Source: Tractidigestivibacter montrealensis (GTDB lineage Bacteria > Actinomycetota > Coriobacteriia > Coriobacteriales > Atopobiaceae). From it: a DNA stretch of 64,000 nucleotides. The stretch's first letter is position 1, and each line of letters begins with the position of its first letter. Location: positions 1-64,000 of the forward strand of contig NZ_JANSKA010000008.1 in assembly GCF_024741235.1 (NCBI RefSeq), given 5' to 3'. The position numbers were made by a program, and so were the translations under genes. The notes beneath the pieces are model-generated. The model saw nothing but the letters and a program-made list of their open reading frames with translations, did not search any database and had not been told where the DNA came from. Positions 1-64,000 of the stretch are shown one piece after another.

Positions 1-42
1 CGAAGTGTCGAAAACCTGCTGAGCGTTCCGTCGACTCCTACG

Positions 43-213
43 TTAGCGAATACAGTCGAAGCAGTCGACGGCCGCGCTGAGGTAGGCCTTGAAGCCATCC
101 AGCCGGAACTCGGTGACGTCGGTGACGCAGAGCAGGCCGGGCTCGGCGGCGTGGAAGCCGTGCGTCCCGTCCTCGCGGAGGGGCAGTAGCCGACGGTGGT
201 CGGTGTGGCTGCA
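43..213 (-). pseudogene. IS3-family transposase (OrfB) fragment
   Basis: On the minus strand the frame ending at the TAA at 43-45 reads SHTDHRRLLP, then LLCVTDVTEFRL and KAYLSAAVDCFD. This is the start of the rve integrase core of IS3-family OrfB transposases, where WxTDxTEF carries the first catalytic Asp and is followed by LYLSPVIDCFD. The match breaks directly after CFD, where the frame reads CIR and stops, and no N-terminal half or second Asp/Glu can be found nearby, so only about 55 codons remain. It is a dead insertion-sequence remnant at the edge of the PTS island. The exact IS3 subgroup cannot be told from this piece. Confidence 0.7.
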
Positions 214-761
214 TGCCTAAACGCGAAACTTTTGCGTGCTCAGAGCCGAGGCTATCCCGCACTGAAAAGCGGTACTACCCTCAGCCAGCAAACCAGAGAC
301 TAATAGTCCCGTAGCTTATCCTTGTGGTTCTTCTCGGCGTCGGAACTGTTGCGTGCCTCCACCTCGCCACTCCGGGTGGCCTGACACCAACATTCGGCAT
401 GCAACCGTCCGGAAAAGCCTCGAACCAGCGACGCCCGTTCCTCGATGTCGATTATTGTCCTACGCAAAGGTATTACTCGCCAGGTGGCGTGCCTTGAGGT
501 GAAATCCTAAGGTATGCGAGAACCTTAGTTGATTGATGGTTTGATACCATCGCCCATGACGTTCTTCAACTTTCCTAGGCCTAATTTGTTTGTCAGCTTC
601 TCTCCTGTTAACAAACTCGCGATATGACTTCAACAGAACTGGCGGTTGTTCGTCAGATAACCGTTTACGCCACCCTGTGTGGGAATTAGTGACTAAGGAT
701 CTCATCGAAGCAGGCTTGAACTGAATCGCCGATGCAGAGTATGCACCAAGAAAGGAGCCAC
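214..761. other. intergenic region, possible IS debris
   Basis: No gene is supported here. A minus-strand stretch near 400-440 reads GFSGRLHAE, which faintly recalls the GFFGRLKxE segment near the C-terminus of IS3 transposases and could be more debris of the element at 43-213. An 81-codon open frame at 460-705 (minus) matches nothing I recognise. The segment must hold the promoter of the PTS operon downstream, but no convincing -35/-10 pair or sigma-54 type -24/-12 box was found. Confidence 0.35.
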
Positions 762-3464
762 ATGCAGAGCAGTAAAAACAAAGTGTATGAGTTGCTTGAC
801 CGCCGAACCCGGGACTCCGTCATCTCTGATGAGTCGCTGTTTCAAGCGTCTAGCGTTGCCTCTGAACTGTTTGTAAGTCGAACTCTAGCAAGTCAGTATT
901 TAAACGCCTTGCATGCGGATGGCCTGCTTGTCAAGGTCTCGGGAAGACCCGCCCTTTTCTACTCCAAGAAAGCGCTAGAGCAACGCTATCAGGTCGAGTT
1001 TCAAAGCGATGACTTTCTTAGTGTTCAGGAGCTCATCAATTGGATATCAAGCCACTCTCGAATGAAATATGATTTTGAGGATGTTATCGGAGCTCGCACC
1101 ACCCTCAGGCATGTAATTGCCCAGATAAAAGCTGCTGCTTGCTATCCGCCTCGTGGTCTGCCCCTTCTTCTCGTTGGGAGTGTTGGCAGCGGAAGATCTG
1201 GCATTCGCAAAGCAACTGAAAAGTGGTGCGTCTCAGAGCGCATCATCGAAGGGGGGATGCCGGGTTTTACGCTTGATGCGGCATCATATGAAGAGCCTTC
1301 CCAGCTTCTCGTAACTTTGTTTGGCAAGAAGGACAGCGACGAAGGTATGCTGGCCAAGCATCCGCACTCCCTCTTCTGGGTAATCAATAGCCAGGCAATT
1401 GATTCAGCGACTTGGAGTACGCTGCTCTCGTACTTTGGTAACGGCCATGAGAAGGAGCCGTCGGCTGTTCCTCAGAGTCGTTCTCGACTTTTCTTCGAAT
1501 GTACGTCGACTCCCGATGAGGTTATGTCACATGCATGGGCAAAACAAATTCCGATGATTGCGTGCATGCCAAGTTTTGTGGATCGGAGCTTGGAAGACCG
1601 CGAAGCACTTGCGGTTAAGGCATTCAATAAAGAGTCCAACAAAATTGGAAGACGGGTACTTGTCAGCAGCATTGTTCTTCACAAGTTGGCGTCTAAGACA
1701 TATGAGGATGGGCTGGTGGGCCTTGAGCTTGACGCCACTATTGCCTGTGCAAATGCCCTAGCTGACAAAGGCGAGTCCGGCCAGGCTCTGAAGATCTACT
1801 CGATTCATGCCCCCGGTTTATTCGATGGGAAAGCATCGTACGAGAATATGCCAGAGGAGCCTGTGCTCGTTGACGTTGCAAGGTATGACCTGGTGTCGAA
1901 GGGCAGCGAGGGATTCTCGTTGCTGACCAACGTCGTGAATGATGTTGAGAACAACGGAGTGACTGACTCTTCTGCATTGTCGCAAGAGACCTTTGCCCAT
2001 CTCTCCGCTTACTTTGAATATTTGATGCGCAATAGAAAGCACCTTTTGGCTGGAAGCTCAGTTGGCGATGCTGCCGGAAAGGTCATCAACGGTTCATTTG
2101 AACGTCTCGGATGCTATGTTCCGGTGAGTTTTGGAGCCCATCTTTCCAACAGCATGCTCTTTTTCAAGTCTAACCAATTGGCGGCATCCGAATGGCAAGG
2201 GCGTATGGGCAGAAGCTTAAGGGATGCGCGCCTCATTGTGGGACAGCGTTTGATTGACGAGACACAAGTGATGAGCCACGTCGCAAATGATCTTCATGAT
2301 TACCTCGGGCTTAAGCTAGATGCCAACAGTCTGATGATCGGGACGCTATTTCTTCGTGCTTGCTCGCTTAGGATGTCTGCAAAGTGCCGAGGGATAATTG
2401 CTGCGCATGGTTACTCAACGGCCAGTAGTATTGCCGATTCCGCAAACGCACTTCTAAAGAGTCATGTATTTGATGCAATTGACATGCCGCTTGATATATC
2501 GGCAAACCAGGTTGCAGACAAGCTAAAAGAACATTTGTCTCGATTTCCAGGCAAGTCAGACCTTGTCGTCCTTGTCGACATGGGGAGTCTGAAGGATATC
2601 GGTAGATGTCTCAGCGAAACACTCAAGGTCAACGTCGGAGTGCTAAACGGCGTTTCGACGCCGATGGCATTGGCTGCTGGAGAGCAGATACTTTCAAATC
2701 AGCCCATGGCAGATGTGCTGAGGGAAACGGCGGAGAAGTCAAGGGACGCAGTAAAGTACTCAATATCAGAATGTCCTAGCGTCCGTGCGTGCATAGTATT
2801 TACCTCTGAGAACGGTATTCCAGCCGCTGCCAGGCTTGCCGACCTATTCGCAAAGAGCCTTCCAAGAAGCATTGATGTTGACCTGATTCCGTGCGACTAC
2901 ATGGCACTTGCTTGCGGCGATGTCATCCCGGAGCTCGAGGGAAAGGATATCCTGTTCGCCTTTGGAGTGAACAATCCAAACATCAGCGGAGTTGAGTTCG
3001 TCTCGCTTGAGGAAATCGTAGATGCAGATGCAGCTCGTACTGCAGGTATTAACTTGAGAAACTATTTAACTGCAGGAGAGGTTGCAATCTTAAAGCAGAA
3101 TCTGATTAAGAATTTCTCGCTCGAAAACCTGATGAAGCACCTGACCATTCTCGAGCCGAATTCGCTAATGGAGGCCGTCTCGGCTGCGGTTGACAGCCTC
3201 CAGGAGAACATTGGAGCTCACTTCTCCTATCGCATGACAATGCGAATGTACATTCATGTCGGATATCTTGTGGAACGCCTGGTAACAAAGGACATCATCG
3301 AGTATCGGGGCGCAGATGTGTTTGCGCGTGATCACCCTGACTTTGTGAAGGCGGTCGTCTCAAGCTTCAAGAACATTTCCATAGCATATGGGGTCAAAAT
3401 GCCCGCCGAGGAAATCAACTACCTCTACGACTTAATCAATATCGATTGCGGTTCGAAAATCTGA
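762..3464 (+). CDS. LevR-family PTS-operon regulator with degenerate AAA+ domain
   Basis: A 900-residue regulator. The ATG at 762 is preferred over the in-frame ATG at 732 because AAAGGAG lies at 751-757. The order of parts is that of LevR/DagR activators: an N-terminal winged helix (about 5-75), an AAA+ region (about 110-370), a PRD, an EIIA-Man-like domain with the phosphorylatable His in IAAHGYSTA, an EIIB-like domain whose usual Cys is absent (FTSENGIPAA), and a C-terminal PRD with YIHVGYLVERLV. The AAA+ part is decayed: the P-loop reads GSVGSGRSGIR, the Walker B region reads SLFWVINSQ, and the sigma-54-contacting GAFTGA loop is missing. It lies 18 bp before the EIIA gene and probably controls this operon in response to PTS phosphorylation. 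Family assignment is firm from the architecture; the mechanism is inferred. Confidence 0.8.
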   Translation: MQSSKNKVYELLDRRTRDSVISDESLFQASSVASELFVSRTLASQYLNALHADGLLVKVSGRPALFYSKKALEQRYQVEFQSDDFLSVQELINWISSHSRMKYDFEDVIGARTTLRHVIAQIKAAACYPPRGLPLLLVGSVGSGRSGIRKATEKWCVSERIIEGGMPGFTLDAASYEEPSQLLVTLFGKKDSDEGMLAKHPHSLFWVINSQAIDSATWSTLLSYFGNGHEKEPSAVPQSRSRLFFECTSTPDEVMSHAWAKQIPMIACMPSFVDRSLEDREALAVKAFNKESNKIGRRVLVSSIVLHKLASKTYEDGLVGLELDATIACANALADKGESGQALKIYSIHAPGLFDGKASYENMPEEPVLVDVARYDLVSKGSEGFSLLTNVVNDVENNGVTDSSALSQETFAHLSAYFEYLMRNRKHLLAGSSVGDAAGKVINGSFERLGCYVPVSFGAHLSNSMLFFKSNQLAASEWQGRMGRSLRDARLIVGQRLIDETQVMSHVANDLHDYLGLKLDANSLMIGTLFLRACSLRMSAKCRGIIAAHGYSTASSIADSANALLKSHVFDAIDMPLDISANQVADKLKEHLSRFPGKSDLVVLVDMGSLKDIGRCLSETLKVNVGVLNGVSTPMALAAGEQILSNQPMADVLRETAEKSRDAVKYSISECPSVRACIVFTSENGIPAAARLADLFAKSLPRSIDVDLIPCDYMALACGDVIPELEGKDILFAFGVNNPNISGVEFVSLEEIVDADAARTAGINLRNYLTAGEVAILKQNLIKNFSLENLMKHLTILEPNSLMEAVSAAVDSLQENIGAHFSYRMTMRMYIHVGYLVERLVTKDIIEYRGADVFARDHPDFVKAVVSSFKNISIAYGVKMPAEEINYLYDLINIDCGSKI

Positions 3465-3482
3465 TTACTGAGGAGAACAGGC

Positions 3483-3914
3483 ATGTCACGGAAGCTGCTC
3501 ATAGCCACTCATGGATACCTGGCTAATGGCTTTAGAAGTTCCATTGAGATTCTTACTGGAACGTCTGCCGGCATCGACACGATAAATGCCTATACAGAGG
3601 AGGGAGGGGAGGATTACACGAAGAGCATCGCGGAGTTTTTGGAGTCTGTGGGCCCGGAGGACGAGGGAGTCATCTTGACTGACATCGTTGGTGGCAGCGT
3701 GAATCAGAAGGTAATGCAGACGTTACGCACTAGCAGACCAAACATATTTCTCATCTCCGGAACCAACCTGATTACCGCGCTTGCCGTCTTCCTTGAGGAT
3801 AGACCGCTCACAAAGGAAGTCTTAAACGAGATAGTCGATCAGGCAAAGGTGCAGCTGATCGAGATGCCGACATCGTTTGACAGCAGTAGCAGCAGAGAAG
3901 ACGACTTTTTCTAA
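3483..3914 (+). CDS. PTS mannose/fructose-family EIIA component
   Basis: A 143-residue EIIA-Man domain protein. It accepts phosphate from HPr on His10 (LIATHGYLANG) and passes it to the EIIB encoded next. The second family signature, GVILTDIVGGSVNQ, is present at about 82-95. It begins 18 bp after the regulator and is followed 12 bp later by EIIB, so it is part of one operon. It is the only free-standing EIIA of this family in the window, so it may also serve the second EIIBCD set at 11.2-13.4 kb. The sugar cannot be told from the sequence. Confidence 0.9.
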   Translation: MSRKLLIATHGYLANGFRSSIEILTGTSAGIDTINAYTEEGGEDYTKSIAEFLESVGPEDEGVILTDIVGGSVNQKVMQTLRTSRPNIFLISGTNLITALAVFLEDRPLTKEVLNEIVDQAKVQLIEMPTSFDSSSSREDDFF

Positions 3915-3926
3915 GGGGGTAATGGC

Positions 3927-4424
3927 ATGATTTCCCAGATTAGAGTTGACGACAGGCTCATACATGGTCAAGTCGCCCTCGTATGGTCAAAGGAACTTGG
4001 CGTTCGGCACATTGTCGTAGCTAACGATCATGCAGCGACCGACGACGTAACAAGAATGACTCTCCAGATGGCGCTGCCATCAGGGATTAAGCTGCTAGTC
4101 AAGACTGTCGATGACGCAGTAAAGGTCTTTAACGACCCGCGAGCAAAAGATGTGCCGATGTTCGTCCTGACGAACTGCGTTCATGATGCGCTGAAGATTG
4201 TAAAGGAGTGTCCTGGCAGAGTAGAAGCCGTGAATGCCGCAAACGTTGGGAGGTTTGACAGCACACCCAACAAGACGCAGCTCAATGCATGCATTACGCT
4301 AAACGACCAGGAACTCGCCGACCTAAAGGAACTTGCAGCATCGGAAGTTCCAACCTACGCGCAGGTCGTTCCGATTGACCCGAAGACTCCAGTAGCAAAG
4401 CTAATTAAAGACGCGGGAAAGTAG
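3927..4424 (+). CDS. PTS mannose/sorbose-family EIIB component
   Basis: A 165-residue EIIB of the mannose/sorbose family. His13 in RVDDRLIHGQV is the phosphorylated residue, and the start MISQIRVDDRLIHG is typical of the family. It takes phosphate from EIIA and donates it to the sugar carried by the EIIC/EIID membrane pair. The start at 3927 follows a GGGGGTAATGGC ribosome-binding region. The gene sits between EIIA (12 bp upstream) and EIIC (6 bp downstream). It is related to the EIIB at 11186, which has the same active-site context but a different sequence over the rest, so this is not a recent duplication. Confidence 0.92.
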   Translation: MISQIRVDDRLIHGQVALVWSKELGVRHIVVANDHAATDDVTRMTLQMALPSGIKLLVKTVDDAVKVFNDPRAKDVPMFVLTNCVHDALKIVKECPGRVEAVNAANVGRFDSTPNKTQLNACITLNDQELADLKELAASEVPTYAQVVPIDPKTPVAKLIKDAGK

Positions 4425-4430
4425 GGGAAA

Positions 4431-5246
4431 ATGGAATCCTCAGTTACCACAGCACTTTTGGCTGCACTTGCGTATTACATTTGCTATGCCGGCAACTGGA
4501 TGTTCGGCCAGTGCATGATAGAACGACCGATTGTAGTCGGAATGGTGGCTGGCCTTTTCTTGGGTGACATGCGGACTGGCATCATGGTTGGCGCCGCCCT
4601 TGAGGCTATTTTCATGGGTGCAGTAAACATTGGTGGTCAGGTCTCCGCCGAGCCCGCCTCAGCGACGGTTTTCGCGGTTGTGTTTGTACTCTCGAGCGGA
4701 ATCGATGCCGATGCTGCTTTGACACTTGCGGTCCCAATTGGCGTTCTGATGGGATTTGTCTCAATGGCCATCAACAACGTCGCGTTTAACGCTTTCGTTC
4801 CCTTTATTGACGCTGCTGCCGAGCGCGATGACGTAAAGGCGATTACAAGAATCAATTTTGGAGCATGGGGACTTCGCTTTGGAATCTTTGCTCTGATCAT
4901 GTTTTTCGGTGTGCTTGCCGGTCAGGAAGCCGTCTCGGCTCTTGTATCGGGAATTCCCGACGTAGTGATGCGGGGCTTCAAGGCAGCGGGTGGCTTCATG
5001 CCCGCCGTGGGCTTCGCTATTCTTGCGAAGATGCTCTGGAGCAAGGAGCTCGCACCCTATTTTCTGCTTGGCTTCATCCTTGTTATCTACCTTCAGCTCC
5101 CGCTCATTGCCGTGTGTGCAATCGGAATCGTGATCGTTGCGGCAGTTGCGTCTAGGGATATGGATTTAATGAATCTCAAGAAATCCTTGAAAAACAAGGG
5201 GACCGCATCTTCCGAGAGTGACGAAGTGGAGGACTTCCTATCATGA
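4431..5246 (+). CDS. PTS mannose/sorbose-family EIIC permease
   Basis: A 271-residue polytopic membrane protein of the EII-Sor (EIIC) family. It opens with a hydrophobic segment, contains the family's GLFLGDMRTGIMVGAALEAIFMG stretch in the first third (about 41-63), and ends with a charged cytoplasmic tail. EIIC and EIID together form the sugar channel. Its stop codon overlaps the EIID start by 4 bp (ATGA at 5243), which implies translational coupling. A GGGGAAA ribosome-binding region precedes the ATG. Confidence 0.92.
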   Translation: MESSVTTALLAALAYYICYAGNWMFGQCMIERPIVVGMVAGLFLGDMRTGIMVGAALEAIFMGAVNIGGQVSAEPASATVFAVVFVLSSGIDADAALTLAVPIGVLMGFVSMAINNVAFNAFVPFIDAAAERDDVKAITRINFGAWGLRFGIFALIMFFGVLAGQEAVSALVSGIPDVVMRGFKAAGGFMPAVGFAILAKMLWSKELAPYFLLGFILVIYLQLPLIAVCAIGIVIVAAVASRDMDLMNLKKSLKNKGTASSESDEVEDFLS

Positions 5247-6082
5247 GTGACATCATCAAGAAGAGCGATCTCTCGCCAGAAGACAAGAAGATGCTCACCA
5301 AGATATTCTGGCGCTCGTTTACCATCTTTGCAGGTCGTTCGGGCGGCCAGGTCCGTCAGCACGGCGCAGCCTTCATCTGGGTAATGCTCCCAGCTCTCAA
5401 TCGCTATTACAAGGACGACCCCGAGGGACACCGACAGGCCCTAATTCGCCATGCGATGTTCTATAACATCACCCAGGCAATTGGAACCTACTGCATGGGC
5501 CTTGTCGCATCAATGGAAAAGGAAAACAGCACGAATCCGGACTTCGACCCGCAGTCGATCGTGGCCATCAAGACCGCCCTCATGGGGCCACTATCGGGAA
5601 TCGGAGACTCATTCTTCTGGGGCGTGCTCAGGGTTATCGCCGCTGGCGTGGGAATTAGCCTTGCTTCCTCCGGATCAATCCTCGGGCCGATTCTGTTCCT
5701 GCTGATCTACAACATCCCTGCAATCATTTGCCGCTACGAGCTTACGTTCGCAGGCTTCACGATGGGTGAGAGCTTTATTTCTGAGATTAGTAAGGACGGC
5801 CTCATTGACGTCTTCACAAAGTGCGCGAGCATTATTGGTCTCATGATGATTGGCGGAATGACAGCGGCTAACGTAAAGTTCACATCCATTGTGGAGTTTC
5901 CTATCGTTGGCGCAGATCCTGTTACTTTGCAGAGCTACCTTGATGCCGTCTTCAAGGGCCTTGTACCCCTGGGCCTCACCTATGGCTGCCTGCGCCTCAT
6001 GCAGAAGCGAGTCAACCAAAACCTCATCCTTGTCGGAGTGCTCGCGCTTGCCATCGTCCTCGCTCTTCTTGGAATTGTCTAG
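5243..6082 (+). CDS. PTS mannose-family EIID component
   Basis: A 279-residue EIID-Man/AGA family protein that pairs with EIIC in the membrane. Family landmarks are the N-terminal FWRSFTI segment, ERxQ-like HAMFYNITQAIGTYCMGL, the MEKENSTNPDFD stretch and the highly conserved ALMGPLSGIGDSFFWG motif, with hydrophobic segments towards the C-terminus. It overlaps EIIC by 4 bp and is followed 11 bp later by the aldolase gene. It completes the only full EIIA-B-C-D set in the window. Confidence 0.92.
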   Translation: MSDIIKKSDLSPEDKKMLTKIFWRSFTIFAGRSGGQVRQHGAAFIWVMLPALNRYYKDDPEGHRQALIRHAMFYNITQAIGTYCMGLVASMEKENSTNPDFDPQSIVAIKTALMGPLSGIGDSFFWGVLRVIAAGVGISLASSGSILGPILFLLIYNIPAIICRYELTFAGFTMGESFISEISKDGLIDVFTKCASIIGLMMIGGMTAANVKFTSIVEFPIVGADPVTLQSYLDAVFKGLVPLGLTYGCLRLMQKRVNQNLILVGVLALAIVLALLGIV

Positions 6083-6093
6083 GGGGTATCAAA

Positions 6094-6978
6094 GTGCTTG
6101 TTTCAATGAGGGGAATATTGGCGGATGCCGACAGCAAGAACTATGCGGTAATGGCATGCAACTGTTGCAACATGGAGAACGTTGAGGCTGTTGTGGCCGC
6201 AGCCAGTTCGAAGAGATCTGCAGTGATAATCAACATTTCTCCCAGGCAGTTCCACCTTCATGCGGATTTAGCCGCCATGGTTCCAATGATTGTCAATCTT
6301 GCTTCCGCGGCTCCCGTTCCCATTGCATTAAACCTAGATCACGGAAAAGAGTATGACGACATTGTCGCTGCCTTGAATGCGGGCTTTACCTCCATCATGT
6401 TTGATGGCTCTGCCCTCACCTACGAGGCAAATCTTGCTATTACTAAGCAGATTTCTGTAATGGCTCATAACCAGGGGTGCGCATGCGAAGGCGAACTGGG
6501 CCATGTCGGCCAGGCCAGTGCCGGGGATGGGGAGAAAACCGATTACTTCACCAATGTGGACTTGGCAGTCCAGTTTGTAAAAGAGACTGAGGTTGACGCC
6601 CTTGCGGTCGCTATTGGAACTGCTCACGGCAAGTATCCTGCCGGATTTGTCCCAAAGCTCGACTTCGCTCGACTAAAGGAACTGAAGAGTGCGCTTCGGT
6701 TGCCGCTCGTCCTCCACGGTGGCTCGGGGTCCGGAGAGGAAAACATCCGAAAGGCCGTCGATTGCGGTATTAACAAGATTAACGTCTGCACCGACGTGTT
6801 CGCAGTTGGTAGAGACTCGGTTGCACGGGCGCTTGCAAGCAACCCTTCGGCGGATTGGTTGGATTTAATGAGCGGCGCCCAGAGGGATATGCAGGCTTAT
6901 ATCGAGTACTACATGGATTTAATTGGGTCCTCGGGAAGATATCAGTACACTCTCGCGGATAAGCAGCAGCTCGACTAG
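6094..6978 (+). CDS. class II ketose-bisphosphate aldolase (GatY/KbaY/FbaA family)
   Basis: A 294-residue zinc-dependent class II aldolase starting at GTG after an AGGGGGTAT ribosome-binding site. Visible catalytic features are Asp82-His83 (LNLDHGKEYDD; catalytic Asp and zinc ligand), EGELGHVG at about 132-139, zinc ligand His178 (GTAHGKY), and His208 with the phosphate-binding GGSGSG loop, then NKINVCTD. The family cleaves fructose-, tagatose- or other ketose-phosphates to dihydroxyacetone phosphate plus an aldehyde. Its place directly behind the PTS genes suggests it splits the phosphorylated product of the imported sugar. An unusual CNCC cluster lies at 22-25, where the family normally has N-terminal helix residues. 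The substrate cannot be fixed from sequence. Confidence 0.88.
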   Translation: MLVSMRGILADADSKNYAVMACNCCNMENVEAVVAAASSKRSAVIINISPRQFHLHADLAAMVPMIVNLASAAPVPIALNLDHGKEYDDIVAALNAGFTSIMFDGSALTYEANLAITKQISVMAHNQGCACEGELGHVGQASAGDGEKTDYFTNVDLAVQFVKETEVDALAVAIGTAHGKYPAGFVPKLDFARLKELKSALRLPLVLHGGSGSGEENIRKAVDCGINKINVCTDVFAVGRDSVARALASNPSADWLDLMSGAQRDMQAYIEYYMDLIGSSGRYQYTLADKQQLD

Positions 6979-6987
6979 GGATGGGTA

Positions 6988-7965
6988 ATGTTATATACAG
7001 ATAACGAAAAGTGTCAGGCCACTCTATCTGCTCTGGGCGCCGGTACATGGTCCCTCGGTGGAAAGAATGCCTATGGCCTCGTGTACGGTCAGGTCGAGGA
7101 GGACAATGCGATTAACGCGCTGAGGGTTCTCATCGATAACGGAGTCAACGTCGTCGATACTGCACCGGTTTACGGCGTTCACGGTGCTTCGGAGACGATT
7201 GTTGGCAAGGCATTACGGGATGGGTACAGGGATAAGGTTTTCCTAGTAACGAAGTTTGGCAACTACAACGATGCCGAGACTGGGAAGAGAATCATTAACA
7301 ACAGCCGCGAAGACATCATGAAAGAGATTGATGAATCGCTCGATCGGCTTGAAACTGATCATATCGACCTCTATATCATGCACTATCCCGACCCGGTGGT
7401 CCCGGTGTCCGAAACCATGGATGCGCTCAACGAGATTAAGGCCCAGGGGAAAATTAAGCACATCGGAGTGAGCAACGTAGATCGCAGGCAGCTTGAAGAA
7501 TGCATGGAGTTTGCCGAGATAGATGCGATACAGCTCCCATATTCTATGGTCAATCGGTCGGCAGAGGATCTTCTTGTGTGGTCTCACTCCCACGGGCTCA
7601 TGACAATGGCATACGGTGCCATGGGCGCGGGCATATTGTCCGGGTCCTATAGGGAACTCCCGCACTTTAGCGAAAAGGACATCCGCTATACGTTCTATCC
7701 GTACTTCAAAGAGCCGATGTTCTCCGAGATTCAGCGTCTGCTACAAGATATGGACATCATTGCCGAAAGACACGAATGCCCCCTCTCCCATGTTGCACTT
7801 TCTTGGGTGGCTCACAAGGAGTTTGTTACGACGTCACTTGTTGGATCGACGAACGTCAACCAGGCTCGCGAAAACGCCAGGGCATACTCCCTTACTCTCT
7901 CCGAGGACGAAATGGCATTTTTGGACGCATCGATAAAAAGAAACCTTGATGAAACAGGAGCATAG
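6988..7965 (+). CDS. aldo/keto reductase
   Basis: A 325-residue AKR-superfamily NAD(P)H-dependent oxidoreductase. The catalytic tetrad is visible as Asp57 (VVDTAPVYG), Tyr62, Lys89 (LVTKFG) and His132 (YIMHYPDP). The family barrel continues through GKIKHIGVSN and the late SLVGSTNVNQARENA cofactor-binding stretch. It starts 9 bp after the aldolase and is followed 9 bp later by a permease gene, so it belongs to the same operon. It probably reduces an aldehyde or ketone formed in the pathway; this role is inferred from position only. Confidence 0.88.
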   Translation: MLYTDNEKCQATLSALGAGTWSLGGKNAYGLVYGQVEEDNAINALRVLIDNGVNVVDTAPVYGVHGASETIVGKALRDGYRDKVFLVTKFGNYNDAETGKRIINNSREDIMKEIDESLDRLETDHIDLYIMHYPDPVVPVSETMDALNEIKAQGKIKHIGVSNVDRRQLEECMEFAEIDAIQLPYSMVNRSAEDLLVWSHSHGLMTMAYGAMGAGILSGSYRELPHFSEKDIRYTFYPYFKEPMFSEIQRLLQDMDIIAERHECPLSHVALSWVAHKEFVTTSLVGSTNVNQARENARAYSLTLSEDEMAFLDASIKRNLDETGA

Positions 7966-7974
7966 GTCTGAGAG

Positions 7975-8880
7975 ATGGTTAGCCCTTGGGTTAGTGCGGT
8001 TACTTATACATGCTTGATTGCACTGACGCTTGCGTTGAAGGCGGGCGGCTATCTCCCGAAGGATGCCGACCATGTTTTGTCTAGAATCATGGTCGGCATC
8101 ACCTTGCCTGCAACTATAGTAGAAAATCTAAATGGGAAAACAATAGACCTTTCTTATTTTCATCTAATATTATTCGGAATTTGTTTTAACTTGATACCGC
8201 TTGTCCTTTCGAGGCTTTCGGATACCCATTCTCAGGTTGTTGCAGAGAGAATGGCGGGTACATCTGGCTTCAATATCGGAAACTTCGCAATTCCGTTTGT
8301 CAGTGGTTTGTTTAGTTCGGAGGCGCTGGTTATTACGAGTGTCTTTGATATAGGGAACTCGCTCATGTGCCTTGGGGTTAACGGGTTGTTCATTGCGAAA
8401 GAGACTGATTCTTCATCTTCAACTTCTCCTATGGTGATATGCAAATCGTTGGTGAAGTCAGTTCCAGTTATGACATATCTTGTAATGCTCATTTTTTGCA
8501 TAGTTGGTCTCTCCATGCCAAATCAAATCATGCCTATCGTTGACAAGTGTGCCGCGGCAAACCCGTTAGTCGCTATGGCAGTCATTGGAACCTCTATAGT
8601 CCTACCTGCAGACAATTCAATTAGCTGTGTCTTTTCGTCAATCAAAATTCTGCTCATTAGACTTGCGGCAGTTGCGATTGAGATTGGAATTCTATTTCTG
8701 ATACCGATATCACTTTTTGAGAGGCAAACGCTCATTGTGCTCTGCTTATCACCGGTCGCAGCGATGAGCGTCGTGTTTGCCGAACAGTATTGTCTTGACA
8801 AGGGATCCGTAGCATTGGCAAACGTTCTCTCAATTCCTATTTCACTTCTGAGCATGACGGTTGCTCTCTCGCTGATGTGA
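7975..8880 (+). CDS. AEC-family permease (PIN-like auxin efflux carrier superfamily)
   Basis: A 301-residue membrane protein with about 8-10 hydrophobic segments arranged as two halves. Family hallmarks are ISRIM-like LSRIMVGITLPATIVENLNG in the N-half and GFNIGNFAIPFVSGLF, with the polar VLPADNS break, further on. AEC carriers move organic acids or other anions across the membrane. The gene is noticeably richer in A and T than its neighbours, including runs such as TTTTCATCTAATATTATTCG, which points to separate acquisition. It closes the operon; it may export an end product of the pathway, which is inference. Confidence 0.8.
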   Translation: MVSPWVSAVTYTCLIALTLALKAGGYLPKDADHVLSRIMVGITLPATIVENLNGKTIDLSYFHLILFGICFNLIPLVLSRLSDTHSQVVAERMAGTSGFNIGNFAIPFVSGLFSSEALVITSVFDIGNSLMCLGVNGLFIAKETDSSSSTSPMVICKSLVKSVPVMTYLVMLIFCIVGLSMPNQIMPIVDKCAAANPLVAMAVIGTSIVLPADNSISCVFSSIKILLIRLAAVAIEIGILFLIPISLFERQTLIVLCLSPVAAMSVVFAEQYCLDKGSVALANVLSIPISLLSMTVALSLM

Positions 8881-9106
8881 CAGAGGGTCGTATGTGTGAT
8901 GCTCCGGATTCTCTGGCTAAATATTTGATGGAATGGCACTTGGCCTTTTCCGCTTACGCTATTCAGCCTAGAGAGAGGAGGCCGTTGCTCAACGCCCGTC
9001 TCGATTGGTCAGCGTTGTAGGCCCGGATTGGCCTGTGGCCAATCTGCTTGGCGAGACTGTTCGAGGCAGCCTACATTCCGAAATAACGACGCCTTGTTAT
9101 TGACCC
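8881..9106. other. convergent intergenic region with a perfect 8-bp dyad
   Basis: This 226-bp gap separates the convergent AEC permease and GntR genes. It contains the perfect hairpin GATTGGCC-TGT-GGCCAATC at 9026-9044. The dyad has no adjoining T-run, so it is only a weak candidate for a bidirectional terminator. Nothing else is recognised. Confidence 0.4.
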
Positions 9107-9820
9107 CTACATCTCGAACCGGTATGAATATAGGTCTCCGTTGTAGTACGTGGTGATGTACTCAAACGGGACCTTTGTTCCTTTGTATTCTGCGTAAGTC
9201 ACATGCGTCATTTGCAGTATTGCCCCATCGTCGAGGCCAAGTAGCCGTTGCTGTTCCTCCGTAGGAAGTGTTGCGCTTATCTCCATATCGCATCCGGCAA
9301 CGTGAATGCCCAGTGTTCTCACATAGGCATAAAAGGATTCATTGAGAGCTTCGACACTTATGGCTGGAATTATCTGTGATGATACGTATGTGTCACTTAT
9401 GGCTATGGGCTTACCGTCGCCAGTACGCAACCTCAAAAAGTGGTGAATGAGCTCTTCGCTATTGCAACATAGCTTCTGGGACGCAACTGGGAACTGGGAA
9501 GCAGGAAGAACCTCGTAACTTAGGAGTTTTGATCCCGCTTTCATCCCAATGTGTTGCATGTCTTCGGTGAAGCTGTCTCCTGCAAGGAGACTCTTCCTTA
9601 CGTGCTGTGCGGTAACGAAGCTCCCTTTCCCGGGAATTCTTGAAATATAGCCACTGCTTGCGAGGTTGTTGAGCGACTTATTTATGGTCATACGAGAAAA
9701 GCCAAACTGATCGCATAGCTCCTGTTCAGTTGGTATCTTTTCACCAACTGATATCCTGCCAGCGGAAATAAGACCTCGGATGTATTCCTCGACCTGCTGA
9801 TACTTCGGCTTTGCTGACAC
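9107..9820 (-). CDS. GntR-family (HutC subfamily) transcription regulator with UTRA domain
   Basis: A 237-residue repressor-type regulator. I place the start at the GTG at 9820, because GGAGGAG precedes it closely and the conserved domain starts right after (PKYQQVEEYIRGLI); an upstream ATG at 9883 lacks a ribosome-binding site. The winged helix occupies about 5-72, with PTEQELCDQFGFSRMTINKSLNNL as recognition region. A UTRA sugar-phosphate-binding domain fills about 85-230 (TYVSSQIIPAIS, SATLPTEEQQRLLGL, ITTYYNGDLYSYRFEM). It is divergent from the SIS/PTS operon, with matching palindromes in the 219-bp gap, so it probably represses that operon and itself, relieved by a sugar phosphate. Confidence 0.88.
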   Translation of the reverse strand: MSAKPKYQQVEEYIRGLISAGRISVGEKIPTEQELCDQFGFSRMTINKSLNNLASSGYISRIPGKGSFVTAQHVRKSLLAGDSFTEDMQHIGMKAGSKLLSYEVLPASQFPVASQKLCCNSEELIHHFLRLRTGDGKPIAISDTYVSSQIIPAISVEALNESFYAYVRTLGIHVAGCDMEISATLPTEEQQRLLGLDDGAILQMTHVTYAEYKGTKVPFEYITTYYNGDLYSYRFEM

Positions 9821-9901
9821 TGCTCCTCCATTGCCCTCGCGGTTCAAGGCCACATTGGACGCTATGACATTAGCACGTAACATAATCGTTTCACGGTTGA
9901 C

Positions 9902-9912
9902 TATGTATATAC
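9902..9912. promoter_or_regulatory. candidate GntR operator, regulator-proximal copy
   Basis: TATGTATATAC lies upstream of the gntR start. It matches most of the 14-bp palindrome at 9992-10005 near the divergent gene. The two copies suggest autoregulation by the GntR/UTRA protein. Confidence 0.55.
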
Positions 9913-9972
9913 CTTTATTTCTTTGCTTTCATCTCGCAGCTATGCCGTTTGCGGAATGCTTCAAAAATGTTC

Positions 9973-10012
9973 TTGCATAGTAGGCGAACTATATGTATAT
10001 ACATAAGTATAC
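9973..10012 (+). promoter_or_regulatory. promoter and overlapping GntR operator of the SIS/PTS operon
   Basis: A -35 TTGCAT at 9973-9978 and a -10 TATATA at 9996-10001 are 17 bp apart. The -10 sits inside the perfect 14-bp palindrome TATGTATATACATA (9992-10005), and a further GTATAC follows at 10007-10012. A repressor bound there would block RNA polymerase. AT-alternating palindromes of this kind are typical of GntR-family operators. Confidence 0.6.
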
Positions 10013-10039
10013 ATCGGACTAGACAATCTTGGAGGTACG

Positions 10040-11146
10040 ATGATCACCGAACTCGAAGACCCTACGATGATTGGCTATATCCATGACGGAGGGAATGCCC
10101 TTCGAAATGTCCTGGAGAACGAGGACGCATTTGTCTCGCCATTCCGAAGCGTGATAGAAAGCAACGACATCCAAGAGATTCACTTCGTGGGTTCCGGCAC
10201 AAGCTATAATGCTTCCCTCTACATCGCAAAGATGATTAGTAGGTTCTCTCACATCGCATCATATGCCGCATATCCCACCCGGTCCGACCCAAAGGTTGAC
10301 GTTGCCTGCTCCGGCTATCGGGCGAGCCAGATTCTCTACGTTGGCGTCTCGCAGTCTGGTACGAGCGTCTCGACGATTGATGTGCTTCGCAGGGCGCGCG
10401 AGGCAGGTGCGTCTACCATAGCGCTGACCGATGTCATGGACAGTCCCGTGGTGGAGGAGGCAGACCATGCCATTCGCCTCTTCACTGGCCATGAGGTGGT
10501 GCACGTCGAGACTCGTGGATACCTCGCAACGCTGTTCGAGGGCTTCCTCATTGCGCTTGACCTAGGTCGCACGCGAGGGATCCTGGCGCAGGAAGAATTC
10601 CTCTCACGACACGAATCTGCAAGGCGGTTTTCGGAGGAGTTTGATGGGCTCATTGCGCAGGCTGAGGATTGGTACTCCATGCATGCCGATGAGCTCCAGT
10701 CACTCGGAAGAGCGTATGTCTGCTCGTATGGCGTAAACGAGTGCACTGCTGAAGAGGCGGAGTTAAAACTCACCGAGACCTTTGGAAAGCCGGTACGCGG
10801 CTATGAGCTTGAGGAAATGATTCATGGTCCGCACTACGCGCTGGATGAGGACACGTTCGTCTTCTTTGTTGCACCTTCTGGAGAATGCCTTAAGCGTATC
10901 CCGGTGTTTCTCGACTGGTTCAAGAAGAACCAGATTACTGAGCACGTATTTGTGATCACTTCCGGGTCGCATCTCGGCCAGTTTGGGGACAAGTCGCTCT
11001 GCCTAGGTGGAGACTTCTCTGAGGAACTGAGTCCCATTGCAATGATTCTTCCTTTTTACATTATTGCGGCCCGTAACTGCATTTCCGCAGGCATCAATAC
11101 GAGGGACAAGCCCGCAAACCGCATCGCCTTCGCGCACCTCGACTAG
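10040..11146 (+). CDS. SIS-domain sugar-phosphate isomerase/deglycase (GlmS C-half / FrlB-like)
   Basis: A 368-residue protein with two SIS domains (about 25-170 and 195-345). It starts at an ATG after TTGGAGG. Sugar-phosphate-binding loops are visible as FVGSGTSYNAS (49-59) and VSQSGTSVST (103-112), and the GlmS-like ELEEMIHGPH segment is in the second half. Such proteins isomerise amino-sugar phosphates or split fructosamine 6-phosphates (FrlB, GfrE/GfrF). It is the first gene of an operon with EIIB, EIIC and EIID of the mannose family. In Salmonella a mannose-family PTS with a LevR-type regulator and SIS deglycases handles glucoselysine and fructoselysine, so an Amadori product or amino sugar is a plausible substrate here. 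That is inference. Confidence 0.8.
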   Translation: MITELEDPTMIGYIHDGGNALRNVLENEDAFVSPFRSVIESNDIQEIHFVGSGTSYNASLYIAKMISRFSHIASYAAYPTRSDPKVDVACSGYRASQILYVGVSQSGTSVSTIDVLRRAREAGASTIALTDVMDSPVVEEADHAIRLFTGHEVVHVETRGYLATLFEGFLIALDLGRTRGILAQEEFLSRHESARRFSEEFDGLIAQAEDWYSMHADELQSLGRAYVCSYGVNECTAEEAELKLTETFGKPVRGYELEEMIHGPHYALDEDTFVFFVAPSGECLKRIPVFLDWFKKNQITEHVFVITSGSHLGQFGDKSLCLGGDFSEELSPIAMILPFYIIAARNCISAGINTRDKPANRIAFAHLD

Positions 11147-11185
11147 GCGGGTGGTGTTCGTAGCGTATCGTTTGGAGGTAGCAAG

Positions 11186-11692
11186 ATGATTGCATTGGCC
11201 AGAGCAGACGACCGGTTGATTCATGGGCTGGTTGCGGTTGCGTGGACGTCGAGCGTGGCGCCAGAGACCATTCTCGTCGCAAATGATTGCGCGGCAACAG
11301 ACAGCTTCAAGAAGGAGACGATGCGTCTGGCGAAGCCTGCCGGCGTAAAGCTGTTCATCAAGTCCGTTGAGTCATCCGCGAAGGCGCTGAACAACCCAAT
11401 CAATGATAGCAAGAGGATTCTGCTGATCACCGCATCGGTGGAGGATGCGGAGCGTGTTTACTCGCTGCTGGACGAAAGCCACAAGTTCACGGTCCTTGAC
11501 ATTGGGACTGCGGGAATCGTCAAGAAAGAAGGTGAGACATACAAGCTCGTCATCCCAGGGGTCTACGTAAGCAAAGAGGAGTACGAGGCAGCGAAGAGGC
11601 TCGCCCAGAAGGGGGTAGACGTCTTCTGCCAGGCAAACCCTGCCCTAGAGAAGGCCTCGCTCTCCGATATGGGGAAAGCCCTCGAGAAGTAA
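11186..11692 (+). CDS. PTS mannose/sorbose-family EIIB component (second set)
   Basis: A 168-residue EIIB with the phosphorylation site His13 in RADDRLIHGLV. It starts after TTTGGAGGT. It is the second gene of the SIS operon. No EIIA is encoded in this operon, so its phosphate donor must be made elsewhere, for example by the gene at 3483. Compared with the first EIIB (3927) the active-site loop is the same but the body differs, and one residue after the HG motif is Leu rather than Gln. Confidence 0.9.
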   Translation: MIALARADDRLIHGLVAVAWTSSVAPETILVANDCAATDSFKKETMRLAKPAGVKLFIKSVESSAKALNNPINDSKRILLITASVEDAERVYSLLDESHKFTVLDIGTAGIVKKEGETYKLVIPGVYVSKEEYEAAKRLAQKGVDVFCQANPALEKASLSDMGKALEK

Positions 11693-11757
11693 CGGCGTTA
11701 ATTCGAAAAAACTCATGATTGCGAGAGAGCACTGCTGCTGAGGAGAGTGGGGGAGCA

Positions 11758-12558
11758 ATGAGCCAGGTACTTCAAGGTCTTCTTGTCGCATTAATTGCGG
11801 CGGCGGTCTACATGGAGTCCCGCATCGGCGGTCAGCACATGCTTGACCGACCGATAATCATCGGCCCGCTGGTTGGCCTGGTGATGGGAAATCCGGGAAT
11901 GGGGCTTGCAATTGGCGGCGAGCTCGAACTCGTGTGGATGGGCCTGAATGGAATAGGGACAACAACTCCACCCAACGTCGTCGTGGGCTCGGCCTTGGCA
12001 ACAGCGCTTGCCATTAGCACCGGGGCATCCTACGAGACGACGCTCGCGCTTGCGATTCCGATTGCCGTTGTTGCCCAGCTTTGTGATATTGCTGCGCCCG
12101 TGGTGAATACGTTCTTTGCTCATCGCGCGGACAAGTGTGCTGCCAATGGGGACTACCGCGGTATCGAACTTTGCAACTGGGGTGGGGCAGTTGTCTACTT
12201 CCTCTTCAAGTTCGTGCCTGTCTTCCTGGGATTTGTCCTGGGTTCAGGGCTCATTACGTCCTTTGTGGACATGATTCCGGCCGTGATTCAGAACGGCCTT
12301 GCCCAGTCCGGCAACATCCTGCCCGCCCTTGGTGTCGCGATGCTCATCCAGCTTACCTGGGACAAGAAGTTTGGTGCGTTCCTCTTCTTGGGCTTTGGGC
12401 TCGCTGCGTTCCTGAAGGTTGACACCCTCGGTGCCGCGTTCTTTGGTGCTGTTATTGCGTTTATCTACTACAAGCTGAGTGGCAGGAACTCTAGCGAGAG
12501 CGCACTCGGGATGAATGTTGTCTCCGGTGGGGTAGACGATGACAGTGAGGAGCTCTAA
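11758..12558 (+). CDS. PTS mannose/sorbose-family EIIC permease (second set)
   Basis: A 266-residue polytopic EIIC. The ATG at 11758 is preferred over an upstream in-frame start at 11719 because GGGGGAGCA directly precedes it and the protein then begins with the hydrophobic MSQVLQGLLVALIAAAV segment. Family features are IGGQHMLDRPIIIGPLVGLVMGN and the ELELVWMGLNGIG stretch near 60-72. It is followed 2 bp later by EIID, and together they form the membrane channel of the second system. Confidence 0.9.
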   Translation: MSQVLQGLLVALIAAAVYMESRIGGQHMLDRPIIIGPLVGLVMGNPGMGLAIGGELELVWMGLNGIGTTTPPNVVVGSALATALAISTGASYETTLALAIPIAVVAQLCDIAAPVVNTFFAHRADKCAANGDYRGIELCNWGGAVVYFLFKFVPVFLGFVLGSGLITSFVDMIPAVIQNGLAQSGNILPALGVAMLIQLTWDKKFGAFLFLGFGLAAFLKVDTLGAAFFGAVIAFIYYKLSGRNSSESALGMNVVSGGVDDDSEEL

Positions 12559-12560
12559 CC

Positions 12561-13376
12561 ATGGCGGAAGAGAAGAAGCTCAGCGAGGGTACCCTCCGCA
12601 GGGTCTTTAACAGGCACTACCAACTGCTCAGCTGCTTCAACTACGAGCGGCAGATGTCAACGGGATATTGCTACACAATGCTACCGGCGCTTCGCGAACT
12701 GTATAAGGACGACGAGGAAGGTCTCAACCAGGCTGTCAAGAGGCACCTTGAGTTCTTCAATTGCGCAACGAGTACGAGCCCGTTCATCATTGGCCTCTCG
12801 TGCGCGATGGAGGAGGAGAACGCCAACAACCCGGGAGAGTACGACTCCTCCTCGATAACCTCGGTGAAGGCTGCACTTATGGGCCCGCTTGCCGGAATCG
12901 GCGACAGCTTCTTCTGGGGTACGTTCAGGGTGATTGGCGCTGGCGTTGGTGCTCCTATGGCTGTCGCGGGAAACGTCCTTGGCCCCATCTTTTATGCTCT
13001 TCTCAACGTTATTCCCTCCGAGGTCGTGAGGCGGTGGGGATTCAAGATCGGCTATGCGGGCGGGGGCAAGTTCCTCGAGCGCGTCTCTGCTGACGGTACC
13101 CTTGACAGGCTGACCGAAGCGGCGAGAATCATGGGTCTTGTTGTCATTGGGGCAATGATTCCCTCGATGGTGGTGCTGAGCCTTGGAGCAACGATTGACA
13201 TCAACGGGGCGCAGGTGGTGCTTCAGGACATCATTGACCAGATTTGCCCGTGCCTGCTCCCCGCACTGCTTACGCTGGGTTGTTATAAGCTCCTGAAGAG
13301 GGGTGTATCCGGAACGGCGGTAATGTTCGGGCTTCTTGCGCTGGGGGTCGTTCTAGCTGTTCTGGGGCTTGTCTGA
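12561..13376 (+). CDS. PTS mannose-family EIID component (second set)
   Basis: A 271-residue EIID with the conserved ALMGPLAGIGDSFFWGTFR motif at about 106-124 and the EEENANNPGEYD segment just before it. It is 2 bp behind EIIC and ends the second PTS operon. It shares the family motifs with the first EIID at 5243 but is clearly a separate lineage. Confidence 0.9.
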   Translation: MAEEKKLSEGTLRRVFNRHYQLLSCFNYERQMSTGYCYTMLPALRELYKDDEEGLNQAVKRHLEFFNCATSTSPFIIGLSCAMEEENANNPGEYDSSSITSVKAALMGPLAGIGDSFFWGTFRVIGAGVGAPMAVAGNVLGPIFYALLNVIPSEVVRRWGFKIGYAGGGKFLERVSADGTLDRLTEAARIMGLVVIGAMIPSMVVLSLGATIDINGAQVVLQDIIDQICPCLLPALLTLGCYKLLKRGVSGTAVMFGLLALGVVLAVLGLV

Positions 13377-13635
13377 TGACGATGGCTGTTGCCTGAGTCG
13401 TATAGGCAGATATACTCAGTGTCTTCCCCATGGGCCCTAGACGTTTTCTGAATCTAGATTGCCAGCGTGTAGTCTTGGCCCAGGCCCCTCCTGTTCTCTG
13501 CCCTTATCCTCCAGCTGAGCGGCTTCTTTGGCTTCGCGTCACGACATCACTCGACGTTGGAGTCGAGCTCCCTCTGAACTCCTTGAAGGTGACGCCTGTT
13601 CAGTCCTCTCCATCGAAGAAGTCGCTCTTGAGCGC
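13377..13635. other. intergenic region after the PTS operons
   Basis: I see no gene and no clear terminator here. The GC content rises again at about this point towards that of the rest of the window, so it probably marks the right border of the PTS island. Confidence 0.35.
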
Positions 13636-14615
13636 ATGTCTAAGAACCCCTTGCGCCTAGCGTTGGTAAGTCTCTTGGCCCTGCGCGACATCGGGTGCGT
13701 CATTGTGGCCGGCGGCACATGCCGCCGGCCATTCGTTGGTCATGTAGAAAATGCGGCGCTCTTGTCCATTAACGAGTTAGAGATTCTGCTTCTGACGGCG
13801 ACGGTTGTGCCGCATCGCCTGGGAGATTGGGCGAGACAAATCGACCGTCTCGCTGAAAAACGCAAGGACCGGTTAGGCGACATCCACATTGCCCATGCGC
13901 GGCGGATGGTCTCAACGAGCGCAACGATGAGCTTGACTCGGCCATCTCTGATCTTCAAGATTTGATGAACTCCGGGGATGCTCCTCTCGATCAATCAACC
14001 ATAGAAGCCGCAAGCGTTGCCATTGGCGCAGCACAGGGGGCCAAGCAATCTGTCCCAGAAATGCCAGAGGATGCCGACGCAATCAATGCCGAAGCTACCG
14101 CAATGGGGAGCATGGGGGAGTATTCCGCCCAGCTTGACGCCCTCAACACTGCGAAGGTTAATCTGCAGAACAGCATCTCGCAGATGAAGCAGGTCACTAA
14201 CCCAACCGAGCAGTTCGTAATCCAGCGCATCAGCGGGCTTTCGAACATTACGGGCGTCGAGGCTGTGACAGAAGACAATGATCCCAACGGGAACCTCGGT
14301 AAGGCCGGCGGCTACACTGCTTGCGTCTACTTTGCTTCCGATTTGGTGGATCAGTCAAAGGTTTATATCTCCGACGGATACAGCGGCATTGTTGGTGCTG
14401 GTACAGACGGCGGTGGAGCAGTCGAGGTCTACGCGAACGTAGACGATGCAAACAAGCGCAATGATTACCTGGCTGTATTTGATGGCACCATTCTCTCCTC
14501 GGGCTCCCATGATGTCGTGGGCACGTGCGTGGTGAGAACTTCTCATCTCCTGACTGCCTCCCAGCAGAAGGCGCTTGAGGGAGAAATCGCCGACAGCCTG
14601 ACGAAGCTCGAATAG
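13636..14615 (+). pseudogene. broken secreted protein gene (signal peptide, coiled coil and C-terminal domain in different frames)
   Basis: An ATG at 13636 opens a signal-peptide-like start (MSKNPLRLALVSLLAL, then IGCVIVAGG), and this frame runs on as QIDRLAEKRKDRLGD. From about 13905 the likely continuation is in another frame: LNERNDELDSAISDLQDL, then an uninterrupted 217-codon frame to 14615. The latter ends with a compact domain (YTACVYFASDLVDQSKVYI, VGTCVVRTSHLLTASQQKAL) known to me from C-termini of secreted coriobacterial proteins of unknown function. That frame lacks an ATG with a ribosome-binding site at its beginning and has an in-frame TGA at 13854, so I read the locus as one gene broken by frameshift. 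A strong hairpin (13707-13730) sits inside it. Confidence 0.5.
13707..13730. repeat. perfect 11-bp inverted repeat
   Basis: GGCCGGCGGCA and TGCCGCCGGCC face each other across a 2-nt gap. There is no T-run behind it. It resembles a terminator stem and lies within the broken secreted-protein gene. Confidence 0.6.
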
Positions 14616-14703
14616 CGGTGGGCGGTGACTCAACCGGCAATATACTCCTGCTGCAAAACGGACTTTGCTTTGCGGGGGAGTGCCTCTCGCAGCTCTATCC
14701 CCA

Positions 14704-15432
14704 TCAATACGCGTACGGACTGAAGTCGCTCAGGAGCGCCTGGCCGCTCTGCTCGTCAGTGGGCAGGACCAGCTTCCCATCCATGCCGCTTGTCACGAGC
14801 ACGTGGTTGTCGAAGGACCTTCCGTCGGTGCCGTGGAGGGAAACGGCAAAGTTGGGGTTGAACTCGCCCGCGCTCGCCTGGATCAGCACTGGCTCGCCGG
14901 TATCGGACGCGTAGATGGTGTCGCTGGCCTTCTCGGACCACTGGCCATCGTCAGTCGTGGAGTAGAGCCACTGGCACACGCTCACCGAGTCGCCGGCGTG
15001 GGCCGGCACGATGCAATAGATGTCGCTTCCCTCGGTGACGGCCTTTGCCGTGACGTCCGCCATGAAGGGGTACTTGGTGAGCAGGGGAGTTCCGTCCTGG
15101 TAGGTGAGGGTGGAGAGCCACGACGAGAAGTCGCCGGACGTGATGTCCCCGTCGTACATGCCCAGGTACCACACGGCGCCCATGGTGCCATCGGATGCGA
15201 TCTCTTCTCGGACAGACGCGAGGTCGGCCGACTCTTCTGGCTGAGCGGGCTGGGCGGGCGTCTCGGTTGACGAGGTTGTATCGGTGGACGGGGCATCCTG
15301 CGTTGCGGTGGCCTCGGACTGCGTCTGCTCTGGCTGGGAAGTTGGGGAGGTGGCGGTGGTTTCCCCTTCGCAGCCCGCGATGAGCGCGCCAGTGATGATG
15401 ACGGGCAGAACTGCTGCGAGGTGCTTTCTCAT
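14704..15432 (-). CDS. secreted lipoprotein of unknown function
   Basis: A 242-residue protein starting at the ATG at 15432 (GGGAGAG upstream on the minus strand). A signal peptide MRKHLAAVLPVIITGALIAGC ends in a lipobox with Cys21. A Thr/Ser/Gln/Pro-rich spacer (about 25-68) is followed by a globular domain of about 170 residues (TMGAVWYLGMYDGDI, VSVCQWLYSTTDDG, FAVSLHGTDGRSFDNHVLVTSG). I do not recognise the domain. It is convergent with the broken gene at 13636-14615 and stands alone, with no obvious operon partner. Confidence 0.75.
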   Translation of the reverse strand: MRKHLAAVLPVIITGALIAGCEGETTATSPTSQPEQTQSEATATQDAPSTDTTSSTETPAQPAQPEESADLASVREEIASDGTMGAVWYLGMYDGDITSGDFSSWLSTLTYQDGTPLLTKYPFMADVTAKAVTEGSDIYCIVPAHAGDSVSVCQWLYSTTDDGQWSEKASDTIYASDTGEPVLIQASAGEFNPNFAVSLHGTDGRSFDNHVLVTSGMDGKLVLPTDEQSGQALLSDFSPYAY

Positions 15433-15979
15433 GACACTCTCCCTGTGTCTGGCGGAGGGACGGAGTTGCGCGCGCGTGGGACGCACGGCGCCCCGTTCCC
15501 TCCGGTATGGCATTTGGGTTCCTGACCAGAGATTGCATCGTTAGGGCGCGTTTCGTCAAGGGGCTTTCCGGGGGTGGGGGTGGTGAGGCGGCGGCAACGA
15601 CCCGGGTTGACTCCCTATGGGGACGAGCTTGTGCGCGCTCTGGCCCCTCTCTGGCAGCTATTTGCGGCTGGGCTACGGTCTTTCGGGGGTACCCCAAGTA
15701 CAAAATGGTTCTATGTTTGTTGAACCTCAGGTCAGGGAATTGCTCCTGTGGCTGTGTCACATAAGGAATTGAACGGAAACTGCTGCCAACCGGGAAGCCT
15801 GTCTTGGGAAACCGCCCGCTGAAGGCTTCTCGACGGTGTTACCATCAAAATTCAATGACGTTACCCATCGAAACCGTTGTTACGCCAGCGACACGCCCTC
15901 CCTTTGGTCTGCGTATACTATCTTGAAAGTAATATATGAAAGTCCATCTAATGCTTTGCGCTTGTGTAGGGGTGTTGTC
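15433..15979. other. divergent promoter region
   Basis: This 547-bp gap separates the lipoprotein and the sugar transferase. A palindrome GGGGTACCCC lies near 15686-15695, and an AT-rich stretch GCGTATACTATCTTG near 15913 is a possible -10 region for the transferase. No gene was recognised. Confidence 0.3.
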
Positions 15980-17389
15980 ATGAAGTTGCCCAGATTTGCC
16001 CGCCGCCTGTTGCTCTGGGCACTCGATGTTGCCTGTGTGATGGCATCCCTCTACATTTCCCTCACCATGCGCTTTGGCCAGATTGGCCTCAGTGGGGCCG
16101 AGTCCCGCGTGGGTGACTACATCGTCCTCACCCTGCTGCTTCTAGTCACCTTCCTCAACTTTGCCGTGCACCGCAACCGCGGCTTCATGAAGCGCACGGG
16201 TTCCCAGGAGTTTGGAGTCGTGCTCAGCTACAACGTCTGGCTACTCGTAGGCATTGCGGTGCTGGTTGTGGCGCTGCACGTGCAGCCGAGCCCCTCTCGC
16301 CTAATGCTTCTCTACTTCGTCATCGTCAACGTGATCATCATGTCAGTCATGCGCGCCATCGCCAAGGCCGCCGCCCGAGCGCTGCTGGCGGGGGAGCGCC
16401 TTGGCGCCTCCATCGTGATGGTGGTCGAGCAGGGCCAGCGCGAGCGCATCGAGCGCGTCTTTGACACCGGCGCAACGTACTCAATTGCCGGCTGGCTTGA
16501 GCTTGCCGACGGTCGCGTTTCCGGTACCGTTGCCGATAAGGACGTGACCTCGGAAATCGAGGCCCTCCCAGAAGCCTTGGGCGACACCCGCGTGGACGAC
16601 GTCTTTGTCTTTGCCCCCACCACGCCAGAGCAGGAGACCTCTGCCCTCCTGGATGCGGCGGAGCGTATGGGGTCCAACTGCCACGTTGCTCTCGCCCTTC
16701 CGGACCCGAGCCTCCAGGGCGCTTGCCTGGACCTCTTTGGCGGCTTCCCAACCGTGAGCTATTCCGGCCGCGGCAGCAGGTTCTACCTGGTCTTCCTTAA
16801 GCGCCTCATCGACATTGTCGTGAGCCTTCTCGTGATTGTCGTCGCGTTCATCCCCGGCGTCATTCTCGCCATCGTAATCGCACTGCAGAGCAAGGGCGCG
16901 CCGTTCTACTCGCAGGAGCGCCTGGGCCTTGGCGGCAAGCACTTCAAGCTGCTCAAGTTCCGCTCCATGGTTGCGGACGCTAACGACGTCGAGAAGTACT
17001 TCACGCCCGAGCAGCTGCGCGAGTGGCAGACCGAGCGCAAGTTGGACAACGACCCCCGTGTGACCGGCATTGGCCGCTTCCTGCGCAAGACCTCGCTTGA
17101 TGAGTTCCCGCAGTTCATCAACGTTTTTAAGGGTGACATGTCCATCGTGGGGCCGCGCCCCATTGTAGACGAGGAGATCTCGCATTACGGGGACCGCGCC
17201 AGCGAGTTCCTAAGCTGCAAGCCCGGCATCACGGGCTGGTGGCAGGTCGAGGCGAGAAACGACGCCGACTACGCGTCTGGCAGGCGCCAGGCGCTGGAGC
17301 TCTACTACGTGCGCCACGCATCCGCGACGCTGGACTGGAACATCTTCAAGCGCACATTTGGCGCTGTCTTCCACGGTACCGGCAAGTAG
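15980..17389 (+). CDS. polyprenyl-phosphate sugar-1-phosphate transferase (WbaP/exopolysaccharide type)
   Basis: A 469-residue membrane glycosylphosphotransferase that starts a lipid-linked polysaccharide repeat unit by moving a sugar phosphate onto undecaprenyl phosphate. It has four N-terminal transmembrane segments (about 8-140), a cytosolic nucleotide-fold domain (about 150-260), a further membrane segment near 280 and the C-terminal catalytic domain: SQERLGLGGKHFKLLKFRSM, TGIGRFLRKTSLDEFPQF, GDMSIVGPRP, then KPGITGWWQV. The start at ATG 15980 follows AGGGG; the frame is open further upstream but without a start of quality. It stands alone with a palindromic repeat right behind its stop codon. 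The sugar is unknown. Confidence 0.88.
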   Translation: MKLPRFARRLLLWALDVACVMASLYISLTMRFGQIGLSGAESRVGDYIVLTLLLLVTFLNFAVHRNRGFMKRTGSQEFGVVLSYNVWLLVGIAVLVVALHVQPSPSRLMLLYFVIVNVIIMSVMRAIAKAAARALLAGERLGASIVMVVEQGQRERIERVFDTGATYSIAGWLELADGRVSGTVADKDVTSEIEALPEALGDTRVDDVFVFAPTTPEQETSALLDAAERMGSNCHVALALPDPSLQGACLDLFGGFPTVSYSGRGSRFYLVFLKRLIDIVVSLLVIVVAFIPGVILAIVIALQSKGAPFYSQERLGLGGKHFKLLKFRSMVADANDVEKYFTPEQLREWQTERKLDNDPRVTGIGRFLRKTSLDEFPQFINVFKGDMSIVGPRPIVDEEISHYGDRASEFLSCKPGITGWWQVEARNDADYASGRRQALELYYVRHASATLDWNIFKRTFGAVFHGTGK

Positions 17390-17426
17390 GGAATGAGACA
17401 AAGGGAGTTTCCCTTTGTCTCATTCC
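17390..17426. repeat. GAGACAAAGGGA palindrome, copy 1 (likely bidirectional terminator)
   Basis: Perfect 17-bp arms (17390-17406 and 17410-17426) with loop GTT and core GAGACAAAGGGA/TCCCTTTGTCTC. It lies between two convergent genes, starting directly after the TAG of the transferase. It is one of five copies in the window. Confidence 0.85.
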
Positions 17427-19330
17427 AGCTCGCGGGTGCCGGTCCAGAGCTGCCAGTACTCGCCGCGCTGCGCGAGCAGCTCCTCGTGCGTGCCACGCTC
17501 CACGATGTGCCCGTGCTCAAGCACCATAATCGCGTTGGCGTTGCGCACGGTCGAGAGCCGGTGCGCAATCACGAAGACCGTGCGTCCGCGCATGAGGGCG
17601 TCCATTCCTCGTGCGATAAGCGACTCGGTGCGCGTGTCCACGCTCGAGGTTGCCTCGTCCAGGATGAGCACCGGCGGGTCGCTCACGGCTGCGCGGGCAA
17701 TGGCGATGAGCTGCCGCTGCCCCTGGCTGAGGTTCGCGCCGTCTGCCGTGACCAGCGTATCGTAGCCGTGCGGCAGGCGCGAGATGAACGAGTCCGCGTT
17801 GGCCACGTGCGCGGCATGGCGCACCTCCTCGTCGGTTGCGTCGAGCTTGCCAAAGCGGATGTTGTCGGCAATGCTTCCGCGGAAGAGGTGCGTGTCTTGC
17901 AGCACGATGCCCAGAGACGAGCGAAGCGACGTCTTCTTGATGTCGCGCACGTCGATGCCGTCGTAGATTATCTTGCCCGAGCGCACGTCGTAGAAGCGAT
18001 TGATGAGATTCGTGATGGTGGTCTTGCCTGCGCCCGTGGAGCCTACAAAGGCAATCTTCTGCCCCGGCTTGGCAAAGAGCGAGAGGTTCGCAAGCACCGT
18101 CTGGCCCTCGTCGTAGCCAAAGGTGACGTCCTCAAAGCGCACGTCGCCGGCGAGAGGAACCGTGGTGCCGTCCTCGCGGCGCCACTGCCAGCCCGCGGCG
18201 CCGGTCGCCATGCGGCGGGTGGAGCCAGCGGCGGCGCTCGCCGTTGCGGGGGAGTTGCCGTTCGCCGCCGCGTCGCCACTTGCCGCTGCGTCGTCCTCCG
18301 CGCCTACGCGCTCCAGCGTGACCGTGCCCTCGTCCTTCTCGGCAGGCTCCTCCATCACCGAGAAGACCCGCTCCGCACCGGCAAGCGCCGTGAGCATGAA
18401 GTTGCCCAGCTGCGTGAGCTGGTTGATGGGCATGGCCGCTTGACGAACAAACACCAGGTAGCTGGCCAGGCTGCCCACGCCCATGTGGCCGCCTATGGCA
18501 AGCGCCGCGCCCACCACGGCCACCACGGCGTAGTTGGTGTACGAGATGGCCACCGTCGCCGGCACCATCGTCGAGGCGTAGGCCTGGGCGCCGGTGCCGC
18601 TTGCCTGTAGGTCCTCGTTGAGCGCGCGGAAGCCCTCGAGGTTCTCGCCCTCGTGGTTGAAGACCTTCACGACTTTCTGACCTGCGATCATCTCCTCCAC
18701 GTAGCCGTCAAGCGCGCCCAGGGTGCGCTGCTGCTGCGAGAAGAGCCGCTTGGAGCGCCTACCCGAGAAGCGCACGTAGGCCACGATGATCGCGTCGCAG
18801 GCCAGCGTGATGAGCGTGAGCCGCCAGTCGAGAACCACCAGAAGAACGATGGTTCCCACGGTCTGGATGGCCGCCTGCACCATGTTGGCAAAGCCGTTGT
18901 TGAGCGCCTCGGAGATGGTGTCCACGTCGTTGGTGAAGTAGCTCATCACGTCGCCGTTGCGCGTGCGGTCGAACCACGAGAGCGGCAGCGTCTCGATGTG
19001 GCAGAGAAGGTCGCGGCGAATGTCGAAGACCACGCGCTGAGCTGCGCGGACCATGGTCTGGGTGTAACCCACGCTTGCGACGACGCCCGCCGCGTAGATG
19101 GCGGCGGTGAGCGCGACAAGGTGCACGAAACGCGTCCAGTCGCCAGCGCCCACGGCGTCGACCACGGGCTTGATCATGTACGTTCCGGCGAGGTTTGCCC
19201 CGCCTGTCACGCAGACCAGCACGGCCACGGCCAAAAGCTGCCAGCGGGCGTGTCCTAGGTATGAGAGAAACCTTCTCAGCGTGTGGCGCAGGTCCTTGGG
19301 ACCTGCGGGGGCGCCTCCTCTACCGGGCAT
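17420..19330 (-). CDS. heterodimeric ABC exporter, canonical-site subunit
   Basis: A 636-residue half-transporter: a six-helix membrane domain (about 20-330), an Ala/Ser-rich linker insert (about 345-400), then a nucleotide-binding domain with Walker A GSTGAGKTT, Q-loop VLQDTHLF, signature LSQGQRQL, Walker B VLILDEATSSVD and H-loop VIAHRLSTV. The start is the ATG at 19330 behind AGGAGGTCACC; the open frame continues upstream but in low-complexity sequence. It overlaps the partner gene's end by 11 bp. The catalytic Glu and His are intact, whereas the partner lacks both, so this subunit supplies Walker A/B of the active site. It is an exporter of the multidrug (LmrCD/BmrCD-like) type; the substrate is unknown. 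Confidence 0.88.
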   Translation of the reverse strand: MPGRGGAPAGPKDLRHTLRRFLSYLGHARWQLLAVAVLVCVTGGANLAGTYMIKPVVDAVGAGDWTRFVHLVALTAAIYAAGVVASVGYTQTMVRAAQRVVFDIRRDLLCHIETLPLSWFDRTRNGDVMSYFTNDVDTISEALNNGFANMVQAAIQTVGTIVLLVVLDWRLTLITLACDAIIVAYVRFSGRRSKRLFSQQQRTLGALDGYVEEMIAGQKVVKVFNHEGENLEGFRALNEDLQASGTGAQAYASTMVPATVAISYTNYAVVAVVGAALAIGGHMGVGSLASYLVFVRQAAMPINQLTQLGNFMLTALAGAERVFSVMEEPAEKDEGTVTLERVGAEDDAAASGDAAANGNSPATASAAAGSTRRMATGAAGWQWRREDGTTVPLAGDVRFEDVTFGYDEGQTVLANLSLFAKPGQKIAFVGSTGAGKTTITNLINRFYDVRSGKIIYDGIDVRDIKKTSLRSSLGIVLQDTHLFRGSIADNIRFGKLDATDEEVRHAAHVANADSFISRLPHGYDTLVTADGANLSQGQRQLIAIARAAVSDPPVLILDEATSSVDTRTESLIARGMDALMRGRTVFVIAHRLSTVRNANAIMVLEHGHIVERGTHEELLAQRGEYWQLWTGTRELE

Positions 19331-21149
19331 CGGTGACCTCCTTTCGGGTGGTTGCGGGCGTGCTTGCGGGCGCGGTGGGGCCGGTGGGCGCGGCGGGGCC
19401 GGCGGCGCTGACGACGGCGCTCGTCTCGGCGGTGCCGCCCACCTGCGACTCGTAGAGCTCGCGATAGATGTCGTCCGTCTGCAGCAGCTCCTCGTGCGTT
19501 CCCGTAGCGTGCACGCGCCCGTCCTCGAGCACCACGATCTGGTCGGCGTCCATGACGGAGGCCACGCGCTGCGCAATCACGACCTTGGTGACGTCCGTGA
19601 GCTGGGCGAGGTTCTCGCGTATGCGGGCGTCGGTCGCCATGTCGCACGCCGAGGTCGAGTCGTCGAAGACCAGCACGCGGGGGTGCTTGAGCAGCGTGCG
19701 GGCAATGCAGAGGCGCTGCTTCTGGCCGCCGGAGACGTTGCCGCCACCGTGGCCCAGGTCTGCGTCAAGCCCGCCAATGCGGTCTAGGAACTCGTCCGCG
19801 CAGGCCAGCTGGCAGGCGCGGAGCAGCTCCTCGTCCGTCGCCGCGGCGTTGCCCCAGCGCAGGTTGTCGCGGACGGTGCCCGTGAACAGGACGTTCTTCT
19901 GGAGCACAATGCCCACGCCATCACGCAGCGCCGCAAGGTCGTACTGGCGCACGTCGTGGCCACCTACCTCCACGGTGCCAGAGCTTGCGTCGTAGAGGCG
20001 CGCCATGAGCTGCACGAGCGAGGTCTTGCCGGAGCCCGTGGCACCCAGCACGCCCACGGTGGAGCCGGGGGCAAAGTGCAGACTCACGTGCGAGAGCACG
20101 TCCTTCTCGGCCGTGGGCGAGTACTTGAAGCTCACGTCGCGGAAGGCTACGTCGCCTGTGTCTACGTGGTCAATGCCATGCGCGGGGCTCTCTATGGCGG
20201 GCTTCTCGCGCAGCACCTCGCTCACGCGGTGGATGCTCGTGACGGCGCGCGCCAGGAGGAGAAAGACGTTCGAGATCATCATCAGCGAGTTCATGATGAG
20301 CAGCACGTAGCTCATGAATCCCGTGAGCGTGCCCACGCCCATCTCGCCTGCCATGATCATCTGGCCGCCAAACCACAGAAGCGCCACGCTTGCCACGTTC
20401 ATCGAGAGCGTGAAGACGGGCGTGTTGATTACGGCGGTCCTGAAGGTGCGCGTGGCGGCGTTGGCAAGGCGCGCGTTGACCTGCTCGAAGCGCTCGGCCA
20501 CGTAGCCCTCGCGCACATAAGCCTTGATGGCGCGTATGGCCACGAGGTCCTCCTGCAGTGCGTCGTTGAGCTGGTCCATCGCGTGCTGCATGGACCCAAA
20601 GAGCGGCGCCACGTGATGCACAATAAGTGCTAGGGCGCACGCCAGCGCGGGCAGGATCACAAAGAAGACCACGGCCAGCTTGGCGCTCATGGTGCAGGCG
20701 ATGATGAGCCCGCACACGAGCATGACCGGGCCTCTCAGCATGGGCCTAAAGCCCATCACGAGGGCGTTCTGTATCACGGTGACGTCGGTGGTCATGCGCG
20801 TGACCAGGGAGGACGTGTCAAAGTCGTCGAGGTTGGAGAAGGCGAAGTCCTGCACGTGGGCGTACTCGGCCTCGCGCAGGCCGGCGCCAAAGCCCATGGC
20901 GACCTGGGCCGAGAAGCGCGCGTAGCCCATCCCCAGCGCGCCGGCGACGGCGGCCAGCGCAACCATGCGCGCGCCGAGCGCCAGGACAAGGCCCATGTCG
21001 CCGGTGGCCACGCCCACGTCGACGATGCTTGCCATCACGAAGGGGATGCAGAGCTCGAGCGTGGCCTCGGCGAAGGCGCAGAGCGCGGCGAGCACGAACT
21101 GCCTGCGGTAGGGCTTGAGGTAGCGGGAAACGAGGGTAAGATCACTCAT
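19320..21149 (-). CDS. heterodimeric ABC exporter, degenerate-site subunit
   Basis: A 609-residue half-transporter with an N-terminal six-helix domain and a C-terminal ATPase: Walker A GATGSGKTS, Q-loop VLQKNVLF, signature VSGGQKQR, Walker B VLVFDDSTSACD and H-loop VIAQRVASV. The catalytic Glu after Walker B is Asp, and the switch His is Gln. Together with the partner's variant signature LSQGQ these form the non-hydrolysing site typical of heterodimeric exporters. The C-terminal tail is Ala/Pro/Thr-rich. It overlaps the MarR gene by 4 bp upstream (ATGA) and its partner by 11 bp downstream, so the three genes form one operon. Confidence 0.88.
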   Translation of the reverse strand: MSDLTLVSRYLKPYRRQFVLAALCAFAEATLELCIPFVMASIVDVGVATGDMGLVLALGARMVALAAVAGALGMGYARFSAQVAMGFGAGLREAEYAHVQDFAFSNLDDFDTSSLVTRMTTDVTVIQNALVMGFRPMLRGPVMLVCGLIIACTMSAKLAVVFFVILPALACALALIVHHVAPLFGSMQHAMDQLNDALQEDLVAIRAIKAYVREGYVAERFEQVNARLANAATRTFRTAVINTPVFTLSMNVASVALLWFGGQMIMAGEMGVGTLTGFMSYVLLIMNSLMMISNVFLLLARAVTSIHRVSEVLREKPAIESPAHGIDHVDTGDVAFRDVSFKYSPTAEKDVLSHVSLHFAPGSTVGVLGATGSGKTSLVQLMARLYDASSGTVEVGGHDVRQYDLAALRDGVGIVLQKNVLFTGTVRDNLRWGNAAATDEELLRACQLACADEFLDRIGGLDADLGHGGGNVSGGQKQRLCIARTLLKHPRVLVFDDSTSACDMATDARIRENLAQLTDVTKVVIAQRVASVMDADQIVVLEDGRVHATGTHEELLQTDDIYRELYESQVGGTAETSAVVSAAGPAAPTGPTAPASTPATTRKEVTDAR

Positions 21150-21661
21150 CGCGCGCCTCCCTGGGGGTTGTCGTGGGGCGCTGCAGGATGCGGCGCTGGT
21201 GCCGGGGCCGCTGGCGCCGCCGGGGCGCTGGCGGTTGCGAGGTTCTCGTGCACGCGCTCGAGCAGCGCGGCGAGCGTGGCGCGCTCCTCGGCCGAGAGGC
21301 CGGCGAGCATGACGTCCTGCTCGTTGTCGCAGACGCTGTCCCAGGCAGCAAGCGCGCCGTGGCCCGTTGCTGTGAGCTCCACGGTCTTGGTGCGGCGGTC
21401 CTGCCCGCGCGTGGTGCGGACGAGGCCCGCCTGGCGGAGCAGGTCGAGCATGCGCGAGATGGCGGCGTCGTCCACCTCGAAGAACGCGGCCATCTCGTGC
21501 TGGGTGCTTGTGCCGTGAACGGCCAGGTAGGCGAGGAGCTTGGGCTGGCCAGGGCCAAGGCCCAGCTGCGCCATGCGCGGCCGCAGGTAGTTTGTCTGCG
21601 CGTGGTAGGCGCGGTAGAGCAGCATGTGCATGTCCTCGAGGGAGCGTCCCTCTTGCTCCAT
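21146..21661 (-). CDS. MarR-family transcription regulator
   Basis: A 171-residue MarR-type winged-helix protein. The start is the ATG at 21661 behind GGAGGTGACAACC; the frame continues upstream only through a palindromic repeat and is not coding there. DNA-binding landmarks are QPKLLAYLAVHG, STQHEMAAFFEVDDAAISRMLDLL and the wing GLVRTTRGQDRRTKTVELT. The C-terminus is Ala/Pro-rich. It is the first gene of the exporter operon and probably represses it, with relief by an exported toxic compound. Two matching dyads lie upstream (21729 and 21806). Confidence 0.88.
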   Translation of the reverse strand: MEQEGRSLEDMHMLLYRAYHAQTNYLRPRMAQLGLGPGQPKLLAYLAVHGTSTQHEMAAFFEVDDAAISRMLDLLRQAGLVRTTRGQDRRTKTVELTATGHGALAAWDSVCDNEQDVMLAGLSAEERATLAALLERVHENLATASAPAAPAAPAPAPHPAAPHDNPQGGAR

Positions 21662-21675
21662 GGTTGTCACCTCCG

Positions 21676-21706
21676 ATGAGACAAAGGGACTGTCCCTTTG
21701 TCTCAT
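21676..21706. repeat. GAGACAAAGGGA palindrome, copy 2
   Basis: Arms ATGAGACAAAGGGAC (21676-21690) and GTCCCTTTGTCTCAT (21692-21706). It is located just upstream of the marR start, unlike the other copies, which lie behind genes. Confidence 0.85.
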
Positions 21707-21728
21707 TGAGACAGGGGAAGCCCCGTAT

Positions 21729-21742
21729 CTTGACGTATCAAG
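21729..21742. promoter_or_regulatory. candidate MarR operator 1
   Basis: CTTGACGTATCAAG is a dyad (CTTGA-CGTA-TCAAG) in the gap between the divergent marR and HAD genes. A near copy lies 76 bp away at 21806. Confidence 0.5.
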
Positions 21743-21805
21743 TAATCCTCTTCAGCGTATCTCGCGGCGGTATGGGGACAGTCGTCGCAGTGGGCCATCA
21801 CAAAG

Positions 21806-21817
21806 TTGACGCATCAA
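21806..21817. promoter_or_regulatory. candidate MarR operator 2
   Basis: TTGACGCATCAA repeats the core of the dyad at 21729 (TTGA-CGYA-TCAA). Paired 12-14 bp dyads of this kind are usual for MarR-type repressors. Confidence 0.5.
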
Positions 21818-21923
21818 GGGTTCACGAGCGGGGTATGCGCCCGCGCTATTGGCCTCGCGCGTGGTAGGGTATGGGCGCACTTCTCGCCCTAGCGCCGGCC
21901 GGCGCCGTCTGCAAGGAGAACCC

Positions 21924-22718
21924 ATGCGCACACCCAAGCTCATTGCCAGCGACATCGACGGCACCATGCTCGTAAACTGGGCGCCGCGCTTCTCGCCGCA
22001 GATGCTGGGGCTTGTCGAGCGCATTGTGGACGCGGGCATCGTCTTTGTGCCCGCCTCGGGCAGGCAGTACACCAACCTGCGCCGGCTCTTCTCGCCCGTG
22101 GCCGACCGCATTCCGTATGTGTGCGAGAACGGATCGCTTGCCATTCTCGGCGACGAGCTGGTCTACCGCGCCACGATGGATGACGGTCTTGCGCGCGAGG
22201 TCATCGAGGACATGCTTGCTGACCCCGGCTGCGAGCCGGTGGTCTCGGGGATGCGGACGGTCTACGTGCGCGCTGGCGCCCCCGAGCTGGTGGACCACCT
22301 TGTGAACGTGACGGGCTACAACGTGACCGAGCTGGATGATGTCACGCGCATTCCGGAGCCGTTCATGAAGGTCTCGGCGTACTGCACCGACGGCGTTCCG
22401 CGCGAGCAGCACTGGCACGAGCGCTTTGGCACTCGGTGCACGGTCAAGGTCACGGGCCTATAGTGGCTCGACCTCATGCCCAATGGCGTCGATAAGGGCG
22501 TTGCCCTGTCTGCGCTGGCCAAGCGCCTGGGGATTGCGGCCGAGGACTGCATGGCGTTTGGCGATGCCGAGAATGACGTGGAGATGCTCGAATGGGCGGG
22601 CTGCCCCGTCACGATGGAGACGTCGCAGCCTTCGGTGCTGCCGCTTGGTCGGTACCGCACCGACACCGTCGAGCACGCGTTCGAGCGGATCCTCGACGGT
22701 CCCGGGTTCGACTGGTAG
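21924..22718 (+). pseudogene. Cof-type HAD hydrolase interrupted by one in-frame stop
   Basis: From the ATG at 21924 (AAGGAGAACCC upstream) the frame reads a Cof/YidA-type HAD phosphatase: motif I IASDIDGTML with the nucleophile Asp, cap-domain sequence, then KVTGL. A single TAG at 22461-22463 interrupts it. Without any frame change it continues WLDLMPNGVDKG and motif IV CMAFGDAENDVEMLEWAG to a TAG at 22716. The full frame would be 264 codons, a normal length for the family. The downstream part carries the catalytic Lys and Asp motifs, so the truncated product should be inactive. It is a young pseudogene, or else a sequencing error. Confidence 0.85.
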
Positions 22719-22773
22719 CACGGTGGGGCGAGGTGTCCGGCGCGGCGAGCGGAGGAAATTGCCCCTCCGGCGT

Positions 22774-24792
22774 CTAGCGCGCCCGGCGAGAACGCCGCCC
22801 GCCGCGACCCGCGCCGCGACCCGCGCCGCGACCCGAATCCCGCACCCGCGGCCGCTCCGGCCTCACCAGGCACTTGGGTCCGTAGCCGATAAGGTCCTCT
22901 CGGTGCGCGCGATGCAGCGCCTCCACCACCAGGTCGTAGTTCTTGGGGTCTCGGTACTGGATGAGCGCGCGCTGCATGGCCTTCTCGTGCGGGTTTGTGG
23001 GGCAGTAGACGTGCTTCATGGTGCGCGGGTCAAGCCCGGTGTAGTAGATGCAGGTACTCACCGTCGACGGGGTGGGGTAGAAGTCGCTCACCTGCTCGGG
23101 GTTGTAGCCCAGGTCGCGGCAGAACTCGGCCAGCTTGACGGCATCCTCCATCGTGGACCCCGGGTGCGAGCTCATGAGGTAGGGCACCACGTACTGCTCC
23201 TTGCCGCACGCGCGCGAGGCCTTCTCGAACTCGTGGACAAAGCGCTCGTAGACGTCGTTTGAGGGCTTGCCCATCACGCGCAGCACGTCGTCGCACACGT
23301 GCTCGGGCGCCAGGCGCAGCTGGCCGGAGGTGTGGTACTCGGCCAGCTCACGGATGAAGGTGTGGTCCTTGTCGTATAGCGCGTAGTCAAACCGGATGCC
23401 GCTGCGGATGAAGACCTTCTTGACGCCGGGAATCGCGCGGAGCTTGCGCAGCAGCCCTACGTAGCGCTCGTGGGTTACGCGCAGGTTGGGGCAGGGCTCG
23501 GGCGCAAGGCAGCGACGGTCCACGCAGGCGCCGGCCTTTGCCTGCTTGGGGCAGGTGGGCTGCATGAAGTCTGCCGTGGGGCCGCCAACGTCGTTGATGT
23601 AGCCCTTGAAGTCGGGGTCGTGCGTCATGGCCGTGGCCTCGGCAACCAGGGACTCGTCGCTTCTCGCCTGGATGATGCGCCCCTGGTGGAAGTTGAGCGC
23701 GCAGAACGAGCACTCGCCCAGGCAGCCGCGGTTGCTGGCAAGAGAGAACTTCACCTCGGCGATGGCCGGGATGCCGCCTGCAGCGTCGTACATGGGGTGC
23801 GCGGCGCGGGCGTAGGGCAGCTCGTAGACCTCGTCCAGCTCCGGCGTGGTGAGTGGCTTAGCAGGCGGGTTCTGAATCACGTAGACGCCGTGCTCGTACT
23901 CCTCGACTAGCGGGTGCGAGAGGTACGGGTTGAGGTTTCTGCACTGGATGCCAAAGCTGCGCGCGTACTCGGTCTTGTCGGCGCGCATTGCCTCCCAGGT
24001 GGGGAGAACCACGGGGTCAACGCACTGCTCGGTGGTTCTCGCACGGTAGACCGTGCCGGCAATCCAACTGATGTCGTGGACATCCACGCCGCCGTCGAGG
24101 GCGTCGGCGATCTCGATGATGGAGCGCTCGCCCATGCCGTAGGAGATGATGTCGGCGCCGGAGTCCAGAAGTATCGAACGCTTGAGCGAATCCGACCAGT
24201 AGTCGTAGTGGGCAAGGCGGCGCAGTGATGCCTCGATGCCGCCCAGCACGATGGGCACGTGCTTGCACGTGCGGCGGATGAGGTTGCCGTAGACCACGTC
24301 CGCGTGGTCGGGGCGCAGGCCCATCTTGCCGCCGGGGGAGTAGAAGTCCTTGGGGCGACGGTGCTTTGCCACGGTGTAGTGATTGACCATCGAGTCCATG
24401 TTGCCGCTGCACACGAGAAACGCCAGGCGCGGCTCGCCCAAGACGGTGACGCTTGCGGGGTCGCGCCAGTCGGGCTGCGCGATGACGCCCACCTTGTAGC
24501 CGTGCGACTCCAGCACGCGCGTGATGATGGCGCAGGCAAACGAGGGGTGGTCAACGTAGGCGTCGCCGCTCACAAAGACGAAGTCGCACTGGTCCCAGCC
24601 GCGCGCCTCCATGTCCTCGCGCGAGACGGGGAGAAAGGCCGAGCGGTCCGGGCCGCGGTGCGCCTGCGCCGAGACGGGCTTGCCGCCGTGGGCGCGGTGG
24701 GCGCCGTGCGTGCGATGGTCGCCGTGCGCGCCGGCGTTGCTCCGTGACCCGTCGTGCCCGCGCTGTTGAGACTCGCGCGTCTTCTCGTCCAT
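22774..24792 (-). CDS. YgiQ-family radical SAM protein
   Basis: A 672-residue protein of the YgiQ (UPF0313) family. The 4Fe-4S motif CxxxCxxC is visible in RGCLGECSFCALNFHQGR, following a B12-binding-like N-domain (DFVFVSGDAYVDHPSFACAI). Other family blocks are VLGGIEASLRRLAHYDYWSD, KTYVGGPTADF-like INDVGGPTADFMQPTC, and FYPTPSTVSTCIYYTGLDP. The start at 24792 is the first ATG with a ribosome-binding region (AGAGGACGC) and a plausible coding character. Unusual additions are an N-terminal His/Gly/Arg-rich stretch (about 10-50) and a C-terminal tail of repeated RGAGRGAG type. The reaction is unknown for the family. Confidence 0.88.
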   Translation of the reverse strand: MDEKTRESQQRGHDGSRSNAGAHGDHRTHGAHRAHGGKPVSAQAHRGPDRSAFLPVSREDMEARGWDQCDFVFVSGDAYVDHPSFACAIITRVLESHGYKVGVIAQPDWRDPASVTVLGEPRLAFLVCSGNMDSMVNHYTVAKHRRPKDFYSPGGKMGLRPDHADVVYGNLIRRTCKHVPIVLGGIEASLRRLAHYDYWSDSLKRSILLDSGADIISYGMGERSIIEIADALDGGVDVHDISWIAGTVYRARTTEQCVDPVVLPTWEAMRADKTEYARSFGIQCRNLNPYLSHPLVEEYEHGVYVIQNPPAKPLTTPELDEVYELPYARAAHPMYDAAGGIPAIAEVKFSLASNRGCLGECSFCALNFHQGRIIQARSDESLVAEATAMTHDPDFKGYINDVGGPTADFMQPTCPKQAKAGACVDRRCLAPEPCPNLRVTHERYVGLLRKLRAIPGVKKVFIRSGIRFDYALYDKDHTFIRELAEYHTSGQLRLAPEHVCDDVLRVMGKPSNDVYERFVHEFEKASRACGKEQYVVPYLMSSHPGSTMEDAVKLAEFCRDLGYNPEQVSDFYPTPSTVSTCIYYTGLDPRTMKHVYCPTNPHEKAMQRALIQYRDPKNYDLVVEALHRAHREDLIGYGPKCLVRPERPRVRDSGRGAGRGAGRGGRRSRRAR

Positions 24793-24996
24793 GCGTCCTC
24801 TTTTCTCTGGATCAACGCAACCAGTGTAGTAGAAAGGCCAGCTCAAGCGCCCGCAGGCACCGGCGACGCCACGTCGCGACATTACGTCATGAAATTGGCA
24901 GCGGAATGTCAGTAACGTGTAACCTGCCAGCGAGAGCGCCATATTTGGTTGCATCAGGTATGATGCTTGCGCAAACAATCGAAAGGTAACGCCTAC

Positions 24997-26043
24997 ATGG
25001 TCAGCTTCTCCCAGTTTGTCGCAGCCGTCCAGACCAATCCGTTCCTCGCCTTGGTCATGGTCCTGGTCATCGGGACCATCTTCGTAAACGGCGCGACGGA
25101 CGCCGCGAACGCCATCGCAGAGCCCGTGGGAACGCGCGCCATTGGCGTCAACCAGGCCATCGTCATGAGCGTGATTTGCAACTTTGTGGGTCTTATCGGC
25201 ATGACGCTCATCTCCACGGCCGTGGCCAACACCATGAGCGGCATGGTCGACTTTGGCGGAGACACGCACGCCGCCCTTATCGCTCTGGCGGCGGCGACCG
25301 TAGGCATTGTGACCTGGGCTTCTATCGCCTGGGTCTTTGGCATTCCCACCTCCGAGAGCCACGCCCTCATCGCCGGCCTCACCGGAGCTGCGCTCGCCGT
25401 GCACGGCGGACTCGAGGGCGTGAACATGGGCGAGTGGATCAAGGTCATCTACGGCCTGGTGCTCTCATCGGTTCTGGGATATGGCGCTGGCTGGATAATC
25501 GCCAAGGTCATCCCCATTATCTTCCGACAGGCTGATCGACGCCGAATGAATAGTATCTTCAAGAAGTGGCAGGTCGTGGGCGCCGCCGGCATGGCTACTA
25601 TGCACGGCGCGCAGGACGGCCAGAAGTTTATGTCCACCGCCATGATGGCCGTGCTTCTCTCGCAGGGCATGTCCGTCGACGGCGCGCAGTTCCCGCTTTG
25701 GATTGAGGTCATCTGCGCCGCGGCCATGGCCATTGGCACCGCCATCGGCGGCAAGCGCATCATCAAGAAGGTGGGCATGGAGATGGTCTCGCTCGAGCAG
25801 TACCAGGGCTTTGCCGCCTCGGTGAGCGCCACGGCGTCGCTGCTCATAGCCACGCTCACGGGCCTTCCCGTCTCGACTACCCACACGTCGACCGCCGCCA
25901 TGATGGGCGCCGGCGCGGCAAAGAACGTTCGCTCCGTCAACTGGGGCGTTGCCAAGGAAATGGTCCTTGCTTGGGTCTTCACGTTTCCCGGCTGCGGCCT
26001 CATTGGATACCTGCTCACCAAGCTTTTCCTCGTCGTTTTCTAA
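24997..26043 (+). CDS. pit: PiT-family inorganic phosphate transporter
   Basis: A 348-residue polytopic membrane protein of the PiT family, which moves phosphate (as metal phosphate) driven by the ion gradient. Duplicated family signatures are visible: VNGATDAANAIAEPVGTRA in the N-half and TMHGAQDGQKFMSTAMMA in the C-half, with GIPTSESHALIAGLTGAA and LTGLPVSTTHTSTAAMMGAG. The start is the ATG at 24997 behind GAAAGG rather than an upstream TTG. It lies 9 bp before a DUF47 gene, the usual operon partner. Confidence 0.92.
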   Translation: MVSFSQFVAAVQTNPFLALVMVLVIGTIFVNGATDAANAIAEPVGTRAIGVNQAIVMSVICNFVGLIGMTLISTAVANTMSGMVDFGGDTHAALIALAAATVGIVTWASIAWVFGIPTSESHALIAGLTGAALAVHGGLEGVNMGEWIKVIYGLVLSSVLGYGAGWIIAKVIPIIFRQADRRRMNSIFKKWQVVGAAGMATMHGAQDGQKFMSTAMMAVLLSQGMSVDGAQFPLWIEVICAAAMAIGTAIGGKRIIKKVGMEMVSLEQYQGFAASVSATASLLIATLTGLPVSTTHTSTAAMMGAGAAKNVRSVNWGVAKEMVLAWVFTFPGCGLIGYLLTKLFLVVF

Positions 26044-26052
26044 GGAGAACCC

Positions 26053-26673
26053 ATGCCCCGTGCCAAGAAAGAGGACATCTTCTATACCCTGCTCAAGGAC
26101 TTTGCTGCGCGCATCGAGGACGCGGCCGTGGAGTACGTGAAGGTCATCACGGACTTTCCCGAGACCACGTCCGAGATTCCGCAGATGAAGGTCTACGAGA
26201 ACAAGTGCGACGAGAAGGTCAAGCACATCATGGAGGAGCTCTGCTCGTCCTTCGTGACTCCCATCGAGCGCTCGGACATCAACGACCTCGCGCTTGCCAT
26301 GGACGACATCGTGGACTACATGAACGCCATTGCCTCGGGGCTGGACCTCTTCAACGTGAACGAGATGCGCAAGGAGGGCCCGCAGATGGCCAACCTCACG
26401 CTGACGGCCGTCAAGGACATCCATGTGATGATCGATCATCTGCCCGACTACAAAAAGGACACGCTTGTCATGGAGAAGGCCATCGCCGTGGGCCACATCG
26501 AGGACGAGGGCGACCTTGTCTATCAGAACGCGCTGCGTCGCCTCTTCCTGGAGGAGCCCAACGGCCGCTATACCGTCACATGGACGCGTCTTTTCGACCA
26601 GATGGAGAACCTGCTTGACGCGTGCGACAACACCGCCGGCGTCGTGCGCTCCGTGGTGCTCAAGGGCGCGTAG
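26053..26673 (+). CDS. DUF47 (PhoU-like) accessory protein of the PiT transporter
   Basis: A 206-residue all-helical DUF47 protein. It starts after TAAGGAGAACCC. Typical blocks are DFAARIEDAAVEYVKVI, ENKCDEKVKHIMEELCSSFVTPIERSDI and LAMDDIVDYMNAIA. Proteins of this family are related to PhoU and are regularly encoded with PiT carriers, whose activity or assembly they are thought to modulate. The short spacing to the transporter supports joint translation. Confidence 0.9.
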   Translation: MPRAKKEDIFYTLLKDFAARIEDAAVEYVKVITDFPETTSEIPQMKVYENKCDEKVKHIMEELCSSFVTPIERSDINDLALAMDDIVDYMNAIASGLDLFNVNEMRKEGPQMANLTLTAVKDIHVMIDHLPDYKKDTLVMEKAIAVGHIEDEGDLVYQNALRRLFLEEPNGRYTVTWTRLFDQMENLLDACDNTAGVVRSVVLKGA

Positions 26674-26746
26674 GAGAGCCTCTCATCGGCGTGTTCGGTG
26701 GCGTGAGCGCCGAAAGGCAAGTTTTCACAACAAGTGTGTACGTAAT

Positions 26747-26772
26747 CGCGCCTTCCGGCGACGGAAGGCGCG
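26747..26772. terminator. hairpin behind the phosphate transport genes
   Basis: CGCGCCTTCCG and CGGAAGGCGCG form a perfect 11-bp stem with GCGA loop, followed by TCTCGT. It is 74 bp behind the DUF47 stop codon. The T-run is poor, so terminator function is only likely. Confidence 0.5.
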
Positions 26773-26852
26773 TCTCGTACAGAGTCCGTTGGAGACGCTG
26801 GCTTCGGTGCCTCCCTATTTTTGGACAAGCGTCTTTCTGTGACCCCCGGGCT

Positions 26853-27100
26853 GCATGAAAACGCTCTATCGGACGGGATTTTCTCATCCGTCGCATAAAA
26901 ATAAGCTATCGGATGGTCTGTTAAGAGCCTCGACATCAATCGTTGAATTATACTTACACAAAGATGAATAAATCACATAATATATACAAAGTTATGTAAC
27001 AGTAGTTTCATTACTGATGTAATCTCTCAAGAGGCACCGTCCGATAGAGCGTTTTTATGCAGAGCTTTCGGAACCTCCGTCCGATAGAGCATTTTTATGC
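26853..27100. repeat. 248-bp inverted element A: two 24-bp repeats per arm at 40-bp period
   Basis: Four related 24-bp repeats lie at 26853-26876, 26893-26916 (plus), 27037-27060 and 27077-27100 (minus). All start at their outer end with GCAT and end with CGGACGG or CGGATGG (for example GCATAAAAACGCTCT, then ATCGGACGG). Within each arm the repeats start exactly 40 bp apart, with unrelated 16-bp spacers. The 120-bp core (26917-27036) is strongly AT-rich and has no gene. Element B at 53370-53611 has the same geometry. It may be a pair of protein-binding arrays or a small non-autonomous mobile element. Confidence 0.8.
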
Positions 27101-27412
27101 GTGGGTCGACGCACCGCCCATATGCCGTAGTCGTTGTATCTAGTGCCAATGGATTTCTGAGTACCAATCAGGCGACTAGTGCACTCGTGCAGCCGTATCT
27201 GCGAAGTCCTCTCTCCGGAATCAAGCCGGTGTCCGTATCCGAGCTCTTGTAGAAGAAGCGGACAAAGGAGCCCTTCGTGGCATCCAGGAGACAAGGACGT
27301 TTCCTGGGGGCTGTGCCTACCGTTATGTGCTTTCAAGAACTGTCTTGTCAGATGGCAAGACAGAGTGTCATACTGTCGCCCCAGTGGCCGCACCAACCAA
27401 GGGGGGAGCATC
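27101..27412. other. intergenic region upstream of nadA
   Basis: No gene is recognised between inverted element A and nadA. The end of the stretch carries the nadA promoter and a dyad, described separately. The open frame of nadA extends back through this stretch without coding character. Confidence 0.35.
27340..27374 (+). promoter_or_regulatory. nadA promoter with candidate NiaR operator
   Basis: The dyad CTGTCTTG-8 nt-CAAGACAG at 27340-27363 has perfect 8-bp arms. It overlaps a -35 TTGTCA (27345-27350), with a -10 CATACT 18 bp further on (27369-27374). Its place before the NAD operon, which also encodes a NiaR-type repressor, makes it the best operator candidate. Confidence 0.5.
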
Positions 27413-28351
27413 GTGGAGGAAGTCCAAACTGGGCACAGGGAAGCGCTTGCCGAGAAGGTCGAGCGGCTCAAACGCGAGAGGGGCGCCGTGGTTCTGGCAC
27501 ACTACTACGTCCCGGCCGAGACCCAGCGTCTTGCTGACTACGTGGGCGACTCGTTTTACCTGGCTCGTCTTGCAAAGACCCTCGATGCCTCGATTATCGT
27601 GCTGTGCGGTGTCTCGTTCATGGCCGAGAGCGTGAAGCTCCTCAACCCCGCGCGCCGCGTCCTCATGCCGGAGACCGCCGCGGACTGTCCCATGGCACAC
27701 ATGGTGCGTCAAGAGGACGTGGACCGCGTGCGCGCCGAGGTCGCCGATCTTGCCGTCGTGGCCTACGTGAACACAACGGCCGAGGTCAAGCGCTGGGCGG
27801 ATGTCTGCGTGACCTCCTCGAACGCCATAAAAGTGGTGCGCGAGCTGCCCGAGAAGAACATCCTCTTCATTCCCGACATGAACCTTGGTCGATACGTTGC
27901 CGAGCAGGTCCCCGAGAAGCACGTGATTCTAAACCGAGGCTACTGCCCCACGCACAACAAGATCGGCCTCGCGCAGGTCGAGGCGCTGGAGCTGGCGCAT
28001 CCGGACGCACTGATCCTGGCGCACCCCGAGTGCACGCGCGAGGTGCTCGACGAGGCAGACTTCATCGGCTCCACCAAGCAGATCATCGAGCGCATTGCCA
28101 CGGGCGAGGAGCGCGAGTTCATCGTGCTCACGGTGGTGGGCGTCGCGGACCAGATTGAGCGCCGCAGCGAGGGCCAAGGCAAGCGCATCTACTTCCCCGA
28201 GCCCGCGCCCGTGTGCCCCAACATGGCCATGGTCACCCCTGAGAAGCTGCTTTCCTGTCTGGAGAACATGGCGGGGGAGGTTGCGCTGCCGGCAGAGCCG
28301 CAGCGTGCAGTCAAGCCGCTCGAGCGCATGCTTGAGCTGGCGGGGAGGTGA
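27413..28351 (+). CDS. nadA: quinolinate synthase NadA
   Basis: A 312-residue 4Fe-4S enzyme that condenses iminoaspartate with dihydroxyacetone phosphate to quinolinate in de novo NAD synthesis. The start is the GTG at 27413 behind GGGGGGAGC; the frame is open further upstream without a start of quality. Conserved blocks are VVLAHYYVPAETQRLADYVGDS, VLCGVSFMAESVKLLNP, YVNTTAEVKRWADVCVTSSNA, LILAHPECTREV and PVCPNMAMVTPEKLL, with the Cys ligands in the last three. It is the first gene of nadABC-niaR, and its stop overlaps the start region of nadB. Confidence 0.93.
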   Translation: MEEVQTGHREALAEKVERLKRERGAVVLAHYYVPAETQRLADYVGDSFYLARLAKTLDASIIVLCGVSFMAESVKLLNPARRVLMPETAADCPMAHMVRQEDVDRVRAEVADLAVVAYVNTTAEVKRWADVCVTSSNAIKVVRELPEKNILFIPDMNLGRYVAEQVPEKHVILNRGYCPTHNKIGLAQVEALELAHPDALILAHPECTREVLDEADFIGSTKQIIERIATGEEREFIVLTVVGVADQIERRSEGQGKRIYFPEPAPVCPNMAMVTPEKLLSCLENMAGEVALPAEPQRAVKPLERMLELAGR

Positions 28352-28356
28352 GTGGC

Positions 28357-29598
28357 ATGGCAAGCACGGCTGTTGTGGAAAGGCCTGCTCAGATGGCCGA
28401 TGGGGCGGTGGCCCCGCAGCCGCGGGCGCTCGTGAGCGACGTCGTGATCGTGGGCTGCGGCGTGGCCGGGCTCTACTCGGCGCTCAACCTGCCGCGTGGC
28501 CTGCGCGTGACCATGATCTGCAAGGAGGACCTGGAGAGCTGCGACTCCATGCTCGCGCAGGGCGGCATCTGCGTGATGCGTGACCCCGACGACTACGACT
28601 CTTGGTTCGACGACACCATGCGCGCCGGCCACGGCGAGTGCCGCGCGCAGAGCGTGGACACCATGATTTGGTCGAGCCGCGACGTGATCCGCGACCTGGT
28701 GCGCCTGGGTGTCGACTTTGACCGCACGCCTGAGGGCGGCTTCGACTACACCCGCGAGGGCGCCCACTCGCGCCCGCGCATCCTCCACCACGCCGACGTC
28801 ACCGGCAAGGAGATCACCACCAAGCTGCTCGCGCAGGTGCGCCGTCTTGACAACGTGGAGATCCACGAGCACGTGTGCATGGACGACCTTCTCGTCGAGG
28901 GTGGCTCCTGCGTTGGCATCGTGGCGCACGACGCGCGCGGCCGGCGCCTGGAGCTGCGCGCACGCGACGTCATTCTCGCCACGGGCGGCATCGGTGGGCT
29001 CTACGAGCGCTCGACCAACTTCCCGTGCCTCACGGGCGACGGCTGCCGCGTGGCCGCGGCGCACGGCGTGGCGCTCGACCACATGGACTACGTGCAGATT
29101 CACCCCACGTCGCTCTATACCGAGAAGCCCGGGCGCGCCTTCCTGATCTCCGAGAGCTGCCGCGGCGAGGGCGCCATCCTGCTCAATGCCGCCGGCGAGC
29201 GCTTCTGCGACGAGCTCCAGCCGCGCGACGTGGTCTCGAAGGCCATCTACGACCAGATGGAGCGCGAGGGCTCGCACTACGTGCGCCTCTCGTTCGAGCT
29301 TGTGCCCGAGGACGTCATCTGCGGGCACTTTGCCCACATCTGGCAGCGCTGTCTGGAGGAGGGCTACGACATCCGCCGCGAGCCCATCCCCGTGGTGCCC
29401 GCGCAGCACTACCTCATGGGTGGCATCCACGTGGGCGCAAACTCCCAGACCACCCTGCCGCATCTCTACGCGGCGGGCGAGACAAGCTGCAACGGCGTGC
29501 ACGGCGCCAACCGCCTGGCGAGCAACTCGCTTCTCGAGAGCCTCGTCTTCTCTCGGCTTGCCGCGCGCGACATCGTACGAGAAAGGCATGCCGCATGA
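28357..29598 (+). CDS. nadB: L-aspartate oxidase NadB (short form)
   Basis: A 413-residue flavoprotein that oxidises L-aspartate to iminoaspartate for NadA. I prefer the ATG at 28357 (GGGAGGTGA upstream) to the GTG at 28348. The FAD-binding VIVGCGVAGLYSALNL, the SMLAQGGICV segment, HPTSLY, the substrate-loop RGEGAILLNAAGERF and the final GETSCNGVHGANRLASNSLLE motif are present. The family usually has about 530 residues; the C-terminal helical domain that follows the last motif is absent, and the protein stops soon after it. The nadC ATG overlaps the stop codon. Confidence 0.9.
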   Translation: MASTAVVERPAQMADGAVAPQPRALVSDVVIVGCGVAGLYSALNLPRGLRVTMICKEDLESCDSMLAQGGICVMRDPDDYDSWFDDTMRAGHGECRAQSVDTMIWSSRDVIRDLVRLGVDFDRTPEGGFDYTREGAHSRPRILHHADVTGKEITTKLLAQVRRLDNVEIHEHVCMDDLLVEGGSCVGIVAHDARGRRLELRARDVILATGGIGGLYERSTNFPCLTGDGCRVAAAHGVALDHMDYVQIHPTSLYTEKPGRAFLISESCRGEGAILLNAAGERFCDELQPRDVVSKAIYDQMEREGSHYVRLSFELVPEDVICGHFAHIWQRCLEEGYDIRREPIPVVPAQHYLMGGIHVGANSQTTLPHLYAAGETSCNGVHGANRLASNSLLESLVFSRLAARDIVRERHAA

Positions 29599-30458
29599 AC
29601 TCGGTGACACTTAAGCTGCAGGCAGAGCCGCTGATTCTCTCGGCGCTGCGCGAAGACATCACCAGCGAGGACGTAACCACGGCGTCGGTGATTGGCGAGA
29701 AGGCCACGGGCGAGGTGCGCCTCATTGCCAAGGAGGACGGTGTCATCTGCGGACTGGACGTGTTCGCACGCAACTTCGAGCTGCTTGACCCCACGGCCAC
29801 CTGCGAGTTCTCGGTCGAGGAGGGGGCCGACGTCACCGCCGGCCAGGATCTTGGCTGCGTGCGCGCCCACGTGCGGGCGCTTCTCTCGGGCGAGCGGGTC
29901 GCGCTCAACTACCTGCAGCGCATGAGCGGCATTGCCACGGCGGCGCGCCGCATGTCCGCGCTCTTTGCCGGCACGCGCACGCGCCTGGTGGACACGCGCA
30001 AGACCTGCCCCAACATGCGCGTCTTCGAGAAGGAGGCCGTCCGCGTGGGTGGCGCGGGCAACCACCGCTACAACCTCTCTGACGGCGTGCTGCTCAAGGA
30101 CAACCACATCGACGCGGCCGGCGGCGTTGCCAAGGCCGTTGCCGCCGCGCGTGCCTACGCGCCTTTCGTGCGCAAGATCGAGGTTGAGGTCGAGACAATC
30201 GACCAGGTCCGCGAGGCGGTGGACGCCGGCGCCGACATCATCATGCTCGACAACATGGACCTGGATGCCATGCGCGAGGCCATCCGCGTGATCGACGGCG
30301 CGGCCGAGGTGGAGGTCTCGGGCAACGTCACGATGAAGCGCGCCGCCCGTCTCGCCGACCTGGGCGTGGACTACGTCTCTTCCGGCGCGATTACCCACTC
30401 CGCGCCCATCCTCGACCTCTCGCTCAAGCACCTCACCGTGACTTCGAATCCATGCTAG
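29595..30458 (+). CDS. nadC: quinolinate phosphoribosyltransferase NadC
   Basis: A 287-residue enzyme that converts quinolinate and PRPP to nicotinate mononucleotide, the third step of de novo NAD synthesis. Its ATG at 29595 overlaps the nadB stop (ATGA). Key blocks are LNYLQRMSGIATAARRM, the PRPP/quinolinate-binding DTRKTCPNMRVFEKEAVRVGG, NHRYNLSDGVLLKDNHI, KIEVEVETIDQVREAVDAG and MLDNMD. Length matches the family. The niaR gene follows after 10 bp. Confidence 0.93.
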   Translation: MNSVTLKLQAEPLILSALREDITSEDVTTASVIGEKATGEVRLIAKEDGVICGLDVFARNFELLDPTATCEFSVEEGADVTAGQDLGCVRAHVRALLSGERVALNYLQRMSGIATAARRMSALFAGTRTRLVDTRKTCPNMRVFEKEAVRVGGAGNHRYNLSDGVLLKDNHIDAAGGVAKAVAAARAYAPFVRKIEVEVETIDQVREAVDAGADIIMLDNMDLDAMREAIRVIDGAAEVEVSGNVTMKRAARLADLGVDYVSSGAITHSAPILDLSLKHLTVTSNPC

Positions 30459-30468
30459 GCTGAGGTGC

Positions 30469-30999
30469 ATGAGCGGAGAAGATCGCAGGGCAAAGATCGT
30501 GGCGCTCCTCGGCGAGGCCGGGGAGCCCATTTCTGGTGGCCAGCTGGCGCGCGAGCTTGGCGTGAGCCGGCAGGTAATCGTGCAGGACGTGGCGCTCCTC
30601 AGGCGCAGCGGCGTCGAGCTTGAGTCCACGCACCGTGGCTACGTGCTGCGCCGGCACAACATGCCGCGGCGCATCTTCAAGGTGTACCACACCGAGGAGC
30701 AGATAGAAGACGAGCTCAACCTCATCGTTGACCTGGGTGGCACCGTGGAGGACGTGGTGGTGAACCACCGCACGTACGGGGTCATCTCCGTGCCGCTCAA
30801 CGTATCCAGCCGGCGTGACGTGGCGCGCTACCTGGCCGACATTGCGTCGAGCAGGTCGACGCCCCTCTCGCGCGTGACCTCCGGGTACCACTTCCACCAT
30901 GTGAGCGCCCCTTCCGAGGAGGCGCTGGACGAGATTGGCGCGGCGCTTGCCAAGCGTGGCTACCTGGTGGACCGCCTGCCCTACGAAACCGTGGAATGA
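30469..30999 (+). CDS. niaR: NiaR-type NAD biosynthesis repressor (HTH plus 3H domain)
   Basis: A 176-residue regulator: a winged helix (about 6-60; GGQLARELGVSRQVIVQDVALLRR) followed by a 3H domain, named for three conserved His residues (VYHTEEQ, VVNHRTYGVI, and SGYHFHHVSA are the candidates here). NiaR binds nicotinic acid as corepressor and shuts off NAD synthesis and niacin uptake genes. Its place at the end of nadABC supports feedback control of this operon. The TGA stop lies inside a copy of the GAGACAAAGGGAC palindrome, which probably ends transcription. Confidence 0.88.
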   Translation: MSGEDRRAKIVALLGEAGEPISGGQLARELGVSRQVIVQDVALLRRSGVELESTHRGYVLRRHNMPRRIFKVYHTEEQIEDELNLIVDLGGTVEDVVVNHRTYGVISVPLNVSSRRDVARYLADIASSRSTPLSRVTSGYHFHHVSAPSEEALDEIGAALAKRGYLVDRLPYETVE

Positions 31000-31030
31000 G
31001 ACAAAGGGACAGTCCCTTTGTCTCATTCCA
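30992..31030. repeat. GAGACAAAGGGA palindrome, copy 3 (terminator of the nad operon)
   Basis: Perfect 19-bp arms (30992-31010 and 31012-31030) around a single A; this is the longest copy in the window. The niaR stop codon is inside the left arm. Confidence 0.85.
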
Positions 31031-31158
31031 CGCCGTGTTGGTCCTCTGTTGGCTTTGTTACAAGCTCCGCAATGATTGCGACCAGCTGGTTTCAGCGTCC
31101 TAATCTGGTTGAACGCACGCTCGCACCTGCGCGCGATACGGATGAGAGGGGAATACCA

Positions 31159-32196
31159 ATGGAGAAGAAGGACATCGACTGGGGTAGCCTCGGTTTTGCC
31201 TACATGCATACCGACTACAGCTACGTCTCGAACTACAAGGACGGCGCCTGGGACGAGGGCACGCTCACGCCCGACCACACCGTTACGCTCTCCGAGTGCG
31301 CAGGGCTTCTCCACTACTGCCAGGAGGTCTTCGAGGGCCTCAAGGCCTACACTACCAGGAATGGCGACATCGTCTGCTTCCGCCCGGACCAGAACGCCGA
31401 GCGCATGTACAACTCCGCGAAGCGCATCTGCATGCCGCCGTTCCCCAAGGATCGCTTCGTGAAGGCCGTCGAGGAGGTCGTCAAGGCGAACGCCGCCTAC
31501 GTCCCGCCCTTCGGCTCCGGTGCCACCCTATACATCCGCCCGCTCATGTTCGCGACCGGTGACGTCATTGGCGTGAAGCCTGCCGACGAGTACCAGTTCC
31601 GCATCCTCGTGACGCCCGTTGGCCCGTACTACAAGGGCGGCGTCAAGCCCGTCAAGCTGCAGGTCTCTAAGTTCGACCGTGCGGCACCCCACGGCACCGG
31701 CAACATCAAGGCCGGCCTCAACTATGCCATGAGTCTCTATCCCAGCGTCGAGGCGCACAGCAAGGGCTACGCGGACAACATGTTCCTCGACCCCAAGACT
31801 CGCACCTACGTTGAGGAGTCCGGCGGCGCCAACATCCTCTTTGTTAAGGAGGACGGCACCCTCGTTGTGCCGCAGTCCTTCACCGACTCCATCCTGCCTT
31901 CCGTCACGCGCCGCTCGCTGGTTGACGTGGCCGAGAAGATGCTGGGCATGAAGGTCGAGCAGCGCCCTGTCAAGTTCCAGGAGATTCTGGACAACGAGTT
32001 CGTCGAGGCCGGCATGTGCGGCACCGCCGCGGTCATCTCGCCCGTGGGCGAGGTCGACAACGACGACGTCCACTACGTCTTCAAGAGCGGCATGGAGAAC
32101 GTTGGTCCCGTCATGAAGAAGCTGCGCGAGACGCTCACCGGCATTCAGTCCGGCGAGATCGAGGACCAGTTTGGGTGGGTTCACAAGATTTGCTAG
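31159..32196 (+). CDS. ilvE: branched-chain amino acid aminotransferase
   Basis: A 345-residue fold-type IV PLP enzyme that makes Val, Leu and Ile from their keto acids. The ATG at 31159 is chosen because MEKKDIDWGSLGFAYMHTD is a normal start for the family and GAGGGGAATACC precedes it. Conserved blocks are CQEVFEGLKAYTTRNGDIVCFRPD, YIRPLMFAT, the PLP lysine in GTGNIKAGLNYAMSL, VEESGGANILFV and the TAAVISPVGEV phosphate region. It stands alone, with a terminator-like stem behind it. Confidence 0.92.
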   Translation: MEKKDIDWGSLGFAYMHTDYSYVSNYKDGAWDEGTLTPDHTVTLSECAGLLHYCQEVFEGLKAYTTRNGDIVCFRPDQNAERMYNSAKRICMPPFPKDRFVKAVEEVVKANAAYVPPFGSGATLYIRPLMFATGDVIGVKPADEYQFRILVTPVGPYYKGGVKPVKLQVSKFDRAAPHGTGNIKAGLNYAMSLYPSVEAHSKGYADNMFLDPKTRTYVEESGGANILFVKEDGTLVVPQSFTDSILPSVTRRSLVDVAEKMLGMKVEQRPVKFQEILDNEFVEAGMCGTAAVISPVGEVDNDDVHYVFKSGMENVGPVMKKLRETLTGIQSGEIEDQFGWVHKIC

Positions 32197-32213
32197 TCAC
32201 CAGGTACGTGTAG

Positions 32214-32278
32214 GCCGGAGGCCGGTTTCCTACGAGAGGTGCGCTGCGCGGAACTTCTCTCCGGAAACCGGCCTTCGG
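32214..32278. terminator. stem-loop behind the aminotransferase gene
   Basis: AGGCCGGTTTCC pairs with GGAAACCGGCCT across about 30 nt, with GCCGGAGGCCG at the outer end. It has the form of a terminator stem and is followed by palindrome copy 4. Confidence 0.5.
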
Positions 32279-32285
32279 CGTATCG

Positions 32286-32316
32286 ATGAGACAAAGGGAC
32301 AGTCCCTTTGTCTCAC
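32286..32316. repeat. GAGACAAAGGGA palindrome, copy 4
   Basis: Arms GAGACAAAGGGAC (32288-32300) and GTCCCTTTGTCTC (32302-32314) around A. The outer bases no longer pair (ATGAG versus CTCAC), so this copy is slightly decayed. Confidence 0.85.
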
Positions 32317-32475
32317 TGGGACCCTGCGTGGTCCCTACCTTCTCGCGATTCCGACTGTCTGAGCACTGTGGGGCACGGCCTCGATAGATAACAGCGTTCA
32401 TAGGCGCGAAAATGTCGAATTTGTTCCCGTTACTGCATGGTGAGGTACGGTCGCCCTTCTCGTCCGCGGGATTTA

Positions 32476-32559
32476 GTTGCCCGGTAAAGCAATCCCGTTG
32501 CCCGGTAAAGCAATCCCGTTGCCCGGTAAAACAATCCCGTTGCCCGGTAAAGCAATTCC
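32476..32559. repeat. four tandem 21-bp repeats
   Basis: GTTGCCCGGTAAAGCAATCC plus C is repeated head to tail four times (32476, 32497, 32518, 32539); the third copy has AAAAC for AAAGC and the fourth AATTCC. There are no spacers, so it is not a CRISPR array. The TTGCCCGGTAA core resembles the ends of the hairpin units at 43.8-44.1 kb. Confidence 0.85.
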
Positions 32560-32568
32560 GCGGCACAT

Positions 32569-32602
32569 AAAAGTCCCCCGGCGACGAGAGCCGCCGGGGG
32601 AC
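32569..32602 (-). terminator. intrinsic terminator of gpmA
   Basis: On the minus strand GTCCCCCGGC and GCCGGGGGAC form a 10-bp GC-rich stem followed by TTTT. It is 24 bp behind the gpmA stop codon. Confidence 0.8.
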
Positions 32603-32625
32603 ACTGGGCTGCAATGGCAGACAGC

Positions 32626-33390
32626 CTACTTCTTAGCCTTGCCCTGGTTGGCAACGGCGTTGATCTTGGCCTCGATGGTGGCGGGGTCGCCAATGTAGTG
32701 CTTGTCGAGGATGTTCCAGTCCTTGTCAAAGGTGTAGGAACAAGGAACACCCGTGGGGATGTTGACCTTGAGGATCTCCTCGGGGGTAAGGTGCTCAAGC
32801 TGCATCACGAGGGCGCGCAGCGAGTTGCCGTGGGCGGCGATAAGAACGCGCTTGCCGCTCTCGAGCTGCGGCTTGATCTCCTGCTCGAAGTACGGCCACG
32901 CGCGGGCGATGGTGTCCTTCAGGCACTCGGTGTAGGGGAGGTCCTCCTGCGGCACGTCGCGGAACATCGCCTGGACGTGCGGGTCACGCTCGTCGCCGGG
33001 CGTGAGCGCGGGCGGCTGGACGTCGAAGGAACGACGCCAGATGAGGACCTGCTCCTCGCCGTGCTCCTCGGCGGCCTTGGCCTTGTTGAGGCCCTGGAGT
33101 GCGCCGTAGTGGCGCTCGTTGAGACGCCAGGTCTTGTGGACGGGCAGCCACGCGCGGTCCATCTGGTCAAGGACGATGTTCAGCGTGTGGATGGCGCGCT
33201 TGAGCAGCGAGGTGTAGCAGACGTCAAAGTCGAAGCCCTGCTCCTTCAGTGCCTTGCCACCGGCAGCCGCCTCCGCGCGGCCGGTGTCGGTGAGGTCGAC
33301 ATCGGTCCAACCGGTAAAGAGGTTGAGCTTGTTCCACTCGGACTCGCCGTGACGAATGATCACGAGGTGCATGTTCTGGTCGTCAGCCAT
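32626..33390 (-). CDS. gpmA: 2,3-bisphosphoglycerate-dependent phosphoglycerate mutase
   Basis: A 254-residue glycolytic enzyme converting 3- to 2-phosphoglycerate. The phosphohistidine motif LVIIRHGESEWNKLNLFTGW is at about 9-28, followed by KRAIHTLN, WRLNERHYGALQGLNK and the second catalytic His in IAAHGNSLRALV. The start is the ATG at 33390 behind GAAGGGAAG; a later ATG (MHLVII) would cut only six residues. It has its own terminator and no operon partner. Confidence 0.93.
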   Translation of the reverse strand: MADDQNMHLVIIRHGESEWNKLNLFTGWTDVDLTDTGRAEAAAGGKALKEQGFDFDVCYTSLLKRAIHTLNIVLDQMDRAWLPVHKTWRLNERHYGALQGLNKAKAAEEHGEEQVLIWRRSFDVQPPALTPGDERDPHVQAMFRDVPQEDLPYTECLKDTIARAWPYFEQEIKPQLESGKRVLIAAHGNSLRALVMQLEHLTPEEILKVNIPTGVPCSYTFDKDWNILDKHYIGDPATIEAKINAVANQGKAKK

Positions 33391-33503
33391 GGGCTTCCCT
33401 TCTCTTGGGCTTTTTCGTGCGCTTCCGCACACCTGTAGATAGTATGACGCAAAAGGGTATAGTTGACATAGGTTAACTTGAAGCTTGCATGAGGGAGGTA
33501 GCC

Positions 33504-33719
33504 ATGAATCCTCTTGACGTTGTCATTCTCCTTGCGGTGGCTGCGGTGGTGGCCCTGTGCGTTCGGTCGATTGCCCGTGGCGAGACGAGCGAGTGCAGTA
33601 CCTGTGGAGACACTGGCTGCACGGCGCGCTACACCGGCGGGCATTGCCGCGCCGCCGACGACATGCTCCGCCGTGCCAACGAGGCGCTCGACAAGCCGGC
33701 GCACCCCAACGCTGGATAG
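33504..33719 (+). CDS. small Cys-containing membrane protein (FeoB-associated-like)
   Basis: A 71-residue protein starting at the ATG at 33504 with GGGAGGTAGCC upstream. One N-terminal transmembrane segment (MNPLDVVILLAVAAVVALCV) is followed by a short basic linker and a Cys-rich patch CSTCGDTGCTARYTGGHC. The layout recalls the small FeoB-associated Cys-rich membrane proteins, but no feoB is near. I cannot assign a role. It points towards glnA and ends 152 bp before it. Confidence 0.6.
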   Translation: MNPLDVVILLAVAAVVALCVRSIARGETSECSTCGDTGCTARYTGGHCRAADDMLRRANEALDKPAHPNAG

Positions 33720-33870
33720 TTCGCCAGAAAGAGGTGGCGGCGGTTGCCCCAACGTGTCTCCCACGTCATAATTCCCTCCGATGGGAAGGTGGAAACAGGC
33801 ACGAAATACGGTTGTGGGAACGTAGATGTGATTGAGAAATACCTGCGCCCGTGCCGTCGGGAGGAGACCC

Positions 33871-35211
33871 ATGAGCACCGAGAAGGACATTGATTTTGTT
33901 CTACGCACCGTTGAGGAGCGTGACATTCGATTTGTGCGCCTGTGGTTCACAGACGTGCTGGGCACGCTGAAGTCGTTCGCGATCTCGCCGGAGGAGCTTG
34001 AGGAGGCGTTTGAGGAGGGCATTGGCTTCGACGGCTCGTCGATTGACGGCTTTGCTCGCCTCGAGGAATCGGACATGCTCGCCTTCCCCGATGCCGAGAC
34101 GTTCCAGCTTCTGCCTTGGCGCCCCACCGAGAGCGGCGTGGCGCGCGTGTTCTGCAACATCTGCACGCCTTCGCGCGAGCCGTTTGCCGGCGACCCGCGC
34201 GGCTGCCTCGAGCGCGTCTTCGAGCGCGCGGACCGCGAGGGCTACGTCTTCAACGTTGGTCCCAAGATCGAGTACTTCTACTTTGACAACGACGTGGATC
34301 CCGTGCCTCTCGACACCGCCGGCTACTTTGACCTTACGCCGAGCGACGTGGCAAACGATCTGCGCCGCCAGACCACGCTTACGCTCGAGAAGATGTCCGT
34401 CCCCGTGCAGTACTCCTTCCATGGCGGCGGTCCGTCCCAGAACGTCATCGAGCTGCGCTTCACCGAGGCTGTGAGCTGCGCTGACAACATCATGTCTTCT
34501 CGCCTGGTCATCAAGCAGGAGGCGGCGGCCGAGGGGCTGTTCGCGTCGTTTATGCCCAAGCCCCTCTCGGATGCGCCGGGCTCCGCCATGTTCCTGTACC
34601 TCTCGCTCTTCGACCACGACGGCGAGAACCTCTTCTGGGCGCCCAAGACCGAGCACCCCGCGCACCTCTCCGAGCTGGCGCAGCACTTTGTGGCGGGCCT
34701 TCTCCGCTACGCGCCCGAGTTCACGCTGGTCACCAACCCCACGGTGAACTCGTACAAGCGCTTTATCACCTCCGGCGAGGTCCCCAACTACGCCACGTGG
34801 GGGCGCAAGAACCGCTCCGCGCTGGTGCGCGTTCCTACGCACAAGCCCGGCAAGCATGTGGCAACGCGCGTCGAGCTGCGCAGCGCCGACAACACCGCCA
34901 ACCCGTACCTTGCGCTGGCCGTCACGCTGGCTGCGGGCCTCAAGGGCATCGAGGACGAGCTTGTGCTTCCCGAGGAGGCTACGGTTGACACCTTCTCGCA
35001 GAGTGAGCGCGAGCTTGCTGCCGAGGGTATCGAGCGTCTGCCGCGCACGCTGGGCGAGGCGGTCGATCGCTTCGAGGAGTCAGAGCTCATGCGCGAGACG
35101 CTGGGCGAGCACATCTTCAACTACCTCGTGGAGAGCAAGCGCCGCGAGTGGGAGGAGTTCTGCACTACCGTTACCGACTGGGAGCGCGTCCACTACTACG
35201 GCGGCGTGTAG
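33871..35211 (+). CDS. glnA: glutamine synthetase, type I-alpha
   Basis: A 446-residue enzyme making glutamine from glutamate, ammonia and ATP. The start is the ATG at 33871 behind GGGAGGAGACCC. Visible landmarks are FTDVLGTLKSFAISPEEL, the FDGSSIDGFARLEESDM loop, NPTVNSYKRF with the glutamate-binding region, NRSALVRVPTHKPG and the ATP-site YSFHGGGPSQNVIELRF. Length and the lack of the roughly 25-residue insertion with the adenylylation Tyr match the I-alpha form. It is a single-gene unit with a strong terminator; the GlnR-like regulator at 40.7 kb may control it. Confidence 0.92.
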   Translation: MSTEKDIDFVLRTVEERDIRFVRLWFTDVLGTLKSFAISPEELEEAFEEGIGFDGSSIDGFARLEESDMLAFPDAETFQLLPWRPTESGVARVFCNICTPSREPFAGDPRGCLERVFERADREGYVFNVGPKIEYFYFDNDVDPVPLDTAGYFDLTPSDVANDLRRQTTLTLEKMSVPVQYSFHGGGPSQNVIELRFTEAVSCADNIMSSRLVIKQEAAAEGLFASFMPKPLSDAPGSAMFLYLSLFDHDGENLFWAPKTEHPAHLSELAQHFVAGLLRYAPEFTLVTNPTVNSYKRFITSGEVPNYATWGRKNRSALVRVPTHKPGKHVATRVELRSADNTANPYLALAVTLAAGLKGIEDELVLPEEATVDTFSQSERELAAEGIERLPRTLGEAVDRFEESELMRETLGEHIFNYLVESKRREWEEFCTTVTDWERVHYYGGV

Positions 35212-35249
35212 GCCGCGGCCTTCTCGCCGAGAGCTGCATTGCGCATTGC

Positions 35250-35282
35250 GGCGCCCGCCGGAAACCCGGCGGGCGCCTTTCT
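35250..35282 (+). terminator. intrinsic terminator of glnA
   Basis: GGCGCCCGCCG-GAAAC-CCGGCGGGCGCC followed by TTTCTC, 38 bp behind the glnA stop codon. Confidence 0.8.
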
Positions 35283-35284
35283 CG

Positions 35285-35313
35285 TGAGACAAAGGGACAG
35301 TCCCTTTGTCTCA
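35285..35313. repeat. GAGACAAAGGGA palindrome, copy 5
   Basis: Arms TGAGACAAAGGGAC (35285-35298) and GTCCCTTTGTCTCA (35300-35313) around A, directly behind the glnA terminator. Confidence 0.85.
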
Positions 35314-35470
35314 TGCCACGCCCGAGCGAAGGTCTCGCGGCTAGTGCGTACAAGAAGGGCCTGATAGCGTCATCGGAGGTCCCGTTGACATCCACTCTCC
35401 GCCCTAGAGCATCTCTCCCTATCGCCAGACCGGTGCCTTCTTCTTACGCCACCGATTTCCCCGAAGCTGA

Positions 35471-35546
35471 TTATTGCGCGTTATTTCTCCATAACCCACA
35501 AGTCAACTGGCCTTATATCGAAATGGCGAGAAATAACGCGCAATAA
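35471..35546 (+). repeat. 76-bp TTATTGCGCG element, copy 1
   Basis: Perfect 19-bp terminal inverted repeats (35471-35489 TTATTGCGCGTTATTTCTC; 35528-35546), with CAACTGG at element position 34-40. Copies 2 (41533, inverted) and 3 (59663) have the same length and the same core position. Confidence 0.85.
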
Positions 35547-36078
35547 ATTCGGAGGATGGGGCGGGTTGCGTGGGTAGAGCGACAGTGCTGGCGGTGCGAG
35601 ATGCGCCAGCTCTTGGGTCCTCCAATCACCTTCGTTCGGAGATTAGCTCCCTTTCTTAGAACGGTTTCGCGGCAACTGGGCAAACGTCGAAGTCGTTTAA
35701 GAAATAGAGCTAAACTCTGCGGGCATGCGGCGCAAGCTGGAGGACGGTAGCCGCCAGCTGCGTTGTTGATGGGTGAGAGGGGTGCGGCGTCTCGGCTCGT
35801 CTCAGTACTTCCGGTTGGCAGCAGTTTTGGTTGAAACCCTTATGTGACCGTGCAAATATAGCAATTCGCTGACCTGCGGTTTATCAATACTCGAACTACT
35901 CGATACTCGTGGGTATCTCGAAAAACCGTATCCCAATCGTCAATGTCTGCCAACTCGACTACGTGAGCTCAGTGGAGCCTCGTCGCTCCTGCTGTCACAC
36001 ACGCCTGCCCAGAGACTCCACTTATGCGCTTTGTTGCATAGGAATTCAATGACCCATACAGATATTGGTCAGAATATT

Positions 36079-36120
36079 CCATAAATTGGCATAAACATAG
36101 ACAATAATGCATAAATTGTC
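36079..36120 (+). promoter_or_regulatory. paired CATAAATTG repeats upstream of the amino-acid importer
   Basis: CCATAAATTGGC (36079-36090) and GCATAAATTGTC (36109-36120) are direct repeats 30 bp apart in an AT-rich stretch before the importer operon. They loosely resemble half of an arginine-repressor box (TGCATAAATT). Regulator unknown. Confidence 0.3.
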
Positions 36121-36267
36121 GAAAAATAGCAGCTCACTCTTTGTCAATCTTGTTAAGAAACCGCGCTGCGCCGCCGTTCGCGGAGCCGTTGAGCCAAACT
36201 ACTTGACCAACGGAGGGGTGGTATCAAGGCCGTAATGTTCCCCTCACGTCAGAGAGAAGAGCATCTC

Positions 36268-37119
36268 ATGAAGCAGCTCGCGTCACTCACGCGCCGCGAC
36301 TTTCTCGCGTGCGCAATGGCAGCCATGGGCACGGCGGCACTCGCCGGATGTGGCTCCGCGTCGTCCTCAACGGGCACTTCTACCAGCGCATCAACAACCT
36401 CAGCCTCGCAGGACACCTACACCCTGGTGAAGGATGGACAGCTCACCATTGCCTCCGACCTCGCCAACCCGCCGCTTGACTACACCGACACCTCGACCAA
36501 CGAGCCCACGGGCTTCGAAGTCGAGCTCATGCAGGCCATTGGCGAGAAGCTCGGCCTTACGAGCGTGTACCTCTCGCCCGTGAAGTTTGACACCATCATC
36601 CCCACCATCAAGCAGGGCGGTACGGCCGACGTGGGCGTCTCCAACTTCACCATCACCGACGAGCGCAAGCAGGAGATCGACTTCACCGACCCCTACCTGG
36701 ACTCCAACCAGGGTCTCGTGACCGCAAAGACCTCCACCAAGACCACGCAGGACGACCTCAACTCCACGGACGTCAAGGTGGCCGTGCAGGCCGGCACTAC
36801 CGGCGAGTCCTGGGTCGAGGAGAACCTCCCCAACGCCACGCTAGTCTCGCTCGACGATCCGGTTGTGGCACTCACGGGCGTCCAGTCCGGCCTCTACGAC
36901 GCGGCCGTGGCCGACCTCCCCGTGGTCCAGTACCTCGTGAACAACTCCTTTACCGACTGCCAGGTCTCCATCGAGATCCCCACGGGCGAGCAGTACGGCA
37001 TCGTTGTCTCCAAGGGCAACCCCGCGCTCACGAGCGCGATCAACGACGCGCTGGCCCAGCTCGACGAGGAAGGCACGCTGAAGGACCTCAAGACCAAGTG
37101 GTTTGGCTCAGACCTGTAA
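36268..37119 (+). CDS. amino-acid ABC transporter substrate-binding lipoprotein 1
   Basis: A 283-residue family-3 solute-binding protein. The ATG at 36268 starts a twin-Arg type signal (TRRDFLACAMAAMGTAALAGC) ending in a lipobox. A Ser/Thr linker follows, then the two-lobed binding domain: LTIASDLANPPLDYTDTST, GFEVELMQAIGEKLGL, FDTIIPTIKQGGTADVGVS, TDERKQEIDFTDPYLDSNQG and a C-terminal LDEEGTLKDLKTKWFGSDL. The Arg in the TDERK segment normally binds the amino-acid carboxylate. It is paralogous to the next gene and belongs to the operon with permease and ATPase. Polar or acidic amino acids are typical ligands; the exact one is unknown. Confidence 0.88.
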   Translation: MKQLASLTRRDFLACAMAAMGTAALAGCGSASSSTGTSTSASTTSASQDTYTLVKDGQLTIASDLANPPLDYTDTSTNEPTGFEVELMQAIGEKLGLTSVYLSPVKFDTIIPTIKQGGTADVGVSNFTITDERKQEIDFTDPYLDSNQGLVTAKTSTKTTQDDLNSTDVKVAVQAGTTGESWVEENLPNATLVSLDDPVVALTGVQSGLYDAAVADLPVVQYLVNNSFTDCQVSIEIPTGEQYGIVVSKGNPALTSAINDALAQLDEEGTLKDLKTKWFGSDL

Positions 37120-37211
37120 CGCTCCGAGTCCACCGCCTGTAACGTTGTGCGGTAACAATGGGGGACAAGCACTGCCCGTCATCGGACGGGGGAAAGGAAG
37201 AAGGGAACACC

Positions 37212-38054
37212 ATGAAGAATTCCATGAGCAGGCGTCAGTTCATTCTCGCCGCAGGTGCCCTTGCGGGCAGCGCGGTGCTCGCTGGCTGCGGCGGCAGCTC
37301 CACCAGTAGCTCCAGCACGTCTACGAACACGGACTCGTCCGCGAGCGACGACTCCTACACGCTCGTGAAGGACGGCACCCTGACCGTCGTTGCCGAGCTG
37401 GGCTTTGCACCGTTCGAGTACATGAATGACCAGACCGGCGACCCCGAGGGCTTCGACGTCGACGTCATCAACGCCGTCGCAGAGAAGATGGGCCTCCAGT
37501 GCGAGTACCTGCCTAACCAGAAGTTCGATACCCTGGTGCCCCTCATCAAGCAGGGCGGCAAGGCCGACGTCTCCATCGCTGCCATCACGATTACCGACGA
37601 GCGCGAGGAGTCCGTCGACTTCTCCGAGCCTTACCTCGACTCCAACCAGGCTATCGTTGCCCTGAAGGGTTCCACCGAGACCGAGGCGACCCTGAACGAC
37701 GCCTCCAAGCAGGTTGTCTGCCAGGGAGGCACCACCGGTAACGACTGGATCACCGAGAACCTCCCCAACGCCACGTGCGTGCCCGTCGACGACGTCACGG
37801 CCGCCCTCACCGGCGTCCAGACCGGCCTCTACAACGCCATGGTCGTCGACCTCCCCGTTGCCAAGTACATGCTCACCAACTCCTTCTCCGACCTGGACAT
37901 CATCGAGGAGATCGCCACGGGCGAGCAGTACGGCATCGCGATCTCTAAGGACAACCCCAACCTCACGAAGGCCGTCAACAAGGCGCTCGAGGACATGAAG
38001 AGCGACGGCACGATGGACTCCATCGAGACCAAGTGGTTCGGCTCGACCATCTAG
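37212..38054 (+). CDS. amino-acid ABC transporter substrate-binding lipoprotein 2
   Basis: A 280-residue paralogue of the preceding gene, starting at the ATG at 37212 behind a purine-rich site (GGAAGAAGGGAAC). Signal SRRQFILAAGALAGSAVLAGC with lipobox; Ser-rich linker; binding domain with LTVVAELGFAPFEYMNDQTGD, GFDVDVINAVAEKMGL, FDTLVPLIKQGGKADVSIA and TDEREESVDFSEPYLDSNQ. Relative to paralogue 1 the ligand pocket differs: a Phe-Glu-Tyr here against Leu-Asp-Tyr in the first block. The two may therefore feed different amino acids to one permease. Confidence 0.88.
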   Translation: MKNSMSRRQFILAAGALAGSAVLAGCGGSSTSSSSTSTNTDSSASDDSYTLVKDGTLTVVAELGFAPFEYMNDQTGDPEGFDVDVINAVAEKMGLQCEYLPNQKFDTLVPLIKQGGKADVSIAAITITDEREESVDFSEPYLDSNQAIVALKGSTETEATLNDASKQVVCQGGTTGNDWITENLPNATCVPVDDVTAALTGVQTGLYNAMVVDLPVAKYMLTNSFSDLDIIEEIATGEQYGIAISKDNPNLTKAVNKALEDMKSDGTMDSIETKWFGSTI

Positions 38055-38123
38055 CAGGCATCATCAGGCACGGAAACGACGGCGGGGCCACACGGCCCCG
38101 CTTTCCAGTCAGGAGCAATTACC

Positions 38124-39594
38124 TTGTCACACATGCATGAGAACGCCATGACGAGAGGGGAGAGCCACCACACGCGGCGCCTGCCTTTGCTCGCCCTCGC
38201 GCTTTCGGCCGCGCTCGTCCTTGTCGCCACCATGGCGCTTCTCCCCGTGAGCGCGCTTGCCATGACCACCAACAAGGCCACGGCACGCCCCAACGAGGAC
38301 GGCGGCTCCGGAGTCATTGGCGCCATGGACACGCGTCTCACCTGGGAAGGAACGGTCGGCGGCGACGAGGAGGTCTCCTCGATCACGCTGAGTCTCCCCG
38401 AAGGTGCGACCTTTGACCACGCGAGCACCCGCATCACCGTGCTCGACGGCCTCAATCGCACGAGCATCGACGGCACCGCCACCTCGTCGGGTAACTCGGT
38501 GGACGTGCAGTTCTCGGAGGGCATTCCCGCGGGCTCGCTCGTGCGCCTTGAGATTACGAACATGCAGTTCCCCGCCGACGGCGGTGACTACGTGGTCTCG
38601 GGCAGCTACACCACCGCGGACGGCCAGTCGCATGCGCTTGACGACTCCGCCGCCATCACGGTGATCGCCAACACGCCGCTCCAGGCAGCCGTGAGCTGGC
38701 TCGACGCACAGCCCTGGGTCGCGGCGTGGAACTCCAACCCGTTCCTCGGCATGTTCTTTAAGCCCCAGCTGCTCCTGACGTCGTTCGCCTCGCTCTTCCC
38801 CGGCTGGCTCGTCTGCCTGGGCATCGTGCTTGCCTGCTACCCGTTTGCCATCGTGCTTGGCCTGGCCTTCGCCATGCTCAAGACCAGCCGTCACAAGGTG
38901 CTGCGCGCCATCGCCATCTGCTACATCAACCTTTTGCGCGGCACGCCGCTCTTCCTGCAGATTTACATCATGTTCTTTGGCCTGCCCATGGTTGGCATCA
39001 ACATCGACAACAACGTCTTGGGCGTCATTGTGATGGCCGTGAACTCCTCGGCGTACTTGGCCGAGATCTTCCGCGCGGGCATCCAGTCCATCCCGCAGGG
39101 CCAGTACGAGGCCGCGGCATCCCTGGGCATGAACGGCTTCCAGACCATGACCTCCATCATCCTGCCGCAGACCGTGCGCCGCGTCATCCCCACGGTTACC
39201 AGTGACTTCATTACGTCCTACAAGGACACGTCGCTGCTATCCTCGGTGGGCGTCATGGAGCTCATGATGTTCTCGAAGAACCTCACCACCACCTCGGGCA
39301 ACATCACCCCGTACATGGCTGCCGCCATCTACTACCTCATCGTGACGCTGCCGCTCATCAAGGTTGTTGGCATCATCGAGAACAACATCGCCCGCTCCGA
39401 GCGCGGCGGCGGCCCCAGGCCCAAGCGTCGCGCCGTGGCCGGCGCGTCTCAGCAGGCTTCTAAGGCCGAGGAGGAGCTTGCCGCCTCTGCCGAGGTCTCC
39501 CACGCCGAGACGGCCAAGCCTGCCGCCGACGTGTTTGCGGCCCTCTCCGCGCCGTTTGTCTCGCATCCCACCGTCGACCTTGGAGGTGTCGCAG

Positions 39595-39605
<11 letters not shown>
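38124..39605 (+). CDS. amino-acid ABC permease fused to an N-terminal extracytoplasmic domain
   Basis: A 493-residue protein in two parts. Residues about 20-48 form a signal-like hydrophobic segment, and about 50-180 a beta-rich domain ([59 protein letters not shown]). From about 205 a standard HisM/GlnP-type permease follows with the EAA loop [22 protein letters not shown] charged cytoplasmic tail of about 60 residues ends the protein. A TTG at 38124 has AGGAG at a good distance; ATGs at 38133 and 38148 are alternatives. The last 11 bp overlap the ATPase gene. Family permeases usually have 220-300 residues without the exported domain. Confidence 0.85.
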
Positions 39606-40461
<856 letters not shown>

Positions 40462-40507
40462 CGGAGGGCTCGCACCGCGGCTGTCGTGGCCTGCTAATAT
40501 TGGTGTT

Positions 40508-40540
40508 TTAGGGACAATGTTTGCCATAAACTGTCCCTAA
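40508..40540. repeat. TTAGGGACA inverted repeat
   Basis: TTAGGGACA and TGTCCCTAA face each other across about 14 nt, with an inner GTTT/AAAC pair. It lies behind the importer operon. It could be a terminator stem or a regulatory dyad. Confidence 0.5.
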
Positions 40541-40563
40541 GATATGTGCACAGTTTGTGAGTT

Positions 40564-40604
40564 GGGGGCGTCGCATCGGCTGCAGCCGTGTGCGGCGCCC
40601 CCTT
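40564..40604 (+). terminator. probable terminator of the amino-acid importer operon
   Basis: GGGGGCGTCGCA pairs with TGCGGCGCCCCC (one mismatch), with CGGCTGCAGCCG inside, followed by TT only. It forms a long GC-rich stem about 100 bp behind the ATPase gene. Confidence 0.6.
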
Positions 40605-40723
40605 CTAGCTGCGTCTCGTTTGGATTTTGTTGAGGCTCGCTAGCCACGTGTGCGGCTGTGCTACTCTGTTTTCTGGACTATGAACAAGTTGCAATAGCTT
40701 TGACCAACCGGCAGGGGGCTAGA

Positions 40724-41398
40724 GTGCATCACAAGAACATCCTGCTCATATCTGGTACCACGCGCCTGCACGATCGCATGCGCGAGCTTTCCCACGCCAT
40801 AGACGTCTCAATTGCCCTTGCAAACGAGGAGACGTTCTCGCAGGCAGTTTCTTCTGGGCACGAGTTTGACCTCGTTATTCTCGATGCGGACGGTATGCCC
40901 CAGGACACCCTCAACGCCGTGGATTCCTTTGTTGCCGAGAACGGCTTTATCCCCATGCTGCTGGTGCAGGATCCGGACAAGCTCTCCACCATGCGCATGC
41001 CCACGCAGGGCAAGAACGACTTCATTCTCTCCACGGCCGGTGTAGACGAGCTTGAGGTGCGTTGCTCGCTTCTGCTGTGGCCGGGCGAGGAGAGTGCTCC
41101 CGCGGACATCGTGACTGTGGACAACATGACCATCAACCTTGCCACCTATCAGGTCTACATTGACGAGAAGCCCGTTGACCTCACGCTCATGGAGTACTCG
41201 CTCCTGTCGTTTTTGGCCACGCACCCTTCGCGCGCGTACTCGCGCGAGACGCTGCTGCACCGCGTGTGGGGCTTCGAGTACTGTGGCGGCACGCGAACCG
41301 TCGACGTGCACATTCGTCGCGTGCGCTCCAAGGTTGGCCCACAGGTTGCGGCGCACATCGTTACCATCCGCGGCGTGGGGTACCTCTTCCGCGTGTAG
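40724..41398 (+). CDS. OmpR-type orphan regulator with atypical receiver (GlnR-like)
   Basis: A 224-residue protein starting at the GTG at 40724 behind AGGGGG. The receiver-like domain (1-115) starts NILLISGTTR, without the acidic pair that binds Mg in true receivers, but keeps Asp54 in VILDADGMP. The DNA-binding winged helix (about 128-222) reads VDLTLMEYSLLSFLATHPSRAYSRETLLHRVWG, then GGTRTVDVHIRRVRSKVG and IRGVGYLF. This combination is that of actinobacterial GlnR, which controls nitrogen genes without a kinase. No sensor kinase gene is nearby, while an amino-acid importer is adjacent and glnA is 5.5 kb away. The GlnR link is inference. Confidence 0.75.
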   Translation: MHHKNILLISGTTRLHDRMRELSHAIDVSIALANEETFSQAVSSGHEFDLVILDADGMPQDTLNAVDSFVAENGFIPMLLVQDPDKLSTMRMPTQGKNDFILSTAGVDELEVRCSLLLWPGEESAPADIVTVDNMTINLATYQVYIDEKPVDLTLMEYSLLSFLATHPSRAYSRETLLHRVWGFEYCGGTRTVDVHIRRVRSKVGPQVAAHIVTIRGVGYLFRV

Positions 41399-42005
41399 GC
41401 TTGGCGTTTGGGGATAGATTGAGTTGCCGGGGGCTGCTGCGAGGCGGCCCCTTTTTGGTGCTGGTTTGCAGCCGGCTGCACGCTGGCGGCTGCGGGAAGG
41501 CTGCTCGTCTGGCTCTACTCGCCTCGTTTCAATTATTGCGCGATATTCCTTGCAATACTGGCGTTTTACCAGTTGGATGTCCTCACATCAGTGAATTTCG
41601 TGCAATAAATCTGCTGAGAGACCCTGGCATCTCGAGCCCAAGTTGCAGAGAGGGCCAACGGGCTCCGAGGCCTGCTGCATGCCCGTATCTGCCGCTCCTC
41701 CAGCCGTTCTTTAGTGGTATTTGAGAACCGGATTCGACATTTCCGCAGGTCGCGAGAATTGCGATTCTCAGATTCCGATAAAGAATGCAGAAGGAGAGGG
41801 AGCGGGGGGCCGAGCGCGGGCTCAGGAGGTTACGGGCAGTGAAGGGACGTCTCGCTCCGCTGGGTTTTCAGGAACACAAAAGACTTGTTGCGCAGGCGTG
41901 GCGATACAGCGCCAAACGCGGCACCCTTGGCGTAACGGGGTACATTCACAGTCGTAAGCAGGACGGCCCCGGTGGGCCGCCACAGACGAAGGGTGGGACG
42001 TTTCC
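41399..42005. other. 607-bp gene-free region
   Basis: No gene is recognised. It contains 76-bp element copy 2 (41533-41608, inverted). The promoter of the HtrA-type protease must lie at its right end; no clear box is seen. Confidence 0.35.
41533..41608 (-). repeat. 76-bp TTATTGCGCG element, copy 2 (inverted)
   Basis: It begins TTATTGCGCG and ends CGTGCAATAA, exactly 76 bp. Read on the minus strand, its CCAACTGG falls at element position 33-40, as in copy 3, and the CAACTGG part as in copy 1. Confidence 0.82.
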
Positions 42006-43670
42006 ATGGCAGACTATTCCACGGGCAAGCCTGGCGAGGGTATGAACGGCGCCGGCTCGGCCCCTCAGCAGAACCAGGGCACGGAGCCCACGCAGGCACA
42101 GCCCACGCAGGCACAGCCCACGCAGAGCTATGACTATGCAAACTATGGCGGCAAGGGCGCGGCGTACTCGCCAAGCGCCGGCTACGTAGGCGCAGGCCAG
42201 CAGGGCGGCTCGCAGGCGGGGCAGACGACGCAGCAGCCTCAGCCAGTCCAGCCCGCAGCGGGCGGCAACGGCGGCGTGGGCAATGGCGGAGACAAGCCAG
42301 GCAAGGATAAGAAGGCCGGCGTGAGCAAGCCCATCGCTGCAGGTGCGATCTCTGGAGTTGTGGCAGCGCTCGTCGTGGTGCTCGTGCTGAGCCTCACGGG
42401 CTTCTTCGGCAAGCCCTCCACAACTGCGGGCTCCAGTTCCTCCTCGGGTAGCTCCAGCTCGAGCAACGGCACCATCAACATCACGTCGAGCGATACCGAC
42501 GCGTCGACGGCCGAGGCCGTAGCCGCAAAGGCCATGCCCTCCGTGGTCTCGGTGAATGTCACTACCGACAGCGGTGAGGGTCTTGGCTCCGGCGTCATTC
42601 TCGACACGGACGGCGACATCCTCACGAACTACCACGTGATTGACGGTGCCACCTCCGTCAGCGTGACCATCAGCGGCAAGAGCTACGAGGCCAGCGTGGT
42701 TGGCTCCGATTCCTCCTCCGACCTCGCGGTCATCAAGGCCGACCTCAACGGTGACTCCGTGACCCCCATCGAGGTGGGCGACTCCTCCCAGCTCAACGTT
42801 GGCTCCTGGGTCATGACCATTGGCAGCCCGTTTGGCCTCGACCAGTCCGTCTCCGAGGGCATCGTCTCTGCGCTGTACCGCAACGAGCTCCTGCAGTCCA
42901 GCTCGGGCGACACCATCTACACCAACCTCATCCAGGTTGACGCTGCTATCAACCCCGGCAACTCCGGCGGTGCGCTCGTGAACGATGAGGGTCAGCTCGT
43001 GGGCATCTCCACGCTCTACTCGTCCTCGACTGAGTCCTTCGCGGGCATCGGCTTTGCCATCCCCGGCAACTACGCCATCAAGATTGCCGACAAGATCATT
43101 AGCGGCGAGGAGGTCACGCATGCCTACATCGGCCTCTCGATGCAGACTGTGAACGCCCAGAACGCCCGCTCCAACGGGCTCTCCGTGAACCAGGGCGCCT
43201 ACGTTGCCGAGGTCGTCTCTGGTGGCCCTGCCGACCAGGCCGGCATCCAGAAGGGCGACATCATCGTTGCCATGGACGGCGAGGCGATCACTTCCGCCGA
43301 CGGCATGGTCCTTGCGGTGCGCTCGCATGACATTGGCGACACCGTCACCGTGACCGTCGTGCGTGGCAACGATACCAAGGACCTCACGGTGACGCTTGGC
43401 TCCGACGAGGCTCTCCAGGCTCAGCCCGAGCAGGAGAACTCCTCCTCTAACAGCACCACCGGGAACGGCATTGGCCTGAATGGCGACGGCACCGGCCTGA
43501 ACGACAACAGCAACGGCAACAGCACCACGCAGGACGAGCTTGAGCAGTGGATCGAGGAGCGCATGCAGCAGCGCCAGAACTCCACCGGCTCCTACACCAC
43601 CGGCAGCGGCGCGAGCTATTCGACCGGTGCCGAGGCAACCACGCTCTCGGCTGAGGGCTGGGCTGCCTAG
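42006..43670 (+). CDS. HtrA/DegP-type membrane-anchored serine protease with PDZ domain
   Basis: A 554-residue protein. A Gln/Gly/Pro-rich cytosolic tail with AQPTQ repeats (1-105) precedes one transmembrane segment (about 107-131) and a Ser-rich linker (140-155). The trypsin-like domain has the triad His210 (LTNYHVID), Asp239 (SSDLAVIK) and Ser320 (NPGNSGGAL). A PDZ domain follows (about 370-460; AYVAEVVSGGPADQAGIQKGDII). The C-terminus is a low-complexity Asn/Ser/Gly-rich tail with a short EQWIEERMQQRQ helix. It acts in outer protein quality control. It is a single-gene unit with its own terminator. Confidence 0.92.
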   Translation: MADYSTGKPGEGMNGAGSAPQQNQGTEPTQAQPTQAQPTQSYDYANYGGKGAAYSPSAGYVGAGQQGGSQAGQTTQQPQPVQPAAGGNGGVGNGGDKPGKDKKAGVSKPIAAGAISGVVAALVVVLVLSLTGFFGKPSTTAGSSSSSGSSSSSNGTINITSSDTDASTAEAVAAKAMPSVVSVNVTTDSGEGLGSGVILDTDGDILTNYHVIDGATSVSVTISGKSYEASVVGSDSSSDLAVIKADLNGDSVTPIEVGDSSQLNVGSWVMTIGSPFGLDQSVSEGIVSALYRNELLQSSSGDTIYTNLIQVDAAINPGNSGGALVNDEGQLVGISTLYSSSTESFAGIGFAIPGNYAIKIADKIISGEEVTHAYIGLSMQTVNAQNARSNGLSVNQGAYVAEVVSGGPADQAGIQKGDIIVAMDGEAITSADGMVLAVRSHDIGDTVTVTVVRGNDTKDLTVTLGSDEALQAQPEQENSSSNSTTGNGIGLNGDGTGLNDNSNGNSTTQDELEQWIEERMQQRQNSTGSYTTGSGASYSTGAEATTLSAEGWAA

Positions 43671-43701
43671 GCCAGCATCTGCACAAGCACCGCCACATCA
43701 C

Positions 43702-43738
43702 ACGCGGCGAGGGCCCCTGGGCTCCCGCCGCGTTTTTC
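43702..43738 (+). terminator. intrinsic terminator of the HtrA-type gene
   Basis: ACGCGGCG pairs with CGCCGCGT, with a GC-rich inner loop, and TTTTT follows, 31 bp behind the stop codon. Confidence 0.8.
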
Positions 43739-43808
43739 TGTCTCACGTTGTGCGGCCGTGCGGAGTCCTTGAGGCTGCTGTCGCAAGTGTTTGCTGTCGC
43801 AAGTGTTC

Positions 43809-44064
43809 TTACCGGGCCGAAGGGAGAAATGCACGAGTCCTGCGGAAACTTCCCCGCCAGTCTACGGGCCGGTAATAAGTGGTGGCCAGTTGCCCCCGTT
43901 GTTACCGGCCCGTTGAGCAGCGCGGACATTTGGCCAGTTGGCGAGAGCAGCTTGCCACGGGCCCGCAACAAGGACTAAGCTCCTTCCGCTCGTTGTTGCC
44001 GGGCCGTTGCCCCGCGAGCAAGCTTTACCAGTTGGCGGGAGCGAAGGAGAACGTGCCGGTAACA
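43809..44064. repeat. array of three 67-71-bp inverted-repeat units
   Basis: Unit 1 (43809-43875, 67 bp) starts TTACCGGGCC and ends GGGCCGGTAA. Unit 2 (43900-43970) and unit 3 (43994-44064) are both exactly 71 bp, start TGTTACCGGCC or TGTTGCCGGGCC, end GCAACA or GTAACA, and carry CCAGTTGG at the same position (35-42). The core and the unit size are like those of the 76-bp elements, so the families may be related. They lie between the HtrA-type and DUF2130 genes. Confidence 0.75.
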
Positions 44065-44156
44065 AGCCGCGAATCCCGCCATGCTTCTCTGTCTCGCTTA
44101 TTTGTGTCGCGCGGGCCGTGTACCCTTTATGCAGGAACATTGCCAAAGGAGGTCCC

Positions 44157-45620
44157 ATGGCCGAGATAAAGTGCCCCAACTGCGGGAAGGTCTTCCAGGT
44201 GGACGAGGCGGGCTACGCTCAGATTCTGCAGCAGGTGCGCGACGCCGAGTTTAAGCGCCAGCTGGACGAGCAGCGCGCCCTCATGGAGCAGCGCGAGGCG
44301 GCTGCCGTGGAGGCGGCACGCGCCAAGGCCCAGGAGGCGCTGCGTGCGGAGGTCGCCAAGCTCTCCTCGCAGCTTGAGCAGGCGCAGGCCGCGGCCAAGG
44401 TGCAGCAGGCCACTGCCGAGAAGAGCGCACAGGAGCTCCTTGCGCGGGCGCAGGATGCGGCAGCGCAGAAGCTTGCGGCCGCACAGCAGGAGTCCGCGGA
44501 GCAGCTTGCCCAGAGGGATGCCAGCATCGCGCGCCTCACCGAGCAGCTCCGCGCGCAGGAAGAGCAGGCCAAGGGCGCTCGTGAGCTCGCCGTGACGCGC
44601 GCCACCGCCGAGCGCGACCGTCGCCTGGTCGAGCTGCAGTCGCAGGTGCAGGAGGTTTCGGCCAAGAAGGACCAGGAGATTGCCGTTCTCAACCAGCGCC
44701 TGGTCGAGCAGGAGAAGTACAAGGACCAAGAGATTCGCGACCGGGACGACGAGATTGAGCGCATCAAGAACCAGCGCTCGCGCCTCTCGGTCAAGCTCAT
44801 TGGCGAGACCCTGGAGCAGCACTGCGAGTCCGAGTTCAACAAGGTACGCATGATGGCGTTCCCGCGTGCGGAGTTCCACAAGGACAACGACGTGGTCGAC
44901 GGCAGCAAGGGGGACTACGTCTTTAGGGAGTGCGACGAGTCCGGCACAGAGATCGTCTCGATCATGTTCGACATGAAGAACGAGGACGACAACTCCGTGA
45001 ACCGCAAGCGCAACGAGGACCACTTTGCCAAGCTCGACCGGGACCGTCGCAACAAGCACTGCGAGTACGCCGTTCTCGTCTCTACGCTTGAGCCCGAGAG
45101 CGAGCTCTACAACGCGGGCATCGTGGACGTCTCGTATCGCTACCCCAAGATGTACGTGGTGCGCCCGCAGTTCTTCCTGCCAATCATCAGCCTGCTGAGA
45201 AACGCCGGCCTGAACGCGGTCTCGGCTCGGCGCGAGCTTGCCGAGGTGCGCCAGCAGAACCTCGACGTGACAAACTTCGAGGAGAAGCTCGAGAAGTTCA
45301 AGCAGGGGTTTGGACGCAACTACGAACAGGCCTCCAAGCGCTTCTCGGAGGCAATCGAGCAGATTGATCGCTCCATTGCGTCGCTCCAGAAGGTGAAGGA
45401 GAGCCTCACCAAGTCCGAGAACCAGCTCCGGCTTGCCAACGACAAGGCGGAAGACCTCACCATTAGGCGCCTCACCCGAGGCAACAAGACCATGAAGGCG
45501 GCGTTCGAGGAGGCCGCGAAGACACAAGCGGGGGAGGGTGGCTCTGACGCGGGCTCGGTTCCTGCGGAGCACGACGAGGGAGACCCGGCCAACGCCGTGG
45601 AGCCTGACGTGGTGGAGTAG
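44157..45620 (+). CDS. DUF2130 coiled-coil protein
   Basis: A 487-residue protein starting at the ATG at 44157 behind AAAGGAGGTCCC. It opens with a zinc-ribbon-like IKCPNCGKVFQVDEAGYAQIL, followed by a long Ala/Gln/Glu-rich coiled coil (about 25-210) and the DUF2130 domain (about 215-390): GETLEQHCESEFNKVRMMAFP, GDYVFRECDESGTEIVSIMFDMKNE, HFAKLDRDRRNKHCEYAVLVSTLE. A second coiled coil ends it. The function of the family is unknown; the DUF2130 core has a restriction-endonuclease-like feel (E...D...K pattern), which I cannot prove. It stands alone. Confidence 0.88.
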   Translation: MAEIKCPNCGKVFQVDEAGYAQILQQVRDAEFKRQLDEQRALMEQREAAAVEAARAKAQEALRAEVAKLSSQLEQAQAAAKVQQATAEKSAQELLARAQDAAAQKLAAAQQESAEQLAQRDASIARLTEQLRAQEEQAKGARELAVTRATAERDRRLVELQSQVQEVSAKKDQEIAVLNQRLVEQEKYKDQEIRDRDDEIERIKNQRSRLSVKLIGETLEQHCESEFNKVRMMAFPRAEFHKDNDVVDGSKGDYVFRECDESGTEIVSIMFDMKNEDDNSVNRKRNEDHFAKLDRDRRNKHCEYAVLVSTLEPESELYNAGIVDVSYRYPKMYVVRPQFFLPIISLLRNAGLNAVSARRELAEVRQQNLDVTNFEEKLEKFKQGFGRNYEQASKRFSEAIEQIDRSIASLQKVKESLTKSENQLRLANDKAEDLTIRRLTRGNKTMKAAFEEAAKTQAGEGGSDAGSVPAEHDEGDPANAVEPDVVE

Positions 45621-45665
45621 GACGGTTTGGGCCGCGCGGGAGTTGGGGACGCCGGCGGTACGTGC

Positions 45666-45808
45666 GCTACACATTCGGGTCCGAACATGTGACCCGCGCA
45701 GGTCGATACTCAATCGGCGTCCAAATGTGTAGCGGACTGTCACACAATCGGCGTCCGAACGTGTAGCGACCTGGGCGCGCTACACAAACGCCCTCGAATG
45801 TGTAGCGG
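45666..45808. repeat. cluster of four about 30-bp dyads (left of the copper genes)
   Basis: Four self-complementary units of the type TACACATTCGGGTCCGAA, then TGTG, lie at about 45666-45695, 45707-45735, 45739-45770 and 45779-45808. Variants include ACACAATCGGCGTCCGAACG and ACACAAACGCCCTCGAATGT. A second cluster of the same type is at 50038-50182. Confidence 0.75.
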
Positions 45809-45829
45809 TCGCAAACGTAATCTTCTCGT

Positions 45830-45888
45830 TTGACTGGTACCCCAAAGGGGTATATTGTCTCATGGTAGAAGATGCCCCAGGGGAGTAT
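45830..45888 (+). promoter_or_regulatory. csoR promoter with CsoR operator
   Basis: A -35 TTGACT (45830-45835) and a -10 TATTGT (45853-45858) are 17 bp apart, and the palindrome TACCCCAAAGGGGTA (45838-45852) fills the spacer. This is the pattern of copper-responsive CsoR boxes. A second, weaker C4/G4 box lies at about 45872-45888 (TGCCCCAGGGGAGTA). Confidence 0.75.
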
Positions 45889-45922
45889 ATGATCCCCCGA
45901 TGCACTTAGGAAGGGAGCCAGC

Positions 45923-46252
45923 ATGGAGACAACCGAACACGCATGCGCTGGGACAAATTCCGAGACGTGCGCCCACATGAAGCAGACGCCCCGCTCCGAG
46001 GAGCTCAGGCACGATGTCACCTGCCGCATCAACCGCGCAATCGGGCAGCTTAACGGCGTCAAGGCCATGGTCGAGGAGGACCGCTACTGCGGAGACGTCC
46101 TGACTCAGCTTGCGGCGGTGGAGTCCGCAGTGAAGGCTGTGAGCCGCGAGATCATGCAGGACCATCTCGAGACCTGCGTGGTTGAGCGCATCCAGGCGGG
46201 CGACACCGAGGTCGTGGACGAGGTCATGCGCCTCTTCAAGAAGTTCATGTGA
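45923..46252 (+). CDS. csoR: copper-sensing repressor CsoR
   Basis: A 109-residue all-helical regulator of the CsoR/RcnR family. Cys56 (DRYCGDVL), His81 and Cys85 (MQDHLETC) have exactly the spacing of the Cu(I) ligands in Mycobacterium CsoR (36/61/65), which separates it from nickel or formaldehyde sensors. The N-terminal 25 residues carry two additional Cys and a His (HACAGTNSETCAH) and are not typical; they may form an accessory metal site. It precedes copA by 72 bp and should derepress the operon when it binds Cu(I). Confidence 0.9.
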   Translation: METTEHACAGTNSETCAHMKQTPRSEELRHDVTCRINRAIGQLNGVKAMVEEDRYCGDVLTQLAAVESAVKAVSREIMQDHLETCVVERIQAGDTEVVDEVMRLFKKFM

Positions 46253-46324
46253 GTCTCGCGTAAAGCGAGGTCAGACAGCATTTCCCTGCTCCCAGGGACG
46301 CAACAGCGAAGGGAACCAAGCACT

Positions 46325-48955
46325 ATGAAGCAAACGTTCGACATCACGGGCATGACCTGCGCGGCCTGCTCGGCACGGGTTGGCAAGGCCGCATCCGGCG
46401 TGCCTGGGGTGACAGAGGCCAACGTCAACCTGCTCAAGAACTCGATGGAGCTCGACTACGACGGCAACCCCAAGACGGCGCAGGCTGTAGTCGCCGCCAT
46501 CGAGGAGGCAGGCTACGGCGCCTCGCCTCGACAGGAGGCAAGCGGCGCTGCCTCGCGCAGCTCGTTCGTCGACCCCAGGGAGGGCGCTCAGAAGGCGATC
46601 GAGGCCAAGAAGAAGCAGCTCATCTGGTCCATCGTCTTTGGCGTGCCCCTCTTCTACCTGGCCATGGGTCCCATGCTTGGCTGGCCGGAGGTTCCCGGCC
46701 TTGCCGGCATGCAGGGCATGATGGCCTCCGCGATGACGCAGCTCCTTCTCGCCACCTGCGTGCTCTTTGTCAACCGCAGCTACTTTGTCATGGGGTTTAA
46801 GACCCTCTCGCACCTCTCGCCAAACATGGACTCGCTCATCGCCATTGGGTCTGCGGCGAGCTACGCCTACAGCCTGGTGGGGGTCTACCAGATGGCGCTG
46901 GCACTTGGTGCCGCGGACCTCGAGGGCGCCCACTACGCCATGATGCACTCGCTGTACTTTGACTCGGCCGGCACCATCCTTGTGCTCATCACGCTGGGCA
47001 AGTACTTCGAGGCCCGTGCCAAGGGCAAGACAACCTCTGCCATCAGCGCACTCATGGACCTCGCGCCCAAGACGGCACGCGTGCGCCGCAACGGCCAGGA
47101 GGTCGAGGTGGCTACCGACGAGGTGCGCGTGGGAGACATTGTGGTGGTGCGTGCCGGGGAGTCCGTACCGGTCGACGGCATCATTCGCGAGGGCTCCGCC
47201 TCGATTGACGAGTCTGCCATCACCGGAGAGCCGGTTCCTGCCGAGAAGGGCGCGGGCGACCGCGTGACCGGTGCCACCGTGAGCCAGCGCGGCTGGTTTG
47301 CCATGGAGGCCACGGCTGTTGGCGACGACACGGCGCTTGCGAGCATCATCCGCCTCGTGGACGAGGCCACAAGCTCCAAGGCGCCCATCGAGCGCCAGGC
47401 CGACAAGATCGCCGGCGTCTTTGTCCCGGTGGTCATGGCGATTGCCGCCGTCACCTTCCTGGGTTGGATTGCAGTCTTTGCCCCCGGTGACTTTGCGACG
47501 GCGTTCAACCATGCCGTCTCGGTGCTGGTCATTTCCTGCCCCTGCGCGCTTGGCCTGGCCACGCCTACGGCAATCATGGTAGGCACGGAGCGCGGCGCCA
47601 AGGTGGGCATCCTCATCAAGAGCGCCGAGGCCCTTGAGGGCGCCTGCGACCTGGACACCGTGGTGCTCGACAAGACCGGCACCATCACCGAGGGTAAGCC
47701 GCGCGTGACCGACGTGCGCCTGGCTGCCGGCGTGGACGAGGTCGAGCTTGCGCGCGTTGCCGCCGCGCTCGAGCGCAAGAGCGAGCACCCGCTTGCGCAG
47801 GCCGTCTGCGACTACGTGGACGAGACACATGCAGGCGCTGATAAGGACGTGGACTCCGCAGGGTTCGAGCAGGTCGCCGGCGGTGGCGTGCGCGCCCAGG
47901 TCGACGGCGCTCCCGCCATCGCGGGCAATGCTCGCCTCATGGCGTCCGCTGGCGTGGACGTCTCGGCGCTCGCCCCGCAGGCGGACGAGCTTGCGGCCCA
48001 GGCAAAGACGCCGCTCTACTTTGCGCTCGGTGGCCGTGCGCTGGGGCTTCTCGGCGTGGCGGACGTGGTGAAGGAGACCTCGGCCTCGGCCGTGGCACGT
48101 CTGCGCCGCATGGGCGTGCGCACCATCATGCTCACGGGCGACCAGGCAAAGACCGCTAAGGCAGTGGCGCGCCAGGTGGGCGTCGACGAGGTCGTGGCCG
48201 GCGTGCTTCCCAGCCAGAAGGAGCAGAAGGTCCGCGAGCTCCAGGGCCAGGGCCACAAGGTGGCCATGGTGGGTGACGGCATCAACGACGCCCCGGCACT
48301 TGCCCGCGCCGACGTGGGCATTGCCATTGGCGCCGGTACCGACGTTGCCATTAGCTCGGCAGACGTGGTGCTCATGCACTCCGACCCGGCAGACGTTGCC
48401 ACCGCCATCGAGCTGAGCCACGCCACCATGCGTGACATCCGGCAGAACCTGTTCTGGGCGCTGTTCTACAACGCGATCTGCATCCCCGTGGCCATGGGCG
48501 TGCTCTCGCCCCTGGGCGTGACGCTCAACCCCATGGTAGGGGCGGCGGCAATGGGCTTCTCGTCCGTGTTTGTTGTCTCCAACGCGCTCAGGCTCTTTGC
48601 CTGGAAGCCCAGGCAGGCGGACGAGAAGGACGCTGCGCCTGTTGACACCAAGGTCATTCCGGCCGTTGCGGAGCATGATGTCGCACCCGCGGCCGAGGTC
48701 AAGAATGCGACTGCCGCGGAGGCAGCCGCCAACGAGAGGAGTACTGCCATGGAGAAGAAGCTCAACGTCGAGGGAATGATGTGCGACCACTGCGTTGCCC
48801 ACGTGACCAAGGCCCTCGAAGGCGTTCCGGGCGTGAGCTCGGCCAAGGTCTCGCTTGCGGACAAGAACGCCGTGGTCGAGGCGGCGCCTGAGGTCACCGA
48901 TGAGGCACTTGTCGCCGCTGTCAAGGACGCGGGCTACGAGGCCACAGTGGCGTAG
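46325..48955 (+). CDS. copA: Cu(I)-exporting P1B-type ATPase with an extra C-terminal HMA domain
   Basis: An 876-residue copper exporter. The N-terminal HMA domain has GMTCAAC (Cys12/Cys15). Membrane segments surround the actuator [12 protein letters not shown], the intramembrane Cu site Cys405-Pro-Cys407 ([15 protein letters not shown]), the phosphorylated Asp449 (DKTGTITEG), the ATP-site HPLA and [18 protein letters not shown]. After the last helix and an Ala/Glu linker, a second HMA domain occupies about 809-876 with GMMCDHC (Cys820/Cys823). HMA domains are normally N-terminal. An internal start could release this domain as a free chaperone (see 48749). Confidence 0.93.
48749..48955 (+). 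CDS. possible CopZ-like copper chaperone from an internal in-frame start of copA
   Basis: Inside copA, in the same frame, GAGAGGAG (48734-48741) lies 7 nt before an ATG at 48749. Translation from there gives a complete 68-residue HMA protein: [21 protein letters not shown], ending [10 protein letters not shown], with the CxxC metal site at residues 12 and 15. Length and sequence are those of a free-standing CopZ chaperone. Either the domain only forms the tail of CopA, or both products are made. The quality of the ribosome-binding site is seen; its use is inferred. Confidence 0.5.
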
Positions 48956-49112
48956 CGTCAAGCGCCATCCACGTGGTGTTTCTCGACAGGAAGTTCATGC
49001 CGTTCAAGGGTCTCGCCGGCGTCGTGCCGCGAGGCCCTTGTTCTGTAATGCAGATATGTCTAGCTTGGCAGACGCCCAGGATGCGCCTGCCGTCGGACGA
49101 ACGGGGGATGGC

Positions 49113-49994
49113 ATGGCAAGGATTGGCGCGCTCGAGGCCGGCGGAACCAAGATGGTCCTTTCCGTGGGGACGTCCCAGGGAGAGGTCCTCGAGCGAGAGG
49201 AGATTCCAACCCAAGGCCCAAACGACTGTGTCGATCGCATGGTGGAGTGGTTTGACTCGCACAGCGTCGAGGCGCTTGGCATTGGCGCCTTTGGCCCCAC
49301 CGGTGTGAACCCGTCGTCCTCCAGCTACGGCAAGATCCTCGAGACGCCAAAGACCGCGTGGCGCCACTTCGATTTCCTGAGTGCCTTCAAGCCGCTTGAC
49401 ATCCCCATTGGCTACGACACCGACGTCAACGTCGCCTGCCTGGGCGAGGTTACGTACGGCTCGTGCAAGGGGCTTGACACCGTGGTCTACCTTACGGTTG
49501 GCACGGGCATTGGTGCGGGCGTCATGGTGAGCGGGCAGCTCCTGCACGGCATGCTGCACCCCGAGGCCGGCCACATCCTGCTTGAGGTCCAGCCGGGTGA
49601 CGAGGGCAACTGCGTGTGCCCGTACCACGACCGCTGCTTTGAGGGCCTGGCGGCCGGACCCTCGATCGAGCATCGCTGGGGCAAGAAGGGCTTCGAGCTG
49701 GCAGACCGCCCCGAGGTATGGGACCTCGAGAGCACCTACCTGGCCGAGGGAATTGCCACCTATGTGCTGTGCTACTCGCCGCAGCGCATTGTGCTCGACG
49801 GCGGCGTGATGAAGCAGACCCAGCTCTTCCCGCTGGTGCGCAAGAAGGTCCTCGAGTACCTGAACGGCTACCTCGTGACGCCCGAGCTGGCGGACATCGA
49901 CTCCTACATCGTGGAGGCCGGCTGCAAGGGCGACCAGGGCGTCCTTGGCTGCATCGAGCTGGGCCGCCGCGCGCTGGAGGCCGCCCGCGCGTAG
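49113..49994 (+). CDS. ROK-family sugar kinase (fructokinase type)
   Basis: A 293-residue ROK kinase. I take the ATG at 49113 (ACGGGGGATGGC upstream); the frame is open further upstream into copA but without coding character. Features are the ATP-binding IGALEAGGTKMVLSVG, YDTDVNVACLGEV, VYLTVGTGIGAGV and the zinc site GHILLEVQPGDEGNCVCPYHDRCFEGLAAGPS (one His, three Cys, one His). The zinc pattern and short length fit bacterial fructokinases (ScrK/GmuE type). It follows copA in the same direction at 157 bp and has no evident link to copper. Confidence 0.88.
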   Translation: MARIGALEAGGTKMVLSVGTSQGEVLEREEIPTQGPNDCVDRMVEWFDSHSVEALGIGAFGPTGVNPSSSSYGKILETPKTAWRHFDFLSAFKPLDIPIGYDTDVNVACLGEVTYGSCKGLDTVVYLTVGTGIGAGVMVSGQLLHGMLHPEAGHILLEVQPGDEGNCVCPYHDRCFEGLAAGPSIEHRWGKKGFELADRPEVWDLESTYLAEGIATYVLCYSPQRIVLDGGVMKQTQLFPLVRKKVLEYLNGYLVTPELADIDSYIVEAGCKGDQGVLGCIELGRRALEAARA

Positions 49995-50037
49995 GGGCAG
50001 CGATCTTCTCGTTAGGACTTGCCGCAAGTTCTCCTGG

Positions 50038-50182
50038 GCTCGCCACGCATTCGGGTGCGATTGAGTGGCGAGCCCAGCTTGATACACGTTCGGGCATCGA
50101 ATGTGTATCCGCTTGCCACACGTTCGGGTGTCGAATCTGTGGCGTCCTGCGCGGGTCACACGTTCGGGTACGAACCTGTAGC
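50038..50182. repeat. cluster of four about 30-bp dyads (right of the copper/ROK genes)
   Basis: Units at 50038-50075 (stem GGGCTCGCCAC/GTGGCGAGCCC with ATTCGGG inside), 50081-50109 (GATACACGTTCGGGCATCGA, then ATGTGTATC), 50116-50144 and 50155-50182. All share ACACGTTCGGG or ATTCGGG in the left half and a complementary CGAAxxTGT right half. They belong to the same family as the cluster at 45666-45808. Confidence 0.75.
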
Positions 50183-50304
50183 GTGCAGCGAATCCATAGC
50201 GCACGGCAGGCTTAGGGCACCCGCGCCCTGCCCCCGCATGCGTCTGTGCCCTTCTCGGCGCTGCCTCAATTCTGCTGGCTGTTTGCGCTACCCTTGCTTG
50301 GTGA

Positions 50305-52560
<2,256 letters not shown>

Positions 52561-52820
52561 GCCATTCGGCGGTGTCGTATGCCACTCGGTGCTGCTCCAG
52601 CTGGTTGCTAAAACTCCCCCTTCGGGCGTCGTTTTGGCACACGAAGGGGGAGTTTCTGATGGGATTGCGTATGGAGGGGCTGCTCCGGCGTCGTTTTGGC
52701 GCACGAGCGCAAATTTCCGCACCAGGGATTAATGGCGATGGCTTTCTTGCTCTTACACCAACAGCTAAGTATCCCATCTCTGGAATGCTTTTGCACGGCT
52801 GCGTCCGTCGCGGACAATAG
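52561..52820. other. intergenic region with hairpin and duplicated 20-bp motif
   Basis: AAACTCCCCCTTCG (52611-52624) and CGAAGGGGGAGTTT (52642-52655) form a perfect 14-bp stem about 50 bp behind ligA and may terminate it. The loop region GGCGTCGTTTTGGCACACGA (52625-52644) recurs at 52687-52706 with one difference, 62 bp on. No gene is recognised. Confidence 0.5.
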
Positions 52821-52884
52821 GTGACCGCTTGCGGCACGGATGCGCTTCCCGGGGTTTAACACCTTTCGAATTGGCTATAAAGAC

Positions 52885-53305
52885 AGTGACTAAAGGGAGT
52901 CGCCCAGCAAGGACGACCGAGGTAGGAGGTGCATTCCGATGGGCAGTGACGAGAGTTCAACCAGGCGCCTGCCTTTGGATGCATGAATTCACCCCAGAGG
53001 CGGTGGCAGATCCCTCGCAACGTCAAAGTCGATACGGTGGCACCGCGAATACGCTGATTAGACAGCGACGTGAATCACAAACAGGGCAGGCGCATCTTTT
53101 TCTCCGGTCGGTGAAGAACCGACACCCCCAGACAGGTTCCTAACACCACGAGAGGAACGGAGAACGGGTTCGCACAAAGCGAACCATTACTGATAGCACG
53201 TGCCTATCACCTTTGTCGCCTCCCGCGCGGAAGCGACCTCCCTAAGGGGGAGAGTCCAAAGTATCACGTAGGTGGGCGGGCGCCCGGAAGGGCGCCCGCC
53301 CTTTT
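52885..53305 (+). ncRNA. candidate large structured RNA of about 420 nt, family unknown
   Basis: This gene-free stretch is dense in complementary segments and ends in a perfect terminator. A TATAAA lies at 52876-52881. GCGCCTGCC (52965-52973) pairs with GGCAGGCGC (53085-53093). A run of local hairpins follows: GTCGGT/ACCGAC (53107-53123), GTTCCT/AGGAAC (53136-53158), GGTTCGC/GCGAACC (53167-53185), GATAG/CTATC (53192-53208) and GTCGC/GCGAC (53215-53237). GGTGGCACCGCG at 53036-53047 equals the T-box core GGTGGNACCGCG, but no regulated gene follows. It does not show the conserved blocks I know of RNase P RNA, tmRNA, SRP RNA or common riboswitches. Confidence 0.6.
53274..53305 (+). terminator. 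intrinsic terminator of the structured RNA
   Basis: GGGCGGGCGCCC-GGAA-GGGCGCCCGCCC-TTTT: perfect 12-bp arms with a stable tetraloop. No coding sequence ends before it, so it must end a noncoding transcript. Confidence 0.88.
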
Positions 53306-53369
53306 GTGTCTTCGATCGATGCCCGTTTTGCTTGATGCGATGCATTAAGGCCTCGGCTGGGCCATTCCT

Positions 53370-53611
53370 GCATCGAAACCTCTTTCGTTACACAAATTGC
53401 CGATCTTGTGCGCCGAACTGCCCTACGTTACACGTAGTTTTGGCATAACCCCGAGTATCAGTTACTACATATTGATTAATAAGAGCATTCAAATACCACA
53501 TATAGTATACAGATGGGCCTCGCTACTTTGTCGGACCGAAAAACCATGTGTAACGGAGGGCACTTCGGCGCAGCGAGGATCGAATTTGTGTAACGAAGGG
53601 CGGTTCGATGC
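53370..53611. repeat. 242-bp inverted element B: two 24-bp repeats per arm at 40-bp period
   Basis: Four 24-bp repeats lie at 53370-53393, 53410-53433 (plus), 53548-53571 and 53588-53611 (minus). All begin GCATCGAA or GCGCCGAA at their outer end and finish CGTTACAC at their inner end. Start-to-start distance is exactly 40 bp in both arms, and the 16-bp spacers are also partly alike (AAATT, CGATC). The 114-bp core (53434-53547) is AT-rich without a gene. Geometry and outward GCAT are the same as in element A (26853-27100), though the repeat sequence differs. Confidence 0.85.
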
Positions 53612-53814
53612 ACTTCCGCCTGCAGCACTAGACATCCGTGACAGCTCTTTCGTCGTTTCCCCTGCATTCCAAACACCGAGAAGTTCGCGGAGAACCTTCT
53701 GACCATTCCGCTTGGGCCGCGGGCCTCCTGTTTCCCACCTGCGGTATCCTTGGTGGTCGCGTGGCGGGCCCGCACGGGGCGGGCGCCGCAGCGCCCCAAG
53801 GAATGTGAGGTCAC

Positions 53815-54867
53815 ATGCTCAGGATCGGTCACGCCATACTGCACGTCTTCGACTTCGAGAGCGGCAGCACGTTCTTCTCCGAGCGCGAGCTCGACCTCGA
53901 CAACCGTCAGACCCGCTCCTACGTTACGCGTCGACTGCGACGCATCCGCTCGAGCGCAGAGAGCAAGCACGGCACCTTTGCTCCCGAGAGCAACTTTGCC
54001 TCGGGCCTCAAAGAGTACCTTGCTGGCCAGGTGCCGTTCGTGGACTTCTCTGTGCAGATAGCCCAGTGGTTCTGGGAGGAGCTGCGCCGCGCTGAGGACC
54101 TCGAGCAGTGCGACCTCCTCGTAGCGGACTTCACGGACACCGGAGAGATGCGCGCCTCAGAGAATACTGATGAGGACAAGGTCTCGGATGCCTACGAGTC
54201 CGAGGGAACGCGCCTCTTTGCCGTGGTGCTTCTCCCCAGAAAGCAGGCGTTCATCCACGAGGTAGACGAGAACGGCAACGAGATTGCCCGCCAGGACGCC
54301 ACGCTTCCCAACCCCACGCAGAAGGTCGACACCTACGTCCTCATTGACGCTGACACCCTTGCCATCGACTTCCACGACAAGGAGCGTAGCGTGGCCGGCG
54401 AGTCGCGCCAGATCATCCCCGAGCTCTTCCTGCAGTGCTCGCAGGAGGCGTCGAGCCACGAGGTCATCGACGAGGTCACGAGCATTGTGGAGGACCTCTC
54501 CGAGGAGTATGGCCTCACGCCGGCCGTAGAGGTTTCGCGCGCGAAGGCGGCGCTTGCCCGCCACGCGGATACCGACGAGGCCATCCAGCCCGCAGATGTG
54601 GGCCGCGAGGTCTTTGAGGACAACCCCGAGATGGCGCAGCGCTTCGAGGAGCGCACCCGCGAGCGCGACCTGCCCGAGGAGGTGCCGGTGCGCCGCGGTG
54701 CCGCCAACCGACTCACCCGCACGCATCGTATTCGCACCGACACGGGCGTTGAGATCGCATTTCCCTCCGAGCTGGCCGAGCGTCCGGGCTACATCGAGTT
54801 CTCGCACCAGGAGGACGGCAGCATCTCGATCGTGATTAGCAACGTTGCGCGAATCGAGAACCGCTAG
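53815..54867 (+). CDS. 37-kDa nucleoid-associated protein (NdpA/YejK family)
   Basis: A 350-residue protein of the nucleoid-associated family. It starts at the ATG at 53815 with GTGAGGTCAC upstream. The N-terminus LRIGHAILHVFDFESGSTFFSERELDLD, the middle DLLVADFTDTGE, LFAVVLLPRKQAFIHEV and LPNPTQKVDTYVLIDADTLAIDFHDKE are family-typical, as is the C-terminal beta domain HRIRTDTGVEIAFPSEL. It probably binds the chromosome; its detailed role is unclear. It stands alone. Confidence 0.8.
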   Translation: MLRIGHAILHVFDFESGSTFFSERELDLDNRQTRSYVTRRLRRIRSSAESKHGTFAPESNFASGLKEYLAGQVPFVDFSVQIAQWFWEELRRAEDLEQCDLLVADFTDTGEMRASENTDEDKVSDAYESEGTRLFAVVLLPRKQAFIHEVDENGNEIARQDATLPNPTQKVDTYVLIDADTLAIDFHDKERSVAGESRQIIPELFLQCSQEASSHEVIDEVTSIVEDLSEEYGLTPAVEVSRAKAALARHADTDEAIQPADVGREVFEDNPEMAQRFEERTRERDLPEEVPVRRGAANRLTRTHRIRTDTGVEIAFPSELAERPGYIEFSHQEDGSISIVISNVARIENR

Positions 54868-55011
54868 GGGAGCCGTTGATCGTCACGGCGCCGCCGCCCG
54901 GCCGCCGGCCGCTGGCGGTCTTCCCCATGTGTTTTTCGTCCGTCATGCGGTGAACGGGTAGAATGGCATGCGTGACCTTTAACGTAACCCATCCGTACTC
55001 TAGGAGGCCCC

Positions 55012-56250
55012 ATGCAGACCAGCGGCACCAGCAGCCGGCGTGCGTTCAACGCACTCGCTCCCGCGCGTACCGTCACGCGCAGGGATGCCTTCAGGCTGCT
55101 CATCGGCGCGGGCGTGCTCGCATTCGCCAGCCCCGTCGTCGCCTTCGCCACCTCTCAGTCGGACATTGACGCCGCACAGTCAGACGCCGATGCCGCGCAG
55201 TCCCAGCTCGACCAGATCAGCCAGGAGGTATCGGATCTCTCCGCGCAGCTCTCGGATACCGTCGGCCAGATCGATGACGTCTCCGCGCAGATTGACCAGA
55301 CCCAGGCGGACATCGACGCCAAAGAGGCAGACATCGAGGAGAAGCAGAAGGACATCGACACCAAGCAGCAGGAGATCGAGCAGAAGCAGGAAGTCTTGGG
55401 CCAGCGTATGTCCTCTGCGTTCAAGTCCGGCAACGCCAGCACCCTCGACCTGCTGCTCTCCTCGGCGTCGTTCGAGGAGCTCACGTCCAACATCTACTAC
55501 CTCGACAAGGTGTCCGAGCAGGACAATGCCATGATTGATGAGGTCAAGAGCCTCAAGGCGGACCTCGAGACGCAGAAGGCGCAGCTCGAGGACGACAAGG
55601 CCGTCCTTGAGTCCAAGCAGGCCGACCTCACGTCCCAGAAGGACCAGCTCAGCCAGCTCAAGAGCGAGCAGGAGTCCCAGCTCGCCGACGTCCAGGCCAA
55701 GCAGGACGAGGCCCAGACCCTTGTCGACCAGCTCAACTCCAACGTCCAAAGCCTCATCGACCAGCGCAACGCCGAGCTTCTCGCCGCCCAGGAAGAGGCC
55801 CGCCGCATGGCCGCCAGCAGGAGTTCAAGCAGCTCAAGCAGCCCGGTTACGATCGTCTCCGGCGCATCAGGCTCCCAGGCTGCCGTCATCTCCGCCACGT
55901 ACAGCACCGGCTCTACCGGCGCGGGCTACTGCGCCGCGTGGGTTTCCAACGTCTTTGCCAACGCGGGCGTGGGCTCGTTTGGCGGCAACGCTTGCGACAT
56001 GTACTGGTCGTACTGCTCGAGCTCGGACAAGTCATCCATCAAGCCGGGCATGATCATTGCCGTCCCCACCGAGCCCTACTCCGCCGCTGCGCGCCTGTAT
56101 GGCCACATTGGCATCTACGTGGGGAACAACACCGTCCGGCACTGCCTGAGCGGCGTGATCACCACGCAGAGCCTGGACTCCTGGATCAGCCAGTTTGGAG
56201 TTTCTGCCACCCCGCGCTGGGGCTGGTTGGGTGGCGTGGCTCTTGCGTAG
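55012..56250 (+). CDS. secreted coiled-coil peptidoglycan hydrolase (PcsB-like, NlpC/P60-CHAP fold)
   Basis: A 412-residue exported protein, starting behind CTAGGAGGCCCC. A long signal with TVTRRDAFRLLIGAGVLAFASPVVAFA is followed by a coiled coil (about 48-265) of PcsB type with Asp/Gln-rich heptads and the SSASFEELTSNIYYLDKVS hinge, then a Ser-rich linker. The C-terminal Cys peptidase domain (about 295-412) has Cys307 (GYCAAWVSNVF) and His365 (YGHIGIYVG). Such enzymes cut peptidoglycan at division and are held inactive by their coiled coil. The exact bond cut is unknown. Confidence 0.85.
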   Translation: MQTSGTSSRRAFNALAPARTVTRRDAFRLLIGAGVLAFASPVVAFATSQSDIDAAQSDADAAQSQLDQISQEVSDLSAQLSDTVGQIDDVSAQIDQTQADIDAKEADIEEKQKDIDTKQQEIEQKQEVLGQRMSSAFKSGNASTLDLLLSSASFEELTSNIYYLDKVSEQDNAMIDEVKSLKADLETQKAQLEDDKAVLESKQADLTSQKDQLSQLKSEQESQLADVQAKQDEAQTLVDQLNSNVQSLIDQRNAELLAAQEEARRMAASRSSSSSSSPVTIVSGASGSQAAVISATYSTGSTGAGYCAAWVSNVFANAGVGSFGGNACDMYWSYCSSSDKSSIKPGMIIAVPTEPYSAAARLYGHIGIYVGNNTVRHCLSGVITTQSLDSWISQFGVSATPRWGWLGGVALA

Positions 56251-57247
56251 CACGGCTGGCGAGAGGGACGAGGTAGCCTCGGTCCCGCAGACCCCCGCGC
56301 AGGTGACGCTCGGCGTCGTCTCGGTCGTCATGGCCATTCTCGGCGCCGTGGTGCTGCTTGCCGGCGGTCTGGTGCTCCTTTCTGCCGTGACCGGCCAGGC
56401 AGACGCCTCGGATTCCGGCCTCACCATTGCCGGCATCACGCTCTCCGGCTGGTCTCCCATAGGCCTTTCCGTGGTGACGCTTGCCGCAGGAGCGCTGCTC
56501 TGCCTCACGGCATGGCTGGGCTTTGCCGCCTCGCGCGACTCCGGGCGCGTGGGACCCTACCGCTTCCTCTGCTACCTGGTTGGCCTGGTGCTTCTCGTTG
56601 CCATCCTCTGGAGCTGGGGCTCTGGCACCATCCTCATCTTTAACCCCGTCGTGCTCTCCACCACCATCACGTACGTGGTGGTGTGCTCGTCGCTTGCCGA
56701 CCGCGTTCAGCGCGAGCACGACGAAGGCGTGCGCGGCGAGTCCTTCATGCTTGACGGCCACCAGCGAGCGCTGAGGCTCATCTCGCAGGTCATGATCGTG
56801 ACTGCGGTGCTCAACGCCGTTATTGCTCTGGTGCTGTGGTATGCCGTCTCGAAGATGGACCCCGCTGCGCAGCTCAACCTTGCCAAGGCGCACTACACTG
56901 CCGGGCAGCTCTCGGGGAGGGTGCTCGCTTGGGGCCTGTCGTCTGCGACGGTCAACCTTCTTGTGGGCCTCCTTGGCCTGCGCGGTGCCAACCAGCCCGA
57001 GAAGATTCGGCCCTTCCTGTGGGTCTCGGCAATCTCTTTTGCCTACGCGGCAGTCCAGCTGGTGCTGGGCATTGTGACCTCGGGCGAAATGGGAAGCGTG
57101 CAGTCCAGCTCCATCACCGACGCCCTCTTCTACGGTGCCTGCACCTACCTCAGCGTAAAGATTCGCCGCCAGCCGCTCGACCGCGAGGGTCAGGCAACTG
57201 GCGGCGAGAAGGACCGCACGGGCGGCGTGGCTCCGGCCGACCGCTAG
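56231..57247 (+). CDS. polytopic membrane protein of unknown function
   Basis: About 338 residues; the start is uncertain (a GTG at 56231 overlaps the previous gene by 20 bp; TTG 56195 and later GTGs are alternatives, none with a strong ribosome-binding site). It has about 7-8 hydrophobic segments (VTLGVVSVVMAILGAVVLLAGG, FLCYLVGLVLLVAILW, LISQVMIVTAVLNAVIALVLW, FLWVSAISFAYAAVQLVLGIV) with a charged loop DRVQREHDEGVRGES in the middle and a hydrophilic tail. I do not recognise a family. It may be cotranscribed with the hydrolase gene. Confidence 0.65.
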   Translation: MAWLLRSTAGERDEVASVPQTPAQVTLGVVSVVMAILGAVVLLAGGLVLLSAVTGQADASDSGLTIAGITLSGWSPIGLSVVTLAAGALLCLTAWLGFAASRDSGRVGPYRFLCYLVGLVLLVAILWSWGSGTILIFNPVVLSTTITYVVVCSSLADRVQREHDEGVRGESFMLDGHQRALRLISQVMIVTAVLNAVIALVLWYAVSKMDPAAQLNLAKAHYTAGQLSGRVLAWGLSSATVNLLVGLLGLRGANQPEKIRPFLWVSAISFAYAAVQLVLGIVTSGEMGSVQSSSITDALFYGACTYLSVKIRRQPLDREGQATGGEKDRTGGVAPADR

Positions 57248-57268
57248 GCGAGACCTGCCGTCTCGCCT
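57246..57268. terminator. bidirectional hairpin between convergent genes
   Basis: AGGCGAGAC-CTGCC-GTCTCGCCT, a 9-bp stem just behind the membrane protein gene and 10 bp before the stop of the dipeptidase gene on the other strand. Confidence 0.6.
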
Positions 57269-57277
57269 GGGTGCGGG

Positions 57278-58723
57278 CTATGCCTCGGGCTGGGTGAGCT
57301 CCAGCTCCATGAGCCGCGCGATGCTCACGATGTAGATCTTGAGCGCACGGCGCAGGCTCTCCTCCGAGACCGCCTCGTCGGGACCATGCTCGATGCCCAC
57401 CCACGAGGGCTCCTTCGCGTACGGCTCGTGCGGGCCAAAGGCGCAGGCGCGGCGGAAGTGGCGCGCGTAGGTGCCGCCGCCAATGGTGAACGCCTTGCCC
57501 TCGCGGCCGGTGTACTCGGCGTAGGTCTCGAGCAGCGTGGCGATCTCCGGCGAGCTGGGGTCGATGTAGAAGGGCTCCACGTCGCGGCCCTCCTCGAAGC
57601 TCGCGTTGAAGCGCGTGGCAAAGCGCCTGAGCTCCACCGTGATGCGGCTGCCCGAGGTCGAGGTGGGATAGCGGGCGTCGATGGTCTGGACAAAGCGGTC
57701 GCCCTTCGTGCGCACGGTTCCGCCAATGCAGGTGAGCGCGCCAAACTTGTCGTCTGCGGCGGCGATGCCCAGCGGCTTGCCGTCGCTGGCGTGGCAGACC
57801 TCGTGCTCCATGTGCAGCCAACGCTTCTCGGTGTCCGTGAGGTCGGGAACGTTGGCGAGAAGGTAGTCGGCAAGCACACAGATGGCGTTCACGGTGCCGG
57901 CGGGCATGGAGGCGTGGCCGCCCTTGCCGTGGGCCGTCACGCGCGCAAGCCCGACGCCTGCAGGCTCGACGTCCACGTGCGCCGCTGTGGGAAGCTCCTC
58001 GGCGTCAACGCGCACAAGGGCCGTGGCCTGGCCCGGAATCGCATTGGAGACGGTGCCGCCATCGAGCTCCTCGATGACGCCGCCAATCATGGGCTCGGAG
58101 GTGATGCTGCCGCCAAAGAGGCCCTTCTCGCCGCAGATGAGCGGGAAGTCGGCATCGGGCGAGAAGCAGAAGGCGGGCTCGGGGCAGCAGCCGAGGTAGT
58201 GCTCGACGTCTGCCATGTTGGTCTCCTCGTTGTTGCCAATGATGCAGCGAAGGGCGTAGGGGAGCGGCTTGCCGGTCTCCTTCACCTGAAGGGCAAAGAA
58301 GTGCGCGGCCCAGAGCGAGAGGACCAGGGGGCCCTTGTCGTCGAGCACGCCGCGGCCCATAAGGTAGCCCTCGCGGCGCGTCACGTCGAGCGCGGGGACG
58401 GTCCAGCCAAGGCCCACGGGGACGATGTCAGAGTGGGCTATGGTCGCCACGTAGGGCGCGCCCTCCCTGCCCGCGACCTCGCCGTAGCCAATGCAGCCGT
58501 CGAGGTCCGTGACGGCAAGGCCGAGGCGGCTGGCAATGCCCTCGGCCGCCACCAGGGCCTCGTTTGCCTTGGGGCCGTAGGGCTTGCCCGGCTCGGCTGC
58601 CGAGAGGTCCTCGACCGACTCGATTCTCACAAGCGTGCGGATGTCTTCGACAACGTCCTCCCAGACCTCGTCGACATACGCGTCGACCTTGGCCTTGAGC
58701 TGGTCGTCGTTGGTTTGTGCCAT
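57278..58723 (-). CDS. M20-family dipeptidase (PepV type)
   Basis: A 481-residue zinc dipeptidase. The ATG at 58723 follows GGGAGGAAGC. Metal and catalytic regions are visible: IAHSDIVPVG (His ligand), GRGVLDDKGP (bridging Asp), IIGNNEETNM (catalytic Glu and ligand Glu), SPDADFPLICGEKG, the lid-domain GKGGHASMPAGTVNAI, and the final IGGGTYARHFRRACAFG with the last His ligand. Length fits PepV (about 470). It hydrolyses dipeptides with an unblocked N-terminus, including beta-Ala-His in some members. It is a single gene. Confidence 0.9.
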   Translation of the reverse strand: MAQTNDDQLKAKVDAYVDEVWEDVVEDIRTLVRIESVEDLSAAEPGKPYGPKANEALVAAEGIASRLGLAVTDLDGCIGYGEVAGREGAPYVATIAHSDIVPVGLGWTVPALDVTRREGYLMGRGVLDDKGPLVLSLWAAHFFALQVKETGKPLPYALRCIIGNNEETNMADVEHYLGCCPEPAFCFSPDADFPLICGEKGLFGGSITSEPMIGGVIEELDGGTVSNAIPGQATALVRVDAEELPTAAHVDVEPAGVGLARVTAHGKGGHASMPAGTVNAICVLADYLLANVPDLTDTEKRWLHMEHEVCHASDGKPLGIAAADDKFGALTCIGGTVRTKGDRFVQTIDARYPTSTSGSRITVELRRFATRFNASFEEGRDVEPFYIDPSSPEIATLLETYAEYTGREGKAFTIGGGTYARHFRRACAFGPHEPYAKEPSWVGIEHGPDEAVSEESLRRALKIYIVSIARLMELELTQPEA

Positions 58724-58919
58724 GCTTCCTCCCAATGGGTTGGTAAATCGTGCCCCACCATCTTAGACGCTTGGGCTGGGACGTGACGGTGGGGCTGCCC
58801 AGCGTGGCCAGCGCTACGACTGTCACGGCTGGCTGCGGTTCCGCCCCTTCGCGAGGCCTCCATGCCTTCCTACTACAATGCCACCTCCTGCTACCAACAC
58901 GTAAGGGAGGTCCCGGGCA

Positions 58920-59381
58920 ATGAAGGTCGCCATGAGAAGGACCGTGCTCGTCGCCGTCATCTGCTTTGCCGTCGCGCTCGTCGTGAGCGTTGCGTTTCTC
59001 GTTTGGTTCAACACCGACCCTGACAAGAACATCACTGCGATTCTCACCAGCCTGCCGCTGAGCTACCTGTACGCGATTTCGTCCGGCCTTGCCGCATTTT
59101 CCGTGGGAGCGCTGGTTGCGCTTGTGGCGGGGTCTCTCGCACACCTGCGCATGCCACATCTGCCGCGCGCAATCTTTGCCGCGCTGGGCTGGGTCGTGCT
59201 GGGCTTTCTGCTCGTTGCGCCTGTCATTGCGACAAGGGCCTCGAACTCGGCTGCAATTGTGTTTGCGCTGGTCGTGTACGCTGCGATCAAGGTTCCCGTT
59301 GTGTTTTCGGCGTTTGGCCTGCTGCTGGGCCTGGGCTTTGCCAAGAGACGCGACTCTCCGGATCCCGAGCCGCTCGCGTAG
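58920..59381 (+). CDS. small four-helix membrane protein of unknown function
   Basis: A 153-residue protein from the ATG at 58920 (GGGAGG 10 nt upstream). Four hydrophobic segments (about 8-29, 52-72, 83-103 and 112-137) are linked by short loops, with a charged C-terminal tail. No conserved motif is recognised. It is divergent from the dipeptidase gene (197-bp gap). Confidence 0.65.
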   Translation: MKVAMRRTVLVAVICFAVALVVSVAFLVWFNTDPDKNITAILTSLPLSYLYAISSGLAAFSVGALVALVAGSLAHLRMPHLPRAIFAALGWVVLGFLLVAPVIATRASNSAAIVFALVVYAAIKVPVVFSAFGLLLGLGFAKRRDSPDPEPLA

Positions 59382-59406
59382 CGCCTGTCGGCAGGCGCCC
59401 GCCTGG

Positions 59407-59428
59407 AGGCGGCAGCAGCCTGCCGCCT
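59407..59428 (+). terminator. hairpin behind the small membrane protein gene
   Basis: AGGCGGCAG-CAGC-CTGCCGCCT forms a 9-bp stem 25 bp behind the stop codon; there is no T-run. Confidence 0.45.
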
Positions 59429-59856
59429 GCTGCCCGCAGCATTACGCCATTTTCTATCGGTATTTGAGAACGACTCCTCCCATGACCTGCGAAAACATCG
59501 CGGTCGTTTCTTAACAACCGCTAAAGAACGCTCGGTCAGCTTGGCCGGGCAACAGAGCGCTCGCCCGCCTCCACTTTTGGTCTCGTTTTGGGTGTCGGGG
59601 CTTCTCGGCGCCATTTCTTTTCGATGTCATTGCTGCACGATGTCATTGCTTCTCGCTGCCTGTTATTGCGCGAAATTTCTTGATAAGAAGCCTACCAACT
59701 GGGGAAATGCATCTCTGACTAGGAAAATCGTGCAATAACGGCGAGAAAAAAGACCCGGCTAGGCTGCTTTCTAGCATTGTTGCAGGCCGGGAGCCGTGTC
59801 GGGCGGGCCGGGAACCGTGTCGGGCAGGGGTACCGAGAGGGGCGACGCTCCGGAGC
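59429..59856. other. intergenic region with a 76-bp element
   Basis: No gene is recognised in these 428 bp. They hold copy 3 of the 76-bp element (59663-59738), and to its left the short direct repeat GATGTCATTGCT at about 59623 and 59639. Confidence 0.4.
59663..59738 (+). repeat. 76-bp TTATTGCGCG element, copy 3
   Basis: It begins TTATTGCGCGAAATTTC and ends CGTGCAATAA, exactly 76 bp, with ACCAACTGG at element positions 32-40. Same orientation as copy 1. Confidence 0.85.
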
Positions 59857-60564
59857 CTACGTCTCGCGAATGAAGCGGACCACTTCGCCTACGGCATGCG
59901 AGAGCCACATTGCCTCGCCCACCACGCGAGGCCCCTCGCCAAGCGTGACCAGCCGCGCGTGGGGAAACTCCTCCGCGGCCCGCCGGGCGTCGTCAAAGGC
60001 GCGATGGCTTGCGCCCTCGCTGCGGCACACCAGCACGGGTCCGTGGAAGCGGCGCATGTCCCCCCAGATGCCGCCCGCATCCTGGTCATTGCCCGTTGCG
60101 TTGCCAGCAGAGAAGTCGGGCGAGAGTAGCACCAGCCCGGACACGTCATGGGGATGCCGGGTCGCCGCAAGCGTCGCCGCAACGCATCCGCGCTCGGCGC
60201 CGGCGAGAAACACGCGGCAGTTGTCTATCAGGTCCAGGCGGCCCACGGCGTCGGAGGCGGCCTCGAGCTCCTCAAGCGCCTGGGCCGACTCCGGGGCGGC
60301 GTCCTCGATGACGCAGCTTGCGACCCCATGCGTCGCAAGCTCCTCAAGCGGCAGCTTCACTGCCACGTCATCACCGCCAGCCCACATGATTGCGGGTAAG
60401 GGACCGGGGTCGTCCGGAGCAAGGAGACGCACCCGCACCTCTCGTCCGTCCCGCTCGCAGCGAACGGGCAGCTCGCGCCAGCCGGCACCGCCAAGGACCT
60501 CCTCGGCCTCGCGCTCCGCGCACCTCTCCCCGTGCCTGAAGATGCCCATGTCCGTCTCGACCAC
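59857..60564 (-). CDS. alpha/beta-hydrolase-fold protein lacking the nucleophile Ser
   Basis: About 235 residues (GTG at 60564; the ATG at 60549 is an alternative). It has the strand order of a short alpha/beta hydrolase: VRVRLLAPDDPGPLPAIMWAGG, then VASCVIEDA, VFLAGAERGCVAATLAA, VSGLVLLSPDFSAG, VLVCRSEGASHRAFDDA and a late LSHAVGEVVRFI with a possible catalytic His. The nucleophile elbow GxSxG reads GAERG (122-126), so the usual Ser is Glu124. It may be inactive, a binding protein, or a different chemistry. It is 44 bp behind the peptidase gene on the same strand. Confidence 0.6.
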   Translation of the reverse strand: MVETDMGIFRHGERCAEREAEEVLGGAGWRELPVRCERDGREVRVRLLAPDDPGPLPAIMWAGGDDVAVKLPLEELATHGVASCVIEDAAPESAQALEELEAASDAVGRLDLIDNCRVFLAGAERGCVAATLAATRHPHDVSGLVLLSPDFSAGNATGNDQDAGGIWGDMRRFHGPVLVCRSEGASHRAFDDARRAAEEFPHARLVTLGEGPRVVGEAMWLSHAVGEVVRFIRET

Positions 60565-60608
60565 CCTTCTCGCCGCCCGTTCGCCTATGTCCGTGAGCCC
60601 CGCCGCTC

Positions 60609-62135
60609 CTACGCGTCCGACCGCGCGAAGTGGTTTGCCATGTGCATGCTGCGCTCGTAGAGCACCTTGGCGAGAAGCTCGTCAGTCTTCTCGCGCGCGT
60701 AGTCGGCCATGTGCTGGTTGGCCTCCTCGAGAAGGTCTTGCGCCGCCTCGGCGCCAAGGCCCTGCTTGGCCACGAGCGCATCCGTTGTCGCCAGCACGCC
60801 CTGGCCCTCGGAGCCAAGGTCAAGCTGGTAGGCCTCGATAGCGGGCACGCACTCCGCGTAGTTGGCGTCGGCCATGGCGGCGATGAGGCGGTTTGCCCAG
60901 TAGAAGCTCTCGGTTGAGACGCGCTTGGGGTCGGTCTGCTCGAGGTAGGCGGGCGTCTGGCTCACGCTGGCATAGAACGGCAGAAGCGCGTTGAACGGGT
61001 TGGAGCCAAAGGCCAGCCACTGCACGCAGCGCGTGGCCTCGGGGCCGTACGGGCGCGCCTGCAGCACGGAGAGCTGGCTGTTGCGGTTGATGCCAATGGG
61101 ACGGTAGTGGCCGCGCGTGGCCTCCGTTCCAAACTTGCCGTAGGGGTCATAGACGGTTCCCTGGTAGTGGAGCGAGAGGACGTACTTCACGTCCTCGATG
61201 GTCACCTTACGCTCGGGGACGCTTGCCCAGGGGAGGTCGTTCGCCTCGGGGCCCATGGGCGCCTCAGGAGAATCCCAGCTCTGGGCATGCGGGTTGAGGA
61301 AGCGCTGCATCGACCAGGCGCGCGGCGTGTTGTAGAGGTGGTCCTCGTCGGAGTGGCTGCCAAAGGCGTCACGCGGATTGAAGACCTTGTCGTCCTCGCC
61401 CTCTGCGCGAAGCGTGAGGTCAAGGTGGTGGGCGGCCATCCACTCGGCAAGGTCGGGTGAGCACATGTGCTCGATCTGCTCGCCCAGGGCGTCTGCCAGA
61501 TCAAAGGAGTCAATCCCCAGCTGGTTGGGCATCGTGACGTAGCAGTTGTCTGGCACGCGCTTGGCAATCCAGTGATGGCCGCCCACGGTCTCCAGCCACC
61601 AGATTTCGTTGACGTCCGAGAAGGCAATGCCGTTCATCTCGTAGGTGCCGTAGCGCTCGAGGAGCTCGCCGAGGATGCGCACGCCATCGCGAGCGGAGCG
61701 CGCGTAGGGCAGCACCAGCGTGACCATGTCCTCCTCGCCAATGCCGCCGGGCTGCTCGGGCTCAAAGTCGTCGCTGCCGGGCGTTCCTTTGGCGGGCTGG
61801 TAGACGACCATGGGGTCCGCGCCCAGGACGCGCTCGTTGGATGTGAGGGTCTCGGTGGCACTCATGGCAACACCACGTGCCGAGAAGCCCGCCTCCTCCC
61901 AGAGCCCCTGGGAGAGGTCTGCGTTGGGGACGGCCGTGTAGCGCACGCCGTCCTCGGCCGGCAGGGGCACCGTGAGGTGCGAGATCTTCGAGGTGTAGCT
62001 GGTGCGTCCCTCGGGGTCTACGACGCAGAAACGCTTGGGGTTGAACTCGCCGTTGGCGGAGTCCTCGTTTCTGGCGACGATGGTCGACCCGTCGTAGCTG
62101 GCCTTCTTGCCAACCAGGATGGTGGTGCAGGGCAT
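60609..62135 (-). CDS. C69-family dipeptidase (PepD type, Ntn hydrolase)
   Basis: A 508-residue peptidase starting at the ATG at 62135 behind CCAAGGAGGCACC. Cys3 after the initiating MP is the N-terminal nucleophile, which needs removal of the first residues (MPCTTILVGKKASYDGSTIVARNEDSA). Family blocks include GFSARGVAMSATETLTSNERVLGADP, GGIGEEDMVTLVLPYARSARDGV, EIWWLETVGGHHWIAKRVPDN and RGHYRPIGINRNSQLSVLQARP. Such enzymes release dipeptides with wide specificity. The alpha/beta-hydrolase-like gene follows on the same strand. Confidence 0.9.
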   Translation of the reverse strand: MPCTTILVGKKASYDGSTIVARNEDSANGEFNPKRFCVVDPEGRTSYTSKISHLTVPLPAEDGVRYTAVPNADLSQGLWEEAGFSARGVAMSATETLTSNERVLGADPMVVYQPAKGTPGSDDFEPEQPGGIGEEDMVTLVLPYARSARDGVRILGELLERYGTYEMNGIAFSDVNEIWWLETVGGHHWIAKRVPDNCYVTMPNQLGIDSFDLADALGEQIEHMCSPDLAEWMAAHHLDLTLRAEGEDDKVFNPRDAFGSHSDEDHLYNTPRAWSMQRFLNPHAQSWDSPEAPMGPEANDLPWASVPERKVTIEDVKYVLSLHYQGTVYDPYGKFGTEATRGHYRPIGINRNSQLSVLQARPYGPEATRCVQWLAFGSNPFNALLPFYASVSQTPAYLEQTDPKRVSTESFYWANRLIAAMADANYAECVPAIEAYQLDLGSEGQGVLATTDALVAKQGLGAEAAQDLLEEANQHMADYAREKTDELLAKVLYERSMHMANHFARSDA

Positions 62136-62385
62136 GGTGCCTCCTTGGTTTGGTGTGGTGCCGACAGCGCGTGCCGGCGCGTTCTCACATGCCATAGTAT
62201 GCCCACCTCCCGCGACGCCTGCGTGCAGGCTTTCGCGCATGTTACGGAAGGCGCACGAGTGGGTCGCCGCCGCCGCATTCCGGGCGGAACCCCCGTCATA
62301 CTGTGGGAGCACAAATCGCGGCCTTCCCGGTGGCATTTCTCGCCGGTTGCGCCGCCTGCGAGTTAGACGAGAGGAACCACTTATC

Positions 62386-63414
62386 ATGACCATGAACTTC
62401 AAGCGCCGTCTGCCCATCCCCATGGAGATTCGCGAGGAGATGCCCCTCTCCGCGGACATGGCGGCGAGAAAGCCCGCCTTTGACGCTGAGGTGGCGGCCA
62501 TCATCCGCGGAGAGTCCCCGCGCCGCCTGCTTGTGATTGGGCCCTGCTCGGCCGACCGCGAGGACTCGGTCCTCGACTACGTGACGCGCCTCGCCAAGCT
62601 TGCCGACGAGGTGAAGGACAAGCTCCTCGTGGTGCCGCGCGTCTACACCAACAAGCCGCGCACGCGTGGCACCGGCTACAAGGGGCTTCTCCACAACCCC
62701 GACCCCGAGGCGCCGGCAGACCTCCTCGAGGGCGTGAAGGCCATCCGCCGCATGCACCTGCGCGTGGTGGAGGAGACCGGCATGTTCACAGCGGACGAGA
62801 TGCTCTACCCCGCCAACTTCCAGTACCTCATCGACCTTCTCTCCTATGTGGCCGTGGGCGCGCGCTCGGTGGAGAACCAGGAGCACCGCCTGGTGGCGAG
62901 CGGCGTCCCCATGCCCGTGGGCATGAAGAACCCCACGGGCGGCTCCACGGCCGTGCTTCTCAACTCCATCTACGCCGCGCAGGCGCCCCAGACCTTCATC
63001 TTCCGCAACTGGGAGGTCGAGACCACCGGAAACCCGCTGGCGCACGCCGTGCTTCGCGGCTACGTTGGGCCGGACGGGGCAACGTATCCCAACTACCACT
63101 ACGAGTACCTTGAGCGCCTGGCCGACAGGTACGATCCCGAGAAGTTCGAGTTCCCGGCCGTGGTCATCGACTGCAACCACGACAACTCCGGCAAGCGTCC
63201 GCTTGAGCAGGCTCGCATCGTGGACGAGGTGCTGGACTCCGTGCGGCGTTCCGAGCGCATCGCGGGACTCTTCCGCGGCTTCATGGTGGAGTCCTACCTG
63301 GTGGATGGCAACCAGCCCGTGGGCGGCGGCGTGTACGGGCAGTCCATCACCGACGCCTGTATTGGCTGGGAGGGCACGGAGCGCCTGGTGCGCGACATGG
63401 CCGAGCGCCTGTAG
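62386..63414 (+). CDS. 3-deoxy-7-phosphoheptulonate synthase, class I
   Basis: A 342-residue DAHP synthase (AroF/G/H type), the first enzyme of the shikimate pathway, joining phosphoenolpyruvate and erythrose 4-phosphate. The ATG at 62386 follows GAGAGGAAC. Conserved blocks are LLVIGPCSADREDSVLDYVTRLA, VPRVYTNKPRTRGTGYKGLLHNPD, GARSVENQEHRLVASGVPMPVGMKNPTGG, VIDCNHDNSGK and SYLVDGNQPVGGGVYGQSITDACIGW. Which aromatic amino acid inhibits it cannot be said. It is a single gene. Confidence 0.93.
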   Translation: MTMNFKRRLPIPMEIREEMPLSADMAARKPAFDAEVAAIIRGESPRRLLVIGPCSADREDSVLDYVTRLAKLADEVKDKLLVVPRVYTNKPRTRGTGYKGLLHNPDPEAPADLLEGVKAIRRMHLRVVEETGMFTADEMLYPANFQYLIDLLSYVAVGARSVENQEHRLVASGVPMPVGMKNPTGGSTAVLLNSIYAAQAPQTFIFRNWEVETTGNPLAHAVLRGYVGPDGATYPNYHYEYLERLADRYDPEKFEFPAVVIDCNHDNSGKRPLEQARIVDEVLDSVRRSERIAGLFRGFMVESYLVDGNQPVGGGVYGQSITDACIGWEGTERLVRDMAERL

Positions 63415-63738
63415 TGGCGCCGGCGACGCGCGTGGCGTGTCGCGTGTCGCCAATAGCCTCCATTTGGAGCGTTTTGCAACGCAGAAGGCCTTCCGGAGAC
63501 AATTTGTCGCCGGAAGGCCATTTCTGGTGAGTGTTTCAACAGTATCGGCCCTCCGGCGACAATGCGTCCTCCCCGCGGCTTTCAGAAAACCCCAACTTCT
63601 TATTAAGTTCCCGTCGAGCCTTGCGCTCCCCCCGTGTGGCTTGGACCACTTTGGGTCCCTTAACGCCCCTGCTTCAGCGGCGTTTAAGCCCCGCGTCATA
63701 CCTTGGAATTCAAGGTAGCTGAACGAGGAGGGGTCACC
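63415..63738. other. intergenic region with a 16-bp inverted repeat
   Basis: GGCCTTCCGGAGACAA (63487-63502) and TTGTCGCCGGAAGGCC (63504-63519) form a 16-bp stem with one mismatch about 75 bp behind the DAHP synthase gene. A partial copy CCTCCGGCGACAA lies near 63555, and a similar CCTTCCGGCGAC is part of the hairpin at 26747. No gene is recognised. Confidence 0.5.
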
Positions 63739-64000
63739 ATGAGTCTCACGAGAAGGCAGTTCTTCCGGGCCGGCGCCATCACCTGCGCTTCGGCGGCGGC
63801 AATCGCGGCGGTTGGCACGGCGGACCCTGCCTCTGCATCCGAGGCCGGTCCCATGTTGGAGTCCCTCGCGGACTCTGTGCCCGCCAGCGAGGGAACGTAC
63901 GGTTCGCTTGTCTCGTCTTTTGCGGTCATAAGCGACACGCACGTGGACGATGACGCCCCAGACTACGATGACAACCTCGGGAACGCCCTTGGAGACATCG
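63739..64000 (+). CDS. Tat-exported calcineurin-like metallophosphoesterase (partial, runs off the window)
   Basis: The gene starts at the ATG at 63739 behind GAGGAGGGGTCACC and is cut by the window end after 87 codons. A twin-Arg signal SLTRRQFFRAGAITCASAAAIAAVGT is followed by a hydrophilic stretch and FAVISDTHVDDD, the first metal-binding motif (DxH) of calcineurin-like phosphoesterases. The remaining motifs would lie beyond the window. The substrate is unknown. Confidence 0.75.
   Translation, partial: MSLTRRQFFRAGAITCASAAAIAAVGTADPASASEAGPMLESLADSVPASEGTYGSLVSSFAVISDTHVDDDAPDYDDNLGNALGDI

Follow-up and report, generated by a model that had tools for sequence, protein, structure and literature searches.

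What kind of element is formed by the four inverted repeats that lie downstream of a candidate non-coding RNA in Tractidigestivibacter montrealensis, and what has kept them in place? The locus (element B) occupies positions 53369-53612 of the window, the 64,000-nucleotide stretch of DNA that was analysed, and contains four copies of a 26-bp repeat that are inverted about a 112-bp core. The initial annotation had described 24-bp repeats around a 114-bp core. The four repeats are found as it placed them, with a unit that is 1-2 bp longer and a core of 112 bp, and the start-to-start distance of exactly 40 bp that it gave for the left and the right arm is borne out by the repeat coordinates (Table 1).

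Anatomy and genome-wide geometry

The type-B repeat of element B has the consensus TGCRYCGAA-N8-CGTTACACA, which reads TGCRYCGAA-N4-YCTTCGTTACACA in its two-block form, and the 26-bp units begin with TG and, in most cases, end with CA. Element A, at 26852-27101 of the window, is laid out in the same way, with slightly shorter repeats (about 25 bp), for which the two-block form is TGCAYAAAA-N4-YCTATCGRACGG. Repeats of both types are asymmetric, and their consensuses can be aligned by eye (TGCAT..AA....C.CT(A)TCG..AC), so that the two types appear to derive from a single site by divergence. The type-B core evolves faster than the type-B repeats, while its length is nearly fixed (111-114 bp in the type-B elements measured). 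The inner 80 bp of the type-A cores have a mean G+C content of 26%, compared with 62.6% for the genome, and the type-A cores carry the mirror-image motifs ATCAA, AACTA, and TTGCAT.

Table 1. Features of elements A and B in the window, and intergenic sites that hold type A in T. montrealensis and type B in genome G004.
Feature	Position	Strand	Sequence or remark
Type-B repeat 1, outer left	53369..53394	+	TGCATCGAAACCTCTTTCGTTACACA
Type-B repeat 2, inner left	53409..53434	+	TGCGCCGAACTGCCCTACGTTACACG
Type-B core, 112 bp	53435..53546	none	
Type-B repeat 3, inner right	53547..53572	-	TGCGCCGAAGTGCCCTCCGTTACACA
Type-B repeat 4, outer right	53587..53612	-	TGCATCGAACCGCCCTTCGTTACACA
Type-A repeat 1	26852..26876	+	
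Type-A repeat 2	26892..26916	+	
Type-A core, 120 bp	26917..27036	none	
Type-A repeat 3	27037..27061	-	
Type-A repeat 4	27077..27101	-	
A/B site	C11:26852		Element A of the window
A/B site	C4:158327		
A/B site	C4:197368		
A/B site	C4:233944		
A/B site	C10:101395		Type-B outer repeat (C10:101375) abuts the A element; B intact in G004

The home genome (2.456 Mb assembled from stretches, with 32 kb of contig C4 reading N) was scanned without any assumption on sequence for four 25-bp windows at a spacing of 36-44 and an outer distance of 190-261, which amounts to 648 geometries. The scan yields 19 elements with scores of 109-140 and a spacing of exactly 40 in all of them. The outer distance is 224-226 in 15 elements (type A, 249-251 bp long) and, in the frame of the scan, 219-220 in the remaining four (type B, 244-245 bp long). 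The best scores below these elements are 94, 92, and 90. Two block-shuffled genomes reach a top score of 87, compared with 109 for the weakest real element, and a Markov genome gives no match scoring at least 84. Within the window, elements A and B are the only matches, and three shuffles gave none. The geometry is therefore commoner in the real genome than in shuffled or Markov sequence, which the initial annotation had required of a real family. Outside the units, a single-repeat scan of the same genome finds a solo A repeat (C4:665826), a solo B repeat (C10:101375), degraded B elements at C5:33875 and C9:102701, the latter collapsed, and two low-scoring matches; a shuffled genome gave 0 and 2. 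As almost no repeats occur outside the units, it is the four-site unit, and not the repeat, that has been propagated or kept.

An inverted plan of this kind could also be read as a long imperfect hairpin, acting as a terminator or small RNA or as a DNA cruciform, which we consider very improbable. One strand of element B folds at -103.7 kcal/mol, compared with -60.7 kcal/mol for shuffled sequence, as any inverted repeat would. Spacers, however, pair as well with those of other elements as with those of their own (0.38 and 0.37, respectively), and the same holds for the core halves, so that the simple hairpin against which the initial annotation had set its own reading is not what the elements resemble. 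Compensatory pairing was found neither between the arms nor within the core, the repeats of an element are only modestly similar to each other (in type A also those of the same arm), and Rfam gives no match. The lack of covariation in the spacers and core halves argues for double-stranded DNA sites instead of a hairpin. A structured RNA was rejected on the missing Rfam match together with the missing covariation.

All elements of the home genome are intergenic. Their neighbors include metK, ilvC, lgt, polA, argH, nrdD, and ndpA, which are unrelated to each other, and the flanking gene pairs are convergent, divergent, or tandem (names are from inspection of the translations; NA37/ndpA and ligA are from Pfam). 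A regulon was rejected because the neighbors are unrelated. In their fixed phasing, A+T-rich core, and inverted sites, the elements resemble a gal-repressosome-type loop. Two operator pairs might close a loop of about 140 bp and so regulate a promoter, either within the core or belonging to neighboring genes. Such a looping operator is improbable, as convergent gene pairs flank the elements with about the same frequency as divergent ones, the neighbors share no common pathway, and the cores of different loci are conserved solely in short mirror motifs.

The candidate non-coding RNA upstream of element B extends over about 52850-53310 of the window and ends in a strong terminator-like hairpin (53274-53301). 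It is approximately 95% identical in G003 and G007, and most members of the genus have it conserved ahead of ndpA. In another genus, G012 matches it weakly over 140 bp, and Rfam gives no match. It includes GGTGGCACCGCGA, which is like a T-box motif, perhaps by chance. A tie between this RNA and element B, whose adjacency the initial annotation pointed out, is not supported: the RNA is kept without the element in G001, G003, G006, and G007, and other elements adjoin unrelated genes. The adjacency is thus most likely a coincidence.

Distribution, type switching, and loss across the genus

A pattern scan of 140 family genomes was carried out with the type-A and type-B repeats, which families of elements with other repeats would escape. 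Type-A repeats occur in all eight genomes of the Tractidigestivibacter/Olsenella clade (12-54 each), as do type-B repeats (4-61 each). Named records that carry type A are Tractidigestivibacter scatoligenes SK9K4, Olsenella sp. KH3B4, Olsenella sp. kh2p3, ‘Jeddahella massiliensis’ OL-1, and the MAG RUG11916. The other 132 genomes hold a single type-A match (G119) and no type-B match. The match in G119 (G119:C1:1132001-1152000, 10007-10081) is a 75-bp remnant of a type-A element collapsed to its outer repeats. The crp-pflA stretch around it is 98-100% identical to the C4:233944 locus of the home genome, which points to a probably recent horizontal transfer or to a contaminant. A relative retained in another genus was therefore rejected. 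Another internal collapse of this kind is apparently found at G001:C1:825867-825937, where two outer type-A repeats lie 46 bp apart from start to start.

The family of elements that the initial annotation had proposed is thus recovered as one geometry with two diverged repeat types in all genomes of the genus. The initial annotation had each member co-evolving with its own binding protein. The home genome does not hold one type per locus, as its intact members fall into two types (15 A and 4 B), though repeat variants do drift by species and by locus. A right-half variant of type A (TATCGCGGGG, AACGCTGGG) is common to the most diverged species of the genus (L126, G005) and one locus of the home genome (L113, C9:75847). 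In a further type-A element (L101, 4769-5058), one 40-bp unit of the right arm has been duplicated in tandem, so that this arm carries a third repeat at the usual 40-bp step.

The number of elements per genome is about 21 in the three genomes counted. The home genome has 15 A and 6 B elements when degraded copies are included, G002 has about 11 A and 10 B, and G004 about 4 A and 17 B, so the A/B ratio flips while the totals stay similar. Five intergenic sites hold type A in the home genome and type B in G004, which represents a sister species (Table 1). The chance of at least five such coincidences is 3e-6 with the 919 intergenic gaps of at least 100 bp and 6e-5 with the 502 gaps of at least 250 bp. 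Judged by matching arm and spacer sequences, on which the orthology in these two genomes rests, G002 also holds B at C4:197368 and C4:233944, and G003 at C11:26852. None of the B elements at the switched sites is a near-copy of another B element, which makes a recent replacement by copying unlikely. Ancient double occupancy followed by differential loss is possible, as is repeated insertion into these sites long ago, and the former could account for the type switching without any role for function.

Elements are also lost. Apparent B remnants are found in the home genome at C4:252k and C5:344.7k, and C4:77388 is without the element that is present in G004 and, by arm sequence, in G003. The unoccupied sites of the home genome either carry scars or miss extra flanking DNA, including a hairpin, and therefore look like deletions. 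Loss thus appears to proceed through deletions with scars left behind, and individual copies are dispensable, since the home genome is without, or scarred at, several of the B elements of G004.

Conservation and age of the elements

The elements are found at orthologous sites across species. In 17 orthologous pairs, which are not all independent, the repeats are 94.2% identical, the spacers 89.1%, the cores 85.0%, and the adjacent 100-bp flanks 88.6%, with the flanks just moderately less conserved than the repeats. Gap events per substitution amount to 9/456 in the elements and 37/385 in the flanks (P = 5e-6, again for pairs that are not all independent), which makes indels about five-fold rarer per substitution inside the element than beside it. 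The spacing is thus constrained in spite of a core that evolves more quickly than the sequence around it, and the conservation of sites and phasing exceeds that of the flanks.

Paralogous type-A cores of the home genome are at most 62% identical to each other, with a mean of 49% compared with 30% for shuffled sequence. The type-B cores among the 17 B elements of G004 are at most 58% identical. No near-identical copies occur in either set, so that none looks recent, and identities that are above the null and still no higher than 62% indicate islands that are conserved without recent copying. The elements are thus of old age, have not visibly multiplied in recent times, and have largely been kept in place.

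Transposon-like ends and a proposed assembly site

The anatomy of the elements invites a comparison with several known systems. Correia-type MITEs are short units of fixed length with terminal inverted repeats, an A+T-rich middle, and a possible IHF-type site. The elements are similar in length constancy, inverted ends, and base composition of the middle, but they have duplicated sites in each arm, no recent copies or partner transposase were found, and indels are depleted at the resident sites. The ends of Mu and Tn7 carry several two-block sites that are bound by tandem helix-turn-helix domains (MuA, TnsB). Here, the likeness consists in multiple two-block sites of similar length per end; the two ends of Mu or Tn7, however, do not mirror each other equally and are separated by many kilobases of genes, whereas the arms of the elements are equal and enclose a core of about 111-121 bp. 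The MuA and TnsB end sites have been compared with those of IS21 (PMC10122671). IS5376, a member of the IS21 family, has two direct two-block repeats at each end (L1/L2 and R1/R2), and four IstA subunits assemble on two crossed DNA ends (PMC10122671). The elements share the two direct two-block sites per mirror-oriented end, the TG...CA tips with the terminal CA, and the number of four sites, which would suit a complex of four subunits on two crossed DNA ends (PMC10122671). They differ in that neither istA nor istB is found inside them or elsewhere with these ends, in their 25-26 bp site, start-to-start distance of 40, and fixed length of about 250 bp, and in being conserved in place without a clear target duplication.

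REPIN/RAYT elements are described as small and intergenic with inverted sites and as persisting for long in a bacterial lineage (PMC8049555, PMC3116915), which the elements resemble. REP units are palindromes (PMC3733652), whereas the 25-26 bp consensus has no internal palindrome by eye; in contrast to REPINs, the elements have four sites, an exact 40-bp step, and about 20 copies instead of a high copy number. No known class among those checked fits the family. The literature searched on Coriobacteriia/Olsenella repeats and IS21 MITEs contains nothing matching, in agreement with the initial annotation, to which no described element with this plan was known.

The main rival to the reading preferred below is a relic, to which we give appreciable but limited credence. 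The elements would be plain non-autonomous MITEs of an IS21/Tn7/Mu-like element, with two transposase-binding sites and TG...CA tips per end, that were once moved in trans, have no host role, and are now decaying. Like MITEs, the elements are short, non-coding, and bounded by terminal inverted repeats, and the tips and paired direct sites are like those of IS5376 (PMC10122671). The dispersal of intergenic copies, the strong variation in copy number of each type among species, the scars and collapsed copies, and the direct contact at C10:101375 between a type-A element and a type-B outer repeat, at a site with an intact B element in G004, agree with such an origin. The search for a source argues against it. 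No autonomous partner with the same ends was found in the home genome (32 kb of C4 reads N), where no pair of arms bounds a gene, and none is suggested by G004, in which 16 forward and 16 reverse B arms pair into elements of about 244 bp. Resident rve-type transposases (IS3- and IS21-like) have no A/B repeats nearby and were rejected as the source, as the ends of the istA-like genes and of the IS3-type transposases are unrelated to these repeats. Such transposase genes lie at the start of C4, the ends of C6 and C12, and C9:136.4-138.5k, where an istA-like frame containing one TGA and an istB-like frame on the other strand face each other. Phage or plasmid origin was likewise rejected, with no type-B match in plasmids and no type-A match in phages; type-B-like chance single sites in the viral contigs L259, L261, and L262 are without the geometry, and those in L259 and L262 fall in coding sequence. 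None of 35 elements has an exact target-site duplication of 3-9 bp, and there is a weak excess of 5-bp similarity (0.34 vs 0.26, sd 0.031), so that no clear duplication is seen. The absence of recent near-identical copies and the depletion of indels at resident sites also speak against a MITE that is simply decaying.

The reading that we prefer, at about even confidence, is that the elements are old places of protein assembly on double-stranded DNA, each with four sites and an anatomy like that of transposon ends, and are held in place by selection on the sites and their phasing. Element B would be one of about 21 such dispersed sites. A putative sequence-specific DNA-binding protein may occupy the four asymmetric two-block sites of about 25 bp each, which form one pair with a 40-bp step in each arm and mirror each other across the core. 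The protein would hold the two arms together, and the A+T-rich core would form a bend between them. Two-block sites are of the kind bound by tandem helix-turn-helix proteins, and the motif ATCAA at fixed mirror positions in type-A cores looks like an IHF/HU-type bend site. As the anatomy is that of IS21/Mu/Tn7-type ends at minimal distance, descent from a mini-transposon is likely. A bolder version, in which about 20 genus-wide sites, each occupied by either of two interchangeable four-site modules, form a phased loop with a dedicated protein and serve the host, for example in nucleoid organisation, would make the family a new architectural class that is not mobile; we regard this as rather unlikely.

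If the elements are merely relic mini-transposons, one would still have to explain why their phasing is so strict and why they have been retained for so long. If they are domesticated transposon ends under selection, they would represent a bacterial reuse of transposon-end architecture as a chromosomal site, and the putative binding protein could be fished directly. The interchange of types A and B at orthologous sites would provide a natural experiment for a change in protein-DNA specificity.
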